DNA from: Sulfuricurvum sp.
GTDB taxonomy: Bacteria; Campylobacterota; Campylobacteria; Campylobacterales; Sulfurimonadaceae
DNA: 64,000 nucleotides
Assembly (NCBI RefSeq): GCF_028710345.1
Contig: NZ_JAQTUH010000001.1
Coordinates: 1-64,000 of the forward strand
Reading direction: 5' to 3'
This document shows, piece by piece, positions 1-64,000 of this stretch (positions are counted from its first letter, which is position 1; every line of letters begins with the position of its first letter). The notes beneath the pieces are model-generated. The model had not been told where the DNA came from and searched no databases. It saw only the letters and a program-made list of their open reading frames with translations. The translations under genes were made by a program, and so were the position numbers.

Positions 1-115
1 TCAGGTGGCTATAGAGAGGGGGAAACGCCCGGTCCCATTCCGAACCCGGAAGCTAAGACCCTCTTCGCTCATAATACTGCATCTTTCAGGTGTGGAAACG
101 TAGGTCGCCGCCTGG
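1..115 (+). rRNA. rrf: 5S ribosomal RNA
   Basis: The sequence folds as a 5S rRNA: the 5' CAGGTGGC pairs with the 3' GCCGCCTG to close helix I. The internal CCATTCCGAACCCGGAAG segment is the conserved loop B/helix III core. About 115 nt is normal length. It begins at the first base of the window, so one or two 5' bases may be missing; any 16S and 23S genes would lie upstream. Confidence 0.93.
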
Positions 116-317
116 CCTTAGAATTTCAAACTCTTTCTTCTTTCAAAATCAACTCCTCCTTTTCAAATTAAAATCAATACCAATTACATTTTACGATCAC
201 ACTCTTTTATATACATTCTTTCTTTTTATCAAATACTTTTTATATCAATGTTAACCCTTTAGCAAGCGCAGGTTTAATCTACAAAGTACTTTTATAATGC
301 TCTTCACACCTTCGCAA

Positions 318-333
318 CTAAAGTATACTTTAG
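318..333. promoter_or_regulatory. perfect 16-bp palindrome, possible operator
   Basis: CTAAAGTATACTTTAG reads identically on both strands and has no loop, so it looks more like a dimeric-regulator site than a terminator. It lies about 310 bp upstream of the FadL-type gene. The regulator is unknown. Confidence 0.35.
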
Positions 334-584
334 GTTGAATAATATAACTGTTACCTTTCGAAACAAAAAAGCATTTTCTCAAAATATTATTACATTTTAA
401 AAAAGCTGTTATCAAATAACTAGTTTTAAATTTTCTCCTATAGTAAAGTATTTTACTCCATTCTGACGGTTATATCAGATAATAATCTCTAATAACACCG
501 TCGTATTTCATACGTAATACTTACTATTTGAAAATCTTATTTTGTGATAATTTCGTGTTAAGTTTAAATTTATTTTATCGCCCC

Positions 585-590
585 TATAAT
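585..590 (+). promoter_or_regulatory. -10 box of the FadL-type gene promoter
   Basis: TATAAT lies 56 bp upstream of the ATG with only a weak -35 match (GTTTAA at 562-567, 17-bp spacer). Weak -35 boxes are usual for sigma-70 promoters of Campylobacterota. Confidence 0.5.
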
Positions 591-646
591 GGTGCTGTTA
601 ACGAATCGTTTACCGATTTGAATTTTAAACAGATTGAGGAGAATCA

Positions 647-1912
647 ATGAAACGTTCTATTAAATTGGCAGTAGCTGCAGCAGTTGCGTTAACTGCAACA
701 TCATCATTCGCAACAAACGGAGATCATCTAATTGGATTAGGTGCAAAAGCACGTGGAATGGGTGGTGTTGGTATTGGTGTGTCTCATGGTGCTGAGTCAG
801 CACTTGCTAACCCTGCTTTGATCACTAGTGTAAAAGGGACTGAAGTTTCATTCGGCGGTACTATTTTTATGCCTAAAGTATCTGCTGATATGGGTGCAGG
901 ATATACAGACAGTGCATCAGATTTAAGTATGATTCCTGAAGTGTCATTGGCATCTAAGTTAAGTGACAATTTTTATATGGGTGTTGGTATGTGGGGAACT
1001 GCAGGTATGGGGGTTGACTACAGAGATGGTACCGGTTATACATCTAATATGAATATGGTCACAAATCTTCAGCTAATGCAATTTGGTCTTCCAATGGCGT
1101 TTAAAGCCGCTGGATTTAGTCTCGGTGTAACACCGATCATCCAATACGGAGCATTGGATATTAACTATAAAACCGACACTAATGGTGATGGTACAGCAGA
1201 AAACTATGGAAATGGTGTTGCACAAGACATCGCATATGGATATACATTGGGCGCTTCCTATGAAATTTCTAGCGCGACAGTGGGTATGGTATATAAATCG
1301 CCGATAGATATGGAGTATAAAGGTCAACTATCAAGTGCGACTGCCCCTTTTGCGGCGATGGGTATTTTTCCGGGTGCAATGGGTGATCATTTGGAGCAAC
1401 CTGCAGAAATTGGAGTAGGTGCATCGTATAAAATGGGTGGAAATACTATTGCAGTAGATTATAAACAAATCAAATGGGCAGATGCTAAAGGATATAAAGA
1501 TTTTGGTTGGGATAATCAAAATGTTTTAGCCCTTGGTTATGAATATGCAGGACAAGGCTATGCAATCCGATTGGGTTATAATCATGCAAAGAGTCCAATC
1601 AGTGATGCAGGTGCTATGACGGTAGCACAAGCTGGTGCAGCAGCAGGTGGCCCAAATATTTATCCATATCTCGGTGGTAATGCAATGAATATGTTTAATT
1701 TACTTGGTTTTCCTGCTATCGTTGAAACACACTATACGCTTGGTGGTACATACGAAGTCTCTAAAACAACTTCATTTGACTTAGCCTATATCTATTCACC
1801 TGAAACAACAACAACTCTTATGACAATGCCAGATAGTCTTGGAAATGATCATACAACTTCTGTTAAGCACTCTCAATCAGCATTAAGTGTACAGCTTAAC
1901 TACAACTTTTAA
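647..1912 (+). CDS. OmpP1/FadL/TodX family outer-membrane hydrophobic-compound channel
   Basis: This 421-residue beta-barrel protein has a signal peptide (about residues 1-22, ending SSFA). The FadL-type mature N-terminus NGDHLIGLGAKARGMGG follows; in this family it forms the plug with the NG start. FadL relatives move fatty acids or aromatic hydrocarbons across the outer membrane. The protein ends in an aromatic residue (NYNF), as outer-membrane barrels do. A GAGGAG ribosome site precedes the ATG. It stands alone, with its own promoter and a hairpin after the stop. The substrate cannot be told from sequence; hydrocarbons are possible. Confidence 0.88.
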   Translation: MKRSIKLAVAAAVALTATSSFATNGDHLIGLGAKARGMGGVGIGVSHGAESALANPALITSVKGTEVSFGGTIFMPKVSADMGAGYTDSASDLSMIPEVSLASKLSDNFYMGVGMWGTAGMGVDYRDGTGYTSNMNMVTNLQLMQFGLPMAFKAAGFSLGVTPIIQYGALDINYKTDTNGDGTAENYGNGVAQDIAYGYTLGASYEISSATVGMVYKSPIDMEYKGQLSSATAPFAAMGIFPGAMGDHLEQPAEIGVGASYKMGGNTIAVDYKQIKWADAKGYKDFGWDNQNVLALGYEYAGQGYAIRLGYNHAKSPISDAGAMTVAQAGAAAGGPNIYPYLGGNAMNMFNLLGFPAIVETHYTLGGTYEVSKTTSFDLAYIYSPETTTTLMTMPDSLGNDHTTSVKHSQSALSVQLNYNF

Positions 1913-1926
1913 TTATTTCTTATTTT

Positions 1927-1945
1927 CCTCTCCACTCTGGAGAGG
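1927..1945. terminator. hairpin after the FadL-type gene
   Basis: CCTCTCCA-CTC-TGGAGAGG forms an 8-bp stem with a 3-nt loop 14 nt after the stop codon. The following T-run is poor, so termination efficiency is uncertain. Confidence 0.5.
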
Positions 1946-2079
1946 TTCACATTCTATTCACTATTTTAAGTCATGATAAGAGATCAAATTGTTGGTGTGT
2001 TATCATCGTTTATTAGATAACTTTGTGATACAATAGTCTATATAAATGAGTTTTACTCAACATAATACAAGGGGAAAAA

Positions 2080-3090
2080 ATGTTTAACAAACTTTTAATG
2101 AGTGCATGTGCATTATCACTTGCAGCATCAGTTGCATTTGGTGCACAAGGGGCTAAATTTTACATTGGTGAGGGAGATAAAGAAAAGCCTTATATGGATT
2201 TGGTCAATAGTAAGATCACTTCTATCGGATTTGTCTTGTCTGATCCACACGAACATATTAATTCTGCCTACAAAACAAAATGGGGAACGCCGACACAAAC
2301 GATCAAAGGGGTAACATCAGCTCATCCGGATTTTGATCCTACATTTAAAGAAACCCTCGATAATTTAGGGTTTTTCTCTATTACTAACGATAAGGCTGTT
2401 GGGCCATTGCTGATGAAAGAGCCATCTTTGGGTGGATTTTCGCCATTTAATCTCCACATCTATAAAAAAATGGGTGAAGATAAAACTTATGTAGGGCATG
2501 TTATGCCAGATACGATGTTGGATATCGTCGGAGTAAAAGATGCAGATGTGCGTAAACAATTTAATGCTTCTTTTGCAGAGCTTGATAAAATGACCGAAAA
2601 AGAGGTTGGCTCAAAAGTTCAATATGTTGATTACAAAGCATTACCTGCTAAACCAATGATGACCTTTGAAATACCGTTTGATCGTGCAGGTGGTGTAGAG
2701 AAATTTAAAAGTGATTTTCAAAGTAAATTTGAAGAGGCATTTGAAGCTCATAAATACATTATCGCAGGCTATAAAGACATGAAAGGGTCTATGGATGATT
2801 TAGGGGTTAAATTTGACCGTTTTGATGCTTATTGGGTCTATTCATTGTGTCATTTCCGTTTCTCGGAAGGTATTTTCAATAACGGACGTCCTGATGCGGG
2901 TGTATTCGCACCGTGTTCAATGTATATGTATGTTGACAAAGGATCAAATAAAATGATGGTGGGTATGCCTCGTTTGGAAACATGGATTGCGGTAATGGGT
3001 CTTAAAGATCCTAAAATGGTTGATTCAATTATGAAATTAGACAAAGAGATCACTACTATTATGACCGATCTGGGAGCAAAAGAGCTATGA
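2080..3090 (+). CDS. secreted DUF302-like protein
   Basis: The 336-residue protein has a signal peptide (about 1-22, cleavage near AFGA). The C-terminal part (about 255-330: CHFRFSEG, then PCSMYMYVDKG and GMPRLETWIAVMGLKDP) resembles DUF302-type domains, which bind small ligands and often accompany sulfur-oxidation genes. That resemblance is from memory and not proven. The gene overlaps the next lipoprotein gene by 4 bp (ATGA), so the two are co-translated and probably work together in the periplasm. The start is preceded by AAGGGG. Biochemical function is unknown. Confidence 0.7.
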   Translation: MFNKLLMSACALSLAASVAFGAQGAKFYIGEGDKEKPYMDLVNSKITSIGFVLSDPHEHINSAYKTKWGTPTQTIKGVTSAHPDFDPTFKETLDNLGFFSITNDKAVGPLLMKEPSLGGFSPFNLHIYKKMGEDKTYVGHVMPDTMLDIVGVKDADVRKQFNASFAELDKMTEKEVGSKVQYVDYKALPAKPMMTFEIPFDRAGGVEKFKSDFQSKFEEAFEAHKYIIAGYKDMKGSMDDLGVKFDRFDAYWVYSLCHFRFSEGIFNNGRPDAGVFAPCSMYMYVDKGSNKMMVGMPRLETWIAVMGLKDPKMVDSIMKLDKEITTIMTDLGAKEL

Positions 3091-3917
3091 AAAAAACCCT
3101 ATCATTAATGGCATTGGCTTTTGCTGTTGTCTTTTCAGGATGTTCAGCGACAGCACCAAAGGTTGACGGTGGTGCTCCTATAGAGAAAATGGTTGCAACA
3201 TATAAGATTGGTGAGTATGTTGATGTTGAAACAGCAAAAGCAAAATTAATCGCTAATGGTTTTGAAGTTGTAAGTACTTCTAAGCAAGGAGAGAATGGGA
3301 CAACCATTTTGTATACCAATGCGGCTATGAAAGCGGATGCTAATAAGCCTATGAGAGGTTTTGCAGCTGTTGGAAGAATTTTAGTTGATGATGAGCGTAA
3401 GCAAGTGCATATTGCGAATCCGATTTATTTCGGCGCTGCATTTATGCAAGATCAATACAATCATAAACTAGCGTCTACTACATTGGCATCGCTAGAAAAA
3501 GCATTTGGTCCGTTAAAAAATTCTGAGGATCAATGGGAATTTACGGGGCTAGGAAGTTACCGTTTTATGATTAGTATGCCATACTATCAAGATATGGATA
3601 TTGTCGGTGAAGGCTCAACTGCTGATTTGGTTGCTCGTGCAAAAGCGGCAAAAGGAACGGTTGTTCAAGTGGGTGATGATCGTTACCTTGCTTTCGTTGA
3701 TTTGGATAAGCGTACAAATGCTTTCCCTAAAAAAATTGGTACACAAAATGGGGAACTTTTACCATGGGCTGTACTAATTGAAGGTGGACAAGCAAGAGCA
3801 TTAAATGCTAAATATTATATTGCAGTGAGCTATCCATTGTTGGACATGGGTGGATTTATGGGCATTATGACAATCCCTGATGCGGTTACAAAAAGTCTTC
3901 AAAAATCGTTTAAATAA
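3087..3917 (+). CDS. lipoprotein paired with the DUF302-like protein
   Basis: The 276-residue product has a lipoprotein signal: a positively charged start, a hydrophobic stretch and lipobox FSGC with acylated Cys19. No known enzyme motif is visible. The region around residues 120-160 (QDQYNHKLASTTLASLEKAFG, then W-F-TGLGSYRFMISMPYYQDM) has the feel of a DUF302-like fold, so this and the previous gene may be distant relatives. It is translationally coupled to that gene. Hairpin-rich intergenic DNA follows. Confidence 0.65.
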   Translation: MKKTLSLMALAFAVVFSGCSATAPKVDGGAPIEKMVATYKIGEYVDVETAKAKLIANGFEVVSTSKQGENGTTILYTNAAMKADANKPMRGFAAVGRILVDDERKQVHIANPIYFGAAFMQDQYNHKLASTTLASLEKAFGPLKNSEDQWEFTGLGSYRFMISMPYYQDMDIVGEGSTADLVARAKAAKGTVVQVGDDRYLAFVDLDKRTNAFPKKIGTQNGELLPWAVLIEGGQARALNAKYYIAVSYPLLDMGGFMGIMTIPDAVTKSLQKSFK

Positions 3918-3919
3918 AA

Positions 3920-4035
3920 TCTCTATCTCGACACCCTGAACTTCACGTGCCCTTTAGGGTAGATTCAGGCTCTAAGAGATACCGAATCAAGTTCGGCATG
4001 ACTGAGGAAGTGGGGTTTTAACCCCGCATCAAGAC
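3920..4035. repeat. cluster of intergenic palindromic repeats
   Basis: Between two convergent genes lie nested hairpins. CCTGAA...TTCAGG (3935-3969) encloses CCCTTTAGGG. CCGAA-TCAAG-TTCGG follows, then GAAGTGGGGTTTTAACCCCGC (4007-4027). The last element recurs in variant form at 33032-33055 and, inverted, at 33096-33118, so it is a dispersed REP-like family. It may also act as a two-way terminator here. Confidence 0.55.
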
Positions 4036-4054
4036 GGGAGCAAAGTCTCATCTC

Positions 4055-5095
4055 CTAGATTTTAAACTTTACCGCTTTTAACATCTCTTCAACAATATCT
4101 TTGTAGTAACTTTTCAATTCATCGTTTCCTAAAACGACTGGCGGTTCTCCGTTATCTGAACCTTGACGAATGTCCATGTTTAACGGAATTTGACCGAGCA
4201 AGGGAATATTGTAGCGTTCTGCTAATCTCTCTCCTCCTCCTGAACCGAAAATATCGTAACGGTTTCCGGTATCTGGAGCGATGAAATAGCTCATATTTTC
4301 TACTAACCCTGCCATTGGGACGTGGATATCTTGGAACATTCTTATGGCACGACTAACATCATCAGAGGCGACGAGTTGAGGGGTGGTGACAAGAACGCCG
4401 GCAGTGATAGGGAGCTCTTGTGCCATAGTAAGTTGGATATCACCCGTTCCCGGAGGCATATCAATCACCATAAAATCAAGCTCTCCCCATGCAACATCTT
4501 CGAGAAACTGTATGAGTGCCGATACGGCAACCGATGAGCGCCATACAAGCGGTGTATCAGAGGTGGGGGTAGTGAGGGCGACACTCATGATTTTAAGACC
4601 ATAATTTTCGCTTGGAACGATTTTATTATCATCATTCCAACGGATTTTTTCCAAATCGGTATTGGTGAGGCGGGGAATATTTGGACCATAGACATCGGCA
4701 TCTAAAATACCGACACGGTACCCTTTTTGTGCAAGAGCAATAGCAAGATTAACACTGACGGTGCTTTTACCGACTCCCCCTTTTCCGCTGGTAACGGCAA
4801 TAACATTCTTGGCATAAGGGGCACGGTTATTTGGGGTTGCAGTATGCCCGTAGTTGGTATCTTTTGGCGCTTGTGTTTTTTTGGTGACGTTAAGAGATTT
4901 AAATTCATGTGTAAAGGCTGTTTCAATTACTGCTTTGACTGCAAGATAGGAGTCATCACTGACGGTCAGGAGTTCAACATGGGCATTTCCATCATTCACT
5001 TTAACAGTAGATATGAGCTTGAGTTCACCGAGGGTGCGGTCGAGATTTGGGTATTTAAGAGTCTGAAGAGAATGTTCAAATGTTTTAGCGTTCAT
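4055..5095 (-). CDS. mrp: Mrp/ApbC/NBP35 family P-loop ATPase (Fe-S carrier family), cysteine-free variant
   Basis: The 346-residue protein has an N-terminal MIP18/DUF59-like domain (about 1-75). A deviant Walker A GKGGVGKS (104-111) and the family blocks DADVYGPNIPR and DMPPGTGDIQLT follow. Mrp proteins carry [4Fe-4S] clusters to target enzymes using a C-terminal CxxC. Here that site reads FIAPDTG (271-277), with Ala273 and Thr276 where Cys is expected, and the whole protein contains no cysteine. I chose the ATG at 5095 because GAGGAAAT lies 7 nt upstream; a longer frame to 5140 has no such signal. It overlaps the preceding gene by 11 bp. Confidence 0.9.
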   Translation of the reverse strand: MNAKTFEHSLQTLKYPNLDRTLGELKLISTVKVNDGNAHVELLTVSDDSYLAVKAVIETAFTHEFKSLNVTKKTQAPKDTNYGHTATPNNRAPYAKNVIAVTSGKGGVGKSTVSVNLAIALAQKGYRVGILDADVYGPNIPRLTNTDLEKIRWNDDNKIVPSENYGLKIMSVALTTPTSDTPLVWRSSVAVSALIQFLEDVAWGELDFMVIDMPPGTGDIQLTMAQELPITAGVLVTTPQLVASDDVSRAIRMFQDIHVPMAGLVENMSYFIAPDTGNRYDIFGSGGGERLAERYNIPLLGQIPLNMDIRQGSDNGEPPVVLGNDELKSYYKDIVEEMLKAVKFKI

Positions 5096-5459
5096 ATGGA
5101 TTTCCTCTGCTCTCACGTGCGAGAAGCGATTTGGTACCACTTGCTTTTTGTGCTAGTCGAGAGAGTGGTACACGCGCTGATGGGTATTCAAGACTAAGGC
5201 GGTGATAGGCGGTAATACGCTCATCGATAAGGGTATTAAGTGATGCTATAACACTATTGATTGTTCCCATTTTGTCACTTTCGTTGAGAAGCTCTTTTAT
5301 AAGCATTTCACGTGAATGCATGGAAAGTTCTAACCCATTTTGATCTGCTATGGTGATAAAATCAGCGGCACTGAGGTAGAGCCCTGAGAAAAAAGTATTG
5401 AGAAAATGGTTCTCTAGCGAGAGAAATTTACTGGGTGCTTCCTGATGATTTTTTTTCAT
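5085..5459 (-). CDS. conserved hypothetical protein of the mrp operon
   Basis: This 124-residue, mostly helical, soluble protein has no signal peptide and no motif I recognise. It sits between an LRV-repeat protein and mrp with a 4-bp overlap (ATGA) upstream and an 11-bp overlap downstream, so the three genes form a tight operon. Its C-terminus is basic (LARESRGNPYER). No function is assigned. Confidence 0.6.
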   Translation of the reverse strand: MKKNHQEAPSKFLSLENHFLNTFFSGLYLSAADFITIADQNGLELSMHSREMLIKELLNESDKMGTINSVIASLNTLIDERITAYHRLSLEYPSARVPLSRLAQKASGTKSLLARESRGNPYER

Positions 5460-6061
5460 TGTCGTCCATCCAGATTCGCACGAGCTGCTTTGGTAACATC
5501 AATGTCATGATCTTTGAGAAGTATTTCGATAATTTCACTGGGTGCTCCACGATTTTCAGCGAGGCGCATACGAACCATTTTATCGTTATCGTCTGCAAGA
5601 ATTTTTAAAAGCTTAGGAGAGGTATTGGGATTACCGGAGAGCCCATCGCGAACGATTTTTTCATCGCTGAAAAATTTATCCAATACATCGCTAGGGGTAG
5701 AGGGGTTAGTAGCAACTAGTGCACGAACAAGATTAATCGAATCGGTTGCCAAATGACGTAAAACTTCTACCGGAGTATGAGGGTTTTTAGCAACTGCCCA
5801 ACGTGCCCCCATATCGACAGGATTTTTTGAAATATCAATCAGAAGCTCAACCATCACGGGGCTGTATTCTTTCTCTCTTTCATAGACAGAGGTTCGTAAT
5901 GAGAGGTTCATTGCGACTTGCCCTACAAGTTGTTTATCATCACGAAATGCATTGTAAATAGAGCGTACATCTTCGATGGGAAGTGTTTTATCCTCAAGTA
6001 ATTCAATCAGCTTTTGGGTGTCAGATTGCTCAATAGCAGAGGAAATAATGGCAGTACTCAT
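5456..6061 (-). CDS. leucine-rich repeat variant (LRV) protein
   Basis: The 201-residue protein contains at least four LRV units of about 24 residues in its C-terminal two thirds, recognisable as NPHTPVEVLRHLA, NPSTPSDVLDKFF, NPNTSPKLLKILA and NRGAPSEIIEILL. In Azotobacter LRV repeats occur in a protein with an Fe-S cluster near nitrogen-fixation genes; here no Cys cluster is seen. The start at 6061 has AAGGAG 8 nt upstream. It leads the operon ending in mrp, so a scaffold or partner role in Fe-S assembly is a reasonable inference only. Confidence 0.72.
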   Translation of the reverse strand: MSTAIISSAIEQSDTQKLIELLEDKTLPIEDVRSIYNAFRDDKQLVGQVAMNLSLRTSVYEREKEYSPVMVELLIDISKNPVDMGARWAVAKNPHTPVEVLRHLATDSINLVRALVATNPSTPSDVLDKFFSDEKIVRDGLSGNPNTSPKLLKILADDNDKMVRMRLAENRGAPSEIIEILLKDHDIDVTKAARANLDGRQ

Positions 6062-6385
6062 ACGAGAACTCCTTGAAATTTGATATAAATGTAATTGTGA
6101 GTCTATCAAAAACTGATTAAACAATTGCTTTTAATATTGATAGCTAAGGTTAAGAAAAGTTAATAGATAAATAAGAAAACATAAAAACAGACGTTGCTAT
6201 TTATAAAACAAAAAATGAGATAATAATGTAACAATTTGTAAACAATATAAGAAATTTGAATGACGATTTAAGAGTTATTAAGAGTGCTCGATCTATAATA
6301 AATGCGGTTATTCCGTAAAATAGCTGTTTTAATGATGCAGCACATATTGAGAATATTAATTTTAATAAAAGATGAAGGAGCACGG

Positions 6386-7501
6386 ATGAATAGATTGTTA
6401 ACAACACTCTGTTTGGCGGCATCATTATCTGCAGCAAATGTATTGGCTGCAGATTATGTAAATAAGGATATCCTTATTTCAGCCGAAGAAGCGATTAAGC
6501 TTATCGGGAACCCAAAAGTGATGTTTGTATCGGGTGATAACGAAGATATTTACAAGCTCGGTCACATCAAGGGTTCAGTTGAGATGTATGCACACCATTT
6601 GCATCACTCTGATATAGACGGAGAGATGCATTGTGCACCGCTATATCGTTGTATCGATGATGCAGAGGAAGTTATTGGTAAAAAAGGGATTAGCAATGAC
6701 ATGATGGTTATTGCGTATGATGACTTTAAGGGACCAAATGCAACAGGCGTATACTCATTTTTTGACAGTTTCGGTCATAAAAATGTAAAAGTTTTGAATG
6801 GTGGACGTGCAGCTATTATGGCGATAGATCCAGCTCAAAAAGAGTATGACGGGCTAAACAAAGATCTTAAAGTGGCGACTAAAGCACTCAAAGATGCAAA
6901 AGAGGCATTGAAAAAAGAGGGAGCTGACAAAGCATCTCTCGATGCGACTATCGCAAAAGCACAAGCCGATACAGCAGATTTAAAAGCAAAAATGGCTGAT
7001 GTTGAAAAACGCCTTTTGGTTGTAAAAGGTGATGAAGTTGACACCCCAAAAATGTACAAAATTGATCCTAAAAAAATCAAATACAGCGTCATTGCTGATA
7101 AAAACGAAGTTAAGCACGCTATGGAAGATATCTTGAAAAACGGGAAAAATTCACAATATGTGATTATCGATTCTCGCGGTATTGCTGAGATCATCGGTGA
7201 GCGTAAAATGGATAATGTAGCACGTGGAGGACACGTTCCGGGTGCGACATTTATCGAGTGGAGTCAAATTTCGGATGCAGATAAAAAAATGTCCTTTAAA
7301 TCTGCGGATGAGATTCAAAAGGTATACGACAATTACGGTGTTACTAAAGATAAAACGATATATGCGTATTGTCATGTAGGGGCTGGACGAAGTTCTGAAC
7401 ATATTACAGCACTTCAATTGCTCGGTTACAAAAACGTCAAAGTATTCACAGGAAGCTGGGATGTTTGGGGTAACGACATGAATCTTCCGATTAAACGATA
7501 A
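6386..7501 (+). CDS. periplasmic tandem-rhodanese protein with coiled-coil linker
   Basis: The 371-residue protein has a signal peptide (about 1-21, VLAA). Two rhodanese-like domains (about 30-150 and 235-368) are joined by an Ala/Lys-rich coiled coil (about 152-212). The second domain keeps the catalytic loop CHVGAGR (Cys329). The first has DDFKGPNAT (112-120) in place of a Cys loop and is presumably non-catalytic. Rhodaneses transfer sulfane sulfur. The start at 6386 has GAAGGAG upstream. It lies 9 bp before the molybdoenzyme catalytic gene, so a role in delivering or binding a sulfur substrate for that enzyme is inferred. Confidence 0.85.
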   Translation: MNRLLTTLCLAASLSAANVLAADYVNKDILISAEEAIKLIGNPKVMFVSGDNEDIYKLGHIKGSVEMYAHHLHHSDIDGEMHCAPLYRCIDDAEEVIGKKGISNDMMVIAYDDFKGPNATGVYSFFDSFGHKNVKVLNGGRAAIMAIDPAQKEYDGLNKDLKVATKALKDAKEALKKEGADKASLDATIAKAQADTADLKAKMADVEKRLLVVKGDEVDTPKMYKIDPKKIKYSVIADKNEVKHAMEDILKNGKNSQYVIIDSRGIAEIIGERKMDNVARGGHVPGATFIEWSQISDADKKMSFKSADEIQKVYDNYGVTKDKTIYAYCHVGAGRSSEHITALQLLGYKNVKVFTGSWDVWGNDMNLPIKR

Positions 7502-7510
7502 GGCTCAAAT

Positions 7511-10423
7511 ATGACAAAAGTAATGAATAATAATCGCCGTGACTTCCTCAAAGTATCAGGGATGACGGCTGCATTGGTAGCTTCTCAAGGCTCACTTTTT
7601 GCAAAAACAAATGTAATGTCTGTTGAAAACGGTAAGGAAAATTACCCGAATACCAACTATACCGAAAATATGTACCGTAATGAATTCTCTTTTATCTACG
7701 GCAAAAAAGAGGAACACGGGTTTGCATACCACTGTGTAAACTGTCAAGGTAACTGTGCGTGGGAAGTTTGGTCTAATAACGGTGTTGTTACCCGTGAAAA
7801 CCAATCGGCTCGCTATCCGGTAATCAATGCTAAAATCCCTGACTTCAACCCGAGAGGATGTAACAAAGGGGTTCAGCACTCACAAGTGATGTACCAAAAA
7901 GATCGTATCCTCTATCCTATGCAACGTGTCGGTGAGCGTGGAGAAGGGAAATGGAAACGTATTAGCTGGGATGAAGCGGCAGAAGTGGTATGTCAACAAA
8001 TCTTTGATTGTTTAACAGACCCTGAACGTGGACCGGATAAATTGATGGTTCACGCGGGAACCGGTCTTTTGACTGAAGGTCGCCGTGGTGCTCCATTACG
8101 TTTCTCTACTCAGCTTGGAGCCATCCGTATCTATCCGTCATCATACCTTGGGGATATGTTCTCAGGTGCGGCGATTGCCTACGGTGAAGGTAACGTAGGT
8201 TGTACATGGGATTTCATGTATACCGTTGATACTGCGGTAATGTGGGGTGGAAATCCATCGGTTTCTCGTATTCCGGATGCTCACTTCGTATGGGAAGGGA
8301 AATATAACGGGGCAAAAATCATCGTTATCACCCCTGAGTTCAATGCAACGGCAAAATCAGCCGATCTTTGGATTCCGATTAAAGCGGGTGCCGATAATAT
8401 TTTGGCAATGAGTGTTATCCAAGTTATCTTGGAAGAAAAACTTTATAAACCTGAATTTATGAAAACCTTCACCGATCTTCCATTTTTAGTAGATGTTGAA
8501 ACTCAAAAAATGATTCGCCGTTCTGATATGGAACATGCGGCTAATGAAGAAGATCATCATAAATACGAAGAAGAGTTCTATTGTATGAACAAAGCAACGG
8601 GTAAAGTTGCATTGATGCCAGGTTCAGAAGGGTCTAAAATCAAATCGCTTCGTCTTGACGAGCAGGGGATTGAGCCGGAGCTTGAAGGAGTATGGAAAAT
8701 TACCGATGTGCATGGTGACAAACGTAAGGTAACCACTGTATTTGAAATGCTCAAAAAATCGGCGGCAAAATTTGCACCGGAAGCAACCAAAGAGATCACT
8801 GGTGTCCATCCGGATACCGTTCGTACACTTGCACGCGATATTGCTATCCCTAAAGTGGTTGAAATTACTACCGGATTCTCATTAAACAAATACTTCAATG
8901 GTGTTATGTCGATTTGGAATATCTCTTCTATTTGTGGTTTAACAGGTCGTATGGGGCCGTACGGCGGTCTTAACACTGAAAATGAGTTTACTCTCTCAGG
9001 ACTTGGTGTTCTTGGTGGATTCAGTGGTAAATACAATGCCCGTTTCGGTTCTGGATTCGTAGGTGAGTTCGTATTTGGTGATGGGATGAAAACATTCGAT
9101 CAGTATTTTAGTGACGAGGATGTTAAGCGTGCCCAAAACGGTATGTCTAAAAAAGAGTATATGGCTGTATTATCAGAAATGCTTAAATCGGGTGAAAACG
9201 ATACAATCAACAAAGCTTCTAAGCATGGTAATGTAAACAAACCATGGTGGCAACCTGATTGTGCTCTCATCGTAGCCGATTCTAAATTCCGTCGTAATAA
9301 AGGGTCTGAATATCGTAAAGCATTCTTGAATAAAACGAAATTTTACGGTTATGTCGATTACCGTATGTCTGAAGCAGCGCAATTTGCCGACATTTTATTA
9401 CCGGCAAAATCACACTACGAAGTGTATGATTTGCGTACTTCTCCGGGTTATCACCGTTTTACGAACCTTGCTCAACCGGTTGCCAACATCAAAAATGTGG
9501 GTGAATCGATGGATGAGTGGTCAATGTTTACTTTCCTCGCTAAGAAAATGGAAGAGATTGCAAACCGACCTCAAAATATCGATAAAGCAAAAGTTAAAGA
9601 TCATCCGAAATACGCAAAACCGGGTTTCCATGATTTGACTATTTTCCATAAAGAGTACACTAACACTGACCCTGAATCCGAAGGAGCTGGTGAAAACTAT
9701 CTCGGTACTGATAAAATGGCAGTACAAGCGGCATTGGAAAAATGTGAGCAATATGAGCCGTGGACAATGGAAAAAATGTACAAAGTGGGTGGATTCTTAC
9801 TTATCAATGAAAAAGCGGCAAAATCATCTCCATTGTACTCTGATCGTCCGTACAGCTCTATGGAGTATCACTTGTATAAATTTGAGCGTCTTGAAACGTT
9901 GTCAGGTCGTCAAACATTCTATGTTGACCACGATACGTATATCAAAATGGGTGCAGCAACTAACACTGGTATGCAAGGGATTCGTCCACAGTCTAAAGAC
10001 TATCCGTATGTATTTATGACTCCGCATGCTCGTTGGTCAATCCACTCGAACTATAAAACATCACGTACGTTGCTACGCCTACAACGCGGTGTTCCTGCGG
10101 CACAAGTGAATCGTGTCGTTGCAGAAGCCAAAGGGATTAAAGATGGAGATACTATCCGTATTTATAATGCTCTTGGTGAGTTCTATGCAATGGCAAAACT
10201 CTCTTCATCTGCACCGGCTGATGGATTAGTTTTAGAGCATGGATGGGAACCGTACATGTATTTGAAAAATAAAGGTCATAATGAAGTTGTTCCTACTGCA
10301 CTGAACCTTCTTGAAATGGCTGATGGATGGGGTCACTTGAAATTCGGTGGTCTATGGGATGGTAACCAATACGCTTATGATGGTGCCGTGAACTATGAAA
10401 AAGCAACTGACGTAAAATATTAA
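7511..10423 (+). CDS. type II DMSO-reductase-family molybdopterin oxidoreductase, catalytic (alpha) subunit
   Basis: The 970-residue protein has a twin-arginine signal (NNRRDFLK, residues 7-14), so it is exported folded. The N-terminal Fe-S site is H74-x3-C78-x3-C82-x34-C117, the histidine-type FS0 cluster of the NarG/SerA/EbdA/DdhA/PcrA branch. Asp216 (SSYLGDMF) is the likely molybdenum ligand. An MGD-binding C-terminal domain runs from about 840. The beta and haem subunits follow at once. Substrates in this branch include nitrate, selenate, (per)chlorate, dimethyl sulfide and hydrocarbons. Sequence alone does not choose; the rhodanese neighbour suggests a sulfur compound. Confidence 0.9.
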   Translation: MTKVMNNNRRDFLKVSGMTAALVASQGSLFAKTNVMSVENGKENYPNTNYTENMYRNEFSFIYGKKEEHGFAYHCVNCQGNCAWEVWSNNGVVTRENQSARYPVINAKIPDFNPRGCNKGVQHSQVMYQKDRILYPMQRVGERGEGKWKRISWDEAAEVVCQQIFDCLTDPERGPDKLMVHAGTGLLTEGRRGAPLRFSTQLGAIRIYPSSYLGDMFSGAAIAYGEGNVGCTWDFMYTVDTAVMWGGNPSVSRIPDAHFVWEGKYNGAKIIVITPEFNATAKSADLWIPIKAGADNILAMSVIQVILEEKLYKPEFMKTFTDLPFLVDVETQKMIRRSDMEHAANEEDHHKYEEEFYCMNKATGKVALMPGSEGSKIKSLRLDEQGIEPELEGVWKITDVHGDKRKVTTVFEMLKKSAAKFAPEATKEITGVHPDTVRTLARDIAIPKVVEITTGFSLNKYFNGVMSIWNISSICGLTGRMGPYGGLNTENEFTLSGLGVLGGFSGKYNARFGSGFVGEFVFGDGMKTFDQYFSDEDVKRAQNGMSKKEYMAVLSEMLKSGENDTINKASKHGNVNKPWWQPDCALIVADSKFRRNKGSEYRKAFLNKTKFYGYVDYRMSEAAQFADILLPAKSHYEVYDLRTSPGYHRFTNLAQPVANIKNVGESMDEWSMFTFLAKKMEEIANRPQNIDKAKVKDHPKYAKPGFHDLTIFHKEYTNTDPESEGAGENYLGTDKMAVQAALEKCEQYEPWTMEKMYKVGGFLLINEKAAKSSPLYSDRPYSSMEYHLYKFERLETLSGRQTFYVDHDTYIKMGAATNTGMQGIRPQSKDYPYVFMTPHARWSIHSNYKTSRTLLRLQRGVPAAQVNRVVAEAKGIKDGDTIRIYNALGEFYAMAKLSSSAPADGLVLEHGWEPYMYLKNKGHNEVVPTALNLLEMADGWGHLKFGGLWDGNQYAYDGAVNYEKATDVKY

Positions 10424-10432
10424 GGGGTTTAG

Positions 10433-11530
10433 ATGTCTAAAAGACAATTAGCAATGGTCATGGACCTGAACAAATGTATCGGGTGCCAAACATGTACTGT
10501 GGCATGTAAAACACAGTGGACGAACCGTAATGGTCGTGAATATATGTACTGGAATAACGTTGAAACCTATCCAGGGACAGGTTATCCAAAAAATTGGATG
10601 GAGCTTGGCGGTGGATTTGACGCTGCCGGCGATCTTCAACCGGGTGTCATCCCGAATCTCGAAGCAGATTATGGGGTACCTTGGGATTATAACTATGAGT
10701 CATTGGTAACCAGCAGTGCAGATCACAGCCACTTCCAACCACATGTATCACCTACATGGGGACCAAACTGGGATGAAGACCAAGGTGCGGGTGCATTCCC
10801 ACAAGATAACTATTTCTTCTATTTACCACGGATTTGTAACCACTGTACCAATCCGGGTTGTTTGAGTGCATGTCCACGTGACGCAATCTTTAAACGTGAA
10901 GAAGACGGTGTTGTTTTGGTTGACTTGGATCGTTGTCAAGGGTACCGCTATTGTATCGCGGGATGTCCTTATAAAAAAATCTATTTCAATCCAAAAATCT
11001 CTAAATCAGAGAAATGTATCCTTTGTTTCCCACGTATCGAGCAGGGTCTTCCACCGGCGTGTGCGCAACAATGTGTCGGTCGTATCCGCTTCGTAGGGTT
11101 CTTGGATGATGAAGAATCACAAGTGTATAAATTGGTTAACAAATATAAGGTAGCTATCGGACTTCGTTCTGATTATGGTACTCAGCCAAATGTTTATTAT
11201 GTACCGCCAACCGAATCTCCGGCAAAATTTGATGCTGAAGGTAAAATCATTGAAGGCTCAACGCGTCTTCCAATCGAAGAGTTGGAAAAATTATTTGGTC
11301 CTGCAGTTCACGATTCTATCAAAACGCTTAAAGCTGAGATGAAAAAACGTAAAGAGACGGGTGTGAGTGAGCTCATGGATATCTTGATTGCGTATCAACA
11401 TGCTGATATGTTCCGTTTGGATAACCACTATTACCAAGAGGTAGCAAAAGAGCATAAACGAACACCATTGGCACCAGTAGATACACGCTATATTGCCGGT
11501 AAATTTACAAAAGCGGGGGGGCACCACTAA
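10433..11530 (+). CDS. type II DMSO-reductase-family Fe-S (beta) subunit
   Basis: The 365-residue protein has four cysteine groups. The first is CIGCQTCTVAC (from Cys15). CNHCTNPGCLSACP, CQGYRYCIAGCP and CILCFPRIEQGLPPACAQQC follow, closely matching NarH/SerB/DdhB/EbdB proteins that wire electrons between the MGD centre and the haem subunit. It has no signal peptide, as expected if it rides through Tat with the alpha subunit. It starts 9 bp after the alpha gene with AAGGGG upstream. It ends in a TAATG overlap with the next gene. Confidence 0.93.
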   Translation: MSKRQLAMVMDLNKCIGCQTCTVACKTQWTNRNGREYMYWNNVETYPGTGYPKNWMELGGGFDAAGDLQPGVIPNLEADYGVPWDYNYESLVTSSADHSHFQPHVSPTWGPNWDEDQGAGAFPQDNYFFYLPRICNHCTNPGCLSACPRDAIFKREEDGVVLVDLDRCQGYRYCIAGCPYKKIYFNPKISKSEKCILCFPRIEQGLPPACAQQCVGRIRFVGFLDDEESQVYKLVNKYKVAIGLRSDYGTQPNVYYVPPTESPAKFDAEGKIIEGSTRLPIEELEKLFGPAVHDSIKTLKAEMKKRKETGVSELMDILIAYQHADMFRLDNHYYQEVAKEHKRTPLAPVDTRYIAGKFTKAGGHH

Positions 11531-12732
11531 TGAACAAGCTTCTTACTTCAATTCTTTCATTAGGTTTTGCCGCTTCTGCGGCATTGGCAGCCAATCCAGC
11601 GATTAGTGCTGTGAAAGTAACAGATGATTTAACGAATGTTGATGGCAATTCAGCGGTATGGGCAAAAGCTAAATATACCACTGTCAATCTTTATCCGCAA
11701 ATGGCTATCGAAATGAACGATAAAAATGCGAATGAAGCAAATGAAAATAACAAAGCTAAAGCAGCATCGGTTGCAGCTTTGTATGATGGTAAAAATATTG
11801 CTTTGAGCGTGAAATGGTTGGATAAAACCAAAGACGTACAAGCAGGATATGCAACCACAACCTATGGAGACGGTTTCGCGATTCAATTCGCCGGTATCAC
11901 CAAAGGTGCTCAACCGCTCCCTTACATCGGAATGGGTTCAACCGGTCGTCCAGTTGTGGTACACCTCCAAAAAGCAAATGAAAAAGTGTATGAGCCAAAT
12001 GGAAACGGTGATGTTTCTACACAGCTTAATCGTCAACAAACAGGCGTATTTGGAAAAGAGTTGGCGGAGTATGATGCTAAGGTTGCCTCTTTAGCTAATA
12101 AAGATTATGAGCGTGTATTTGTCGGTGAAGGATTTCGTTCATTGACAGAGATTAAAGACAAATCTGTGAAATCAAATAGCTCAATGAGTCATGACACTAA
12201 GGGATGGTCAGGCACTTTAGTCCGTCCTCTCAAAGATGATTATGTGAACATGAGCGGAACAGTCCCTGTCGCTATTGCCGTATGGGATGGATCTAAAATG
12301 GGTCGCAACGGGGTAAAAAATTTATCTTCATGGGTTGCGGTGAATCTTGAAGGGCAGAAACCTAACGCTGCATTGGTTGCAGATTTGACAACTGATGCTA
12401 AAGGGGACGCTGCTAATGGTAAAGTAGCTTTAGAGACCAATGGATGTAACGGTTGTCACCAAATGAGTGCGGCTGATCCTAAATCGTTTATGGCACCTTC
12501 ACTAAAAGATGTCGGTGGTTATTCAACGGCATCATATTTACGCGAGTCAATCTTAAAGCCGTCTGCGGTTGTTGTACCAGGTTATAATCGTAATGCGCAC
12601 GCTAATACACCATGGTACAATATTGAAAAAGGTAAGCGTATCTCAACTATGACCGATTTTAGTCATTTAGACAAAAAGAGTGTAGATGATATCGTTGCTT
12701 ATCTTCAAACCTTGAAAGCGGAGGTAGAATAA
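11530..12732 (+). CDS. ethylbenzene-dehydrogenase-like haem (gamma) subunit fused to cytochrome c
   Basis: The 400-residue secreted protein has a Sec signal (about 1-20). The N-terminal 260 residues look like the b-haem gamma subunit of type II enzymes (EbdC/SerC/DdhC-like), with segments ALSVKWLD, GDGFAIQFA and VPVAIAVWDGS. The C-terminal domain holds a c-type haem site CNGCH (306-310). Family gamma subunits normally stop after the b-haem domain, so the fusion adds a built-in exit or entry point for electrons. The start overlaps the beta stop (TAATG). Which residues bind haem b is not certain. Confidence 0.85.
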   Translation: MNKLLTSILSLGFAASAALAANPAISAVKVTDDLTNVDGNSAVWAKAKYTTVNLYPQMAIEMNDKNANEANENNKAKAASVAALYDGKNIALSVKWLDKTKDVQAGYATTTYGDGFAIQFAGITKGAQPLPYIGMGSTGRPVVVHLQKANEKVYEPNGNGDVSTQLNRQQTGVFGKELAEYDAKVASLANKDYERVFVGEGFRSLTEIKDKSVKSNSSMSHDTKGWSGTLVRPLKDDYVNMSGTVPVAIAVWDGSKMGRNGVKNLSSWVAVNLEGQKPNAALVADLTTDAKGDAANGKVALETNGCNGCHQMSAADPKSFMAPSLKDVGGYSTASYLRESILKPSAVVVPGYNRNAHANTPWYNIEKGKRISTMTDFSHLDKKSVDDIVAYLQTLKAEVE

Positions 12733-13130
12733 TGAAAAAGATAGCTCTAGTATGTGCTGCGCTCGTTGTAAGTGCATTTGCAAACGAAGGTAAAGAGTTT
12801 GAGGGGTTGTTAACCACACCTGCTTGTGCGGCACAAGGTGCATTTAACGATTGTTATTTGGAAAACTACACGTGCGGTTCTGATGGGTGCTTCAAAAAGA
12901 TTAATGCGGGTGAAACAACTCATCCAAAATTAGCTCTTTTCCAACATGCGACAGGAAAAGTTTATGAAATTGATGTTTCTAAACTCAAAGTTTCTGAGCT
13001 GGGTGAAGGGATGAATAAAAATGGTGTTGTTATCGTTGGGGTACTGGATGAAAAAACCAATACTATCGCGGCAACCGAGTTTAAAGCTCCACCTCCACCA
13101 AAAAAATCATTTTTTAAAGGGTGTTTATAA
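12732..13130 (+). CDS. small secreted Cys-containing protein of the molybdoenzyme operon
   Basis: The 132-residue protein has a signal peptide (about 1-17, AFA). Five cysteines cluster at about 32-58 (PAC, DCYLENYTC, GSDGC) and one more ends the protein after a proline stretch (PPPPKKSFFKGCL). I do not recognise the family. It overlaps the haem-subunit stop by 1 bp (TAATG), so it is made with the enzyme. Disulfide-stabilised periplasmic partner, metal binder or assembly factor are all possible. Confidence 0.7.
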   Translation: MKKIALVCAALVVSAFANEGKEFEGLLTTPACAAQGAFNDCYLENYTCGSDGCFKKINAGETTHPKLALFQHATGKVYEIDVSKLKVSELGEGMNKNGVVIVGVLDEKTNTIAATEFKAPPPPKKSFFKGCL

Positions 13131-13136
13131 CACCTA

Positions 13137-13159
13137 ATCTAACCCCCTTCGGGTTAGAT
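13137..13159 (+). terminator. hairpin ending or attenuating the molybdoenzyme operon
   Basis: ATCTAACCC-CCTTC-GGGTTAGAT gives a 9-bp stem 6 nt after the stop. A short AT-rich tail follows rather than a clean U-run, so read-through into the chaperone gene 70 bp on is plausible. Confidence 0.6.
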
Positions 13160-13231
13160 ATAATCTAGCTTCATAGGCTATTTGAAAGCCACTCTGTGAG
13201 ACAATCCTGTACTACTTTTTAGGACTAATGA

Positions 13232-13801
13232 ATGAATACTGAATATCGACGCTATATCTATGCTTTTTTATCGCGTGTTATGAGTAATATCCCTGACCGT
13301 CGTTTTATCACTGATCTCAAAAACAATGATGATTTACTTGAGGTTATTGGTGAAGAGACCAAAGTGTGGTTTACCCAAAGCAGTGAAGATATCCTCTATG
13401 ATGAGCTTAATACCGATTTTACGTCGATGTTTTATCTTAATACGCAGCCGATTGAATCATTTGTTTTGGATGCTAAAAATGAAACCCTTGTGGGATTACA
13501 AAATCCGGTAATGGCATTTTACTTCACCCATGGGTTTGAACTCAACATGGATCAAACCGAGCTTATGGCACCCGATCATCTCTCGATAGAGTTGGCGTTT
13601 ATGCAGATGTTGGTATTTCGAGAAGATCGTAGTGCCCAAATAGCATTTATGGATGAACATCTCTTTATGTGGGTCGTCCCTTATATGTTGGGGATGAAAA
13701 GTATGGCATCAACACCGTTTTATCGTGATATATGCGATTTCATGGTGGAGTTTTTGTGCGCTGATTATGAGTATTTACACCAAGAGATCATCAATGGGTA
13801 A
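13232..13801 (+). CDS. TorD/DmsD-family molybdoenzyme chaperone
   Basis: The 189-residue all-helical cytosolic protein has a TorD-like layout: YIYAFLSRVM near the N-terminus, a central acidic region (MDQTELMAPDHLSIELAFMQML) and a C-terminal FYRDICDFMVEFL block. Such chaperones bind the Tat signal and apo-form of their molybdoenzyme until cofactor and partners are in place. Position right after the alpha-beta-gamma genes supports a dedicated role for the enzyme at 7511-10423. The start ATG lies 9 nt after AGGA. Confidence 0.85.
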   Translation: MNTEYRRYIYAFLSRVMSNIPDRRFITDLKNNDDLLEVIGEETKVWFTQSSEDILYDELNTDFTSMFYLNTQPIESFVLDAKNETLVGLQNPVMAFYFTHGFELNMDQTELMAPDHLSIELAFMQMLVFREDRSAQIAFMDEHLFMWVVPYMLGMKSMASTPFYRDICDFMVEFLCADYEYLHQEIING

Positions 13802-14882
13802 TCATAACTTTGTCCAAAAAAGCAACCTTTTTAGTTTTAGTGCCACCCGATGTTTGCGAAATGAGTATTTTCATAACGATTGTCATATCTGTATCGATTT
13901 GTGTCCGAAAGGGGCAATTCACCTTGTCCGAAATAAACTAACACTCTTTGATAATGAATGCATCGAATGTGCAGGGTGTATCGGAAGCTGTCCGAGCGAA
14001 GCGTATGAGATAGAGAGTTTTGATCCCAATGAGTTTGCAGTATCGTTTCAAGCGCAAAATAATCCGCAGATATCATGTAAAAGTACCACACCGTGTTTGG
14101 GTGTGTTTGATGCTGATCATTTGCTGGTTATGGCATTGCGCGGTGAGATGGTTCCGGTTTGTGATATTAGCCATTGTGGGAGTTGCCCGTTAAATGAAAA
14201 TGGAAAAATGGAAAATACAATTCGTGAACATATACGATTAGCGAATGAGTTTTTGGTACAGATAGCTATTGACAAAAAGATAGATATATTCGAAGAGATA
14301 GAGGTAGAAGCCACGCGACGAGCCCTATTTCGCAAAGGGTTTGAAAAAGCGAAAGAGGTGATTGCCGATACACCGAGTGAACCGCAAAAGAGTATGACGG
14401 CGTCACATCATGCACTTCCTAATGTTCGTATGCCATTGAAGCGGGTATTGCTTAAAAACAGCCTCAAAGAGTTTGTGGGTTCATTGGAGATTACGAGTTT
14501 TAGTGAGAACTCTCCCCTCTTTTTTAACAAACAGATTGATTTTCAAGCATGTACCAATTGTGGTGATTGCACCCAGTTTTGCCCAACCGATGCACTGTTC
14601 CCAACATCGGATAAACAGGGAATCTATTTCTCCCAAGGCAAATGTATCGGATGTGGTATTTGTGAGGATATTTGTAAGACAAAGGCAATCACCTCAAAAG
14701 AGGGGTTTGATTTGGTAAGCATCGCTTATGAGCGTGCCGAACAGCTGGTACATTACGATATGGTGATGTGTCACGAGTGTCGTTGTCCCTACCCTTATAA
14801 GGGGGGAGACCCGATATGCGATCGTTGTGAGGGGTATAAAAAAGAGTTTAGCAATATGTTTACGTTAGCGAAGGATATGTAG
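13794..14882 (+). CDS. cytosolic multi-[4Fe-4S] ferredoxin-like protein
   Basis: The 362-residue protein has two ferredoxin blocks. Block one (about 14-65) has CHICIDLCPKG and CIECAGCIGSCP. Block two (about 245-300) has CTNCGDCTQFCP and CIGCGICEDIC. A C-terminal Cys knot reads MCHECRCPYP ... CDRCEG. No signal or membrane span is seen, so it acts in the cytoplasm, probably as an electron carrier or maturation factor. I take the ATG at 13794, which overlaps the chaperone gene by 8 bp; an upstream frame to 13725 would run deep into it. Similar polyferredoxins accompany TorD genes in Campylobacterota; this role is inferred. Confidence 0.82.
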   Translation: MGNHNFVQKSNLFSFSATRCLRNEYFHNDCHICIDLCPKGAIHLVRNKLTLFDNECIECAGCIGSCPSEAYEIESFDPNEFAVSFQAQNNPQISCKSTTPCLGVFDADHLLVMALRGEMVPVCDISHCGSCPLNENGKMENTIREHIRLANEFLVQIAIDKKIDIFEEIEVEATRRALFRKGFEKAKEVIADTPSEPQKSMTASHHALPNVRMPLKRVLLKNSLKEFVGSLEITSFSENSPLFFNKQIDFQACTNCGDCTQFCPTDALFPTSDKQGIYFSQGKCIGCGICEDICKTKAITSKEGFDLVSIAYERAEQLVHYDMVMCHECRCPYPYKGGDPICDRCEGYKKEFSNMFTLAKDM

Positions 14883-14887
14883 CTTTC

Positions 14888-14913
14888 GTCATACCCGCGT
14901 AGGCGGGGATGAC
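14888..14913. terminator. bidirectional hairpin between convergent genes
   Basis: GTCATACCCGC-GTA-GGCGGGGATGAC is an 11-bp near-perfect stem between the polyferredoxin stop and the stop of the opposing gene. It belongs to the common GTCAT-CCCGC intergenic type; a relative lies at 44264-44287. Confidence 0.6.
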
Positions 14914-14919
14914 AGGATG

Positions 14920-15891
14920 CTATTTTTTATCCATCGCCTCTTTGGCACTTTTGAGTGCCCCTTCCATCGTTGATTTCGCAACGCTCCATGCCCGTTTCCC
15001 CATCGCTTTTGCATCTTTTGCTGATTGTGAGTTAAGGAGAGCCGCACTGCGTTGGGTTACCTCTTGGCGGAGTTTAGAGAGTTTACCTTGGAGCAGTTTT
15101 GCTGTTTCTTGGGAGAGTATTGAGAGCTCATCGCTATCAAGACGGATTTCTGTACCGATTGCTGTTAGTTTTTCGATCAATACGGAAGAGTTGTTTTTTG
15201 AGAGCCCGTGGACAATTTGTCCAAAGAGGGTGTGAATCTGTTCTAACTCATCCTCGATCATTTGGTACTCTTTATGATATAGGGCTCTAATCTCATCAGG
15301 AACGTAGAGGAGATATTGACGGAATTTTTCAATCGATTTATGAAGGGCAGAGCGTATCCCCAAGAGTGTACCGCGTAAAATCGGTTCGGCTTGGTTCGGT
15401 GTCGCTTCGGCTACGTTGAGTGCACTTTGAAGGATACTTGAAAAGATTTTACGAATACGCACGGCGTTGAGGACGTTGGCGTTAAGGGTTTGGTAGGTAA
15501 TCTCTTTGATGATTTCATGGAGGGTCTCTTCAATATCGGAGCTTTTTTCCAATGTGGTAATAATGGCGGATTCTACCATCTCTTCGAGAATATCGAGCAA
15601 ATCGACCGATTGTATTTTGATTTGATGCAGTTTCTCTAACAGGTTATTATCGTCACTGAATTTTTTCTCTAGGATTTCAAAACATTGGTATTTGAGGTGT
15701 TGAAGCTCTTCACTTTTGCGAGAGATTTGACGCTCAATTTTCTCTTTTTGTTCCAAAAGATCTTCGAGTTCGTTGTGGAGGGTTTCTGCTTCATTTTTAA
15801 CGAGAGTCGTTGTGAGTGTTTTGAGCTCTTCCATCGACAGGGAATTCATGTTGTGTTCACTAAATTGTTGTGCAAAAGTTTCGAGACTCAT
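14920..15891 (-). CDS. large coiled-coil protein of unknown function
   Basis: The 323-residue soluble protein has a strong predicted coiled coil (about 30-75: ETLHNELEDLLEQKEKIERQ onward) followed by long helices, and a lysine-rich tail. No enzyme motif or signal peptide is seen. It is the last gene of a minus-strand run with mobA, moaC and a DUF493 gene, 8 bp after the latter. I do not recognise its family; the operon position alone does not justify a molybdenum role. Confidence 0.65.
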   Translation of the reverse strand: MSLETFAQQFSEHNMNSLSMEELKTLTTTLVKNEAETLHNELEDLLEQKEKIERQISRKSEELQHLKYQCFEILEKKFSDDNNLLEKLHQIKIQSVDLLDILEEMVESAIITTLEKSSDIEETLHEIIKEITYQTLNANVLNAVRIRKIFSSILQSALNVAEATPNQAEPILRGTLLGIRSALHKSIEKFRQYLLYVPDEIRALYHKEYQMIEDELEQIHTLFGQIVHGLSKNNSSVLIEKLTAIGTEIRLDSDELSILSQETAKLLQGKLSKLRQEVTQRSAALLNSQSAKDAKAMGKRAWSVAKSTMEGALKSAKEAMDKK

Positions 15892-15899
15892 AGGTATCC

Positions 15900-16172
15900 T
15901 TATAAGACCATTTTGATATGGGGGTGTGCTTTTAATGTTTCGTAAAAATAGGTACGTTCGTCCTCATTATGCACTAAGAGTTCTAAGTTCATGCTGATGT
16001 ATTTTCCACTGCTGCTAGCATTGGAGTGTTCGAGTGTGTAGTTTCGCTCAACACACACTTCCATTACCGCTATCTCAATACCGGCGCGTTCGGTCGCTAC
16101 GACTTTGTAGCACCAAGTGCAAGGGTATTCAAGCTCAAGTTTTTGTCCGTTAATTTCGCAAGTAATCGCCAC
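15900..16172 (-). CDS. DUF493/YbeD-family protein
   Basis: The 90-residue protein matches the YbeD/HP0495 fold family, a ferredoxin-like alpha/beta domain with a possible regulatory ligand-binding role. Recognisable segments are [14 protein letters not shown] at the N-terminus, [21 protein letters not shown] in the middle and [12 protein letters not shown]-like ending [11 protein letters not shown]. The pair CTWC could bind a metal. It overlaps the end of moaC by 23 bp. Confidence 0.8.
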
Positions 16173-16623
16173 TTTTTCCTCCTGATTTTTTCTCTAATTG
16201 AATGGGCCCAATGACCATCGATTTGTCGATTGCTTTGAGCATATCGTAGATGGTGAGTAAGCCTATACTTGTCCCCGTTAATGCTTCCATCTCTACCCCT
16301 GTTTGACCGCTAAGCTTGGCGGTGACGCTCAAACGAAATCCCGGCAGTTCAGGGAGTTCATCGATATCACAGTGTACACCACTGAGGTTTAACGGATGGC
16401 ACATAGGGATCATATCCGATGTTTTTTTCGTCCCCATGATGGCGGCTATAACGGCAGTTTGGAGGACAGGCCCTTTTTTGGCGGTTTGGTTGTTAACCGC
16501 ATCAAATGCCTCTTGAGACATAGTGATAAGTCCGCTCGCCACGGCAATACGCGAAGTAGTGTTTTTATCGGAGACATCGACCATTTTCGGACGATCACGC
16601 TCATCGAGATGGGTTAATTGCAT
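16150..16623 (-). CDS. moaC: cyclic pyranopterin monophosphate synthase MoaC
   Basis: The 157-residue enzyme carries the MoaC signatures [24 protein letters not shown] and [10 protein letters not shown]. It converts the GTP-derived cyclic intermediate made by MoaA to cPMP, the first pterin of molybdenum-cofactor synthesis. Length and start ([20 protein letters not shown]) fit the family. It lies 20 bp after mobA on the same strand, close to the molybdoenzyme that would use the cofactor. Confidence 0.96.
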
Positions 16624-16643
16624 AGGGGCTCTTTATCGTATTT

Positions 16644-17222
16644 TTATTTAGTATTATAGCGGATAAGTGCTGCTTCGTATTCATGAGGATGGTTAAGATT
16701 GGCAAAAGCGGTATCATCTTCAAACGGTAGGTAAAGTGTAGCAGATTGGGATAAAAGTTTACCGAGACGATGATCACCTTCGCGTAACATACGTTCGAAC
16801 TCTTCTTTTAGAGATCGATGATAGAGACCGCATAGAGGATGTGTACCTGATGAGGTTTTGGCAATAACGGCATCGATTGTCTCATTATCTGCTTCTATAA
16901 AGCTTCGGAAGATTGTCTCATCCACAAACGGGGTATCAACACTCAAGACAATGACTCTCTCATCTGAGAGTGTGCTAAAGAGGCTGACAAATCCGGCAGT
17001 CGGTGCATACTCCGCACTGGTGGAATCGAGGATAAAGGGGGCATCAAAACTAAATTTATCGGCAGTTTTGGTGGAGATATAGACGTGGGTAAAAAGTTTT
17101 GAGAGGCGTTTGTATTGGAACTCGGTGAGCGAAGAGTAGTCTCCGAAAGGGAGGAGTGATTTATCTTCCCCCATGCGGGAACTTTTACCCCCTGCAAAAA
17201 GGACACACGGGATAGTAAACAT
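16644..17222 (-). CDS. mobA: molybdenum cofactor guanylyltransferase MobA
   Basis: The 192-residue nucleotidyltransferase begins with the glycine-rich GTP loop LFAGGKSSRMGEDKS. The active-site metal Asp is seen in VLSVDTPFVD. MobA links GMP to molybdopterin to form MGD, the cofactor form used by the DMSO-reductase family, so it serves the enzyme at 7511-10423. It starts in a TAATG overlap with the upstream gene. Confidence 0.94.
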   Translation of the reverse strand: MFTIPCVLFAGGKSSRMGEDKSLLPFGDYSSLTEFQYKRLSKLFTHVYISTKTADKFSFDAPFILDSTSAEYAPTAGFVSLFSTLSDERVIVLSVDTPFVDETIFRSFIEADNETIDAVIAKTSSGTHPLCGLYHRSLKEEFERMLREGDHRLGKLLSQSATLYLPFEDDTAFANLNHPHEYEAALIRYNTK

Positions 17223-17689
17223 TACTGGGCGAATGTCGCTGAAAGTATTTTATCCATACTCGGTTTTGCACCGCTTTGAAGGTATTGGAGTATGAACGGA
17301 GAAAATTTGGAAATCATCGAAGAATCCATTCCCAGAAGTGAAAATTGTGATCCGACATCTCCTGTTGCGAGCATTCCCGCAGGTACGGCAGAGAGGAGAG
17401 CGTTTACTTGCGGGACTTGTTTGGTGAGTGTTTTAAAATCAGAGGCTTTCATGTTCCCTTTGGTATCGTTCAAAATCGCTGCTGTTCCCCCGATTGCTTG
17501 TGTCGGAGTGACTCCCAAAGAGGTGGTAAGGGTGCTGATCAATGGATTGGTAGCAAGTTTTGTATCGACACTTGGGGCTACAGCGGTTGCAATCGGAGCA
17601 ACTGTTTGCATGGCAGAACCAAAATCAAAAGCATTGGCATGGGTAAAAGAGCCAAGTAGTAGTAAAGAAGTGACATAAAAAGAGCGCAT
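17222..17689 (-). CDS. secreted DUF2780-like protein
   Basis: The 155-residue protein has a signal peptide (MRSFYVTSLLLLGSFTHANA). It is followed by a DUF2780-like pattern: LTTSLGVTPTQAIGGTAAIL, SDFKTLTKQVPQVNALLSA and SSMISKFSPFILQYL. Members are small secreted helical proteins of unknown role. The ATG at 17689 has GAGGAAT upstream; an in-frame ATG at 17731 lacks that. It overlaps mobA by 1 bp, but a molybdenum link is not evident. Confidence 0.78.
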   Translation of the reverse strand: MRSFYVTSLLLLGSFTHANAFDFGSAMQTVAPIATAVAPSVDTKLATNPLISTLTTSLGVTPTQAIGGTAAILNDTKGNMKASDFKTLTKQVPQVNALLSAVPAGMLATGDVGSQFSLLGMDSSMISKFSPFILQYLQSGAKPSMDKILSATFAQ

Positions 17690-17888
17690 TAATAATTCCT
17701 CGTATAGTGGTATAAAGTATAGCCAATCCAAAATATGATGTTGATTAGATTTTGAAATCAGCTATCAATAATAAGTATTATAGATAATGAATGTACTTGA
17801 ATTGTAATAGCGCTCATATTCTAGGTAAAATGATAGATATTTAAACAGAATTTTGGAATCAATAAAGAAGAAGATAGGGATTAGTGTT

Positions 17889-18779
17889 ATGAAATGGGAA
17901 GATTTAAAGCGCAGTAGTAATGTCGAAGATTTACGCTATCGAGGCTCAGGGGGACGGATGAACCTCGGCAGTGGAAGAGGGGCAAATCTGCTCATTCCAA
18001 TTATCCGATTTTTGATGGGGAGTACTATTGGACGGATTGTTTTAGTGATAGGGGCTGTTGCCTATTTTATGGGATACAATCCTCTTGCCCTACTCGATGC
18101 TCAAAACCAAACACGCACTAATGCGGTTGTTAGTCAATCGGATGATGAGCGTAGTGCACAGTTTGTAGCTGCTATTTTGGGGCAAACGGAAGAGATTTGG
18201 ACGAAGATTTTTGAGCAAAATGGGATGAGCTATCCCAAACCAAAGTTAGTGCTGTTTCGCGGAAGTGTAAAAAGCGGATGTGGATATGCTGATGCTCAGG
18301 TAGGACCGTTTTATTGTCCTGTGGATAAAAAAGTGTATCTGGATTTGAGCTTTTTCGATGAACTCTCCCAGCGTCACAATGCCCCCGGAGATTTCGCTCA
18401 AGCGTACGTGATCGCCCATGAGATCGGGCACCATGTCCAAAATCAGCTCGGAATATTGGATAAGGCACATCGGGCACAGCAAAGTGACATGGGAAAAGCC
18501 AAGGCAAATGCTACGCAGGTAAAAGTAGAGCTTCAAGCTGATTGTTATGCCGGAGTATGGGCATACCACACCCAAAAAGAGAGAGCGGTACTCGAAGAGG
18601 GAGACATCGAAGAAGCCCTCAACGCCGCCAGTCAGATCGGCGATGACACGCTCCAAAAGCAGGCGCAGGGGTATGTTGTCCCCGATGCATTTACGCATGG
18701 AACATCAGCACAGAGGATGAAATGGTTTAAAAGAGGGTTTGCTAAAGGGACATTGGAAGGGTGTAATACGGGGGTGTAA
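17889..18779 (+). CDS. YpfJ-family neutral zinc metallopeptidase-like membrane protein
   Basis: The 296-residue protein begins with the family signature MKWEDLKRSSNVEDLR, which fixes the start at 17889. One membrane span follows (about 43-62). The zinc site HEIGHH lies at 177-182, with ELQADCYAGVWA downstream as the third-ligand helix. The soluble domain faces the periplasm. The family's true substrate is not known. It stands alone on the plus strand. Confidence 0.9.
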   Translation: MKWEDLKRSSNVEDLRYRGSGGRMNLGSGRGANLLIPIIRFLMGSTIGRIVLVIGAVAYFMGYNPLALLDAQNQTRTNAVVSQSDDERSAQFVAAILGQTEEIWTKIFEQNGMSYPKPKLVLFRGSVKSGCGYADAQVGPFYCPVDKKVYLDLSFFDELSQRHNAPGDFAQAYVIAHEIGHHVQNQLGILDKAHRAQQSDMGKAKANATQVKVELQADCYAGVWAYHTQKERAVLEEGDIEEALNAASQIGDDTLQKQAQGYVVPDAFTHGTSAQRMKWFKRGFAKGTLEGCNTGV

Positions 18780-18905
18780 CCTCCAAACTTGTATGTTCCA
18801 CAGACTAAAAAAAATAGAAATAAACATTTTGGAAGAACTATATGCTAAAATGATTTAAATAGATGTTAGATGCGTTACATTCAATTTTTTACCAAAAGGG
18901 TTTAT

Positions 18906-20729
18906 ATGCGGAAGTTATGGATACTGTTTATGAGTGTCGGTGTTCTTTTCGGAGATACAGAACAGATCCGTAATGATACGGCTGAACCAATGCTATGTAA
19001 TGCTTTTTATGGTGCCGAATTTAAAGAGGAAGAGTTATACGGGATCAAGCAGCGGATACAAGTTAAACAAGAACTGCGTATTACTAAGATTTTAGATCAG
19101 GGAAGTGTATTTAAACGAGAAGGAAACGGTCTTATCAAGTGTTATAATTCAAAAGCAAAAATTGAGTCCTATGATGGACGCAGTATGAGAATAAGCGATG
19201 AAAATGCTTTGGAATCTCATAGAATGAATCATGAGATGTTCGATATCAGTTCTTATGCGAATGCTGATCGGGCATTTGTAGAAAATCGTTATGGTATTTC
19301 CCAAAAATGTCAGCCGTATAAAGGTGAAGAATATTGTAAAAAGGCTAATGGTCTTGATATATTGTATGACACCAACGGACGAGTTAGTAAGCTCTTTATA
19401 TACGGAAATGCGGTGAACAACGGAGAATTGCCTTTTGAACCTGAATCCTTGAACAAACTTTATGTTAATGATGAGCCGCTAGGCTTATGGGTCACTAAAA
19501 AAAATAGTGAGTTAATCAACAAAAAACCGACATTACAGACTGATAGCGTGATTTTGTGGGAAAATCCTGCACCATCGATAGAGCGTATTATCATGACTCC
19601 GCAAAACGGATATAAGGGGGGCATGAGCTATCGTCATAATCAGGGTGTAGAACTGATGGAAGATCGGCTTCGCTCTATCGAGATTATTTATAAAATTGAT
19701 GACAAAGCATACAAAGCAAAACATGAAAAGTCTCAAAAAATTGAGACGTGGGGAAAGCACCTCAATCCATTAGGTACTATGCCGCGCAACCGTTTTAAGG
19801 CGTTTTATATCAATACGAAAGAACCGAATAAAGTGATTGCTACCGAAGAAGTTCCTAAGGTGAGCATTAACTACCCTTGGGATCAATTTCACGGTATAAA
19901 GTCTGAAGATTTCGGCGGGTATTGGGTCGGTGATTACTATTATCCAGAAGAGACGACGATGGAGATCAGTCTTGAACAGAGCTGGGCAAAATCTCGTGTA
20001 ATTATTGATGGGCGAGTCGTTTATGAAGGTGGAAACAGTACGAGTTTCCCTTATACATTTAAAAAAGGCAGTAATAAGATCGAAGTAGAATATGTCAATA
20101 ATTGGCATACTACGGGCTTTATGTTAACAATCAAACCAAAAGAAAAGAAGTATAACCGCGATGATTTGCAATTTGCTTTGAAAAGCAAAGTCTCTGCAAA
20201 TGCCAAGATCTTATATGCCGGTGTTTATGAGAGCAGCCAAAAAGATCAAAACATCATTCTGAAACTGGCTGCGCATAAGGAGCCGGTTATTTTGGTGCTG
20301 AGCTCTTACAGTGGGGTTAATTGGATTGTTGAAAATCCTAACAAAGTCAAGATTGAGGCAATCGTTTATTCAGCTTATAATCCAGGAACTGAGATTTCCG
20401 GTAATTTGCCATCAACTGTTCCTCTTTTAGCTTTTGATGGGCAATTAGGCAGTTATTCGATGAGTGAACAATGCGATTGTCATGGAGCTATGTTCCATTG
20501 TGAAGGGAGCAACGGGCTTGACATTATTCGGAATATTGAAGTAGTTATAGGTAAAACGATGTTTGGCTACAGCGGCAAGTACAGTACCGATGCTATACTA
20601 TTGCCCCAAACTGTGGTTACGAAAGAGCATCTTGAAAAACTTCGCGATGATCGCCTGAAAATAGAGCAACAACGCGCTGCTTGTCGCAAAGAGACGAATC
20701 CGGAGTTTGATAAAATTTTTCAACAATAG
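18906..20729 (+). CDS. large secreted protein, unrecognised
   Basis: The 607-residue protein has a signal peptide (MRKLWILFMSVGVLFG). The middle (about 335-415: FGGYWVGDYYYPEETTMEIS then VIIDGRVVYEGG) resembles a PA14-like beta domain that binds sugars or surface ligands; this is a weak visual match. The C-terminal 180 residues contain VILVLSSYSGVNWIVENP, a pattern shared by several secreted bacterial proteins, and a CDC...HC pair. The ATG at 18906 follows AAAGGG; a start at 18870 is possible but leaves a poorer signal sequence. It stands alone. No function is assigned. Confidence 0.65.
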   Translation: MRKLWILFMSVGVLFGDTEQIRNDTAEPMLCNAFYGAEFKEEELYGIKQRIQVKQELRITKILDQGSVFKREGNGLIKCYNSKAKIESYDGRSMRISDENALESHRMNHEMFDISSYANADRAFVENRYGISQKCQPYKGEEYCKKANGLDILYDTNGRVSKLFIYGNAVNNGELPFEPESLNKLYVNDEPLGLWVTKKNSELINKKPTLQTDSVILWENPAPSIERIIMTPQNGYKGGMSYRHNQGVELMEDRLRSIEIIYKIDDKAYKAKHEKSQKIETWGKHLNPLGTMPRNRFKAFYINTKEPNKVIATEEVPKVSINYPWDQFHGIKSEDFGGYWVGDYYYPEETTMEISLEQSWAKSRVIIDGRVVYEGGNSTSFPYTFKKGSNKIEVEYVNNWHTTGFMLTIKPKEKKYNRDDLQFALKSKVSANAKILYAGVYESSQKDQNIILKLAAHKEPVILVLSSYSGVNWIVENPNKVKIEAIVYSAYNPGTEISGNLPSTVPLLAFDGQLGSYSMSEQCDCHGAMFHCEGSNGLDIIRNIEVVIGKTMFGYSGKYSTDAILLPQTVVTKEHLEKLRDDRLKIEQQRAACRKETNPEFDKIFQQ

Positions 20730-20840
20730 GGTTGATATGCTCCATGATTAGTGGCTGAAAAAGGTATATATAATTAATACAGAAAGAAGTTGTTTGGTTG
20801 TAGAGCGAACAAAAATTAAATTATAGGATGGGTCGAAAAC

Positions 20841-21305
20841 ATGGCGTATGAAATAGAACGAAAATTTTTAGTGGATATTAGCAAAATCGATACATTAGAC
20901 GAAGGTTATATCATCAAACAAGGTTATATTGAGACAACCAATAAAACTACAGTTAGGGTAAGAATTCGAGATCAAAATGCTTTTTTAACCATAAAAGGTG
21001 AAAATAATGGTATAAAAAGATTGGAATTTGAGTATGAAATACCACTGGATGATGCGAACGTGATGTTAGAAAAACTCTGTTTAAAATCTGTGATTGATAA
21101 AACACGATATGAACTAAAAGTAGGAAACCATGTATGGGAAATAGATATCTTCCATGGTATCAATAAAGGATTAATAGTCGCAGAAATAGAACTGAATGAT
21201 GAAAATGAAACGTTTGATATTCCTGACTGGGTTACCAAAGAAGTAACTAGTGAGCGTAAATATCACAATTCTAATCTTATTCTCAATCCCTATTCACAAT
21301 GGTGA
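20841..21305 (+). CDS. CYTH-domain (adenylate cyclase CyaB/thiamine-triphosphatase fold) protein
   Basis: The 154-residue protein starts with the CYTH signature EIERKFLV (residues 4-11). Tunnel-lining charged strands follow (TVRVRIRD, LTIKG, RLEFEYEIP, RYELKV, EIDIF, AEIELNDE, VTSERKYHN). CYTH proteins hydrolyse triphosphates such as inorganic tripolyphosphate or make cAMP; small bacterial ones are mostly triphosphatases. The substrate is not decided here. Confidence 0.88.
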   Translation: MAYEIERKFLVDISKIDTLDEGYIIKQGYIETTNKTTVRVRIRDQNAFLTIKGENNGIKRLEFEYEIPLDDANVMLEKLCLKSVIDKTRYELKVGNHVWEIDIFHGINKGLIVAEIELNDENETFDIPDWVTKEVTSERKYHNSNLILNPYSQW

Positions 21306-21404
21306 TGGCTCTTTTAGACGCTAAATGTTTTGATGCTAGAAGAGCATATTATTTTTGATACGGATGAGTAATTTACGCGGGATATAATAACCCCATAGAA
21401 GAGG

Positions 21405-22673
21405 TTATTTGATGGTTGAAGGATCGGTAATGTACCCTGTGATCGCCGAAGCGGCCGCGACGGCAGAGTTCGCCAAATAGACTTTGGATGAACGTGATCC
21501 CATGCGTCCTACGAAGTTACGATTGGTTGTTGCAACAGCTACTTCGTTGTCCCCTAAAATCCCCATATATCCGCCCAAACATGCACCGCAGGTCGGGTTA
21601 GAGACAACACCGCCCGCATCGATGATGATGTCCATATATCCGAGTTTCGTCGCTTCGCGTGCGATACGCTGAGTTCCTGGGGTGACGATAAGACGGACAT
21701 CCGGATGGACACGTTTGCCCGCTAGGATTTCGGCGGCGATTTTAAGATCGCTAAGGCGTCCGTTGGTACAGCTTCCGATGAATGCTTGATCGACTTTGAT
21801 TTGGTCGCTTACCGCTTGAGATAGACTATGCCCATTGGACGGTAAGAACGGGTAAGCGATAACCGGTTCGAGATTAGCCACATCGATTTCGAGCACCTGA
21901 ACGTAGGTTGCATCGGCGTCAGAGTAGTGGATTTTTGGTTCACGTGCGAGAGGTTTATCGGCTAAGAATTCAGCCGTAATCTCATCATACGCAACAATAC
22001 CGCTTTTTGCCCCCGCTTCAATCGCCATATTACACATACTGAAACGATCATCCATCGTGAGGTGAGGGATGGTGCTTCCGACAAATTCGAGGGTGCGGTA
22101 GAGTGCACCGTCTACCCCGATCATCCGGATCACTTCGAGGATGATATCTTTACCTGTCGTGTATTTGCCCGGTTTGCCACTTAAGATAACTTTGATCGAC
22201 TCAGGAACTTTGAACCAGTTTCCCCCTGTCACCATCGCAAATGCCAAATCGGTAGAGCCCATCCCTGTCGAGAATGCACCGAGCGCACCGTGTGTACAGG
22301 TGTGTGAGTCGGCACCGATGATAACATCTCCCGGAACTACCAACCCTTTTTCAGGGAGCAATGCATGTTCAATCCCCATATCTTTTTCATCGAAGAAATT
22401 TTTCATCGAATGTTTTTTGGCAAAATCGCGACTGATACGTGCTTGGTTAGCTGAAGCTATATCTTTGGCAGGGATAAAGTGGTCGAGGACGATCGAGAAT
22501 CCATCAGGATTAGCGAGAGCCGTTGCCCCTGAATCTTCGAATGCTTTGATCGAGATAGGGGTGGTGATGTCGTTTCCGATAACCATATCGATGGGTGAAC
22601 GGACGATTTCACCCGCGTAAACGGGGTGCCCGACGTGCTCGGAGAATATTTTTTCGGTAATGGTTTGACGCAT
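21405..22673 (-). CDS. leuC: 3-isopropylmalate dehydratase large subunit
   Basis: The 422-residue aconitase-family protein has GADSHTCTHGALGAFSTGMGS, FIGSCTNGR and NPTCGACLGGYMG, the last two giving the three [4Fe-4S] cysteines. Its length and HAQ-less N-terminus (MRQTITEKIFSEHVG) match the short, archaeal-type LeuC found in Campylobacterota. It isomerises isopropylmalate in leucine synthesis. The small subunit is not adjacent here, and homoaconitase activity cannot be excluded. Confidence 0.92.
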   Translation of the reverse strand: MRQTITEKIFSEHVGHPVYAGEIVRSPIDMVIGNDITTPISIKAFEDSGATALANPDGFSIVLDHFIPAKDIASANQARISRDFAKKHSMKNFFDEKDMGIEHALLPEKGLVVPGDVIIGADSHTCTHGALGAFSTGMGSTDLAFAMVTGGNWFKVPESIKVILSGKPGKYTTGKDIILEVIRMIGVDGALYRTLEFVGSTIPHLTMDDRFSMCNMAIEAGAKSGIVAYDEITAEFLADKPLAREPKIHYSDADATYVQVLEIDVANLEPVIAYPFLPSNGHSLSQAVSDQIKVDQAFIGSCTNGRLSDLKIAAEILAGKRVHPDVRLIVTPGTQRIAREATKLGYMDIIIDAGGVVSNPTCGACLGGYMGILGDNEVAVATTNRNFVGRMGSRSSKVYLANSAVAAASAITGYITDPSTIK

Positions 22674-22744
22674 AATAAAAACCTTATATAGGGCTAAATA
22701 ATGGCGCGATTATACCACAGAGAGGCTTAGGAGTTTTGCAGTGC

Positions 22745-23143
22745 TTACTCGTTTTTGTTTGCAAAACGCTCATACACATATTCCGCAACGGTGTTTGCCT
22801 CTTTGGGTGTTAAATTCTCTTTCAAAGAGGGCATTAGACCGAATTTCTTGATAGAGCTCTCTTGACAAAGTGATTTGGAGAGGTGTGGATTGATAATATA
22901 GTCACTGATAAATGCGACGGCTTCGGGTTTGGTCGGTTTTGATTGCTGAACATGAAACAAAACTCCCATCATTGGCGGTGCGATCATGGTATTGATTTTA
23001 TCATAGGATGGTCGTGTTTCTAAATGACAATGGGAGCACTTCTCTTTGAAAAGTGCTTCACCTGAGGTATCGGCAGACAACGGTGTTGTTACAACATAAA
23101 GACTCATCAAAAATATGCTGAGTTGGTGTGAAAGTGATGACAT
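22745..23143 (-). CDS. periplasmic monohaem cytochrome c
   Basis: The 132-residue protein has a signal sequence (about 1-24, PLSA) and one haem-c site CSHCH near residue 36-40. A Met candidate (KFGLMPSLKENLTPKEA) supplies the sixth ligand. It closes a minus-strand run after tonB and a TauE/SafE-like gene, whose shared promoter carries the direct-repeat operator at 24631. It may pass electrons to an oxidase or reductase of that regulon; this is inference. Confidence 0.85.
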   Translation of the reverse strand: MSSLSHQLSIFLMSLYVVTTPLSADTSGEALFKEKCSHCHLETRPSYDKINTMIAPPMMGVLFHVQQSKPTKPEAVAFISDYIINPHLSKSLCQESSIKKFGLMPSLKENLTPKEANTVAEYVYERFANKNE

Positions 23144-23164
23144 TTTATTCCCTTATTGTGTGCT

Positions 23165-23878
23165 TTAGCTAGTCAGCTTAAATTCTAATGTTAAATCCAT
23201 CTCCATCGGTAACGAGTCGTTGAGGTTCTTAGGAATATCTATACCGGCGGTTGATCCAACGGCTGCTTTGGCGGCGCTATGGAAAATATCTTCGCCGTGC
23301 TGAACCGAAATATTACGGATTGAACCATCGTTTAAAAGAGTAAATCGAACCGCAACTTCCCCCTCCATTCCACGACGCCGTGCAGCGGGAGGGTAGCGAA
23401 GATTTTTTTGGATAGCGTTGCGTAACAGAGCATAAAAAGAGCGTTTTTCAGATGCAAGATCGATTTTTGGTTTTGAGGGTGCTTGAACCACTTCGGCTGC
23501 GGGAGCATTTTGAACCCGTTGAGCTACTGGCGGTGTCGTGACGATGGGGGTTGGGGGTGCTGTCACTACCGGCGTTTGGATAGGGGGGGTGGGTTGAGGC
23601 GTTTGAGCCTTTATCGGGATGATTGGTTTGGGAATAATCGGCTGTTGTACTATCGGCTGAGGGGTAGGGGGTGTAATCTCAGCGGGGATATCACGTACCT
23701 CTTGGTGTTTGGGTTTTGGTGCCGAATCTGCCAGTGAGAGAACCATGATATGTTTGGTATCAATTTTTATCATCGGTGGCGGTGTGTGCATTTTGACTAA
23801 GACAAAAAATGCCAATGAACCCATTAGGGAATGAAACATGAGAGAGAGGAAAAATGATTTACGTGCAGTTGTCATCAT
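23165..23878 (-). CDS. tonB: TonB energy-transducing protein
   Basis: The 237-residue protein has one N-terminal membrane anchor (about 8-32) and a long Pro-rich periplasmic spacer with many TPxP repeats. The TonB C-terminal domain reads LRYPPAARRRGMEGEVAVRFTL in parts, ending LTLEFKLTS. It couples the inner-membrane proton motive force to the five outer-membrane receptors encoded nearby. I place the start at 23878, where ATGA overlaps the upstream gene's stop; the long frame upstream to 24232 only reads through that gene out of frame. Confidence 0.88.
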   Translation of the reverse strand: MMTTARKSFFLSLMFHSLMGSLAFFVLVKMHTPPPMIKIDTKHIMVLSLADSAPKPKHQEVRDIPAEITPPTPQPIVQQPIIPKPIIPIKAQTPQPTPPIQTPVVTAPPTPIVTTPPVAQRVQNAPAAEVVQAPSKPKIDLASEKRSFYALLRNAIQKNLRYPPAARRRGMEGEVAVRFTLLNDGSIRNISVQHGEDIFHSAAKAAVGSTAGIDIPKNLNDSLPMEMDLTLEFKLTS

Positions 23879-24522
23879 AGGTGTATCCATCCTGTAAATA
23901 TAGCGATTCCGACCCCCGCGAGGAGGATAGGAGCTGCGTGTTGGAGAAAATTTCGATAACGGGAGAGGTGAATCAGGCTCTCTTTGAGTATCCGTGTGAG
24001 AACCACTGAGAAAAAGAGAAACCACAAAAGTGTTGCCCCAAGACCAAATACCGCACCATACGCTATCGCCCATACAAGCGAATGCGATGATGCGCTCAGT
24101 GCCATCATGGTGATGACGGGGGCGCAGAGTGACATCGACAAAAGAGCTCCCGTGATAAACAGAGGAATCTGCCCTTGCGGTGTATGCGGTGAGGTGGAAC
24201 AACACGAAGAGGAGGCTTTGAGTGAAAACCATAACCGCCCCGCGAGGATAATGGTGATACTTCCGAGCAAGTATCCCATGAGAGCGGTATCGCTGAGAAT
24301 CGATTTAACCATGCTCGCACCCGCGTAGGCGATAAGGGAGAGAAAAATATATCCGCTAATCCGCCCTAGGCTAATAGGGAGCAACACGCGGAGGCTTTGT
24401 TGACGTGTACCGCTGTTTGCTAAAAGAATCGGCGATAACAACGGCATACAAGTGAGCATACACGCGGTTGCCCCATAGGAGAGAGCGACGATAAAAAGGG
24501 AGAAAAATGTTATAGCTTCCAT
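23875..24522 (-). CDS. TauE/SafE-like (cytochrome biogenesis-type) membrane protein
   Basis: The 215-residue protein has about six membrane spans. The first contains a cysteine pair (TACMLTCMPLLSP), as in the SafE/DsbD-like transporter group. Relatives sit beside cbb3-oxidase or copper genes in many Campylobacterota and are suspected in copper or sulfur-compound transport or thiol transfer. A Cys-rich loop (SSSCCST) follows the third span. It is the first gene of the unit with tonB and a cytochrome c, driven from the divergent operator region at 24617-24683. Confidence 0.78.
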   Translation of the reverse strand: MEAITFFSLFIVALSYGATACMLTCMPLLSPILLANSGTRQQSLRVLLPISLGRISGYIFLSLIAYAGASMVKSILSDTALMGYLLGSITIILAGRLWFSLKASSSCCSTSPHTPQGQIPLFITGALLSMSLCAPVITMMALSASSHSLVWAIAYGAVFGLGATLLWFLFFSVVLTRILKESLIHLSRYRNFLQHAAPILLAGVGIAIFTGWIHL

Positions 24523-24616
24523 CAGCTGTCCAAAGGTAAAAATAATATGATACTGTGACTAATCTGATATATAGTAAACATATAACTTCCTTAAGGTTTA
24601 AATAACATTTACTGCA

Positions 24617-24649
24617 ATTATGAGATAAGAGTGTTACATTTGTGTTAAG
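24617..24649 (-). promoter_or_regulatory. operator copy 1 with -10 box, driving the TauE-like/tonB/cytochrome c unit
   Basis: Read on the minus strand, CTTAACACAAATGTAACAC (24649-24631) is followed by T, seven bases and a -10 hexamer CATAAT (24622-24617). The two TAACAC half-sites are 11 bp apart, one helical turn. No -35 box is present where the repeat lies, which suggests an activator site. Confidence 0.7.
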
Positions 24650-24650
24650 G

Positions 24651-24683
24651 CTTAACAGTAATGTAACACTCTTTTGAAATAAT
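24651..24683 (+). promoter_or_regulatory. operator copy 2 with -10 box, driving the receptor/YjiM-YjiL unit
   Basis: CTTAACAGTAATGTAACAC (24651-24669) is followed by T, seven bases and AATAAT (24678-24683), the same geometry as copy 1. Copies 1 and 2 are back to back, so the whole forms a 46-bp palindrome with 14-bp perfect outer arms (AAGAGTGTTACATT) and serves two divergent transcription units. Confidence 0.7.
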
Positions 24684-24712
24684 TCTTGGATTTATTTAAT
24701 ACAAGGATATTA

Positions 24713-26905
24713 ATGCAGAGAATTAAGTTATCAATGGTAGCAGTCATATTTTGTAGTAGTGCGTATGCAAGTGAAACAGTTGATTTGGGGGATGTATCGA
24801 TTACAGCGACGAAAACAACGCAAAGTACATTTGAATCTCCTGCAAGTGTTGAGGTTGTGAGTGCAAAGAAAATCGAGCAAAAATCGGTTCAGCGAGCGGA
24901 TGAGGCACTTAAAGATGTCGCGGGTGTTACGGTGCGCTCAACAGGGGATCACGCTCCGAACAGTTATAATAATCAAGTGACCTTACGTGGTATACCGGGG
25001 TATTACAGAACGGCTGTTATGGTGGATGATTCCCCTATGAACAATGCATTTTCTGGTGGTGTAAACTGGTCGAATATGATGGTGGATGATATTCAACAAA
25101 TTGAAGTAGTTAAGGGACCTTTTTCGTCATTGTATGGCGGGAATGCTATGGGGGGTGTTATAAACATCATCACTAAAGAGCCTACAGAGAGAGAAATATC
25201 TGTAAAAACGGGTTATGGAAGCAATAATTATAAAAACGGTTCAATTATTTATCGGGATAAAATTACCGATAAACTCGGTATTACGCTCGATTATAACCGA
25301 CAACAAAGTGATGGTTATGTCGGTGATTTAGTAGTAACCAAGTCTCCCTCCAATGGCACAAGCGGGACAAGTGTGTTTGGTCAAGAGGCTTCAACGGATT
25401 CGACAGGCAAAACGGTTTATATCGTAGGAGACAAAGGGAATAAACCATGGTGGATGAACAATGCGGGCATCAAGTTAATATATAGATTCGATGATGTTTC
25501 AAAGCTGACGTTCGGTATGAGCTATCATGAACATAAAAATGATTATGATCGTTTTAATACCTATTTGAGAGACAGTGCAGGAAATCCGTTTTATTCGGGA
25601 AGTGCACAATTAAATTCGACACAAGTAGCATCTATGAGTGAAAAAGATTATCTCTCAGGTCCAACCGGAGAAGAGACGAAAAAGTATACTCTTGCGTACG
25701 AAACAAAATTTATGAACACGGTCAAAGCCAAATTTAAAGCTGATTATACGGAGTTTGGATATTGGTATATTTCTCAATCTACGGGGGCAACATCGAATGG
25801 TGGGGCAGGGACATTTACTGATATTCCCAACAAAAAAACGTATGCATCGGCACAATTTGATTTTCCTCTCGGTGAAATGAACTATATCGTTATCGGTGTG
25901 GATACCAATAAAAACGAACTGGATAAATCGGTAAAAGTCTTACCGAATTGGAGAGACGATTCAACAACGACGACTTTGAACTCGATTAATAACGGGGATA
26001 GTACAACAAATGCGTTGTTTCTCCAAGATACTATAGATTTTTCTGAACAGTGGGTTTTATATGTCGGAGGTCGATACGATACATGGAAAACCAAAGGGTT
26101 AGCCGAGAGTTATGTAGCACCTACATACTCATTAGCATACGATACCCGAAAAGATTCTCAATTCAGTCCTAAAGCATCACTTGTCTATCTCCCTACACAC
26201 AATACAACTATTCGAACATCAATAGGGCAAGCATTTAAAGCACCGTTATTATCCGATTTGTATTCATCGTATGTTGGTAGCAACGGTACATTGTATCAGG
26301 CAAATTCGGATCTCAAACCGGAAAAGACAACATCATGGGAGATTGGATTTGATCAACGTTTTGGTACAAAAACGGAACTAAAAGCGACCTATTATGTCAA
26401 CAATCTTACAAATCTAATCTATTCAACACAGGTTAGTACGACGTTAAATGAAAAACGTAATGCAGGAAAAGCGAAAATTAATGGAGTGGAAGTAGAGGTT
26501 AAACAAGAGTTAGTAGAGGGAATTAACGCATTTGCAAATTTTACCTATAGCGATACTGAAATCACCCAAAACGATGCTAATCCTGCTTTGGTCGGTAAAG
26601 AGCTTACCTATATGCCTAAAAAACAATTCAATATCGGTGTAACGGGAAAACAAGGTTCTTGGAACGGGTCATTGATTGCAAATTATATGGATGATCTCTA
26701 TACAACTGAGACAAATACTGATGTAGTCAAAGGGGTGTATGGTGCTTATGAATCCTATTTTACGGCGGATGCAAAAATAGGGTATCAGTTTACAAAATGG
26801 TTAAACGGCTCGTTGGCGGTCAATAATATTTTTGATAAAGAGTTTTATCAGTATGGGTTAAACGCGGGACGAACGGTATACGGCGAGTTGGCATTTAAAT
26901 TTTAA
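24713..26905 (+). CDS. TonB-dependent outer-membrane receptor 1
   Basis: The 730-residue protein has a signal peptide (about 1-19, AYA) and TonB box ETVDLGDVSITA. The plug domain (about 40-155) contains VTLRGIPGYYRTAVMVDD and VVKGPFSSLYGGNAMGGVINI. The barrel ends in AFKF. The ATG at 24713 has AAGGAT upstream. It is a clear paralogue of the next gene: they share the signal, TonB box and plug layout. The ligand is unknown; BtuB/FepA-like small receptors of this kind import metal chelates. First gene of a nine-gene plus-strand run to 36199. Confidence 0.9.
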   Translation: MQRIKLSMVAVIFCSSAYASETVDLGDVSITATKTTQSTFESPASVEVVSAKKIEQKSVQRADEALKDVAGVTVRSTGDHAPNSYNNQVTLRGIPGYYRTAVMVDDSPMNNAFSGGVNWSNMMVDDIQQIEVVKGPFSSLYGGNAMGGVINIITKEPTEREISVKTGYGSNNYKNGSIIYRDKITDKLGITLDYNRQQSDGYVGDLVVTKSPSNGTSGTSVFGQEASTDSTGKTVYIVGDKGNKPWWMNNAGIKLIYRFDDVSKLTFGMSYHEHKNDYDRFNTYLRDSAGNPFYSGSAQLNSTQVASMSEKDYLSGPTGEETKKYTLAYETKFMNTVKAKFKADYTEFGYWYISQSTGATSNGGAGTFTDIPNKKTYASAQFDFPLGEMNYIVIGVDTNKNELDKSVKVLPNWRDDSTTTTLNSINNGDSTTNALFLQDTIDFSEQWVLYVGGRYDTWKTKGLAESYVAPTYSLAYDTRKDSQFSPKASLVYLPTHNTTIRTSIGQAFKAPLLSDLYSSYVGSNGTLYQANSDLKPEKTTSWEIGFDQRFGTKTELKATYYVNNLTNLIYSTQVSTTLNEKRNAGKAKINGVEVEVKQELVEGINAFANFTYSDTEITQNDANPALVGKELTYMPKKQFNIGVTGKQGSWNGSLIANYMDDLYTTETNTDVVKGVYGAYESYFTADAKIGYQFTKWLNGSLAVNNIFDKEFYQYGLNAGRTVYGELAFKF

Positions 26906-26922
26906 ATAAACGGAGAGATAGG

Positions 26923-28929
26923 ATGAAAAGAATTACATTATCATTGGCAGCAGTGGCGTTTTGCAGTAGTGTTTATGCGAGTGAAGCGGTTAATTTGGGA
27001 GATGTGTCGGTTACGGCAACACGAACGGAACGTAAAGTTATCGATGTTCCCGCGAGTATTGAAATTATTACCCAAAAAGATATTGAAAGTTCTGTTGCAC
27101 GAAGTGCCGATGAGTTGCTCAAAGAGGTCTCCGGTATCGATTTTAAACACAATATCGGGGTGATGAGTGCGAGTACTACCAATAAAATTGTGATGCGCGG
27201 TTTAGGTGGTTCTACTGAGGGGCGTGTGTTACTGCTCATAGATGGTGTACCCATGAACGATATGTATGGTGGAGAGGTAGAATGGAACCGAATCCCCGTT
27301 TCGATGATTCAGCGTATCGAAATCGTCAAAGGGGTTTCATCAGCATTATACGGTTCGGGTGCTATGGGTGGTGTTATTAATATCATTACGAAAAATCCTA
27401 CAGAGAAATTTAATGCCGATGTTGCACTCACTTATGGAAGTATGAATACGAAAATAGCGTCTCTGGGTGCGGGAGGGAAATATAATGATTTTGGATTTAT
27501 CTTCTCCGGCGATACTATGACCAGTGATGGATACAATCCGGAAACGACAGCAAATACAAAAACATATACTCGCGACAAAGGGGCGGAACGTAACAATTTT
27601 AATGGAAAAGTGACGTACGATATCGACCCGACATCATCGATCTATCTTTCCGGTTCCTATTATGATAACCAAACAACGGGAACTATGAGTTTGGCGGGAT
27701 ATAACCCTTACCATCAGGAGTTAAAGAACTATTCTACCGGGTATACCAAAAAATTTGACAATCATGCAGAGTTCTCAGTACGAGCATTTTATAAAGACGA
27801 ATACAGCAAATATGACTCTGCTAACACTGCTAAAACAGCGGTTCAATATCAAAGTTCCAGTACAAATCTCGATCAAGGAGGCGGGTTACAATACACCCTT
27901 CCTCTAACAGATAATGGGGTGCTCGGAACGAGTACTCTTGTTAGTGGTGTCGATTTGAGACAGGGGAGTATAAATCGTCATAATTTTTATATAGACGGCA
28001 GTGGAAAAGATATTAAAGTTCAGGGAAAACAACAATATGTTGGACTGTTTTTACAAGATGAGACATTTATCGGAGATAATTTTATTATTAACGTCGGAGG
28101 TCGTTACGATACGTGGGACAATTATGACGGATACAATTATGATACCTCTAGGTCACCAAATGAGACTACTTACGCAAAAACATCCACTACCGGATTTAGC
28201 CCAAAAATAGGGGCAGTGTACCATGTTAGTGACTCAACATCGCTTCGCTCATCAGCAGGAAGTGCTTATCGTGCACCTACCCTCTCAGATTTGTATAACA
28301 CCTATGTTTCAGGATCATTAATTTACTACGGTAACCCAGATTTAAAACCTGAGAAAGTAGTGTCGTACGAGATTGGGCTTGATCAAAAGATTGGTGATGG
28401 AAAGATCAATCTTACGGCTTATCAGAGTTATGCAAAAGATTTCTTTTATTTTGTGACAACTCCACCGAGCGGAGGCTATACAAAAGCTCAAACAAAAAGC
28501 AATGTCGGAAAGGTAAAGATACACGGTGTTGAAGCGGATTTTACCTATCCGTTGTATGAGAATATTCAATTGTTGACAAATTACACGTATAACGTTTCTA
28601 AGATTGATGAATACATACAAAATACCGCATTAGAGGGTAAATATCTGATTGAAGTGCCAAAACACAAAGGGTCACTCACCCTCTCTTATAGTAATCCTGA
28701 ATGGTTTGATGCGAAATGTGCTGCACGCTATGTTGGGAAACGTTTTAGCGATGATGTTAATACGGTGCAATACAGCAGTTACACTATGTATGATTTGAAG
28801 CTTTCTAAAAAAATCGGATCAATGGTTGAGGCGGCTTTGGAAATCAACGATTTGTTTGATAGTGGGTATACCGAGTATTATGTATCTCCGGGACGCGTTG
28901 TCTATGGTACGTTAAAAGTGACATTCTAA
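26923..28929 (+). CDS. TonB-dependent outer-membrane receptor 2
   Basis: The 668-residue receptor has a signal peptide (YASE) and TonB box EAVNLGDVSVTATR. The plug ends VKGVSSALYGSGAMGGVINI and the barrel ends LKVTF. Only 17 bp separate it from receptor 1, with GGAGAGATAGG upstream, and the first 40 residues are near copies, so the pair arose by tandem duplication and then diverged in the loops. The ligand is unknown. Confidence 0.9.
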   Translation: MKRITLSLAAVAFCSSVYASEAVNLGDVSVTATRTERKVIDVPASIEIITQKDIESSVARSADELLKEVSGIDFKHNIGVMSASTTNKIVMRGLGGSTEGRVLLLIDGVPMNDMYGGEVEWNRIPVSMIQRIEIVKGVSSALYGSGAMGGVINIITKNPTEKFNADVALTYGSMNTKIASLGAGGKYNDFGFIFSGDTMTSDGYNPETTANTKTYTRDKGAERNNFNGKVTYDIDPTSSIYLSGSYYDNQTTGTMSLAGYNPYHQELKNYSTGYTKKFDNHAEFSVRAFYKDEYSKYDSANTAKTAVQYQSSSTNLDQGGGLQYTLPLTDNGVLGTSTLVSGVDLRQGSINRHNFYIDGSGKDIKVQGKQQYVGLFLQDETFIGDNFIINVGGRYDTWDNYDGYNYDTSRSPNETTYAKTSTTGFSPKIGAVYHVSDSTSLRSSAGSAYRAPTLSDLYNTYVSGSLIYYGNPDLKPEKVVSYEIGLDQKIGDGKINLTAYQSYAKDFFYFVTTPPSGGYTKAQTKSNVGKVKIHGVEADFTYPLYENIQLLTNYTYNVSKIDEYIQNTALEGKYLIEVPKHKGSLTLSYSNPEWFDAKCAARYVGKRFSDDVNTVQYSSYTMYDLKLSKKIGSMVEAALEINDLFDSGYTEYYVSPGRVVYGTLKVTF

Positions 28930-28963
28930 TGTTTTTGATTGATAGCATAATGGGGAGGAATGA

Positions 28964-29917
28964 GTGAAAAACTTAATGATTAAACTACAACTAGTAGTTA
29001 TGCTAATGTCCATAAGCACAGCTCTTTTCGCGGATGATTTTGTATGGCTCGATGAGGTTAAAAAGAAATCGTGCTGCAAAGGTGCCGATAAAGAATCTGG
29101 AGCCAAAGAGTTTGTTATTAAAAAAGGGACATTTGATGAGAATAAAAAGGTCCGTGATTTAAATAATAGCATTATCTATGTTCGTGATATGGATCATGCC
29201 GTCACTGAGCTGAATGTGAGCGGTGGGAAAATCTCTTTTACCCCTGTGCATAAGGGGGGTTATCGTCTCTATTTTGAACAAAAAACGGTTCAGGACGGTA
29301 TTTTGCAGGTTAATCTCTCCTCGATGAGAATTCATAACAAAGAGGGGAATATTTCACAGTCTCTCCTCAAAGAGATTCGAGGGAAAACGAATGATTCGCA
29401 TTACGATCATGAACCTCTCGCACAACTCCCTTTTGAACTGATTATGGAGAGACCAATCCGTAAACACCATATTAACTGCTGTCTTTATTCGGGTGACATT
29501 GCCCCTTTCAAGGTCTATTACAAAGGAGAAGAACGTAAAGATGTTCCGTTGCGTGTGAGTATGGAGAGTGGCTGGAATGCTACGATTCAACCCGATGATG
29601 CGGGGGCACTCTCATTTGAAATTCCGCGCAGTACTTATGCCAAAACGGAAAAAGAGAAGAAGCGTTCCGAAAAGATGCTTGTCGAAGCGTCGTATGATGT
29701 GAACGAATCGGGGGTATATAATGGAGAAGCCTATCATGGTGTCCGTTATGTGATGAGTTTACCCCTCTCGTTTGGTGCATCACCGCTCGAATACGAATCA
29801 CAAGTATTAGGATTTGCAACCGCAATCGGGGTGATGCTCGTCTTTTCACTAGGGTTTTATTATAACCGACGACGCAAGCGTAAAACGCCCAAGGAGATCT
29901 ATTTTGACGAAGAATAA
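28964..29917 (+). CDS. periplasmic, membrane-anchored DUF4198-like protein
   Basis: The 317-residue protein has a signal peptide (about 1-23, LFAD), a large periplasmic domain and one C-terminal membrane span (about 278-298) with a basic tail (NRRRKRK). Two vicinal Cys pairs (KSCCKGAD and INCCLYSGD) could hold a metal. The beta-rich domain recalls DUF4198/NikK-like proteins that bring metals to uptake systems; this is a weak match. GTG at 28964 is the start, preceded by GGGGAGG. It lies between two receptors and a membrane ferredoxin. Confidence 0.6.
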   Translation: MKNLMIKLQLVVMLMSISTALFADDFVWLDEVKKKSCCKGADKESGAKEFVIKKGTFDENKKVRDLNNSIIYVRDMDHAVTELNVSGGKISFTPVHKGGYRLYFEQKTVQDGILQVNLSSMRIHNKEGNISQSLLKEIRGKTNDSHYDHEPLAQLPFELIMERPIRKHHINCCLYSGDIAPFKVYYKGEERKDVPLRVSMESGWNATIQPDDAGALSFEIPRSTYAKTEKEKKRSEKMLVEASYDVNESGVYNGEAYHGVRYVMSLPLSFGASPLEYESQVLGFATAIGVMLVFSLGFYYNRRRKRKTPKEIYFDEE

Positions 29918-30917
29918 ATTTAGTCTCCGCCGTGCTGTCAATAATATGAATTTGGTGCGGTTTCGGTTTTGGTTTCAGATAGTCGCATTTGCTTTGGTCG
30001 TTTACGGGGGATACATCGGGCTTGATTTAGGCGATAAACTTCCGACGTTTGCGTGTGTGTTTAACGGAGAGGGGACAGGGGGTAAATGTTATGTTGGAGA
30101 GCTTCAACACGATTTAAAACATCCGCTTGAGGGATTTATGGGGTTTGCGGGATATGCGTTTCTCATCTCTTTGGGGATGTTTGCGGTGTGGTTTTGGGCA
30201 CTGAATAAAGGGTGGTGCGGTTTTGTCTGCCCTCTGGGGACAATGCAAGACTGGCTCACAATGTTACGCGAAAAAACAAAAATCCGTTACAGTGAATACT
30301 CATGGGCGAATCGCGGGAAGATTAAAAGTATCAAATACATTTTATTGATCTTGTTGCTACTGCTCCCCGTGATGATTGCTAACTCAGTATTTGGACTTCC
30401 GAAACTCCCGAACGGTCTTTCGATGCCGTTTTGTGATATTTGTCCCGGACGGATGATGATTCCGGCATTTACAGGTCATTTTAATCAGTTTTATATCGAT
30501 TTTTCATCGAAAACGGATTTGGTGATGACGACATTGGGGATGATTATAACGGGACTGTTTTTGGTTGGAAGTTTTATCAAAAAACGGTTTTTTTGTTATT
30601 TTTGTCCAATGGCGGCATTGCAGTATGTTTTCTCGAAACCGGCATTACTCAAACTCTACAAAGACGGCTCAAAATGTACCAAATGCGGCGATTGTTACCG
30701 CGCATGCGATATGGATATCCTCGAAATCGCCGATGACGTGACGAGCAAAAATTTAGTCACCGAAGATTGTACCCTCTGTCTCAAATGTGTTGCGGCATGT
30801 CCTGAGGAGGGGTGTTTGGAAGCTAATTTTATGGGAGCTACTATTTTCGAATCGACCAAAGAGGGATTCATTCTACGGATGGCGATGGATCAAAACAAGG
30901 AGAATCATGCACACTGA
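29904..30917 (+). CDS. NapH/CcoG-like membrane polyferredoxin
   Basis: The 337-residue protein has about four to five membrane spans and NapH-type cysteine motifs between them (CGFVCPLG with Cys105 and Cys109; CDICPG; CYFCPM). The cytosolic tail binds two [4Fe-4S] clusters (CTKCGDCYRACD and CTLCLKCVAACPEEGC). Such proteins move electrons from quinol across the membrane or, as CcoG, reduce copper. TTG at 29904 is taken as start because AAGGAG lies at the right distance. It overlaps both neighbours, so it probably feeds or follows the YjiM/YjiL pair. Confidence 0.85.
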   Translation: MTKNKFSLRRAVNNMNLVRFRFWFQIVAFALVVYGGYIGLDLGDKLPTFACVFNGEGTGGKCYVGELQHDLKHPLEGFMGFAGYAFLISLGMFAVWFWALNKGWCGFVCPLGTMQDWLTMLREKTKIRYSEYSWANRGKIKSIKYILLILLLLLPVMIANSVFGLPKLPNGLSMPFCDICPGRMMIPAFTGHFNQFYIDFSSKTDLVMTTLGMIITGLFLVGSFIKKRFFCYFCPMAALQYVFSKPALLKLYKDGSKCTKCGDCYRACDMDILEIADDVTSKNLVTEDCTLCLKCVAACPEEGCLEANFMGATIFESTKEGFILRMAMDQNKENHAH

Positions 30918-32178
30918 ACATACGATTGAGACCTCGGCAGAGCGTCAAAACCGCCACAAAGCGATGGAGGCGATAAGCGTCATCAATGCACTCAGGGAGG
31001 ATTTTAAATCCCCTATCCACAGTATGGGCTATTTTTACGATTTGTTTGAAAAAGTCTATTGTCATCACCAACCGCTCCACGAGGGGAAAGCGAAAATCGG
31101 GACGATGTGTATCCAAATCCCCTCGGAAATCATTTATGCACTTGATGGGGTGCCTATAAGATTATGTAACGGGTTTTATACCGACGATGAAATCGGCGGT
31201 GATTTATTACCGCAAAAGTCATGTCCACTGGTCAAAGCAACGGTAGGATGGTTCGCTTCGGATAATTTTTCCGATAAGCCCGACATCACTTTTTCTCCGA
31301 CGACGTGTGACCAAAAGACCAAAGCGGGAGCCATCATCGAGAGTTTCGGACATACCGTGATCGATGTCGGGTTTCCCCGTACCAAAGAGAGTGAAGAGAG
31401 TCGTCACTACTGGCGCGAGAGTGTCAAAAGTTTTGCCGTGAAACTCTCTAAATTTCAGGGGAAAAAGCTGACCCGGTCCAATCTGGAGAGTGCGATCAAA
31501 AAGGTGGGGTATGCACAATCGCTCTATCATAAGCTCACCGAATTTCGAAAAAACAAAGCGGTTCCGATTTTGGGTGTCGATATGTTTTTGGTCACGAACG
31601 CTTTTTTCTTTGACAAAATAGATGAGTGGATAAGTGCGGTCGAAAAACTGGTTGTAGAGTTGGAACAACGGGCGAGTGAGGGTGTCAACGTGGCTGGAAA
31701 AGCGAGTCCGCGTATCGTCTATACCGGTTCACCGCCGATTTTCCCCAACTATAAAATCCCCCTCATTATCGAACAAAGCGATGCAATCATCGTCGCCGAT
31801 GAGACGTGCAGTTCGAACCGTATGTTTAACGATATGGTGGCAGTGGATGAGTGGAATCTCTATGACATGATCGATTCGGTTTCGGATAAATATCTCAAAG
31901 CGTGTACTTGCCCGATATTCACCCAAAACGATGATCGAATCCGCAGAATCATCCAGTTGGTGCGCAGTTATAACGGTGATGGGGTGATCTATCAGGCGTT
32001 TGCAGGGTGTCAAGTGTATGAGATGGAACAACGCAGTGTCTTGGCGGCAATGGAGAAAGAGGGGATTCCGATTCTCTACATCGAGAGCGATTACAGCCCC
32101 TCACAACACGGACAACTTACGACGCGGGTTGAAGCGTTTATAGAGTCATTAAAAAATCGAAAGAGAATGAAAAAATGA
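30907..32178 (+). CDS. YjiM-type 2-hydroxyacyl-CoA dehydratase D-component/double-cubane cluster protein
   Basis: The 423-residue protein belongs to the HgdB/BcrC/FldC-related family that includes E. coli YjiM and the double-cubane cluster protein (DCCP) of Carboxydothermus. DCCPs hold an [8Fe-9S] cluster and are reduced in an ATP-dependent way. Candidate ligands are Cys68 (TMCIQIPSE), Cys87, Cys106, Cys134 (PTTCDQKT), Cys301, Cys333, Cys335 and Cys368 (FAGCQVYEMEQ). I use ATG 30907, preceded by AAGGAG; it overlaps the ferredoxin gene by 11 bp. Context with receptors suggests a reductive step on an imported metal complex, which is inference. Confidence 0.82.
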   Translation: MHTEHTIETSAERQNRHKAMEAISVINALREDFKSPIHSMGYFYDLFEKVYCHHQPLHEGKAKIGTMCIQIPSEIIYALDGVPIRLCNGFYTDDEIGGDLLPQKSCPLVKATVGWFASDNFSDKPDITFSPTTCDQKTKAGAIIESFGHTVIDVGFPRTKESEESRHYWRESVKSFAVKLSKFQGKKLTRSNLESAIKKVGYAQSLYHKLTEFRKNKAVPILGVDMFLVTNAFFFDKIDEWISAVEKLVVELEQRASEGVNVAGKASPRIVYTGSPPIFPNYKIPLIIEQSDAIIVADETCSSNRMFNDMVAVDEWNLYDMIDSVSDKYLKACTCPIFTQNDDRIRRIIQLVRSYNGDGVIYQAFAGCQVYEMEQRSVLAAMEKEGIPILYIESDYSPSQHGQLTTRVEAFIESLKNRKRMKK

Positions 32179-32981
32179 GATATTTTGTAGGGATAGATAT
32201 CGGCTCTACCGCGATCAAAATCAGTGTCGCGGATGAGAATAAAAACTTAGTCGGGCATAAAATCAGCGCGAGCGGGAGTATGTTTTACAAATACGCCCAA
32301 GAGGCGTTAGCAGAGCTGTTAAAAGAGTTAGGTATTGATGAGAGCGAGGTGGTCTATACGGTGGCTACGGGATATGGTCGAAAGCTTTTTAAAGAGGCGG
32401 ATGAAAATATCAGTGAGATTACCGCCAATGCAATCGGTGCGCAACAAGCCGCCAAAAGTTATGGCAATATCAAAACAATCATCAACATCGGCGGACAAGA
32501 CAGCAAGGCGATTTCACTGGATGCCGAGGGGAATGTGGTTAATTTCGCCATGAACGACCGTTGCGCGGCGGGGACGGGGAAATTTCTCGATGTCGTAGCG
32601 ATGAATTTGGAGATAGGGGTGGATGAACTGAGTGATTATCATTTTAAATCCAAAGGGACACCGCTTTCAATCAGCAGTACGTGTGCCGTATTTGCCGAAT
32701 CGGAGATTATCGGGTTGCTAGGGAATAATCACAGCGTCGAAGACATCGTCTCAGGGGTGCACTACTCTATCGCCAAACGGATTGTAAAATTGGTGAAACG
32801 GGTAGGGGTCAAAGAGAACGTCTATTTCGACGGAGGACCGGCTCTCAATGATGGGTTGGTGAGTGCTATCGAAAATGAGTTGGGGCATAAAATATTTGTC
32901 CCTGAGTATCCGCAAATCACGACATCGTACGGCGCGGCGGTGTTGGCGTGTGATGCGTTTTTGAGTGAATCAGCGAGTTAG
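32175..32981 (+). CDS. YjiL/HgdC/BcrA-D-type ATP-dependent activator (DCCP reductase)
   Basis: The 268-residue ASKHA-fold ATPase has the phosphate loop FVGIDIGSTAIK, NIGGQDSKAI and a second loop FDGGPALNDG. Cys130 (NDRCAAGTG) and Cys170 (SSTCAVFAESE) are the two positions that in this family hold one [4Fe-4S] cluster across a homodimer. ATP hydrolysis drives very low-potential electrons into the partner protein. The ATG overlaps the partner gene's stop (ATGA), so the two are made together. This is an activase, not a sugar kinase. Confidence 0.88.
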   Translation: MRYFVGIDIGSTAIKISVADENKNLVGHKISASGSMFYKYAQEALAELLKELGIDESEVVYTVATGYGRKLFKEADENISEITANAIGAQQAAKSYGNIKTIINIGGQDSKAISLDAEGNVVNFAMNDRCAAGTGKFLDVVAMNLEIGVDELSDYHFKSKGTPLSISSTCAVFAESEIIGLLGNNHSVEDIVSGVHYSIAKRIVKLVKRVGVKENVYFDGGPALNDGLVSAIENELGHKIFVPEYPQITTSYGAAVLACDAFLSESAS

Positions 32982-33031
32982 AAACTGATGTTATTGTATT
33001 TTGTAAAATTTGCAGGTCAAATGCTATTTTT

Positions 33032-33118
33032 GGAAGTGAGGCTTTAGCCTCGCATAGTTGCTTTGTTAGGAGTTTCAATGATTGCGAAGCTTTTGGCGGG
33101 GCTAAAGCCCCACTTCCG
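33032..33118. repeat. inverted pair of REP-like GGGGCTTTAGCCCC elements
   Basis: GGAAGTGAGGCTTTAGCCTC (33032-33051) and an inverted copy (33096-33118, minus strand GGAAGTGGGGCTTTAGCCCC) flank a 40-bp loop. Each copy is itself a small hairpin. A third member is at 4007-4027. They split the operon between the ATPase and exbB and could limit or stabilise the transcript. Confidence 0.6.
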
Positions 33119-33165
33119 ATGAAATAGTAAGATTAGTTAGAAACATCAATAAAAAGGAAAGTAAA

Positions 33166-33609
33166 ATGGAAAACAGCAGCATGTTAGAGTTCGCCCATAT
33201 GGGAGTGGATTATGGAATCATCGGAATCCTTATTATCATGAGTATCACCTCGTTATGGCTCTTTATAGAGAGAATGATGAGTTACGGCTCCATCCGACTC
33301 GATGAGTACAAAAATAAAGAAGAACTCGAACTCGATTTGGGTAACAACGTCGGTACTATCGCCACCATAGGATCAAACGCACCCTACGTTGGACTACTCG
33401 GAACCGTACTGGGAATTATGATTACCTTCTATAGCCTTGGTGATATCGGAGCAGTCGATCCCAAAAAAATTATGACAGGACTAGCACTCGCCCTTAAAGC
33501 AACCGCAATGGGACTCGTCGTCGCTATCCCCTCTATCGTGTTCTATAACATCCTGCTCCGTAAAATGGAGAGACTCCTCACCATGTGGGAAATTAAAAAC
33601 AAAGGGTAA
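33166..33609 (+). CDS. exbB: ExbB/TolQ-family proton channel subunit
   Basis: The 147-residue protein has three membrane helices. The family core reads GSNAPYVGLLGTVLGIMITFY and LALKATAMGLVVAIPSIVFYN. With ExbD it harvests the proton motive force to drive TonB. It is short, as is usual for Campylobacterota ExbB. AAGGAAAGTAAA precedes the ATG. A 184-bp repeat-bearing gap separates it from the YjiL-type gene, but the strand and theme continue. Confidence 0.93.
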   Translation: MENSSMLEFAHMGVDYGIIGILIIMSITSLWLFIERMMSYGSIRLDEYKNKEELELDLGNNVGTIATIGSNAPYVGLLGTVLGIMITFYSLGDIGAVDPKKIMTGLALALKATAMGLVVAIPSIVFYNILLRKMERLLTMWEIKNKG

Positions 33610-33710
33610 GTTTATTAATGCACGTAAACGTGCATGAGCTTACTGCTGAAGTAAACTTAGCGTTAGCGTAGCTATCGGGACGAGTTCCGATGGCGTATTA
33701 AGGAGAAAAA
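33610..33710. other. exbB-exbD gap with two hairpins
   Basis: The 101-bp spacer is unusually long for exbB-exbD. It holds ATGCACGT-AA-ACGTGCAT (33618-33635) and ATCGGGA-CGAG-TTCCGAT (33674-33691). These may tune the exbB:exbD ratio through mRNA processing; no gene is seen. Confidence 0.45.
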
Positions 33711-34100
33711 ATGAAAATGAAACGTATGGATACCATCAACGTTATCCCCTTTATCGATATTATGCTCGTACTGCTCGTCATGGTACTCACCACCGCGACC
33801 TTTATACGAACCGGACTTATCCCCGTTGATTTACCGGATGCCAAGGGGAGCGCAACCGAGCATAAACCATCAGAATTAAAACTCACCATCAAAAAAGATG
33901 GAACCCTCTGGGTTGATGAAACCACCACGGTGAGTTTAGAACAATTCGAACAACGGGTTGTTTCAGGGGGAAAAGAGATGACTGTCGTCCTCTATAGCGA
34001 TAAAGATGCGGCATTCCAAAACTTCGTCGGAGTGATGGATGTTCTCAAACGTCTGGGGCATGAACAGCTCTATATTGTCACTGACAAACAAAATAAATAG
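33711..34100 (+). CDS. exbD: ExbD/TolR-family protein
   Basis: The 129-residue protein has one N-terminal span with the essential acidic residue in VIPFIDIMLVLLVMVL, and a periplasmic domain ending EQLYIVTDKQ. It completes the ExbB-ExbD motor for TonB. AAGGAG precedes the ATG. It is followed after 8 bp by a receptor gene. Confidence 0.93.
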   Translation: MKMKRMDTINVIPFIDIMLVLLVMVLTTATFIRTGLIPVDLPDAKGSATEHKPSELKLTIKKDGTLWVDETTTVSLEQFEQRVVSGGKEMTVVLYSDKDAAFQNFVGVMDVLKRLGHEQLYIVTDKQNK

Positions 34101-34108
34101 GAGCTACT

Positions 34109-36199
34109 TTGAAACATCAACCTTATATACGGTATTTATTGGTAGCGAGTACACTGTTATCAAGTGTGTGTGCACAAGAGATTGTGACGTTAGAAAAAAT
34201 CCAAATCTCCGAAGAGTATACCGCTATCGACGAGCGACGGGATAACTCTATCGCCAAACGGATTATCAAGGCAGAGGAGTTGACTCAGTATGGGGATTCG
34301 AATGCGTTAGAGATTCTCCGACGCACTCCGGGGGTAACGATTCCAAATGGCAAAGGACCCGCTAGCGCTCCGGGTAAGGGGTATACGGTGGTGATGATTG
34401 ACGGTGAGGCAACTTCGACGGGAACTAGTAAGCGCGTTAGTCCTTTAGAACAAATTTCACCCGATATGATCGAGCGGATTGAGGTAATGACGAACGGTTC
34501 GGCGGAATATACTGCTGAATCGATGGGGGGGATTGTTAATATTGTCCTCAAAAAACCAAAGACAGAGGGACGAAGCTCTGCAAAGGTAACGTTTGGTGCC
34601 TACGGTGAGGATTTGAGTGAAACAGCGTATCTTCAACGAGAAGGGAAAATTGATAAAATTTCGTATTTGATGAATCTGAACGCGTCTAACAATGTCAAAG
34701 AGGATCGGACGGATATATTAGTCGATAAAACAGTATTGAATACTGCCGAGGAGCGTGATGATAAAAATAAAAATCGCTCTGTAGGGCTTCGAGCAAAGCT
34801 CAATTATACTGCCTCTCCCCGTCTTAAAATACTCTATGACGGTTCTGTAACGTTTAATCATGATACCGATAGAATTAATTCAACGACCCTAACCGAAGGC
34901 TCAGCCACTCCCACTCGTCAATACCATAGTTATGACGATGCTACCAATACGATGCTGTGGTCGGCGTTGGGAGCAGAACATCGATTCGGAGATGATATTT
35001 TTGAATGGAAGGCAAAAATCCACTCGTTCGAAGAGAGGGGTGATTTGGAGTCATTATCGACCCCTTCGGGGAGTAGCCGTCAAGAACACGATTATGTATT
35101 GAGCCGATTTTATGGTCTTCAGGGGGATTATTCCGCACTTCGAGCTGAGCACTTTATCAAAGCGGGATTTGAGCTCAAAAGAAGCGATCAAATCGATGAA
35201 ACGACAAGGGTGTTAAATGGGGTAGATGTCACCTCTATAAACGATAAAATTCAAATGAAAGAGGACAAGCTCTCCCTCTACGTCCAAGACGAATACACAA
35301 TGAATGATTGGATTATTCTCACACCCGGACTCCGTTATGAGACATTAAAGAGGGACTATAGCTCAACCTCGAATCTGGATTACTTTGCCCCATCATTGCA
35401 CGCACTGTTTCAGGTGACACCAAAAGACAATATCCGTGCAAGTGTCGCTCAAACCGTCCGCCTCCCAAGACTCAGCCAACTATCGGCGAGCACCAACAGT
35501 ACCCTCGATGAAAACAGTATTCATCGCCCCGATGTAATCGGAAATCCGAATCTAACCGAAGAAAAAGCTTTGAGTTATGAATTACGATATGAGCACTTTT
35601 TTGCCGATAAAGGGGTGGCGAGTATCGGTGGGTTTTACCGTAATATCAGTGATAAAATTGAAAATATGACTCGTTTTAACTCGATATCGGGACGTTATGA
35701 GCAAACCCCTGCAAATGCAGGAGAGGGATCATTATGGGGTCTTGAGTTAGAGCTTAAAAAATCGCTCAAAGAGTATGTGGAAGGTTTCGGCATTTTTGCC
35801 AATGCTACACTGCAAGACTCATCGCTCAGCAACACCTTCACCGGAGTCAAAAGAGAGATTTTGCAAACACCGAGTTTTACCTGTAACCTTGGTTTCGATC
35901 ACACTCTAAAAGAGTCTGAAATTACCTATGGAGCGGCGTATCGCTATGTAGGCGGATACGATGATCCGCAAGAGTATTTTATATCCCAATCGCAAAAAGG
36001 GTACGGTACGCTCGATTTTTATGCTAATAAACGGCTCGATAAAACGTTTAAATTGCAGTTTAATGTGAAAAATATTACCGCTTCTACGATAGAGACAACG
36101 TCACATTTGTATGATACCTCAGGGGCAATCACGCAAACCCAAGTGGACAAAGAGCACTCAAAACCACAGGTGCTTTTATCGCTTGAGGGGAAATGGTGA
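34109..36199 (+). CDS. TonB-dependent outer-membrane receptor 3
   Basis: The 696-residue receptor has a signal peptide (about 1-22, VCAQ) and TonB box EIVTLEKIQIS. The plug contains YTVVMIDGEATSTG and IEVMTNGSAEYTAESMGGIVNIVL. It belongs to the PupB/outer-membrane beta-barrel type distinct from receptors 1 and 2. The barrel ends SLEGKW. A toxin-antitoxin cassette has entered at its very 3' end: the last 24 bp recur 737 bp downstream. The ligand is unknown. Confidence 0.88.
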   Translation: MKHQPYIRYLLVASTLLSSVCAQEIVTLEKIQISEEYTAIDERRDNSIAKRIIKAEELTQYGDSNALEILRRTPGVTIPNGKGPASAPGKGYTVVMIDGEATSTGTSKRVSPLEQISPDMIERIEVMTNGSAEYTAESMGGIVNIVLKKPKTEGRSSAKVTFGAYGEDLSETAYLQREGKIDKISYLMNLNASNNVKEDRTDILVDKTVLNTAEERDDKNKNRSVGLRAKLNYTASPRLKILYDGSVTFNHDTDRINSTTLTEGSATPTRQYHSYDDATNTMLWSALGAEHRFGDDIFEWKAKIHSFEERGDLESLSTPSGSSRQEHDYVLSRFYGLQGDYSALRAEHFIKAGFELKRSDQIDETTRVLNGVDVTSINDKIQMKEDKLSLYVQDEYTMNDWIILTPGLRYETLKRDYSSTSNLDYFAPSLHALFQVTPKDNIRASVAQTVRLPRLSQLSASTNSTLDENSIHRPDVIGNPNLTEEKALSYELRYEHFFADKGVASIGGFYRNISDKIENMTRFNSISGRYEQTPANAGEGSLWGLELELKKSLKEYVEGFGIFANATLQDSSLSNTFTGVKREILQTPSFTCNLGFDHTLKESEITYGAAYRYVGGYDDPQEYFISQSQKGYGTLDFYANKRLDKTFKLQFNVKNITASTIETTSHLYDTSGAITQTQVDKEHSKPQVLLSLEGKW
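36174..36197 (+). repeat. 24-bp direct repeat, left copy (inside receptor 3 3' end)
   Basis: This 24-bp stretch, starting TTTTATCGCTTGAGGGG and ending AAATGGT, encodes the last residues of receptor 3 and is repeated exactly at 36911-36934. The two copies bracket the toxin-antitoxin genes. Confidence 0.85.
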
Positions 36200-36207
36200 T
36201 TTCCCTC
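36185..36207 (+). terminator. hairpin at the receptor 3 stop
   Basis: GGGGAAAT-GGTG-ATTTCCC pairs around the stop codon of receptor 3 and could end the long receptor operon. No U-run follows, so this is only a candidate. Confidence 0.35.
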
Positions 36208-36238
36208 CCAAAATTCTACATTTGATATTCTAGTGCGT

Positions 36239-36244
36239 TATAAT
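36239..36244 (+). promoter_or_regulatory. -10 box of the toxin-antitoxin promoter
   Basis: TATAAT sits 26 bp before the antitoxin ATG, inside the inserted segment, so the cassette brings its own promoter. No good -35 box is placed correctly. Confidence 0.45.
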
Positions 36245-36269
36245 ATTATGATGATAAAAGGAGGTACTG

Positions 36270-36500
36270 ATGATTGCTTTAAATGCTAACCAATTATTAG
36301 CCGAGGTTGATTCAATGCCAATCGATCTTAAAACAAAACTAATCGATAAACTTTTACGCAGTCTTACTCCTAACTCTGAGAGTATTGATACTTTATGGAA
36401 ACAAGAGATTGATAAACGAGTGAATGCTATTGAATCAGGAGAAGTCTCTCTTGTCGATGGAAATGAGGTATTTCGTAAAATTCAAGAACGCTTCGCTTGA
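36270..36500 (+). CDS. addiction-module antitoxin (TIGR02574-like)
   Basis: The 76-residue protein has the pattern of 'putative addiction module component' antitoxins: a helical N-terminus with SMPIDLKTKLIDKLLRSL and the motif LWKQEIDKRVNAIESGEVSLVDGNEV. Such proteins neutralise RelE/ParE-type toxins and repress the operon. AGGAGG lies just upstream. It overlaps the toxin start by 1 bp (TGATG). Confidence 0.88.
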   Translation: MIALNANQLLAEVDSMPIDLKTKLIDKLLRSLTPNSESIDTLWKQEIDKRVNAIESGEVSLVDGNEVFRKIQERFA

Positions 36501-36790
36501 TGCAATTTCATTTTCATCCTGATGCTGAGCTTGAATTAAATCGAGCAATCGATTATTATGAAGAGTGTCAGGAACACTTAGGGTTAGAGTTTGCACAAGA
36601 GATTTATGCAACCATACATCGTGTCGTAGATTTTCCAAATGCATGGCAAGCTATGACTACAAAAACAAGACGCTGCTTAACAAATCGTTTTCCCTTCGGT
36701 ATTGTTTACCAAATACGCAACAATGAAATCATTATCATCGCCATAATGCATCAAAATCAAAAACCTTTTTACTGGAAAAATCGTTTTTAG
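36500..36790 (+). CDS. RelE/ParE-superfamily toxin
   Basis: The 96-residue protein has the ParE-like layout: FHPDAELELNRAIDYYEE at the start, a central FPNAWQAMTTKTRRCLTNRFPFGIVYQI and a C-terminal IIIAIMHQNQKPFYWKNR. Toxins of this fold cut ribosome-bound mRNA or poison gyrase; which one applies here is not clear. I use ATG 36500 overlapping the antitoxin stop, in preference to a TTG one codon earlier. Confidence 0.88.
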   Translation: MQFHFHPDAELELNRAIDYYEECQEHLGLEFAQEIYATIHRVVDFPNAWQAMTTKTRRCLTNRFPFGIVYQIRNNEIIIIAIMHQNQKPFYWKNRF

Positions 36791-36910
36791 TAGCTTTTCA
36801 TGCTGTCCATTTTGATTTTTAGGACGTAATTAACCATTTTTCTATGATATATTTTGAATCTTATACTATCAAAATCAATAAATCTATACTAAATACCAAG
36901 ATTTTAAGGT

Positions 36911-36934
36911 TTTTATCGCTTGAGGGGAAATGGT
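36911..36934 (+). repeat. 24-bp direct repeat, right copy
   Basis: An exact copy of 36174-36197 that lies outside any gene. After it the sequence diverges from the left copy. It marks the right boundary of the inserted 737-bp unit (repeat plus toxin-antitoxin pair). Confidence 0.85.
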
Positions 36935-36955
36935 AATTATCTATTTTTAGTAAAA

Positions 36956-36975
36956 CGTCGGCGTAAGAGCCGACG
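36956..36975 (-). terminator. terminator of the copper-receptor-like gene
   Basis: CGTCGGC-TCTTAC-GCCGACG on the minus strand forms a 7-bp GC-rich stem followed by TTTTA, a good intrinsic terminator 19 bp after the stop of the receptor at 36995. Confidence 0.7.
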
Positions 36976-36994
36976 CGAAGAGTAGAGAAGAAGA

Positions 36995-39343
36995 TTAGAA
37001 TTTATAATTCACACTAGTGTAAAGTGTGCGACCCATACCTGGGACAGCAGTACCCCACATGGATGCGCTTCCTGAGGCACCGTATGAGCCTGCATTTGGT
37101 GTTGCATAACTGATTGTACCAGCTTCTTTGTTAAGAGACATGGTTGCACCCTCTCCGGTATAAGCACCGCCAAGTGGCAAGTAGTAAAGGGTATCGAATA
37201 GATTTTCTACACCGAAATCAACACGCACTTTCTGCCATGAGTAACTGCCACGCATATTAACGAGGCTATAACCGGGCGTTTTGATTTCATTGCGCACGTC
37301 TGAGACGCTATCTTTTGCTTTAACCCCAATCATTTCAAGTGCATTATCCCAGTTGCCTGATGTATGTGTTAATGCTAGTTTCGCATTGAGCGGCATGATA
37401 TTGTATAAATCATCCCCTGTTTCACGATTTTTACCGTTGGTATAGTTTACTACACCTTTTAGACTAAAATCGCTTCCGAGTGACATTTTACCGGCAAGGT
37501 CGATACCGTAAAGGCGTGCTTCTTGATTGACGTATTGTAATCTGACGAAACTGTTGGTGGCGGTTGCATTGGCTGCCGGAGCACCAGGGTATGTACGGCG
37601 AGCATCAATATAATCTTGGACATGAGAGTAATACGGTGTCATCATAAACTGATATTTACCTCCGACACTGTGCCAATTTGCAGTGAGACTGAGGGTGTGA
37701 GCAATTTCAGGTTTGAGATCAAGATTTCCGACATAGCCGTTACCATCACCGACAAAGTTGTTCATCTCCATTGCCATGGCGTTGGTTGACCACGGATATC
37801 GCTCATAGAGGTTTGGAGAACGGGTTTTTTGAGCAAGACCGAACTCGATTGAACTTTGTTCATTGAGGGCATTTTGTGTCAATAGTGTTATGTCCAGATT
37901 GTTATCGGTTCGTTTGTGATCCAAATCATTCCAAGCTTGTCGTGTCCCTACGGAGCTGTTGGCATACATCATACCGGTATTGTAGCCTTGGATATCACCG
38001 CTATCGCTTTTTACTTGTTCGAAGCGTAAACCAAGCAATGATTTCCACTGAGGACTCCATGTGGCTTCCCACTCACCGAATGCTGCTAAACGATCACGTT
38101 TGCCGTCACGAATATTCCAAAACGTATCGGGTGCCATCCCTCCGGTACAGTTGGCGGTTGAGCCTGTATAGCCACAATCAGGTGCCGGTGGCCACCAGTC
38201 GTTCAATCGGTAGGTTTGCCCTTCCATACCGAGACGTAACAGATCTCTGGAGTTAAGTTCGATATCTGTTTTGATAGAAACACCGTTGGTTTTTCCTTCG
38301 GTGTACATCGGCATACCGTTGACGGGATAGGTATTGTTTACAAGAGCACCGTAGTTGTAGAGTTTATCCTCTCCAAAATCCATGAAATGATCTACGGTTT
38401 CGTGGTAGGCACGCGCTTCTAAATTACCCCATCCGAACGAGGCGGCGTAACGTAGATTGAGCCGTTTTTCCTCATTATCTAACATATCCATACGCTGATT
38501 CGGATAAAGTTGGTACGGTAAATCTTGATAGCCGAATTTAGCCTCGAACAGCTGATTGTTGTTTTGGAATGCAAGCCCTAGTGTGTGGTTACGCGTCTCA
38601 TACGCTGTCGAACCCACCTCGTCTGAATCTACTTGGCGCAGTGTAGGTGTTCCGGCGTTGAGGGTATTGGACGGATTGATGGCAGTAGTGAGGGTAAAGT
38701 GTTTGTAATCGCCACCTGCTTTGTAATTATCAGATTTGGCGGTTGCGCTGTTATAACTAATGTTTAACGATTCGGTAGCGTAGGTAGCCGACAAGTTGGC
38801 ACCATAAGCATTGCCGTTGCTACGGTAGAATGCACCGACTTCACCTTCAAATAAGTTACCTTGTCCCGGCAGAGCAAATTTCGGTGTACGTGTTTCAGCG
38901 ATGATACTACCGCCGATGCTATCACCGCCGACACTTACCGGAGATACGCCGGTATACACTTTCATTGACTCTACATTCGTCGGATCGACATAGGATAGTG
39001 CAGGGTTCATGTGGTTCGGACATGAGGCAATCAGATCCATACCGTCCACTTTAATCCGCAGACGATCATCCGCGAGTCCGTGGATGGCAGGTAAACTAGA
39101 TACACCACCGGCACCGTAGAGATTTACACCCGGCACGTCACGCAAAAGCGATGCTGTATCGCTGGTTGCCGCACGCAGTTTTGATAGCTCAGGTTTGATT
39201 ACGGATTCGCTGGTATTGTCGGTGTTTGCAACAACCGAAATTTTGTCCAACTGGAGTTCGGTCGTGTTTTCAGCCCCAAAACAGGAGCTAACAATTAAAG
39301 ATGAAAGTAGAATGCTATGAGCAATTCGACGATTATTTACCAT
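36995..39343 (-). CDS. TonB-dependent copper receptor (OprC/NosA-like)
   Basis: The 782-residue receptor has a signal peptide (about 1-22), a TonB box around ELQLDKISVVAN, and in the plug the signature SCPNHMNPALSYVDP (Cys108, His111, Met112). In Pseudomonas OprC and NosA a CxxxM in this position binds copper, so copper import is the best assignment. The barrel has further Met-rich loops (NAMAMEMNNF, PMYTEG) and ends SVNYKF. It stands alone between an intrinsic terminator and an operator copy at 39377-39409. Confidence 0.88.
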   Translation of the reverse strand: MVNNRRIAHSILLSSLIVSSCFGAENTTELQLDKISVVANTDNTSESVIKPELSKLRAATSDTASLLRDVPGVNLYGAGGVSSLPAIHGLADDRLRIKVDGMDLIASCPNHMNPALSYVDPTNVESMKVYTGVSPVSVGGDSIGGSIIAETRTPKFALPGQGNLFEGEVGAFYRSNGNAYGANLSATYATESLNISYNSATAKSDNYKAGGDYKHFTLTTAINPSNTLNAGTPTLRQVDSDEVGSTAYETRNHTLGLAFQNNNQLFEAKFGYQDLPYQLYPNQRMDMLDNEEKRLNLRYAASFGWGNLEARAYHETVDHFMDFGEDKLYNYGALVNNTYPVNGMPMYTEGKTNGVSIKTDIELNSRDLLRLGMEGQTYRLNDWWPPAPDCGYTGSTANCTGGMAPDTFWNIRDGKRDRLAAFGEWEATWSPQWKSLLGLRFEQVKSDSGDIQGYNTGMMYANSSVGTRQAWNDLDHKRTDNNLDITLLTQNALNEQSSIEFGLAQKTRSPNLYERYPWSTNAMAMEMNNFVGDGNGYVGNLDLKPEIAHTLSLTANWHSVGGKYQFMMTPYYSHVQDYIDARRTYPGAPAANATATNSFVRLQYVNQEARLYGIDLAGKMSLGSDFSLKGVVNYTNGKNRETGDDLYNIMPLNAKLALTHTSGNWDNALEMIGVKAKDSVSDVRNEIKTPGYSLVNMRGSYSWQKVRVDFGVENLFDTLYYLPLGGAYTGEGATMSLNKEAGTISYATPNAGSYGASGSASMWGTAVPGMGRTLYTSVNYKF

Positions 39344-39376
39344 TATATTTCCTTGAAATTTAAGATTTATCTTATA

Positions 39377-39409
39377 ATTATGGATAAGAAGTGTTACATT
39401 AGTGTTAAG
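39377..39409 (-). promoter_or_regulatory. operator copy 3 with -10 box, copper-receptor promoter
   Basis: On the minus strand CTTAACACTAATGTAACAC (39409-39391), then T, seven bases, then CATAAT (39382-39377). Spacing is identical to copies 1 and 2. The ATG follows about 34 bp after the -10 box. Confidence 0.7.
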
Positions 39410-39439
39410 AAGAGGGAAAAATTTATAATTTTTACGTAA

Positions 39440-39463
39440 TAAGTTATATTATATTAACTTATG
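39440..39463. promoter_or_regulatory. AT-rich inverted repeat between divergent receptor genes
   Basis: TAAGTTA-TATTATAT-TAACTTA has 7-bp arms and lies in the 277-bp gap between two divergent receptor genes. It could bind a second regulator such as a Fur-type repressor, but it does not match the classical Fur box closely. Confidence 0.3.
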
Positions 39464-39560
39464 TTTATTTCACTCCAAATGTGTATAAATTTTGATTCTC
39501 AAAGCAATAGTGTGAATTTTAGTAATTTTTACGTCATGTTGAGTTGCCTAAAGAGGCTCT

Positions 39561-39593
39561 CTTAACACTATTGTAACACTTCTGTTTTATTGT
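39561..39593 (+). promoter_or_regulatory. operator copy 4 with -10 box, siderophore-type receptor promoter
   Basis: CTTAACACTATTGTAACAC (39561-39579), then T, seven bases, then TATTGT (39588-39593). Geometry matches the other copies, although this -10 box is the weakest of the five. Confidence 0.65.
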
Positions 39594-39620
39594 CTAGCAT
39601 ATATTCTTATAGGACTAGAC

Positions 39621-41783
39621 ATGACTTCTTCTTTCATCATACGACGAACTGTATTATCCAGTTTGGCGGCTGGATATTTATGTATTGCTAATGCACAAGA
39701 TACGGTGCAAATCGAAAAAATTCAAATAACGGCAGATACGGAAAAAAGCTATAGCGCTACGTCAGCAAGTGTGGGGACTCGAACAGATACTTCTATCGTA
39801 GAGATACCTCAATCGATTATTACGGTTAAAAAAGAGGTGATTGAGGATCAGGGATCAAAAACTCTATCGGATGCTTTACGAAATGTGAGTAATGTGAATA
39901 GTGTCGATAAACGTGACTCCAATATCGTCGGATTTAAAATCCGAGGGTTTAACTCTGCAACCGTTATCGATGGGATTGCGATGCCGGGGTATTTTCCAAA
40001 TCAGGAAAGTTTGGTTAATGTCGAGCGTATCGATGTTGTCAAAGGACCATCGGGTGCTTTGTTTGGCAGTTCACAAGGTGCAGGAACTTATGGAACGCTG
40101 GGGGGAACGGTTGCGATAACAACCAGTGAGCCTGAAGCGGTAGCAACACAAAAGCTAGGGATGAAATTTGGTAGCTACGGAGAGAAAGGTGGATCATTTG
40201 ATATTAATCAACCGATTAATAATGAGTTGGCAGTTCGATTGGTTGGGGAAATATCGGATAGCGACAGCGAAACAGATAATGTATATTTTAAGAAAAAAGC
40301 ACTTTTCCCATCCTTTTCATGGAGACCAAGCGGACAAACAAGTGTCGTATTAAGATTACGTTATTTGGATGATGAAACGCTTGATTACAGTGGATTGCCG
40401 ATCAAAGGGACGCTTGATACTTCTACTCATACTTTAGCACGTAGTACCAACATTACTGCGAATGGACTTCCCGCAACAACCACAACTTCCAAGGGAGCAA
40501 ATTTACAAGTCGATCAAGTAATTGTAAAAGATTGGAAATTTAATTTGGTGGCAGGATACAATGAGATCGAAGTGGATGAGCGTGGTGTATATGCGACCAC
40601 TTCAGCCGACTTTTTCGGAATGTCCTATGGTTCTGCGGATATATCAGCAAATCTTTTTGGGGTGCGTTTGTGGGATAAATGGAAAACAACTACGCTTTCT
40701 CCAAGTGTAACAGGAAAATTTATGACAGGTTCTATCGAGCATACCTTGATGGGAGGGATTGATTATGAAAAAACAAAAGATGATGCCTTTATGGTCGTAT
40801 CGGATCCACTGGGATATATGATTTCACCGTTGAACGGATTTACTCCGGTTAATTTAACGAATCCGACGTATCCTAACTGGGTGGAACCCGTAGCACCCTC
40901 TACACCTACTCAACAAAATACCTATCGTTCGAGCGTCGTCTATTTACAAGATCAAATGGATATTGGCAATTTGCATCTTTTGGGAAGCGTACGACATTCA
41001 AGAATCAACATTGATGATGCCAATACAGATCCACTTTTCGGTGGTACGAGCAACCATACCACCAACACATCAACAACTCCTCGTGTAGGGGCAACCTATG
41101 AATTTACCCCTGAGTTTTCGATTTTTTCAGGATACAGCGAAGGGATAAAAGTCCCTACGGGCTCTAAATTTACCACCCCTCCAAAACCCGAAGAATCAGA
41201 GCAAAAAGAGATTGGTTTGCGTTTGAGTAAATTTGCAGGGATTAGTGCAACTTTAGCATGGTTTGATTTGAAACGTAAAAATGCAGCGGTTGCCGATTCT
41301 GCACACCCTGGTTATTCAATACAAACCGGAATACAACAGTCTAAAGGTGTTGATTTGGACGTATTATGGGAAGTGAACCCGTCGTGGAAATGGATCGGTG
41401 CTTTCACAACCCAAACCGCAAAAATTACCGAAGATACAACCACATCTAGGGTTGGAAAACAACTCTTTAACGTCCCTGAAAAATCGGCACGAATAGCAAC
41501 CCGCTACGATGTGATGGGTGGTACATTGGATGGATTAGGGATGGGGTTGGGGATGACGTATCGCTCAGAACTCCCTGTAAATACAACCAATACGGCATTT
41601 ACCCCATCAGCGTCTGTATGGGATGCGCAGCTCTCTTATAAAATGGCACATGCGCGTTATGGAATTAACATTAACAATCTACTTGGTAAAGAGTATTACA
41701 TCCCCTCAGCTTATTTCGGTGGCGGGCAAGTGACACCGGCATCTCCAAGAACGGTTATGGCTACCGCAATGTTTACGTTCTAA
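39621..41783 (+). CDS. TonB-dependent siderophore-type receptor
   Basis: The 720-residue receptor has a signal peptide (about 1-25, ANAQ) and TonB box DTVQIEKIQITA. The plug is of the ferric-siderophore class (SVGTRTDTSIVEIPQSIITV, then VGFKIRGFNSATVIDG, then VERIDVVKGPSGALFGSS). The barrel ends MATAMFTF. It is followed after 13 bp by an exported PfpI-family gene and is driven from operator copy 4. The imported chelate may carry iron or another metal such as copper. Confidence 0.9.
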   Translation: MTSSFIIRRTVLSSLAAGYLCIANAQDTVQIEKIQITADTEKSYSATSASVGTRTDTSIVEIPQSIITVKKEVIEDQGSKTLSDALRNVSNVNSVDKRDSNIVGFKIRGFNSATVIDGIAMPGYFPNQESLVNVERIDVVKGPSGALFGSSQGAGTYGTLGGTVAITTSEPEAVATQKLGMKFGSYGEKGGSFDINQPINNELAVRLVGEISDSDSETDNVYFKKKALFPSFSWRPSGQTSVVLRLRYLDDETLDYSGLPIKGTLDTSTHTLARSTNITANGLPATTTTSKGANLQVDQVIVKDWKFNLVAGYNEIEVDERGVYATTSADFFGMSYGSADISANLFGVRLWDKWKTTTLSPSVTGKFMTGSIEHTLMGGIDYEKTKDDAFMVVSDPLGYMISPLNGFTPVNLTNPTYPNWVEPVAPSTPTQQNTYRSSVVYLQDQMDIGNLHLLGSVRHSRINIDDANTDPLFGGTSNHTTNTSTTPRVGATYEFTPEFSIFSGYSEGIKVPTGSKFTTPPKPEESEQKEIGLRLSKFAGISATLAWFDLKRKNAAVADSAHPGYSIQTGIQQSKGVDLDVLWEVNPSWKWIGAFTTQTAKITEDTTTSRVGKQLFNVPEKSARIATRYDVMGGTLDGLGMGLGMTYRSELPVNTTNTAFTPSASVWDAQLSYKMAHARYGININNLLGKEYYIPSAYFGGGQVTPASPRTVMATAMFTF

Positions 41784-41796
41784 AAAGTTAGCTAGA

Positions 41797-42639
41797 ATGG
41801 AACGCCGAAAATTTACACAAATAGTAGCCATGATGGGGATGGCTTCGCTTTTTGGCGGAGCAACCTCGTCTTGCGCATCGCAACAATCAACACACGTGAG
41901 TGAAGAGAAACAACACGCAGATGCGATGGCGCAATACAGCGATTTAAGTGGTGGTGAACATCTCATAATCGGTATGCTCGTTTATCCAGAAATGTATCTT
42001 TTGGATTTTGTCGGTCCCCTGAGCGTTTTTGAATCCTTGATGAACCGCGAAATACATTTGATATGGAAAAATTCAGAACCTATTTCTAGTACATCGTCTC
42101 ATATCCAAATCACCCCTACGACCACGTTTGAAAATTGTCCTGAACATTTGGATGTGTTGTTCGTCCCAGGCGGTGTCCCAGGGACGTTTACGATGATGGA
42201 AGATTTGGAAGTGTTATCTTTTTTAGCTACAAAAGGGAAAACAGCACGCTACATTTCGAGCGTTTGTACCGGATCGTTGATTTTAGGATCAGCGGGGTTA
42301 TTGAATGGTTATAGAGCAACTTCGTATTGGTCGCTCAAGGATGTGTTAAGTGAATTTGGTGCTATTGTTTGCGATGAGCGTGTTGTTGTAGACCGTAACC
42401 GTATAACAGGGGGCGGGGTAACTGCTGGAATTGATTTGGCATTAACCATAACCGAACGTCTACGGAACCAAACCTATGCGAAAGCGATACAACTGTATTT
42501 AGAATACGATCCCGCACCACCCTTTAACTCAGGCTCACCGGAAAAAGCTCCTAAAGTCGTGAAAAAGTTTCTATTGGATATGTTTCAAGGGATGCATGAA
42601 AAAGCATTGACTATTGCAAAGAAAAAAGTGAGAGTCTAA
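41797..42639 (+). CDS. exported DJ-1/PfpI (isonitrile-hydratase-like) lipoprotein
   Basis: The 280-residue protein starts MERRKFTQ, a twin-arginine-like signal. A lipobox (SSC, Cys26) follows, so it is probably a periplasmic lipoprotein. The PfpI-fold domain (about 54-245) has LDFVGPLSVFE near its start and the nucleophile elbow SSVCTGS (Cys157), closest by eye to isonitrile hydratases rather than proteases. Those enzymes hydrate isocyanides to formamides. An exported version beside a siderophore-type receptor is unusual and suggests processing of an imported chelator, possibly an isonitrile; this is inference. Confidence 0.75.
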   Translation: MERRKFTQIVAMMGMASLFGGATSSCASQQSTHVSEEKQHADAMAQYSDLSGGEHLIIGMLVYPEMYLLDFVGPLSVFESLMNREIHLIWKNSEPISSTSSHIQITPTTTFENCPEHLDVLFVPGGVPGTFTMMEDLEVLSFLATKGKTARYISSVCTGSLILGSAGLLNGYRATSYWSLKDVLSEFGAIVCDERVVVDRNRITGGGVTAGIDLALTITERLRNQTYAKAIQLYLEYDPAPPFNSGSPEKAPKVVKKFLLDMFQGMHEKALTIAKKKVRV

Positions 42640-42758
42640 TTATTCATCCACATTAAGAGTATTGAGTGCAGCACCAATATAGACAATACTAGTGTTAATG
42701 TCGTCAATTTTTTATTTGATGGCGACATCGGTTTTGGTGATGCGTGTAATTCGCTCAT
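42636..42758 (-). CDS. small single-span membrane protein
   Basis: A 40-residue protein, MSELHASPKPMSPSNKK followed by a hydrophobic helix (about 18-38) and ending MWMNN. The ATG overlaps the polyferredoxin stop (TGATG), a sign of translational coupling. It converges on and overlaps the PfpI gene by 4 bp. I do not recognise it, but small one-span proteins next to CcoG-like genes are often oxidase assembly or subunit proteins. Confidence 0.6.
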   Translation of the reverse strand: MSELHASPKPMSPSNKKLTTLTLVLSILVLHSILLMWMNN

Positions 42759-43669
42759 TGGTTACCTTTAAAGCTATTAGTATGTAAATGTTGATTCTCC
42801 AGTCGGCAAGAGTCGAGTCGATTGGAGTTGCTCAAAAATATCACTCCGGCAAACATAAAGAGGGTAATGGCTATTAGTGCAATCATAAACCCTTTTCCTC
42901 TCCCTCCTGCTCTCAAACTTGAGCGTTGATCATGTGAAATCAGCGTCGTAATATTGGGATTTTTGGCAAATGTTTTTTCGCATGCCACTTCACAGAGTCC
43001 ACATTGGATACATCGGATGTCAAAACCTTGACGAATATCGAGAGAGGGGATGGGGCAAATTTTAACACACCCTTCGCATTCGGTACACTCACTACTCGGA
43101 TCATCAAAACGGTAGGTGAGGCGATCTTCTATCGGCAATATGGCACACATCGCACCATAAGGACACAGATAGGCGCAATACCACCCCTGCACCATATACA
43201 CCTCGGCAATCATCAGCAATGAGAGGAGGATGACCAACCACCCCGCAAAAGTGAGATGAGCTATCGCATCGATAAGCTCATTGGTGCTGATTCCATACGC
43301 CACTACTGAAAATGCCAGCATGGAAGCTAAAGCGGTGAGGAGGGTAAAGCCTCCGATTTTCGAGAGTATCGATTTTTTCTTTCTACTAAACAGAGTAAGT
43401 AAATGGGCAAAAAAGGTGTTGGGGCACAATGTTCCGCAATAAAATCGCGATAGGGTCAGTGTGCTGATGAGTGCGATTCCGATTCCTAAAAGGAGGAGCA
43501 GTGCAATGAGGGAGTAGGTTCCCATCTCGATACCAAATCCACCCATTTCGAGGCGGTTATGGGAAAAATTGAAGAGCAAGAGATGAAAATCTCCGAGGAT
43601 TATCCACGGAATTGCCATAAAAGGGATGAGGAGGGCTAAAAATGCTCTGTTTTGGTGTAAAAATTTCAT
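42755..43669 (-). CDS. CcoG/NapH-like membrane polyferredoxin
   Basis: The 304-residue protein has about five membrane spans, two membrane-loop motifs (FYCGTLCPN and WYCAYLCPYG) and two [4Fe-4S] sites (CTECEGCVKICP and CIQCGLCEVAC). The order matches CcoG/RdxA/FixG and NapH. CcoG reduces Cu(II) for cbb3-oxidase assembly, but this protein lacks the long C-terminal periplasmic domain of CcoG. It starts in a TAATG overlap with the thioredoxin-like gene, downstream of a bd-like oxidase pair. Confidence 0.82.
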   Translation of the reverse strand: MKFLHQNRAFLALLIPFMAIPWIILGDFHLLLFNFSHNRLEMGGFGIEMGTYSLIALLLLLGIGIALISTLTLSRFYCGTLCPNTFFAHLLTLFSRKKKSILSKIGGFTLLTALASMLAFSVVAYGISTNELIDAIAHLTFAGWLVILLSLLMIAEVYMVQGWYCAYLCPYGAMCAILPIEDRLTYRFDDPSSECTECEGCVKICPIPSLDIRQGFDIRCIQCGLCEVACEKTFAKNPNITTLISHDQRSSLRAGGRGKGFMIALIAITLFMFAGVIFLSNSNRLDSCRLENQHLHTNSFKGNQ

Positions 43670-44157
43670 TACATCCCCTTTCTATTTTGTTTCCACGAAT
43701 CAATTCGTTGTTCGGGTGGGAGAGTGCCATTCTCCAGCCGCCCCTCTTCGAGTCGTTGAATCAGAGCATTGAGGATTGTTTTGTCAGGAATCGCCTGAAA
43801 TCGTTTGACCACCATACCGCTATGATCGGCGATAAGAATATAGGGGATAGTTTCACCCAACCCTAATTTTTTGGCATCTTTTAGGGCCATTGGGCTTTCC
43901 ACATTGATAGTGCTGATATGAAGATTAGGGTGTTTTTTTGTCATCTCTTCCATTAAGGAGAGTGTTTTTTTGCAGGGTGGACACCATGAAGTGTAAAAGG
44001 TGACAATGTTTACAGATGCGCTTGGTTGAAAATAGGGGGTATTTTTGAGTGAAAGAGGGGTGCTAAATGCCGAAATCGTCATGAGAATAGGAAAAAACAA
44101 TATTCTCACAAGAGAACCGAATACGTTGTGAATCTTTAAGGAGGTCGATTTTTGCAT
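43669..44157 (-). CDS. TlpA/thioredoxin-like membrane-anchored protein
   Basis: The 162-residue protein has an N-terminal hydrophobic segment (about 12-32) and a thioredoxin fold with active site WCPPC (FYTSWCPPCKKTLSL). The cis-Pro lies in ETIPYILIAD. Such periplasmic reductants keep haem-binding or copper-site cysteines reduced. It sits between the bd-like oxidase subunits and a CcoG-like ferredoxin, so a role in c-type haem or metal-site assembly is likely. Confidence 0.85.
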   Translation of the reverse strand: MQKSTSLKIHNVFGSLVRILFFPILMTISAFSTPLSLKNTPYFQPSASVNIVTFYTSWCPPCKKTLSLMEEMTKKHPNLHISTINVESPMALKDAKKLGLGETIPYILIADHSGMVVKRFQAIPDKTILNALIQRLEEGRLENGTLPPEQRIDSWKQNRKGM

Positions 44158-44263
44158 ATTGGGTTCTCTTTTGAAAATATTTCAAAATTCATTCGCTCTG
44201 AGCTTGTCAAAAAGTAGTTGATTTAGGGTTTGACAAGCTTATAACGAATAGAAGATTGATGGT

Positions 44264-44287
44264 GTCATCCCGTTTTACGGGGATGAC
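44264..44287. terminator. hairpin between bd-like operon and thioredoxin-like gene
   Basis: GTCATCCCGT-TTT-ACGGGGATGAC forms a long stem about 8 bp after the oxidase subunit stop. The 137-bp gap also carries GCTTGTCAAA ... TTTGACAAGC. Transcription may pause or end here, leaving the downstream genes partly independent. Confidence 0.5.
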
Positions 44288-44294
44288 GGGAATA

Positions 44295-45617
44295 TTACTT
44301 TTGTTTTAACACCCATTCAACGAGAGTTTTTGCCTCGTCATCGGTGAGTGTTTGTGTAGGCATTGGAGTTTCACCCCATTTACCTTGGCTACCATTTTTG
44401 ACTGAGGCGATGAGAACATCGGCGCTTTCGCCTTTGGCAGCAACCTCTTTATAAGCAGGTCCTACGAGTTTAGTATCAACACTGTGACATGCTAAACACC
44501 CTTTCGAATCTGCTAGTGATACCGCCGGATCGAGAACGACAGCCGGAGCATTTTTCATCTCCTCTTTGTGTGCTTTGTACTCGGTGATGACGTTGGTCAT
44601 GTATTCTTGAGTCGCTTCGGCTTGAAGTTGAAGCGGTTCTTCGAAACTTACCACGCGGATACCGTGACGAGCTGTCGCCATCAATGTTACTGCTACAATC
44701 ATCAATACCATTGCTTTGGTTGCATCCGATCCATTAAACTCTTCATTGCTAAAGCGTTTGAGGAGGAAGAAAAACAAAATCAACAATACCGCTGATGCCG
44801 CAAATGGCAAGAAGACAAACGGTGTATGAATATACGCTTCACTGATACGTGGGCTGAAGGCGAAAAATACCAACGGTAAAACAGCAATATTGACAGGTGC
44901 TGCCCACATAAACCATTTTTTACCTTGATCAATCGCCAAACGACCTACTTCTGCATCTTCTCCGCCCGCTTTAACCCATTTGACTCCAAGATAGATCATG
45001 ACGATCCCTGTGAAAGCAAATGCGGTGAGGAAGAAGTTGATGAGACGGAAGAACGTCAACGGAGTCAACATAATGTCCCAAATATTTTTCACCGTTGCAA
45101 ATAATTCCGGTTGCAAATAGAGATTTGACATCGACATAAACACCGGAGGCAACGTATAGAACGTCAATACTGCAACGAGCCCGATAGAGATATGGAACCC
45201 TTTGTGTTCATGCAATGCATGCCAGCTAAATTTGTACGCATACGAGAGTAAGAACGCGAAGATATTCCCGTAAATGATATGCAAAATATGCGGAGATACT
45301 TTGAGAATCGCCGTATAGAAAAATCCGGTATAGAGTACCGAGATAACCAAGAGTGGAGCGACCCCCCACAATGCCCCCATATTTTCACTAATGGTGGTAG
45401 GGTTGGTCATTTTGTATGCCAACAAATCGTTTGTTTTGGACTTTTTGAATACCCCAAAGATATTGTAGAGAACCGACGCCGTCGAAGCTCCGATTAGGGT
45501 ATAGATAAATGCGATGTGCACGACAAAAACGATAACACCGAGGCTGTCAAAAAACCAGCCCGGTAGTCCCATCGTCGGTACGACGAGGGGGATGTCAAAA
45601 GGGAGTTTCCAGTTCAT
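44295..45617 (-). CDS. bd-superfamily-like membrane subunit with C-terminal cytochrome c (second subunit)
   Basis: The 440-residue protein has about eight to nine membrane spans and a C-terminal class I cytochrome c domain (CLACHSVD near residue 372, Met ligand in GETPMPTQ). The membrane part echoes the companion subunit, with conserved His in helices (FVVHIAF, HILHIIYG, FSWHALHEH). It starts in a TAATG overlap with that subunit. Together they resemble a quinol- or cytochrome-linked oxidase of the bd superfamily, but oxygen reduction is not proven by sequence. Confidence 0.72.
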   Translation of the reverse strand: MNWKLPFDIPLVVPTMGLPGWFFDSLGVIVFVVHIAFIYTLIGASTASVLYNIFGVFKKSKTNDLLAYKMTNPTTISENMGALWGVAPLLVISVLYTGFFYTAILKVSPHILHIIYGNIFAFLLSYAYKFSWHALHEHKGFHISIGLVAVLTFYTLPPVFMSMSNLYLQPELFATVKNIWDIMLTPLTFFRLINFFLTAFAFTGIVMIYLGVKWVKAGGEDAEVGRLAIDQGKKWFMWAAPVNIAVLPLVFFAFSPRISEAYIHTPFVFLPFAASAVLLILFFFLLKRFSNEEFNGSDATKAMVLMIVAVTLMATARHGIRVVSFEEPLQLQAEATQEYMTNVITEYKAHKEEMKNAPAVVLDPAVSLADSKGCLACHSVDTKLVGPAYKEVAAKGESADVLIASVKNGSQGKWGETPMPTQTLTDDEAKTLVEWVLKQK

Positions 45618-47011
45618 TATTTGATCTCTCCTCTTTTATTAAGTGATGCGAGATACGCCGCTAACGCGTCTTTCTCGGCTTCGGTTCCGGTAAACGGAGG
45701 CATATACGGTGTTCCACCACCCGGTAGGTTGTTGAGTCGGTTACGAATCGCCTCTTGACTCCACCCTTTGGTTAGGAATTTGAGACCGTTGATACCGTTT
45801 TCAGTATGGCAGGCACGACATTCGATTTGGGCAATCGTGTGACCCACTTCGATGAGGTTTGATTTATCCTCTTTGAGCACTTTTTTATCTTCATCGACAA
45901 AGACGGCGTGTTTGAGAATCCCTACTTTGTTTAGGTATGGCACGTCGGTAACACGGATACCGTTGGCATACATGTAGTTATAGATGAGGTAAGGTTTACG
46001 GATAAACTCACGGGTACGCTCTTCGTAACCCCAAAAGAGCATAAATGCCGCAACCATAAGAGTAGCGGCAATGTATGGCATACGTTTTGGTGAGAAGTAG
46101 GCAATAATCGTTGTAAGAACAACCGTTCCGCCGATACCGCTGATAATCATGTGCATCAAATCCATTTTATCGGCAAATGCTCTCGTCATCATTGCGGTTG
46201 GGATCATCGCACGCGCCGCTTCAGGGATTTGGAGCAGATAGTAATATCCAAATGCTGCAGCAACCGGAACCGTGACTATCATAATGGTTGCGAAAAATTT
46301 GATCATCCGCTCTTTGGTTGCACGAATCTCTTCATCTTTACTGAAGCTGGTTATGAGCCACGTCCATAGAATAGCAAGTGCTCCGGCAAACGCGATGGAA
46401 CTAAAGGTTCGCATCATAAGTCCCGGTATCCATGTCGGATTAAAAAGGGCATTGTTGTAATTAACGACTCCCGGATATACTTCCGGATCAATCCATGGCT
46501 GACCATCGAAGTTCGGTGTCAACATAAAGCCCAAAATCGCGGTAATAATCAGCATTGTTACCCATGAAGAGACGGCGTAAAAAATTCCGAATTTAACCGA
46601 TTTAGAACGTCCTTCTGCTGTTTCGGCTTTAGGTTTCCATGTCATAAACCAGAAGAGGAGCAATACGACTTCGAAGTTAAATACGATCCATTCGATAAAC
46701 CATTTCCAAAAGAAGACGCGGATGAGTCCGCCGATAGCATTTGGGCTGATGATATTAGCGTGAATCCACATCCCGATTCCAGTGAGGGCACCGACAGAGG
46801 TAGTGATGATAAAAAAGACCATGAGGAGACGATAGACGGTTTCATACCCCGCCAAATCATTTTTCTTGTTGGTCCACCAAGCGGCGAGAGCAAGCACCAC
46901 AGACCCTCCGACAGCACCGCCATGAGAGACGAATACGTGGATGATCGCATTGATTGCCATGAGCATTCTTAGCCCAATCGTAGGCATTTCGAATATGGGG
47001 AAATCGAACAT
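45617..47011 (-). CDS. cytochrome bd-superfamily-like subunit I with C-terminal cytochrome c
   Basis: The 464-residue protein has about nine membrane spans. It shows a CydA-like pattern: His in the first helix (INAIIHVFVSHGG), a Gly-rich second helix (GALTGIGMWIHANI), an E-containing helix (FIEWIVFNFEVVLLLF) and a fourth helix (AVSSWVTMLIITAILGFML). A C-terminal domain carries one haem c (CRACHTENG, about 405). Canonical CydA has no haem c, so this is one of the divergent, haem-c-bearing relatives. It is the first gene after a 300-nt leader and operator copy 5. Confidence 0.75.
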   Translation of the reverse strand: MFDFPIFEMPTIGLRMLMAINAIIHVFVSHGGAVGGSVVLALAAWWTNKKNDLAGYETVYRLLMVFFIITTSVGALTGIGMWIHANIISPNAIGGLIRVFFWKWFIEWIVFNFEVVLLLFWFMTWKPKAETAEGRSKSVKFGIFYAVSSWVTMLIITAILGFMLTPNFDGQPWIDPEVYPGVVNYNNALFNPTWIPGLMMRTFSSIAFAGALAILWTWLITSFSKDEEIRATKERMIKFFATIMIVTVPVAAAFGYYYLLQIPEAARAMIPTAMMTRAFADKMDLMHMIISGIGGTVVLTTIIAYFSPKRMPYIAATLMVAAFMLFWGYEERTREFIRKPYLIYNYMYANGIRVTDVPYLNKVGILKHAVFVDEDKKVLKEDKSNLIEVGHTIAQIECRACHTENGINGLKFLTKGWSQEAIRNRLNNLPGGGTPYMPPFTGTEAEKDALAAYLASLNKRGEIK

Positions 47012-47437
47012 ATATATCCTTTATGTTTTATATCATGCCCATGAGCGAAGCCCATTGGCATGGCAGGGAACAGATGTCCCTTACAACTCCCTAAAGCTTT
47101 TTGCATAAATACAAAAGATTTTAAAAGAGTGCATTTGAAAGGTGTATATGCACGACAACGTCGGAGAAATAGCCAAAAATTTGCTATAATAAGACGTTGC
47201 TATGCAATACGTTTTTCCGTTTGCTTGAGAGCTGCAATTTTCACAGCAGACGGATCGTTTTGATGGCTTACTACGACGTTAATCCTCCTTCTCTCTTCTA
47301 ATTTGGTTATTTCAGAGTGTTATTATTTCATTCTAGTGTTACATTTGTGTTAAGTGATTAGTGATTTTATTTAATTTTTCTTTTAGACTATTAAAATAGT
47401 AAATTGGGAGCGGTAAATATTAGGGAAAGATAGCTTA
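47012..47437 (-). other. leader and intergenic region upstream of the bd-like operon
   Basis: No full gene is visible. On the minus strand the region runs from operator copy 5 through an AGGAGG (47289-47284) that is followed by an open 25-codon stretch (VVSHQNDPSAVKIAAL...) with no ATG, GTG or TTG start. A palindromic ATGCCCATG ... CATTGGCAT (47034-47060) lies near the operon start. It could be a degenerate leader peptide or a regulatory RNA. Confidence 0.4.
47322..47354 (-). promoter_or_regulatory. operator copy 5 with -10 box, bd-like operon promoter
   Basis: On the minus strand CTTAACACAAATGTAACAC (47354-47336), then T, seven bases, then AATAAT (47327-47322). The geometry is the same as at 24.6 and 39.4-39.6 kb. 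Transcription would start about 300 nt before the oxidase gene. Confidence 0.65.
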
Positions 47438-48949
47438 TTAAAGGCAGTGATCTCTAAAGGTCTCACGAATGAGTAAAAACTCCTCTAAATGGTCGAAAAA
47501 GATATCGATGAGTTGAGGATCGAAATGGCGACCTCTTTCTTCTTTAAAGAGTGTAAAAATACGTTCATCTTCCCACGCTTTTTTATAAACGCGATCACTT
47601 CCAAGGGCATCAAAGACATCGGCTAGCGCGGTAATACGTCCATAAATATGGATGGCTTCCCCCGATAAACCTCTGGGATAACCGCTTCCATCCCATTTCT
47701 CATGATGTTCATAAGCGACGATAGCGGCCGCTTGGAGCAGGGTGCGATTGGAGTGTTTGAGCATCTCATACCCAAGTGCCGCATGGGTGTCCATGATCCG
47801 TCGCTCCTCTTCATCAAAACGTCCCGGTTTGTTGAGTACGGCATCGGGGATAGCCACTTTACCGATATCGTGCATCGGAGAAGCTTGTTTAATCATTTCT
47901 GCCTCCCCTGAGTCTAATCCATAATAGAGGGCGAGAAGTTTCGAGTATTCGGCTACCCTTTTGACATGATTTCCCGTCTCTTTGGAACGACTCTCCCCGA
48001 TAGAACCCATCGTAAAGACAACTTCTCTTTGGGTCTCTTCAATCTCTTCATTAAGGTCGGTTATTTCATGGAGAGCGTGATCCATACCGTTAATCATGGT
48101 ATTAAATGAGAAGGCGAGTTCCCCTATTTCATCGTGACGATTGAGGGTCACTTGTTGGGTATAGTCTTGGGTATGGGTGATTTTTTTGGCGGTATTGGAG
48201 AGGGTGATGATTGGTTGGATTAAGTAAGTTGCGATGTAATAAGCGGCGATAGAGATAAAAATTCCTCCCCCTAACAACAAGAGGACAAACCATAGTTCGT
48301 ATTTGTATAGCAATTTATAGGCTAATGCTTTCTCTTCTTCGAGAACAATAGTGATATTGGGAGTCGATTCCAGTGTTTTAGAGACTTCAATCGAATCGGT
48401 AAAAACAGAAGGTCTTAGTGCCGTTTGTCCATCCAAATAGAGGAGATAGTAGTGTCGATCTGCGGTGTTGGAAAAGAAATTGGAAAAATTGGTGACAGGG
48501 TAGATAAGGGAAAGTGTCCCCACTTTGTCAGAGGAGATATTGGAAAAAACGGGGATACTAAAAAAAGGGTTTTGAGGAGTCTCTTTACCGATCATCGTAA
48601 AATCGCTTGAAGCGACAATTACCCCTTTGGTATCGGAGAGATAAAAATCTCCGGTAATTTTGAGGTCTGTTTTTTTGGAGAGAAGGGAGTTACTGATCCG
48701 TCTGTCCAAATCTTTTGTGTAAATATCGTTCATGATATCAGATTTGGCTAAAAAGTCCATATCGTTATGAAGGGTATGGAGGTGCTGATTGATCCTCTCT
48801 ACACTCATCCCTAGCTGGGTGTTCATCTCCTGTGTTGCCGATTCATAGAGCTCTTGTCGAAAAGAGTTACCCAGCATAAACATTGTCAGAGCGTAGGGGA
48901 TGAGGCTTATTGCCAAAAAGAGGAGGATAGTTTTGAGTTTAAAACTCAT
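47438..48949 (-). CDS. membrane HD-GYP cyclic-di-GMP phosphodiesterase with sensor domain and HAMP
   Basis: The 503-residue protein has two membrane spans (about 7-27 and 216-240) around a Cache-like periplasmic sensor, then HAMP (about 240-295). The HD-GYP domain shows ASPMHDIGKVAIPD, HHEKWDGSGYP and LADVFDALGSDRVYKKAW. Such enzymes degrade cyclic-di-GMP. It overlaps the substrate-binding-protein gene by 11 bp and follows a porin-like gene, which suggests that the periplasmic partner feeds it a nutrient signal. Confidence 0.9.
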   Translation of the reverse strand: MSFKLKTILLFLAISLIPYALTMFMLGNSFRQELYESATQEMNTQLGMSVERINQHLHTLHNDMDFLAKSDIMNDIYTKDLDRRISNSLLSKKTDLKITGDFYLSDTKGVIVASSDFTMIGKETPQNPFFSIPVFSNISSDKVGTLSLIYPVTNFSNFFSNTADRHYYLLYLDGQTALRPSVFTDSIEVSKTLESTPNITIVLEEEKALAYKLLYKYELWFVLLLLGGGIFISIAAYYIATYLIQPIITLSNTAKKITHTQDYTQQVTLNRHDEIGELAFSFNTMINGMDHALHEITDLNEEIEETQREVVFTMGSIGESRSKETGNHVKRVAEYSKLLALYYGLDSGEAEMIKQASPMHDIGKVAIPDAVLNKPGRFDEEERRIMDTHAALGYEMLKHSNRTLLQAAAIVAYEHHEKWDGSGYPRGLSGEAIHIYGRITALADVFDALGSDRVYKKAWEDERIFTLFKEERGRHFDPQLIDIFFDHLEEFLLIRETFRDHCL

Positions 48950-49340
48950 AAATAACCTTTACTCCCGAGTCAACCATAGAAGCAGGGATATACCCGATAG
49001 CCCCTTCAACATTTTGGACAAACAGTTTGACCGATTCGGAAGAGGATTGGGTGATGGGGGGGGATATCCCTTGGAAGTGTTGTTTTATCCAATAGGTATT
49101 TAAGCTCTCTCGATTCATTCTTATAATCTGTGATTCAAATAAGATACGTGAATCCTCTTGCCCCACGAGATTGATAGGGATTACTTTTTGATCTCCCAAT
49201 GAGTGGCGTTTCATCAGGAAAATATCTCGTATTTGTTGTGCTGTAGCAGTAGAAAAAGGGGACTTTTTCGAGGTAATTACAGCGTACTCAGATGCTGAAA
49301 AGATTCCGATAAAGCAGCAAAGTAAAACTAGCGTTTTCAT
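48939..49340 (-). CDS. PstS-like periplasmic substrate-binding protein (short)
   Basis: The 133-residue protein has a signal peptide (MKTLVLLCCFIGIFSAS). It then shows the PstS-like start VITSKKSPFSTATAQQIRDIFLMKRHSLGDQKVIPIN, a WIKQHFQG block and GAIGYIPASMV. It is a half-length phosphate-binding-protein type domain, not a full transporter subunit, and no ABC genes are near. ATG 49340 overlaps the upstream stop (TAATG). It probably senses rather than transports. Confidence 0.8.
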   Translation of the reverse strand: MKTLVLLCCFIGIFSASEYAVITSKKSPFSTATAQQIRDIFLMKRHSLGDQKVIPINLVGQEDSRILFESQIIRMNRESLNTYWIKQHFQGISPPITQSSSESVKLFVQNVEGAIGYIPASMVDSGVKVIYEF

Positions 49341-50332
49341 TAAAAAAGTACCGAAAAAGAGAGTAGGACACAATCAAGGTTTTCTTGAGAATGCCATTGG
49401 TATTCCCCTTTGATGGAGACGGGATAGAGTGGCCGATAACTGTATCCGAGGATACCGATATTGTCAGTATAGTTTTGATGCTGATCGTTATAATACTCAT
49501 ATCGTCCGATAAGGGCATGTTCGTTTGAAAAATGGTAAACGCTTTGGAGATATCCGCTTCTAACGTAATCATTTTGACTATCAGAATACTCTTTTTTTGC
49601 AATAACCCCTTCTGCGGTGAGCAGTAATGGTTGGCTGTCGTATTTCCAGTTTGCTTGGATAAATCGTGTTTTTTCTTTTGAATTAAGGGGTGTAAATTCC
49701 CCTATACTTCCCCCTACACTTATATTTGAAGGGAATTCATGTTCCAGTGATAACCCATAAAAATGGGTATTAGGGATATTGATATACTCTTCATCCATAT
49801 CGTGGGTAGATTGTCCAAAAAGATGATATCGAGTTGAATCGCATTGAGGGATATAGCCATTAATATCAATACCGGTTAAAAATTTTGGGAATAAAAGCAT
49901 ACTGTAGAGAGGGTTAGAGGTAGTATCGCGTAAAACATTAATAGGTTCAAGATTCCAATATCCGATGGGGGTGATTTGTTTTCCAAAACGGATATTAAAG
50001 GCATCAGAGATCCATGCATCTCCATAAAGTCGTTCGATGTGAAATTTTTGGGTTCCACCATCGCTTCCATCGGTAAAGTTTTTTTGGTAAAAACCTACCG
50101 CTTCCAGCTCTCCCAAATACGAAAAACGTGAATTAATATCACCGTATGCCAAAACGGCTACATCATCAAAAGTTAATGTGTCTTTTTGCTCATTTGATTG
50201 GAACCCACTAGAGAAATATCCCCCTACTGTTAAGGTATCGTTTAGGGTGGCACCATGCCCTAATTCATAAGCGTATAATTGTGCAGAGATGGAAACGAGG
50301 ATGAGGGTAGAAAGAAATTTTTTTAGATGCAC
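49340..50332 (-). CDS. porin-like outer-membrane beta-barrel protein
   Basis: The 330-residue protein has a signal peptide (about 1-21, LYAY) and many alternating aromatic beta strands. Family-like segments are LTVGGYFSSGFQ, GDAWISDAFNIRFGKQITPIGYWN and LIGRYEYYNDQH. It ends LSFSVLF. The layout resembles phosphate-selective-porin-like barrels. It is the first gene of a trio with a PstS-like protein and an HD-GYP sensor. Confidence 0.75.
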   Translation of the reverse strand: MHLKKFLSTLILVSISAQLYAYELGHGATLNDTLTVGGYFSSGFQSNEQKDTLTFDDVAVLAYGDINSRFSYLGELEAVGFYQKNFTDGSDGGTQKFHIERLYGDAWISDAFNIRFGKQITPIGYWNLEPINVLRDTTSNPLYSMLLFPKFLTGIDINGYIPQCDSTRYHLFGQSTHDMDEEYINIPNTHFYGLSLEHEFPSNISVGGSIGEFTPLNSKEKTRFIQANWKYDSQPLLLTAEGVIAKKEYSDSQNDYVRSGYLQSVYHFSNEHALIGRYEYYNDQHQNYTDNIGILGYSYRPLYPVSIKGEYQWHSQENLDCVLLSFSVLF

Positions 50333-50409
50333 TCGTAATCCTTATGATTTCAAATAAATTTATAATACCATAAAATAAAGTAAGAAATACTTTTTGTTAG
50401 TATCATTAA

Positions 50410-51171
50410 TTATTGTATTCTTTGGCACGATGGGGCGAGAAGCTCAGGGCGGTATTCGAAGTGCATTGTATCGTAGTGATACCATCGACCTCCCCAGATA
50501 AAGCCGTGTTTTTCAAAAATTTGGACTATAGAGAGAGGCATGGTGTTTTTATAGCCAATGAGAGCCGTTTCAGAGGGGGCTTCGTCTTTCCAATATTGTG
50601 TCGTGTTGGGGGCTAAATCGATAGCAATACCATAACTGTGCATTGAGAGGCGGTCGGTGTCTTTGATGACGCGGTAGCAGTAAGTAGTTGCCCCCTCAGC
50701 CCAGATGCGATCTTTTTTAGGAAGACGCGCAATCTCTTGACCGATGGCGTAAAGGGCTTTATCCGCACCGGCTACTTTGGTCACGGGGAGGTTAATAGAC
50801 CCCTTGAGTGTCGGCCATTTGATTTGGACAAGATTCTTCTCTATCGCTTTTTGATCCTTGCCATAGAGGGCTTGAAAAAAAGGCTGATAACGTAAACGCC
50901 CTGGATCGAAAAGATACGATGGCGGGGTATCGTGCCCACCTGCATCATAGTGTTGTTCGAGTTGGGTTGCGAGATCGGCATGGTTTATTTTTTCATCCCA
51001 TGAGGATTTTGAATCATTTGTATGATACGGAAATTTTGTTCCATCTTTTAGAATCAGTGTGTTTTCATCAGCACTTTGGACAAGGTCGGGATACCCTTGT
51101 ACGTAACATTGAGGATTAGCATAGATAAAACCACTAAGGATGGTGAGAGAGAGTAGTAGTTTGAACATCAA
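50410..51171 (-). CDS. M15-family peptidase (D-alanyl-D-alanine carboxypeptidase-like)
   Basis: The 253-residue secreted protein has a signal peptide (about 1-18, YANP). The M15C zinc-site pattern is SMHSYGIAIDLA (His and Asp ligands) with GGRWYHYDTMHFEYRPELL (third His). It likely trims peptidoglycan stem peptides. It stands alone. Confidence 0.88.
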   Translation of the reverse strand: MMFKLLLSLTILSGFIYANPQCYVQGYPDLVQSADENTLILKDGTKFPYHTNDSKSSWDEKINHADLATQLEQHYDAGGHDTPPSYLFDPGRLRYQPFFQALYGKDQKAIEKNLVQIKWPTLKGSINLPVTKVAGADKALYAIGQEIARLPKKDRIWAEGATTYCYRVIKDTDRLSMHSYGIAIDLAPNTTQYWKDEAPSETALIGYKNTMPLSIVQIFEKHGFIWGGRWYHYDTMHFEYRPELLAPSCQRIQ

Positions 51172-51292
51172 TATCCTGCAAAAATAGGTGAAAAATTATA
51201 GCTTAGAATGGAGAAAAAAAAGTTTTTAAGATTCTATTTTCTTTTTAAGATGAGTAGCAGTATTATTAAAAGATCAAATAGGAGCTTATTTA

Positions 51293-52630
51293 ATGTTTTT
51301 TCCTACACTTGGGCTGATTGCAACAACCAATGTTATAACGGTCGATATCCACCATACTATTCAAGATGCGCTCGATAAAATGCATCACCATAATCATCGT
51401 AGTGTTGTCGTTGTGAATAAAACGCTCCACTATATTATCACGACGAAAGATATTATCCGTCTCAAGCTAGAGGGGACCACTTTTTCAACCCCTCTTTCTC
51501 AAATTTCACTCCGTCCTCTCCCCATGGTTGATAAAGATAGCAATATTATCAGCGCTCTCAACCTTACCAATGAGATGGATGAACATATTTGTGTCTGTAA
51601 CGTTGACGGTAGTCTCTATGGTTTGGTGACTAATAGCGATATTGTTGCCAGTGTTGACCCGCAGGTTATTTTAGATACTCTTCAAATTGCCACCATATTT
51701 GATAAAAAATACGGCTACAAAAGTTTTCCGCCGTACACTCCGATGATAGAGGTGCTGGAATATATGAAAGATTCTCTGAGTGATTGTGTCATCATTCAAG
51801 AGGGTTCTTTACCTCTGGGGATACTGACCTCCAAAGATATCCTCCGATTTATCGGTGATGAAAGTGCTATTAAATTGCCTATTTCTGATGTTATGTCTAC
51901 ACCGGTTGATACGTTGAGTGCAACGGCTTCTATCGGCGAAGGGCTAGAGTATCTTAAAAGCAGTCATTTTAAACGGATTGTCGTCACCGATGATGAGGGG
52001 AAGGTGATGGGGATTGTGACACAACAGGATCTTATCTCCCGTACGTATCTAAAATGGTCACAATTGATGCAAGATCATTTTAGACAGTTTGAAGAGATTA
52101 CCCAAATTTTGCAACAAAAAAATCACCACTTGACACAGCTAGCGACCAAAGATTCTCTGACTCAAATTCATAACCGCCATATGTTTACGGAGCTTTTTGC
52201 CAAAGAACTTTCCATTCTCAAACGTCAATCGACAAAACTTTCGTTATTGATGATGGATTTGGATCATTTTAAGCGAGTGAATGATACTCACGGGCACAAT
52301 ATGGGTGATTTGGTTTTAAAACAGTTTTCAGAATTAGTAAGCTCATTAGTACGTGAATCCGATCTTTTTGCAAGATGGGGTGGAGAGGAATTCGTCCTTT
52401 TGCTGCGCAATAGCGGATGTGAAGAGGGATATAGTGTCGGAGAAAAGATCCGTTTATATCTTGAAGCGGAGAACTTTGATATGGTTGGGCAGATAACGTG
52501 CAGTATAGGGATAACCGAGGTGAATTCTGAAGATACGATTCAAAGTGCTATAGAGCGAGCCGATAACGCCCTTTATTCGGCAAAAGATGCGGGGCGTAAC
52601 CGCACAATAGCGTGTGAGGTACATCAATGA
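51293..52630 (+). CDS. CBS-domain diguanylate cyclase
   Basis: The 445-residue cytosolic protein has about four CBS motifs (roughly 10-255) and a GGDEF domain (about 285-440) with active site GGEEF. An RxxD inhibitory site (RESD) sits 5 residues upstream. CBS pairs bind adenine nucleotides, so enzyme output may follow energy state. AGGAG precedes the ATG by 8 bp. It overlaps the next gene by 4 bp (ATGA), which also has CBS domains. Confidence 0.9.
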   Translation: MFFPTLGLIATTNVITVDIHHTIQDALDKMHHHNHRSVVVVNKTLHYIITTKDIIRLKLEGTTFSTPLSQISLRPLPMVDKDSNIISALNLTNEMDEHICVCNVDGSLYGLVTNSDIVASVDPQVILDTLQIATIFDKKYGYKSFPPYTPMIEVLEYMKDSLSDCVIIQEGSLPLGILTSKDILRFIGDESAIKLPISDVMSTPVDTLSATASIGEGLEYLKSSHFKRIVVTDDEGKVMGIVTQQDLISRTYLKWSQLMQDHFRQFEEITQILQQKNHHLTQLATKDSLTQIHNRHMFTELFAKELSILKRQSTKLSLLMMDLDHFKRVNDTHGHNMGDLVLKQFSELVSSLVRESDLFARWGGEEFVLLLRNSGCEEGYSVGEKIRLYLEAENFDMVGQITCSIGITEVNSEDTIQSAIERADNALYSAKDAGRNRTIACEVHQ

Positions 52631-55146
52631 AACAGGTTACATTGGAGACGATTTTATCGCATAAAGTCATTACCCTTAATTCGAGTGATACTATTGTCAA
52701 AGCTCTTGAATTAATGACAGATTATGCAATCAGTTCAGTAGTTATTACCGATGATGAAAAGCGTCCTATAGGTATTTTTACCGAACATGATGCACTAAAA
52801 GTAGTAGCAGAGGCAATCGAGACCTCTACCGAACTTGGCGAAGTGATGACACAAAATCCATTTTGTGTGGTTCTAACGATGCAGATGCATGATGCATACG
52901 CCCTGATGGAAGAGAAGCATTTTCGTCATCTTATCGTTGTCGATAAAGAGGGGTATTTTGCAGGTGTGATTACCGAGGGGGATTTTCTCCGTCATATCGG
53001 GTTGGAGCATCTGACCAAATTTAAAACAGTCGGTGAAGCGATGAGTGAATCACCGCTGATTGTAGAACTGCAAACGACCCTTGTTGAAGCGGCGGTTCTG
53101 ATGAATGAGCGTAAGTGTGATTACGCAATCGTCCTTCGGGGCGTTAATCCTATAGGGGTGATTACGGAACGGGATATTGCCCATCGATGCGCTAAAGATA
53201 GTTGTGTTTCTGAAGAGCTGGTTGAAGATTTATTTCACAGTGATATTGTGATTGTAGAAAAAGAGATAGCACTGCATCATGCAGCATCAATGATGGAAGA
53301 GCATGGGGTTCATCAGCTGATAGTGGTTGATGCATTGGGGAGCCTTTCGGGTATTCTTACCCGTCATGATGTACTTCATGCAGTTCATGGGGCTTATTTC
53401 GAATATTTGATTCGGGTGATTGATGAAAAAAGTGCTGCTATTGCACGCATCAATGAACGAAAGCGCATATTAGGCAATGAAAAGAAAGAGATTGAGAAAA
53501 ATGAGACAAAGCTTCGAAAGCTTTTTGAGGCACTCCCTGATAGTATTCTTTTGATTGATCGAGAAACGCTTCGGGCAGTAGAGTTTAATCAAGCGGCGCA
53601 TGAACATTTGGGCTATACGGCAGAGGAATTTGGAGAGCTTTGTATTGATGACTATGAAAGTATTGAGTTGCCCGATGAGACACAACGACGGATAGACGTT
53701 ATTATGCGCGAGGGTAAAGATCGTTTTGAAACCATCCATCGCGGGAAAGATGGTAGATTGTATAACGTCTGGGTAAACGTTGTTGCGGTTGAACTGGATA
53801 AACATCCTTATATGATAGCCGTATATCACGATATAACAGAGCGTAAGAAATACGAAGAACGTCTCGAAATACTGGCTAATTTTGATCCTCTCACCGGATT
53901 GGCGAATCGTGCCCGTTTGCTTTCGCATTTGCAAAACTCTATCAATCAGGCGAAACGGCATAAGAGCATCATTGCTTTGATGATGTTCGATTTGGATCGC
54001 TTTAAAGATATCAATGATAGCTACGGTCACAGCGCAGGGGATGAGGTGCTAAAATTAGTGGCAGAACGATTTGCCTCACGTTTGCGAGAAGGAGATTTAA
54101 TCGCCCGTTTAGGGGGGGATGAATTTGCGATAGTGGTCGAAAATTTGGATCGTTTTGAGGATGCAGGTCGGTTGGCACAAGAGATGATTAGTGCGCTTGC
54201 GTTAGAGTATAAACTTTCAAGCGGTTCATCGGTTCATATCGGAGCGAGTGTAGGGATTGTTTTATTTCCTGAGCATGGGGGGGAATCCTCTGTACTGTTG
54301 CAACATGCAGATGCCGCTTTGTATAAAGCAAAAGATGAAGGGCGAGGTACCTATCGGTATTATACTGATGAGTTGACTGAATCGGCGCGTCGCCGAATAG
54401 AGTGCGAGATGCGATTGCGCAGAGCGGTGACGAATAACGAGTTTGAAGTTTATTATCAACCGCAAGTCCATATTTTAACCGGACATATCGTTGGTGCTGA
54501 AGCGCTTGTTCGGTGGAATGATCCAATAAGGGGAATAGTATCACCTGCGGAGTTTATCCCTATTGCAGAAGAGACGGGATTAATCGGAGAGATAGGCGAA
54601 TGGGTGCTTAATGAGACGTGCCGTCAAGGGAAAATTTGGCTCGATCAGGGACATCGGCTTACGTTAGCGGTGAATCTCTCCGCCCATCAGGTTCGACATC
54701 AAAATATTATTGAGATGGTAGAATATGCCCTCAAACAATCAGGATATCCTGCTGATAGGCTTGAGCTGGAACTCACAGAGAGTGCTTTGATGCAGCACGA
54801 GGAAGAGACGGTCGCGATGTTACATAGTCTTAGAGCTCGGGGGATACGGCTTGCAATTGATGATTTTGGTACAGGGTATTCATCCCTCAGCTATCTTAAA
54901 CGTTTTCCGATAGATGTGCTAAAAATCGATAAAAGTTTTGTCGATGATTTGCCGTTTGAGAAAGATGATATGGCGATAGTTACGGCAATCATTGCAATGG
55001 CTCAGGCGTTAGGATTTCAGGTTCTTGCTGAGGGGACTGAGCGGATTGAGCAGATTGAGTTTCTCAAAGAGAGAGGGTGTACGATGTATCAGGGGTACTT
55101 TAAAAGTGAGCCGGTTCCGGCAGCAGAGTTTGAAAAATTGTTATAA
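52627..55146 (+). CDS. CBS-PAS-GGDEF-EAL cyclic-di-GMP enzyme
   Basis: The 839-residue cytosolic protein has four CBS motifs (about 5-255), a short coiled coil, PAS (about 285-405), GGDEF (about 415-575, ARLGGDEF with RxxD before it) and EAL (about 595-838, AEALVRW, ELTESALM, DDFGTGYSSLSYL, KIDKSFV). Both catalytic motifs look intact, so synthesis and breakdown are both possible. It is translationally coupled to the preceding CBS-GGDEF gene, and the two CBS arrays suggest common ligand control. Confidence 0.92.
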   Translation: MKQVTLETILSHKVITLNSSDTIVKALELMTDYAISSVVITDDEKRPIGIFTEHDALKVVAEAIETSTELGEVMTQNPFCVVLTMQMHDAYALMEEKHFRHLIVVDKEGYFAGVITEGDFLRHIGLEHLTKFKTVGEAMSESPLIVELQTTLVEAAVLMNERKCDYAIVLRGVNPIGVITERDIAHRCAKDSCVSEELVEDLFHSDIVIVEKEIALHHAASMMEEHGVHQLIVVDALGSLSGILTRHDVLHAVHGAYFEYLIRVIDEKSAAIARINERKRILGNEKKEIEKNETKLRKLFEALPDSILLIDRETLRAVEFNQAAHEHLGYTAEEFGELCIDDYESIELPDETQRRIDVIMREGKDRFETIHRGKDGRLYNVWVNVVAVELDKHPYMIAVYHDITERKKYEERLEILANFDPLTGLANRARLLSHLQNSINQAKRHKSIIALMMFDLDRFKDINDSYGHSAGDEVLKLVAERFASRLREGDLIARLGGDEFAIVVENLDRFEDAGRLAQEMISALALEYKLSSGSSVHIGASVGIVLFPEHGGESSVLLQHADAALYKAKDEGRGTYRYYTDELTESARRRIECEMRLRRAVTNNEFEVYYQPQVHILTGHIVGAEALVRWNDPIRGIVSPAEFIPIAEETGLIGEIGEWVLNETCRQGKIWLDQGHRLTLAVNLSAHQVRHQNIIEMVEYALKQSGYPADRLELELTESALMQHEEETVAMLHSLRARGIRLAIDDFGTGYSSLSYLKRFPIDVLKIDKSFVDDLPFEKDDMAIVTAIIAMAQALGFQVLAEGTERIEQIEFLKERGCTMYQGYFKSEPVPAAEFEKLL

Positions 55147-55173
55147 AGCTAATTTTATCAGGAAGGAATATGA

Positions 55174-56106
55174 ATGAGAAAAAGCGTGTTGATGATGGTG
55201 GTGTGTAATTTTTTAGGATGGTCTGTTTTACACGCCGATGTTTCGGAAATGGTTTTGTATCCAAACTCTACTTTTTCATCGGCGGTTGCCCATTTTTATC
55301 ACCAAGGGGATAAAGCTGAAAAATACGGATTTTTGTTTGATGAGAAATTTTCCCCGAAACAGATACTTTACGCCCAACCGGATAACTATATACTCGAAAC
55401 ACTTAAAGACAAAAAGGTCAAATTGAGTTTTGATAAGACCGATCGTTATTCGTACATGAAACAGATTAAAAAAGAGGATTTTATCGTTGAGAATAATGGA
55501 CATAGTGTTAAATTACTGATGAGCGGAGGAGATTGCGCCGGAGAGTGTCTAACCGGACGCAATATTTTAACCGTAGTGATTCCTGATGGCTATAGTGTTA
55601 TCGGGTACAAAGGGTTGGACAATAATCTTAAAGAGCTTACCAATAAAGAGTGGAAGATTACCGATAATACCTATACGTTATTTGCCCCGAAGGTCAAAGG
55701 GGCATGTATCTATCTTGAGCTGGCAAAAGGGTCTGCTCCCTCATCAAAAGCCAAAGAGTTAACCCCAAAATCTATAACTCCCTCTACGCTTGTCTACTCC
55801 AATTTAGAGCTTTTTGAGATAGGGGATATTAACGTGAGTATTCAGGGTAAGCAGTTGCTTAAAACGCTTGTATCTCGTGTCGGAAGCTCATCGAAATTGA
55901 TGGTTACGATTTTACAAGACCATGTTCCCCCTAAACGGCTCGCCACACTCTATCCGAGTGCTGAGAAATTCTCCCAAGCACGTGCTGAAGTTATGGTTAA
56001 AGAGTTGAGCGCCTTAGGGTTGAGCAGTGAGCAGATTCACTGTGAAGTGGTGGATAAACCGAGCGAAAAAGCGAGAGTCGAAATCTCAATCACTCCCGTC
56101 CAATAA
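55174..56106 (+). CDS. secreted protein with OmpA-like C-terminal domain
   Basis: The 310-residue protein has a signal peptide (about 1-21, HADV). The N-terminal domain (about 25-185) contains a CAGEC motif and I do not recognise it. The C-terminal domain (about 205-308) resembles OmpA-type peptidoglycan binding: FEIGDINVSIQGKQLLKTL, then FSQARAEVMVKELSALGL. It follows the cyclic-di-GMP gene by 27 bp and may be in its operon. Confidence 0.68.
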   Translation: MRKSVLMMVVCNFLGWSVLHADVSEMVLYPNSTFSSAVAHFYHQGDKAEKYGFLFDEKFSPKQILYAQPDNYILETLKDKKVKLSFDKTDRYSYMKQIKKEDFIVENNGHSVKLLMSGGDCAGECLTGRNILTVVIPDGYSVIGYKGLDNNLKELTNKEWKITDNTYTLFAPKVKGACIYLELAKGSAPSSKAKELTPKSITPSTLVYSNLELFEIGDINVSIQGKQLLKTLVSRVGSSSKLMVTILQDHVPPKRLATLYPSAEKFSQARAEVMVKELSALGLSSEQIHCEVVDKPSEKARVEISITPVQ

Positions 56107-56965
56107 TATCGAAGATATTGATTCCATCGGGGAGTTTCACTGCCCCCTCGCGGAAGTTTCGGGTATGGGCAATAAGGCGTTTAAAATGTTTGCGCAGATG
56201 GTACGCATCGGGGACATTTGGACGGAACCAATCCCCTTTGGCACTAAAGAGCCAATCAATCCCTGATTTAATCTCCAACAGCGAATACCCTCCACTCTCC
56301 GCGAGATACTGAATTTGGCGCGCCCAGCTCATCACATCAAACGGCTCTTCAAACTGGGGATCGATAGAGGCGAGACGGCGGATAAAATATTGTGCCATCT
56401 CAAATTGTTCCGGTGAGGGTTTATTCTCATCGGATGATTGGAGCAATGCGGGAGCTTTGGAGGAGATTTCACGACGAATCCACCGCTCAAACTCTGCCGC
56501 CCAGTCAAACGATCGGCGGTTTTGGCTCCGTTGATAGAGATTAAAATCCTCAAACAAATCTCGTCGTAACCCCTCGCGATCACACACTTCGAGAGCATAG
56601 GCGTGCAAATCTTCAAATGCCTCATTGGAGAGGTTGAGATAGTAGTTACTATCGGTGTACTCTGAGGGAGCTAGTGAGGTCGATATCGGAGTATTAGGCT
56701 GAATCGGCATGAGGGTATAGGTAATCATCACCCCGTTAGCTGTTTTTTCACGGACGATTTTAAGGAGTTGTTTGGCAACGAGTCCATCGAGTGCTTCGAC
56801 CACTTCACGGCTACTGTGTCGGAGCTGTTCGGCTAAAAAAGAGGCCATAAGCGGTTTGGGTTTATCTCCCCACACCATTGTGTGTCGGATAATAAGAGGG
56901 AGTAATGCCCGCTCCAATAGGCTCAAATCTTCGCGGTCGATGAGGGAAATCGGTATGGTAATCAT
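56090..56965 (-). CDS. hypothetical protein with winged-helix-like N-terminus
   Basis: The 291-residue cytosolic protein begins MITIPISLIDREDLSLLERALLP and has a helix-turn-helix-like segment (about 45-80: LAEQLRHSSREVVEALDGLVAKQ). The rest is helical with W-rich blocks (FDWAAEFERWIRR, DWLFSAKGDWFRPN). This recalls replication-initiator or DnaD-like proteins, but no firm family is recognised. Start 56965 overlaps the upstream stop (ATGA). Confidence 0.6.
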   Translation of the reverse strand: MITIPISLIDREDLSLLERALLPLIIRHTMVWGDKPKPLMASFLAEQLRHSSREVVEALDGLVAKQLLKIVREKTANGVMITYTLMPIQPNTPISTSLAPSEYTDSNYYLNLSNEAFEDLHAYALEVCDREGLRRDLFEDFNLYQRSQNRRSFDWAAEFERWIRREISSKAPALLQSSDENKPSPEQFEMAQYFIRRLASIDPQFEEPFDVMSWARQIQYLAESGGYSLLEIKSGIDWLFSAKGDWFRPNVPDAYHLRKHFKRLIAHTRNFREGAVKLPDGINIFDIIGRE

Positions 56966-57561
56966 CTGTTTTTGAGCACTTTTTTGGTCGTATTGGAGAT
57001 GGTGGGCTGAGTGGAGAGGCGTTGACGCTCGATGAGTGCTTTGAGATACTCTTGGGCACAACGCAGTTCAAAAAGACCGCGATCATTCGAAACATAATCG
57101 TAAATCCACCGTTTGGTGAGGATTCGAACCACATCGATATCGAGAGAATCGAGTAACGCTTCGGTGGAATCTGCTTGTTTAATCGAGGTAAAGCGGATAT
57201 TTTCAAAACGCTCTAACGCACTATGCTCGCTGTTTTTCTCTTCACTGACATGACGTCTGAGGTCGTACATCAGTTGGTAGAGTTTTTGAGAGCGTTCGTG
57301 TGCTTGGTGCTCAAGTGGGGAGCGTTGCTCTTCAAACATCTCTTGAGCGATAAGGGATATTTTTTCGATTCCTGTTTTAAACGCCAAATCGCGTGTGGAG
57401 AGACGACGCAAAAATTCGCTATAACGGGCAATCGGAATGGGGCGGATAAGCTCATCGATGTGGGAGCGTAAAAATACGTCCTCATCGATTTTAAAATAGT
57501 TCATCAGCGAGGTGACAAACTGGGAACGTATCTGATCATCGGTCGGTGTGTAGTGTTGCAT
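56962..57561 (-). CDS. hypothetical helical protein
   Basis: The 199-residue soluble protein begins MQHYTPTDDQIRSQFVTSLMNYF and ends in a basic tail (TKKVLKNR). It has no motif I recognise. An in-frame ATG seven codons upstream (57582) is an alternative start. It is coupled by a 4-bp overlap to the winged-helix-like gene, so the two probably act together. Confidence 0.58.
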   Translation of the reverse strand: MQHYTPTDDQIRSQFVTSLMNYFKIDEDVFLRSHIDELIRPIPIARYSEFLRRLSTRDLAFKTGIEKISLIAQEMFEEQRSPLEHQAHERSQKLYQLMYDLRRHVSEEKNSEHSALERFENIRFTSIKQADSTEALLDSLDIDVVRILTKRWIYDYVSNDRGLFELRCAQEYLKALIERQRLSTQPTISNTTKKVLKNR

Positions 57562-57738
57562 AGTATAAGTATAGCATTTCATACTATAAGGGGAGGATAA
57601 AAGAGTATCAAGAACAATTTTAAATAATTATCAAGCTATAAGTGTTATCATGACATGACCAATATATAACTAAATTATGACCATGATGTGACTTTTAATT
57701 TCCACTAACATCAGTAGTTGATGGAGTAAAGAGTTGAA

Positions 57739-59310
57739 ATGGTCGTTTTCGATAGTCTCTCTATAACAGTGATTTTAGGTGTAAATGGGGAATGTATGGA
57801 AAGTTTAGAATGCTCTTGTTATGAAACCATCGTTAATGCTACCTCTGATTTGTTTGCTATTACCGATGGAAAACGGATTATTGATCCTAATCAGAAAATG
57901 ATAGAACTCTGCAATGCTCTTAAAGTAGATATTTTTAGCCCCTCATTTTTTCTCTCAAATCTTTTTGAACCGATAGAGATGGCCGGATATATTTTTGAAG
58001 GGCACGATAATCTTCCTTGGTATGAGACGGTTTTAAAAGGGGAGAAAAGTATCTATTATGTCGGGATAAAGAAAGAGGGGAAAATTACCACTTTTAGTAT
58101 AGCACTGCATCCGATAAGCGATCATCCGGATAGTTATATCCTGAATATGAGCGATAAATCAGAGATAATGGAGTGTAAAGCGGCATTAGAAAACGGTATG
58201 ATAAAAAATGCCAAAAATCGGGAAAAAACACAACACCTTTTACGCCAATACGATAAAGCAATGGATGCAGCGACGTTAGTGTTTAAATGCGATATGGAGG
58301 GGATTATTACTTTCGCTAACAGAGCATTATGTGAAGCACTTTTGTATGGAAACGGCGAACTTGAAGGGAAACATTTTTCGATATTTCGCGGGGCAAGTAC
58401 GACTGATAAAGTATGCGAAGAGTTGTGGAAACAGATTCAAAAAGGGAAAATTTACCGAAGTACGCTGGAGATCACCGATAAATTTGAGGGGCATCACTAT
58501 TTTGATATCTCGTTTGTCCCTATTCACGACGAAGAGGATCATATTGTTGAGTTTTTTTCCCTTTCTCATGAGATTACCGATGTTTTTGAGGCAAAAGAGA
58601 CAGCTGTCAAAATGCTTGAATCTAAAAATAAATTTTTCAATCAAGTGTCGCATGAATTACGTACCCCTTTGAATGCTATTATTAACTTTACCGATAGTGC
58701 GTTGGAGAGTTTCGATGAGATAGCGTTGGATGAAGAGAGTAGAGATCTGGTGCAAATGTACATAGAGAGGGCACACAATAACTCGCAGCACCTTTTAAAA
58801 CTGATTAATTCACTGCTCGATATGGCAAAACTACGTGCCGGAAAAGAGAGCTACGATATGGAAGAGTGCAATATCACAAGATTGGTGGAAGATATTTATG
58901 CTTTGACCGAAACGCTCAATACAAAGCCGACCGTTGCGTACAATCTTGAAAGTAGTAATGAACCTATAATAGTCTATTGTGATTTTTTAAAAACACGCCA
59001 AATATTAATCAATCTCATCTCGAATGCACTGAAATTTACCTATCACGGCAATGTAACCCTCCATCTTGAATCGGATCAGAATCAATGCCGTATTTCAATC
59101 ATAGACACTGGAGTAGGGATTCACGCCTCAAAGATAGAGAAAATATTTGAACCGTTTGAGCAAGTAGGATTTCATGATCAGGGGACAGGGCTTGGGCTCG
59201 GTATAGTGAATGAATATGCAAAAAGGATGAATATGCACTTAGAGGTACACTCGGTGTTGGGCGAGGGGAGTCGTTTCGTGTTAAATATACCACTGGTAGG
59301 GGAGGTCTAA
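57739..59310 (+). CDS. cytosolic PAS-type sensor histidine kinase
   Basis: The product is up to 523 residues: PAS-like region one (about 25-135), PAS two (about 175-285), a HisKA H-box FFNQVSHELRTPLNAI (about 310) and HATPase (N-box LINLISNALKF, G1 DTGVGI, G2 GTGLGLGIV). No membrane span is seen, so it senses an internal cue. A start at 57796 (MESLECSCYET) is as likely as 57739. It is followed by its response regulator after 1 bp. Confidence 0.9.
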   Translation: MVVFDSLSITVILGVNGECMESLECSCYETIVNATSDLFAITDGKRIIDPNQKMIELCNALKVDIFSPSFFLSNLFEPIEMAGYIFEGHDNLPWYETVLKGEKSIYYVGIKKEGKITTFSIALHPISDHPDSYILNMSDKSEIMECKAALENGMIKNAKNREKTQHLLRQYDKAMDAATLVFKCDMEGIITFANRALCEALLYGNGELEGKHFSIFRGASTTDKVCEELWKQIQKGKIYRSTLEITDKFEGHHYFDISFVPIHDEEDHIVEFFSLSHEITDVFEAKETAVKMLESKNKFFNQVSHELRTPLNAIINFTDSALESFDEIALDEESRDLVQMYIERAHNNSQHLLKLINSLLDMAKLRAGKESYDMEECNITRLVEDIYALTETLNTKPTVAYNLESSNEPIIVYCDFLKTRQILINLISNALKFTYHGNVTLHLESDQNQCRISIIDTGVGIHASKIEKIFEPFEQVGFHDQGTGLGLGIVNEYAKRMNMHLEVHSVLGEGSRFVLNIPLVGEV

Positions 59311-59311
59311 G

Positions 59312-60661
59312 ATGGAAGAGATACGTTTGTTAATCGTCGATGATGTGGAAGATAATCGGTTGGTCTTAAAAGCCATTTGCCGTCGCCTTAAAGGGTTTAA
59401 GATATATGAGGCAGTTGATGGTCTCGATGCGGTTGATTTGTGTGACAAGATACAACCGCATATAATTTTAATGGATATTATGATGCCTCGCTTGGATGGA
59501 TTTCAAGCCTCAAAATTGATAAAAGAGCGTTATCCGGAGACGGTTATAATGGCCGTTACGGCTGTTATTGATCCAAAGATGGAAGAAAAGATGGCTTCCA
59601 TCGGAGTAGCAGCGTATATCCGAAAACCGATTGATAAAGAGTTGTTTCGTCTCAAACTTCAAAGTTATGCCGGTGCGCTAACCCGTTCGGGGATAGAGCA
59701 AGTTATCACGGTTCATCCCCAAACGCTCAACCCTTTTAGTGATGAACTCCGTAATTTTAAAATACTTTTTACGATTTATAACGTTGATGCGATTATGGAT
59801 TTCGGGATGTGGTTACTGGTGCGATTTGAGTGTGCCCATGCGATAGCATGCAGTAATATCGATATGATTATTGAATTGCTTTATGGGTTACTTAATCAAG
59901 AGATTAGAAATGGAGTAATACTCGATATTACGATTGAAGAGAGTTTTGATGAACTCTTTATCTATGCACCGCTTCCCAAACAGATTCCGCTGGATGCAAT
60001 AAGTGAACACTTAATCCTCGTTTTGGGAGATAAATGTATCATTAATGATAAGATGGTTGCTTTTCGAATCTCACTAAATGGTGTAGAAACGGAGCAAAAA
60101 AAGTGCACGTTGCCTGAGGAAAGTGGGGCATCACGAACATTGGAGATGATGGAACAGCAGGTTTTGCGCGATAGCCTTGTGAATAAAATAACTGCACGAG
60201 AGTATATTGATAGTATTGATAATGATGATTTATTGGAAATTCATGATTTGAAAATGGCGGAAGTGCAATGGAGTTCGTGCATGATGTTGTTAGAATCTGA
60301 TGGTAAAGAAGAAGATTTTATCCGTTTTGCTGATGTGATATTGGGAGTGTATGTGAGTGTAATCAGTAGCCTTTATGAATTTTCAGGCTTATCGTACGCG
60401 ATAGTTTCGTTAGCGAATTTGATTAAAACAAATGCGACGTTATTGACAACGGACAGTGAAAAAAGGGGAAAAGTAGTATCGCTTTTAGATGGATTTAAAA
60501 ATGATATTACATCATGGATTGAACATGTATTTGAACATCAAGATGCGCAAGATATCCATTATTTAGATGCTTCATTTTTTAGTTCGTGCATGTTAATTGA
60601 ATCAATCATTACGGAAAAAGAGGTAGATTTAGGTTCTGATGGAGAAATAGAGTTTTTTTGA
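59312..60661 (+). CDS. response regulator with a novel C-terminal domain
   Basis: The 449-residue protein has a receiver domain (1-120) with phospho-Asp55 (LMDIMMPRLDG) and Lys105. The remaining 320 residues have no DNA-binding, GGDEF or HD motif that I can see. It is probably the partner of the kinase just upstream. An effector role by protein-protein contact is possible. Confidence 0.85.
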   Translation: MEEIRLLIVDDVEDNRLVLKAICRRLKGFKIYEAVDGLDAVDLCDKIQPHIILMDIMMPRLDGFQASKLIKERYPETVIMAVTAVIDPKMEEKMASIGVAAYIRKPIDKELFRLKLQSYAGALTRSGIEQVITVHPQTLNPFSDELRNFKILFTIYNVDAIMDFGMWLLVRFECAHAIACSNIDMIIELLYGLLNQEIRNGVILDITIEESFDELFIYAPLPKQIPLDAISEHLILVLGDKCIINDKMVAFRISLNGVETEQKKCTLPEESGASRTLEMMEQQVLRDSLVNKITAREYIDSIDNDDLLEIHDLKMAEVQWSSCMMLLESDGKEEDFIRFADVILGVYVSVISSLYEFSGLSYAIVSLANLIKTNATLLTTDSEKRGKVVSLLDGFKNDITSWIEHVFEHQDAQDIHYLDASFFSSCMLIESIITEKEVDLGSDGEIEFF

Positions 60662-60725
60662 CACAATTTCGCTAAAATACAGTGGGCATATACTATGTGC
60701 CTAGATAGCGATAAAAAGGCTCTAT

Positions 60726-61841
60726 GTGTTAACTATAAATTCTACTGTAATTCCTCACGGAGACGAAGATCTCGGGGATAATCTCCTCTACTACGATTAC
60801 AATGTCAATCATCTCCTCTCACTCCAAGCCAAAGGGATGACTATGGAAGATGAGGGGTATATTAGTGCTTTTCGCTCGTTTGAGGGGGAGGTGTATGAAA
60901 ACTACATTTATGAAAAACTGCTCCGTTATGCGACAAATGAGCCAGAAATCAAAAGTTTTATTATTAAAGGCCCCCATAAAAGCCGTACCCATGCTCAAAG
61001 CGATGCGTTATCGGTGAGTTGGAAAGGGCAAATTATTTACCGTGCAAGGCACAAAGAGATCGGGGAGTTTGACGGATTGCTCTTTACCGACAAAGAGCTC
61101 TATTTTATCGAAATGACGTTGGTAAAATCGGCGAGCAATCTGAAAAAACGGTTACGAAAAAAGAAAGCATTGTTGGAAGTGTTATTTCCCCGTTATACGG
61201 TGAAGGCTGTTTTGGTGCTCAATGAGGGGGCGACGGGAACCTCTGATCTGCCACCGTATGCATCGGTTTGGTTTACAAAACCTTATAGTGCACAGCATCT
61301 GCTCGATAAAATTAGCGCCAAAGCTCCAAAAGCCCCTATGATTGCGGTTGAGAGCGATAAAATAGCACATGCCGAAGAGATCAAAACTGCATCATTTAAA
61401 TACTATGCAACCCTCTCATGGATGACGCGTTCACTTCGTGCTAAAAATCCAATGGATTGGGAGTTTTTCTCACGCCCAGCAACCCAACGTTATCATGACA
61501 TCTATACCAAAATTTATATCGGGTATTTGAATGTAGCAGATTTCCTCTCCTTGGCACCCGATTTGGTGTTTGAAAACTCATCAGCGAAGCGTGTTATCGT
61601 CGGAATCGAAAAAGATCATACGGGAGGGTATTTCCTCACCTATTTTATTCGGCATAGCGGTAAAAAGCTTGATAATGTGACCCTTGTTAACGGTGTCTCT
61701 AAAGTGGTCAAAAAAGATCCATTGGGGATCACCCTCACAGAGATGAACCATTTGGACAAAATGATGGATGAGAGTTTTGTGCTCACTCTCGAACAACATC
61801 GTGAGATTGAAAAAAAATTAGCGACAATAACACATAAGTAA
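60726..61841 (+). CDS. hypothetical protein with a possible PD-(D/E)XK-like core
   Basis: The 371-residue soluble protein has a segment (about 115-150: EFDGLLFTDKELYFIEMTLV then a KKRLRKKKALL helix) that recalls PD-(D/E)XK nuclease cores, with Asp-x(n)-E but Thr where Lys is expected. No other motif is recognised. It follows the two-component genes by 64 bp with its own AAGG ribosome site. Function is unknown. Confidence 0.55.
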   Translation: MLTINSTVIPHGDEDLGDNLLYYDYNVNHLLSLQAKGMTMEDEGYISAFRSFEGEVYENYIYEKLLRYATNEPEIKSFIIKGPHKSRTHAQSDALSVSWKGQIIYRARHKEIGEFDGLLFTDKELYFIEMTLVKSASNLKKRLRKKKALLEVLFPRYTVKAVLVLNEGATGTSDLPPYASVWFTKPYSAQHLLDKISAKAPKAPMIAVESDKIAHAEEIKTASFKYYATLSWMTRSLRAKNPMDWEFFSRPATQRYHDIYTKIYIGYLNVADFLSLAPDLVFENSSAKRVIVGIEKDHTGGYFLTYFIRHSGKKLDNVTLVNGVSKVVKKDPLGITLTEMNHLDKMMDESFVLTLEQHREIEKKLATITHK

Positions 61842-61979
61842 AGTACGTCCGTTCACCATGAAGGGTGCGACAAGCTCCCTTTTCACTGAAAATTCATAAA
61901 TTGGCTCTATAGTTCCGAAAAAATTCCCCTATTTACCCTTGATAGGTTACACTTTGAAAGAATTAAATCAAGGATTAAT

Positions 61980-62438
61980 ATGAAAAAAGTTGTTTTATTT
62001 GCCTTAGTGGCGATAAGCTTAATGGCCGCACCCTATAAAATCGGGCAATCAGTCATGCCGTTGGATTTGGAAGATCAATTTGGAAAACGCAGTACCCTCA
62101 AATTGATGCCTAAAACACTCATTATGGCATTTGAAAAAGGGACGGGAGCGACAGTTAATGAATATCTTGCGCTTCAAGGTAAAGAATATCTCAAAAAGAA
62201 TAATGCCGTTTTTGTTGCCGATATCTCACAAATGCCTAACTTTATTACCCAAGCGTTTGCCTTGCCTAAAATGCGAAAATACCCCCATACGGTATTGTTA
62301 ATTCGTGATGAAGAGCAGGGGTTGAATTTTCCGCTTCAGGAGGAAAAAATCACTGTGATGAAATTTCGGGGCAATTTTTTAACCAAAATCGATTTCATTT
62401 CAACTGCCGATGAACTCAAAAAAGCGATTGAGCAGTGA
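61980..62438 (+). CDS. secreted thioredoxin-fold-like protein without cysteines
   Basis: The 152-residue protein has a signal peptide (about 1-17, LMAA). A peroxiredoxin/AhpC-like start follows (YKIGQSVMPLDLEDQFGKRSTLK) and a C-terminal thioredoxin-like half, but there is no cysteine in the protein, so it cannot be a thiol enzyme. The next ABC permease starts with a GTG overlapping its stop by 4 bp, so it is co-translated with an export system. Confidence 0.7.
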   Translation: MKKVVLFALVAISLMAAPYKIGQSVMPLDLEDQFGKRSTLKLMPKTLIMAFEKGTGATVNEYLALQGKEYLKKNNAVFVADISQMPNFITQAFALPKMRKYPHTVLLIRDEEQGLNFPLQEEKITVMKFRGNFLTKIDFISTADELKKAIEQ

Positions 62439-63514
62439 TTACACCCCTCAAAGCACTTCGGAAGAATCGGTTTAAGACTGCCCTCATCTTTATCAGTATG
62501 AGCGTCTCCATTGCCGCTATATTTCTGATCAGCGCCATTTCGGGGGGTGTTGTGAGTATGTACAGTTCGATGCTTAAAACTGATGGAGATATTATCGTCA
62601 CTCAAAAAGGGATTGCCGATACTTTTTTTAGTGATATTAACCGCTCCGTCGCCAATGAGATTGCGACGATGGAGGGGGTCAAAGAGGTGAGTGCTCTGAT
62701 CTTGGGTGCGGCACCGGTCGAGCCTCTCCCTATTGTCGGAATTTATGGTGCGAGTGAAAACCGTTTTAAAAGCTATACCCTCAAAAAAGGCTCTTATCCT
62801 AAAGAGGGTGAAGTGATGTTGGGATCAAAAATCTATGAAACGCTCAAGCACCCCAAAACGATCTCTCTCTCTAAAAAAGAGTTTCATGTGAGCGGGGTAT
62901 TTAAAAGCCGTATCGGGTTTGAAGATGGTGGTGTTGTTATGCCTTTGCGTGATGCGGGAGAGGTCTTTCATAAAAGTGCCTCTATCTTTTTATTGGCATT
63001 GAATGATTTGGGCAAAAGCGATTCCCTTATTGCACACATTAACAAAACACACCCCGAAATGGAGGCGAAAACAACCGATGGTTTTATCGACTCGTATAAC
63101 CAGTTCAAAATCATCAAAACCAGTTCCGACGTAATCGGAGCGATGGCATTTTTGATGGGAATTTTGGGGATTGTGAGCATGATGAGTATGGTGGTGAATG
63201 ACCGCAAAGCCGAATTTGGGATTATGCGCTCTATAGGTCTCTCCTCAACCACCATTATTTTTAAACTCCTCAGTGAGACGCTGATTATCGCTGTGTTGGC
63301 GTTTGCGGTGGCGTATGGTGTCTCAGAAGCGGTATTGGAGATGATTAAACATGCCGATAAGTTTCAAGGCTATATTAACGGAGAGATCACCTTTGCCTTA
63401 GCCCTCAAGGTTTTTGTTGTTTCGGTGAGTATGGCCCTTTTTGGGACATTGCTCCCCGCGATCTATGCCGCCCGAATTGACCCTATGAGCTTGATACAAC
63501 GAGGTGGTGCATGA
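62435..63514 (+). CDS. FtsX/MacB/LolC-type ABC transporter permease
   Basis: The 359-residue protein has an N-terminal span (about 14-34), a periplasmic domain (35-240) and three C-terminal spans. The pattern RKNRFKTALIFISMSVSIAAIF and the end LLPAIYAARIDPMSLIQRGGA is typical of MacB/LolCE permeases, which act by mechanotransmission on periplasmic partners. It starts with GTG at 62435, overlapping the upstream stop (GTGA). The ATPase follows with a 4-bp overlap. Confidence 0.88.
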   Translation: MITPLKALRKNRFKTALIFISMSVSIAAIFLISAISGGVVSMYSSMLKTDGDIIVTQKGIADTFFSDINRSVANEIATMEGVKEVSALILGAAPVEPLPIVGIYGASENRFKSYTLKKGSYPKEGEVMLGSKIYETLKHPKTISLSKKEFHVSGVFKSRIGFEDGGVVMPLRDAGEVFHKSASIFLLALNDLGKSDSLIAHINKTHPEMEAKTTDGFIDSYNQFKIIKTSSDVIGAMAFLMGILGIVSMMSMVVNDRKAEFGIMRSIGLSSTTIIFKLLSETLIIAVLAFAVAYGVSEAVLEMIKHADKFQGYINGEITFALALKVFVVSVSMALFGTLLPAIYAARIDPMSLIQRGGA

Positions 63515-64000
63515 CAATCGAAGCACTAGGGCTAGAGCACTTCTACGGACATGAAAAAGTGCTAAACGGTGTCGATATTACGATCCCCTCGGGAAGTTTT
63601 ACCGCTATTATCGGGGAGAGCGGGAGTGGCAAAACGACACTCCTCTCGATCCTTTCGACACTGTTGCAACCTTCAAGCGGAAGTGTCCGATACGATGGAA
63701 AAACGTTGAATGAATTGGGAAATATCGACCGTTTTCGTCGTCACAATATCGGGTTTGTGTTTCAGTTTCATTATCTGATTTCCTATTTGACCTTGCGTGA
63801 AAATATTGCTCTTGGGGCGATGGAGGAGAGTCGAATCGAATCATTATTGCAATCACTGGGAATTGCCAAACTCTCCAGCCGTTACAGTGATGAGGTATCC
63901 GGCGGAGAGCGTCAGCGCGCCGCTATCGCTCGTGCACTGGTAAATGCCCCTTCGGTCGTGTTTGCTGATGAACCGACAGGGAATCTTGATAGCAAAAATG
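63511..64000 (+). CDS. LolD/MacB-type ABC transporter ATP-binding protein (3' end beyond window)
   Basis: The 163 residues in the window begin MTIEALGLEHFYGHEKVLNG and contain Walker A GESGSGKTT, Q-loop FVFQFHYL, signature VSGGERQRAA and Walker B VVFADEPTGNLDSKN. The gene continues past the edge; about 55-65 residues are missing. It powers the permease whose stop it overlaps (ATGA). Confidence 0.92.
   Translation, partial: MTIEALGLEHFYGHEKVLNGVDITIPSGSFTAIIGESGSGKTTLLSILSTLLQPSSGSVRYDGKTLNELGNIDRFRRHNIGFVFQFHYLISYLTLRENIALGAMEESRIESLLQSLGIAKLSSRYSDEVSGGERQRAAIARALVNAPSVVFADEPTGNLDSKN

Follow-up and report, generated by a model that had tools for sequence, protein, structure and literature searches.

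Does a membrane complex that resembles cytochrome bd and carries a haem c at the end of each subunit draw its electrons from quinol or from cytochrome c, and what does it reduce? This question is raised by two overlapping genes in the DNA analysed here, a window of 64,000 nucleotides from contig C1 of a 3.0 Mb Sulfuricurvum-like assembly (Table 1). The initial annotation had read them as a two-subunit bd-like complex with haem c at both ends (CRACH and CLACH motifs), and the open reading frames, the Pfam c domains and the bd fold bear this out. The frames of subunits I and II share one base at the stop/start junction and are followed, in the same direction, by a gene for a TlpA-like thioredoxin and then a CcoG/NapH-like gene. 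Sulfuricurvum, Aliarcobacter and a related genus all retain this four-gene order; in Methylophilaceae, Zoogloea and Thiothrix the pair occurs without the two downstream genes. Both downstream products are likely accessories, the TlpA/thioredoxin-like protein for haem c maturation or redox supply.

Further out, a porin, phosphate-binding-like and sensor trio like that at window positions 47438-50332 recurs at another locus (L020), where multihaem cytochromes come next. Just beyond the window end (C1:64154-65194), a 516-aa protein with a weak COX1 match and no NCBIfam match adjoins an ABC transporter ATP-binding gene.

Table 1. Features of the operon and its surroundings (window numbering, except where contig C1 is named)
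Feature	Position	Strand	Basis
Operon gene pair, subunits I and II	44295-47011	-	two overlapping membrane-protein ORFs
Subunit I, 464 aa: membrane domain of CydA type (8 TM helices predicted), one-haem cytochrome c at the C-terminus	45617..47011	-	ORF, bd fold, TM model, conservation
Subunit I cytochrome c domain, ~aa 379-464, CRACH aa 398-402, distal M437	45620..45877	-	Pfam; cytochrome c6-like structural matches; invariant M437
Subunit II, 440 aa: paralogue of subunit I (CydA'-like) ending in a c551-type domain	44295..45617	-	ORF; profile match to I, not CydB; fold
Subunit II cytochrome c551-type domain, ~aa 356-440, CLACH aa 374-378, distal M419	44298..44552	-	phmmer to c551 structures; structural match
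TlpA/thioredoxin-like protein, 162 aa	43669..44157	-	Pfam; gene order conserved in Sulfuricurvum, Aliarcobacter, related genus
Short CcoG/NapH-like membrane polyferredoxin, 304 aa	42755..43669	-	NCBIfam, below CcoG cut-off; gene order conserved
Structured RNA leader, two hairpins	47138..47268	-	fold z, paired changes, covariance-model matches
Regulatory box TTAACACAAATGTAACA, upstream of leader	47337..47353	-	motif counts, own contig and relatives
Further box copies in window	39392-39408; 39562-39578; 24632-24648; 24652-24668	-; +; -; +	
Box copies beyond window, contig C1	about 114198; about 114285		
TonB receptor cluster, haem/siderophore/copper type	36995-39343; 39621-41783; 24686-28929	-; +; +	several with a box

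Fold and haem sites of subunit I

The predicted structure of subunit I matched only CydA chains at E<0.001, and VIA-align superimposed it on Geobacillus CydA (5doq_A) with Z 24.0 and rmsd 3.9 over 319 residues, these models being single chains without haem and of medium confidence (mean pLDDT 67 for subunit I and 71 for subunit II). By sequence, 5doq matched subunit I at E 4e-9 and, in a second comparison, at E 8e-12. The CydA-type fold is present in both subunits. In subunit I the residues of the two-haem active site are kept as well: H25, E107, E335 and R338 occur in 30/30 subunit-I sequences of both clades described below and E114 in 29/30, and by alignment they correspond to E. coli H19, E99, E445, R448 and E107, respectively, the match of E335 to E445 following from the end of the last superimposed helix at 348/458 (model/6rko), provided that this helix is ungapped. 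H30, too, never varies in these sequences, and E. coli CydA has no residue that corresponds to it. Comparison with CydA, the check proposed with the initial annotation, thus found a bd fold, with the dihaem-site residues retained rather than all haem b/d ligands lost.

What subunit I does not retain is the canonical quinol site. Its TM6-TM7 loop measures 24-33 residues, as compared to about 140 for the quinol loop of E. coli CydA. The axial ligands of haem b558 (E. coli H186 and M393) have no evident equivalents in the window's clade, that is, no His occurs in residues 185-222 (TM5, the haem b558 position) and TM7 has no conserved Met. R201, considered as a counterpart of H186, was rejected, since H186 maps near position 200, which R201 merely neighbours. 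In the sister clade, residue 197 is a His, roughly one turn away from where b558 is bound, and the loss of b558 is therefore clear for the window's clade only. With both the quinol loop and the b558 His missing, direct quinol oxidation is unlikely, which sharpens the original wording, electrons 'rather than only quinol'.

It is conceivable that the enzyme nevertheless oxidizes quinol directly, with the c domains as side branches, or acts as a quinol:cytochrome c reductase like alternative complex III, whose membrane subunits also match the fold (Z 15.5-18); a role of this sort has been proposed for related Nitrospina bd-like proteins (PMC3578206). However, besides the shortened loop and the absent b558 His, the residues of the dihaem O2 site are retained and bc1 is already present in 10/10 carriers tested, which makes this reading improbable.

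Subunit I ends in a cytochrome c domain (PF13442, E 7e-9) and subunit II in another (PF00034, E 1.6e-6), the distal Met of each being invariant among homologues, and neither subunit contains the haem-copper COX1 domain PF00115 at E up to 1. Eight TM helices are predicted for subunit I as compared to nine in CydA, which places the C-terminus in the periplasm, as haem c attachment requires. The positive-inside count agrees for subunit II (14 in, 8 out); for subunit I it is 14 in and 16 out, 9 of the latter lying in the linker to the c domain. There is good support for the earlier proposal that electrons pass via periplasmic c haems, and since each subunit carries its own cytochrome c, cytochrome c is probably the electron source instead of quinol. 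The Pfam CydA model does not match subunit I in its own genome, so that the protein is easily missed; the sister form exceeds the cut-off of this model in three genomes.

Subunit II and the two forms of the pair

The membrane domain of subunit II also adopts the CydA fold (Z 20.7 over 300 residues). In hhalign comparisons it matched subunit I with P 97.7 (E 2e-12), CydA with 45 and CydB with <1, and an assignment as CydB was rejected accordingly. Subunit II is a diverged copy of subunit I, i.e. CydA'-like. Thus, the bd relationship of both subunits stands, while the subunit makeup has to be refined. Judging from H34, present in 30/30 sequences, and an E or H at position 318, subunit II may bind one or more haems; it is unlikely to form a second O2 site, as counterparts of E107 and E114 are absent. 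Its c domain resembles c551/c552 structures (phmmer, E 6e-24), whereas that of subunit I is c6-like, and at 27% identity between them it was not recently copied from subunit I.

Homologues of subunit I were found at 24 other loci with 36-95% identity, almost all with the same partner adjoining; the closest, at 91-95% identity, are from Sulfuricurvum. Conservation of the bd-type two-c pair is far beyond chance. Trees of subunit I and subunit II resolve the same two clades. The two-c clade comprises Sulfuricurvum, Aliarcobacter, Methylophilaceae, Zoogloea and Thiothrix, and a pair on an Agrobacterium plasmid is sister to its members. The product name 'cytochrome C' of the Agrobacterium partner proved wrong, its translation containing no CxxCH, and subunit II therefore probably gained its haem c within the two-c branch. 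The sister form carries haem c on subunit I only. Among 298 sampled Campylobacterota genomes, it occurs in ~29 and the two-c form in 4, and its clade reaches Methylosinus and Thermus plasmids. On the Methylosinus plasmid (L049), the sister pair adjoins methanobactin (copper) genes and feoB. A truncated-haemoglobin gene lies just downstream of the pair at L011, as confirmed by Pfam, and by sequence likeness at L013 and L018.

The two forms never occur together in any of 33 genomes. Within one Aliarcobacter-type genus, the two-c operon and a single-c pair occupy the same slot (L081 and L089; genomes G297 and G127): the flanking proteins are conserved (GNAT 77%, NicO 59%, ZnuA 79%, Fur-like 75%) and the subunits I are 29% identical. 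Sharing slot and neighbours within one genus, the two forms look interchangeable.

Genomic context and regulation

In two Arcobacter-type genomes, the sister pair lies directly 3' of the bc1 genes petABC (Rieske, cytochrome b, dihaem c), in one case together with a one-haem cytochrome c gene, and a response regulator comes next downstream. Methylotenera, Agrobacterium and Methylosinus, too, have two-component genes of sensor-kinase/response-regulator type beside the pair. A complete single-contig Campylobacterota genome (G175, locus L090) contains bc1 and the sister pair, and searches of it returned no haem-copper oxidase and no NO reductase. On gene content, this genome offers no candidate cytochrome c oxidase besides the sister pair; it also encodes canonical CydA, and its cytochrome c could feed other periplasmic reductases. 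As cbb3 is present in 37/38 carriers, the enzyme is not needed as sole cytochrome c oxidase in most genomes. Only cbb3 is listed in a published description of a Sulfuricurvum genome (PMC4288042).

The same context bears on the acceptor, which had initially been left open and for which the comparative evidence now favours O2 over NO. As a nitric oxide reductase or NO-detoxifying enzyme, the complex would reduce NO at a dihaem site fed by cytochrome c; the c551/c552 class, which the c domain of subunit II most resembles, does include cd1 nitrite reductase donors, the window's own genome has a cd1 nitrite reductase, and a gene for truncated haemoglobin follows the pair in Zoogloea and, as judged from sequence, in Thiothrix and at one Methylophilaceae locus. 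However, strong cd1 nitrite reductase matches were obtained in only ~5/20 carrier genomes, with none in most Sulfuricurvum and Aliarcobacter carriers, and the pair associates with bc1 and cbb3, not with denitrification neighbours. These counts revealed no strict tie to cd1 nitrite reductase, and we consider NO reduction an improbable reading.

Upstream of the operon lies a TTAACA-N5-GTAACA box, of which 9 copies occur in the 460 kb of contig C1 searched for both box and leader, as compared to 0 in order-2 Markov controls. Copies stand at this operon, twice at ccoN (ccoNOQP), at TonB receptors, in a TonB gene promoter region and once at pyrC. Box variants (TTAACA-N5-K-TAACA) precede most Campylobacterota loci of both forms. 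Read as its complement, the box includes TGTTACA, the sequence that the Cj1509/HP1021 regulator binds best (PMC6052347); homologues of this regulator (CemR) control genes of the respiratory chain, ccoN-Q among them (PMC11334517). Binding of the box by an HP1021/CemR-type regulator is suggested by this motif match as a lead.

Between box and start codon, a two-hairpin leader was found whose folding z is -4.5 for the window copy and reaches -8 among Sulfuricurvum relatives. Its first hairpin shows compensatory pairs among relatives, which also yielded covariance-model matches, and it precedes the same operon at eight loci (L001-L005, L017, L082 and L083), although the genes upstream differ. No Rfam family matches the leader, and no second copy occurs in the 460 kb of contig C1. 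Possibly, it acts as a regulatory RNA. An O2-scavenging or redox-sensing complex instead of an energy-conserving oxidase would suit cbb3 in nearly all carriers, the box common to operon and TonB receptors and the structured leader, but conserved proton-pathway glutamates and the sister-form bc1 operon point to a respiratory role, leaving this the least probable of the readings.

A probable cytochrome c:O2 oxidoreductase of the bd superfamily

We consider it probable that the operon encodes a copper-free terminal oxidase of the bd superfamily, a cytochrome c:O2 oxidoreductase that uses cytochrome c instead of quinol. Its donor, acceptor, haem types, electron path, stoichiometry and link to copper are what we infer from the computed features. 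In the proposed mechanism, electrons would leave quinol via the bc1 complex and be carried by soluble cytochrome c to the haem c tethered to subunit I, to subunit II or to both. From there they would reach the dihaem site in subunit I (H25, E107 and E335, with E114 and R338), where O2 would be reduced to water without copper. Protons would be drawn from the cytoplasm, from which we propose that the enzyme is charge-separating but non-pumping. Subunit II would serve as a CydA'-like scaffold and second electron entry, and the enzyme as a copper-free alternative to the cbb3 oxidase with which it shares its regulatory box. More tentatively, the complex may be a variant with two unlike tethered entry domains that is exchanged in situ for a form with a single entry; it would stand in for copper-dependent cbb3, controlled by a regulator common to both and by an RNA leader of its own operon sensing a metal, haem or redox signal.

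How does this compare with known systems? The likeness to canonical CydAB (E. coli bd-I, Geobacillus 5doq) is confined to the subunit I fold and dihaem-site residues, whereas the long quinol loop, the TM5 b558 His (in this clade) and CydB are missing and haem c domains replace TM9. A C-terminal haem c is a trait of the OR-C family of bd enzymes. OR-C and OR-N are families with a predicted cytochrome c donor that had already been recognised from sequence (PMC8509429, PMC10839748, PMC13189123), which the initial annotation did not take into account. As the work of Murali, Gennis and Hemp (2021) is summarised in review, the quinol site is absent from two of the three bd families, which are probably cytochrome c users, and loss of this site with the dihaem core kept, as used there to delimit OR-C and OR-N, is what subunit I displays (PMC8509429). 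By these summaries, the pair shares with both families the bd dihaem core, the absence of a conserved quinol site, a predicted cytochrome c donor and the CydA-CydA' pairing; it differs in that the window's clade has haem c on both subunits, of a different c type on each. The best reading, by comparison with such review descriptions, is that the pair is probably of the non-quinol (OR-C/OR-N) kind, as a new variant and not a new class.

The Nitrospira and Nitrospina bd-like oxidases (OR-N) similarly have an N-terminal part like CydA, in which the haem ligands are retained and the quinol residues are gone, and are linked to c-type cytochromes (PMC3578206, PMC6606698). For the Nitrospina protein, however, 14 TM helices are predicted and descriptions mention no fused c domain, as compared to 8 TM helices and a fused c domain here. 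With cbb3 (CcoNOP), the pair has in common the proposed donor and acceptor, membrane-tethered haem c and, in its own genome, the regulatory box, whereas the folds are unrelated and cbb3 contains copper.

Taken together, the pair is a real, overlooked and well-conserved variant of a known, biochemically uncharacterised kind. All biochemically characterised bd enzymes were quinol oxidases according to a 2021 review, and a bd enzyme with another donor was still to be obtained (PMC8509429). The operon, its sister form and the G175 genome, which lacks a haem-copper oxidase, provide concrete material for testing a non-quinol bd enzyme. If cytochrome c is indeed used, neither copper nor the haem-copper fold would be indispensable for a cytochrome c oxidase, and annotations of the respiratory chain in many sulfur-oxidising Campylobacterota and methylotrophs would be missing an enzyme and need revising.
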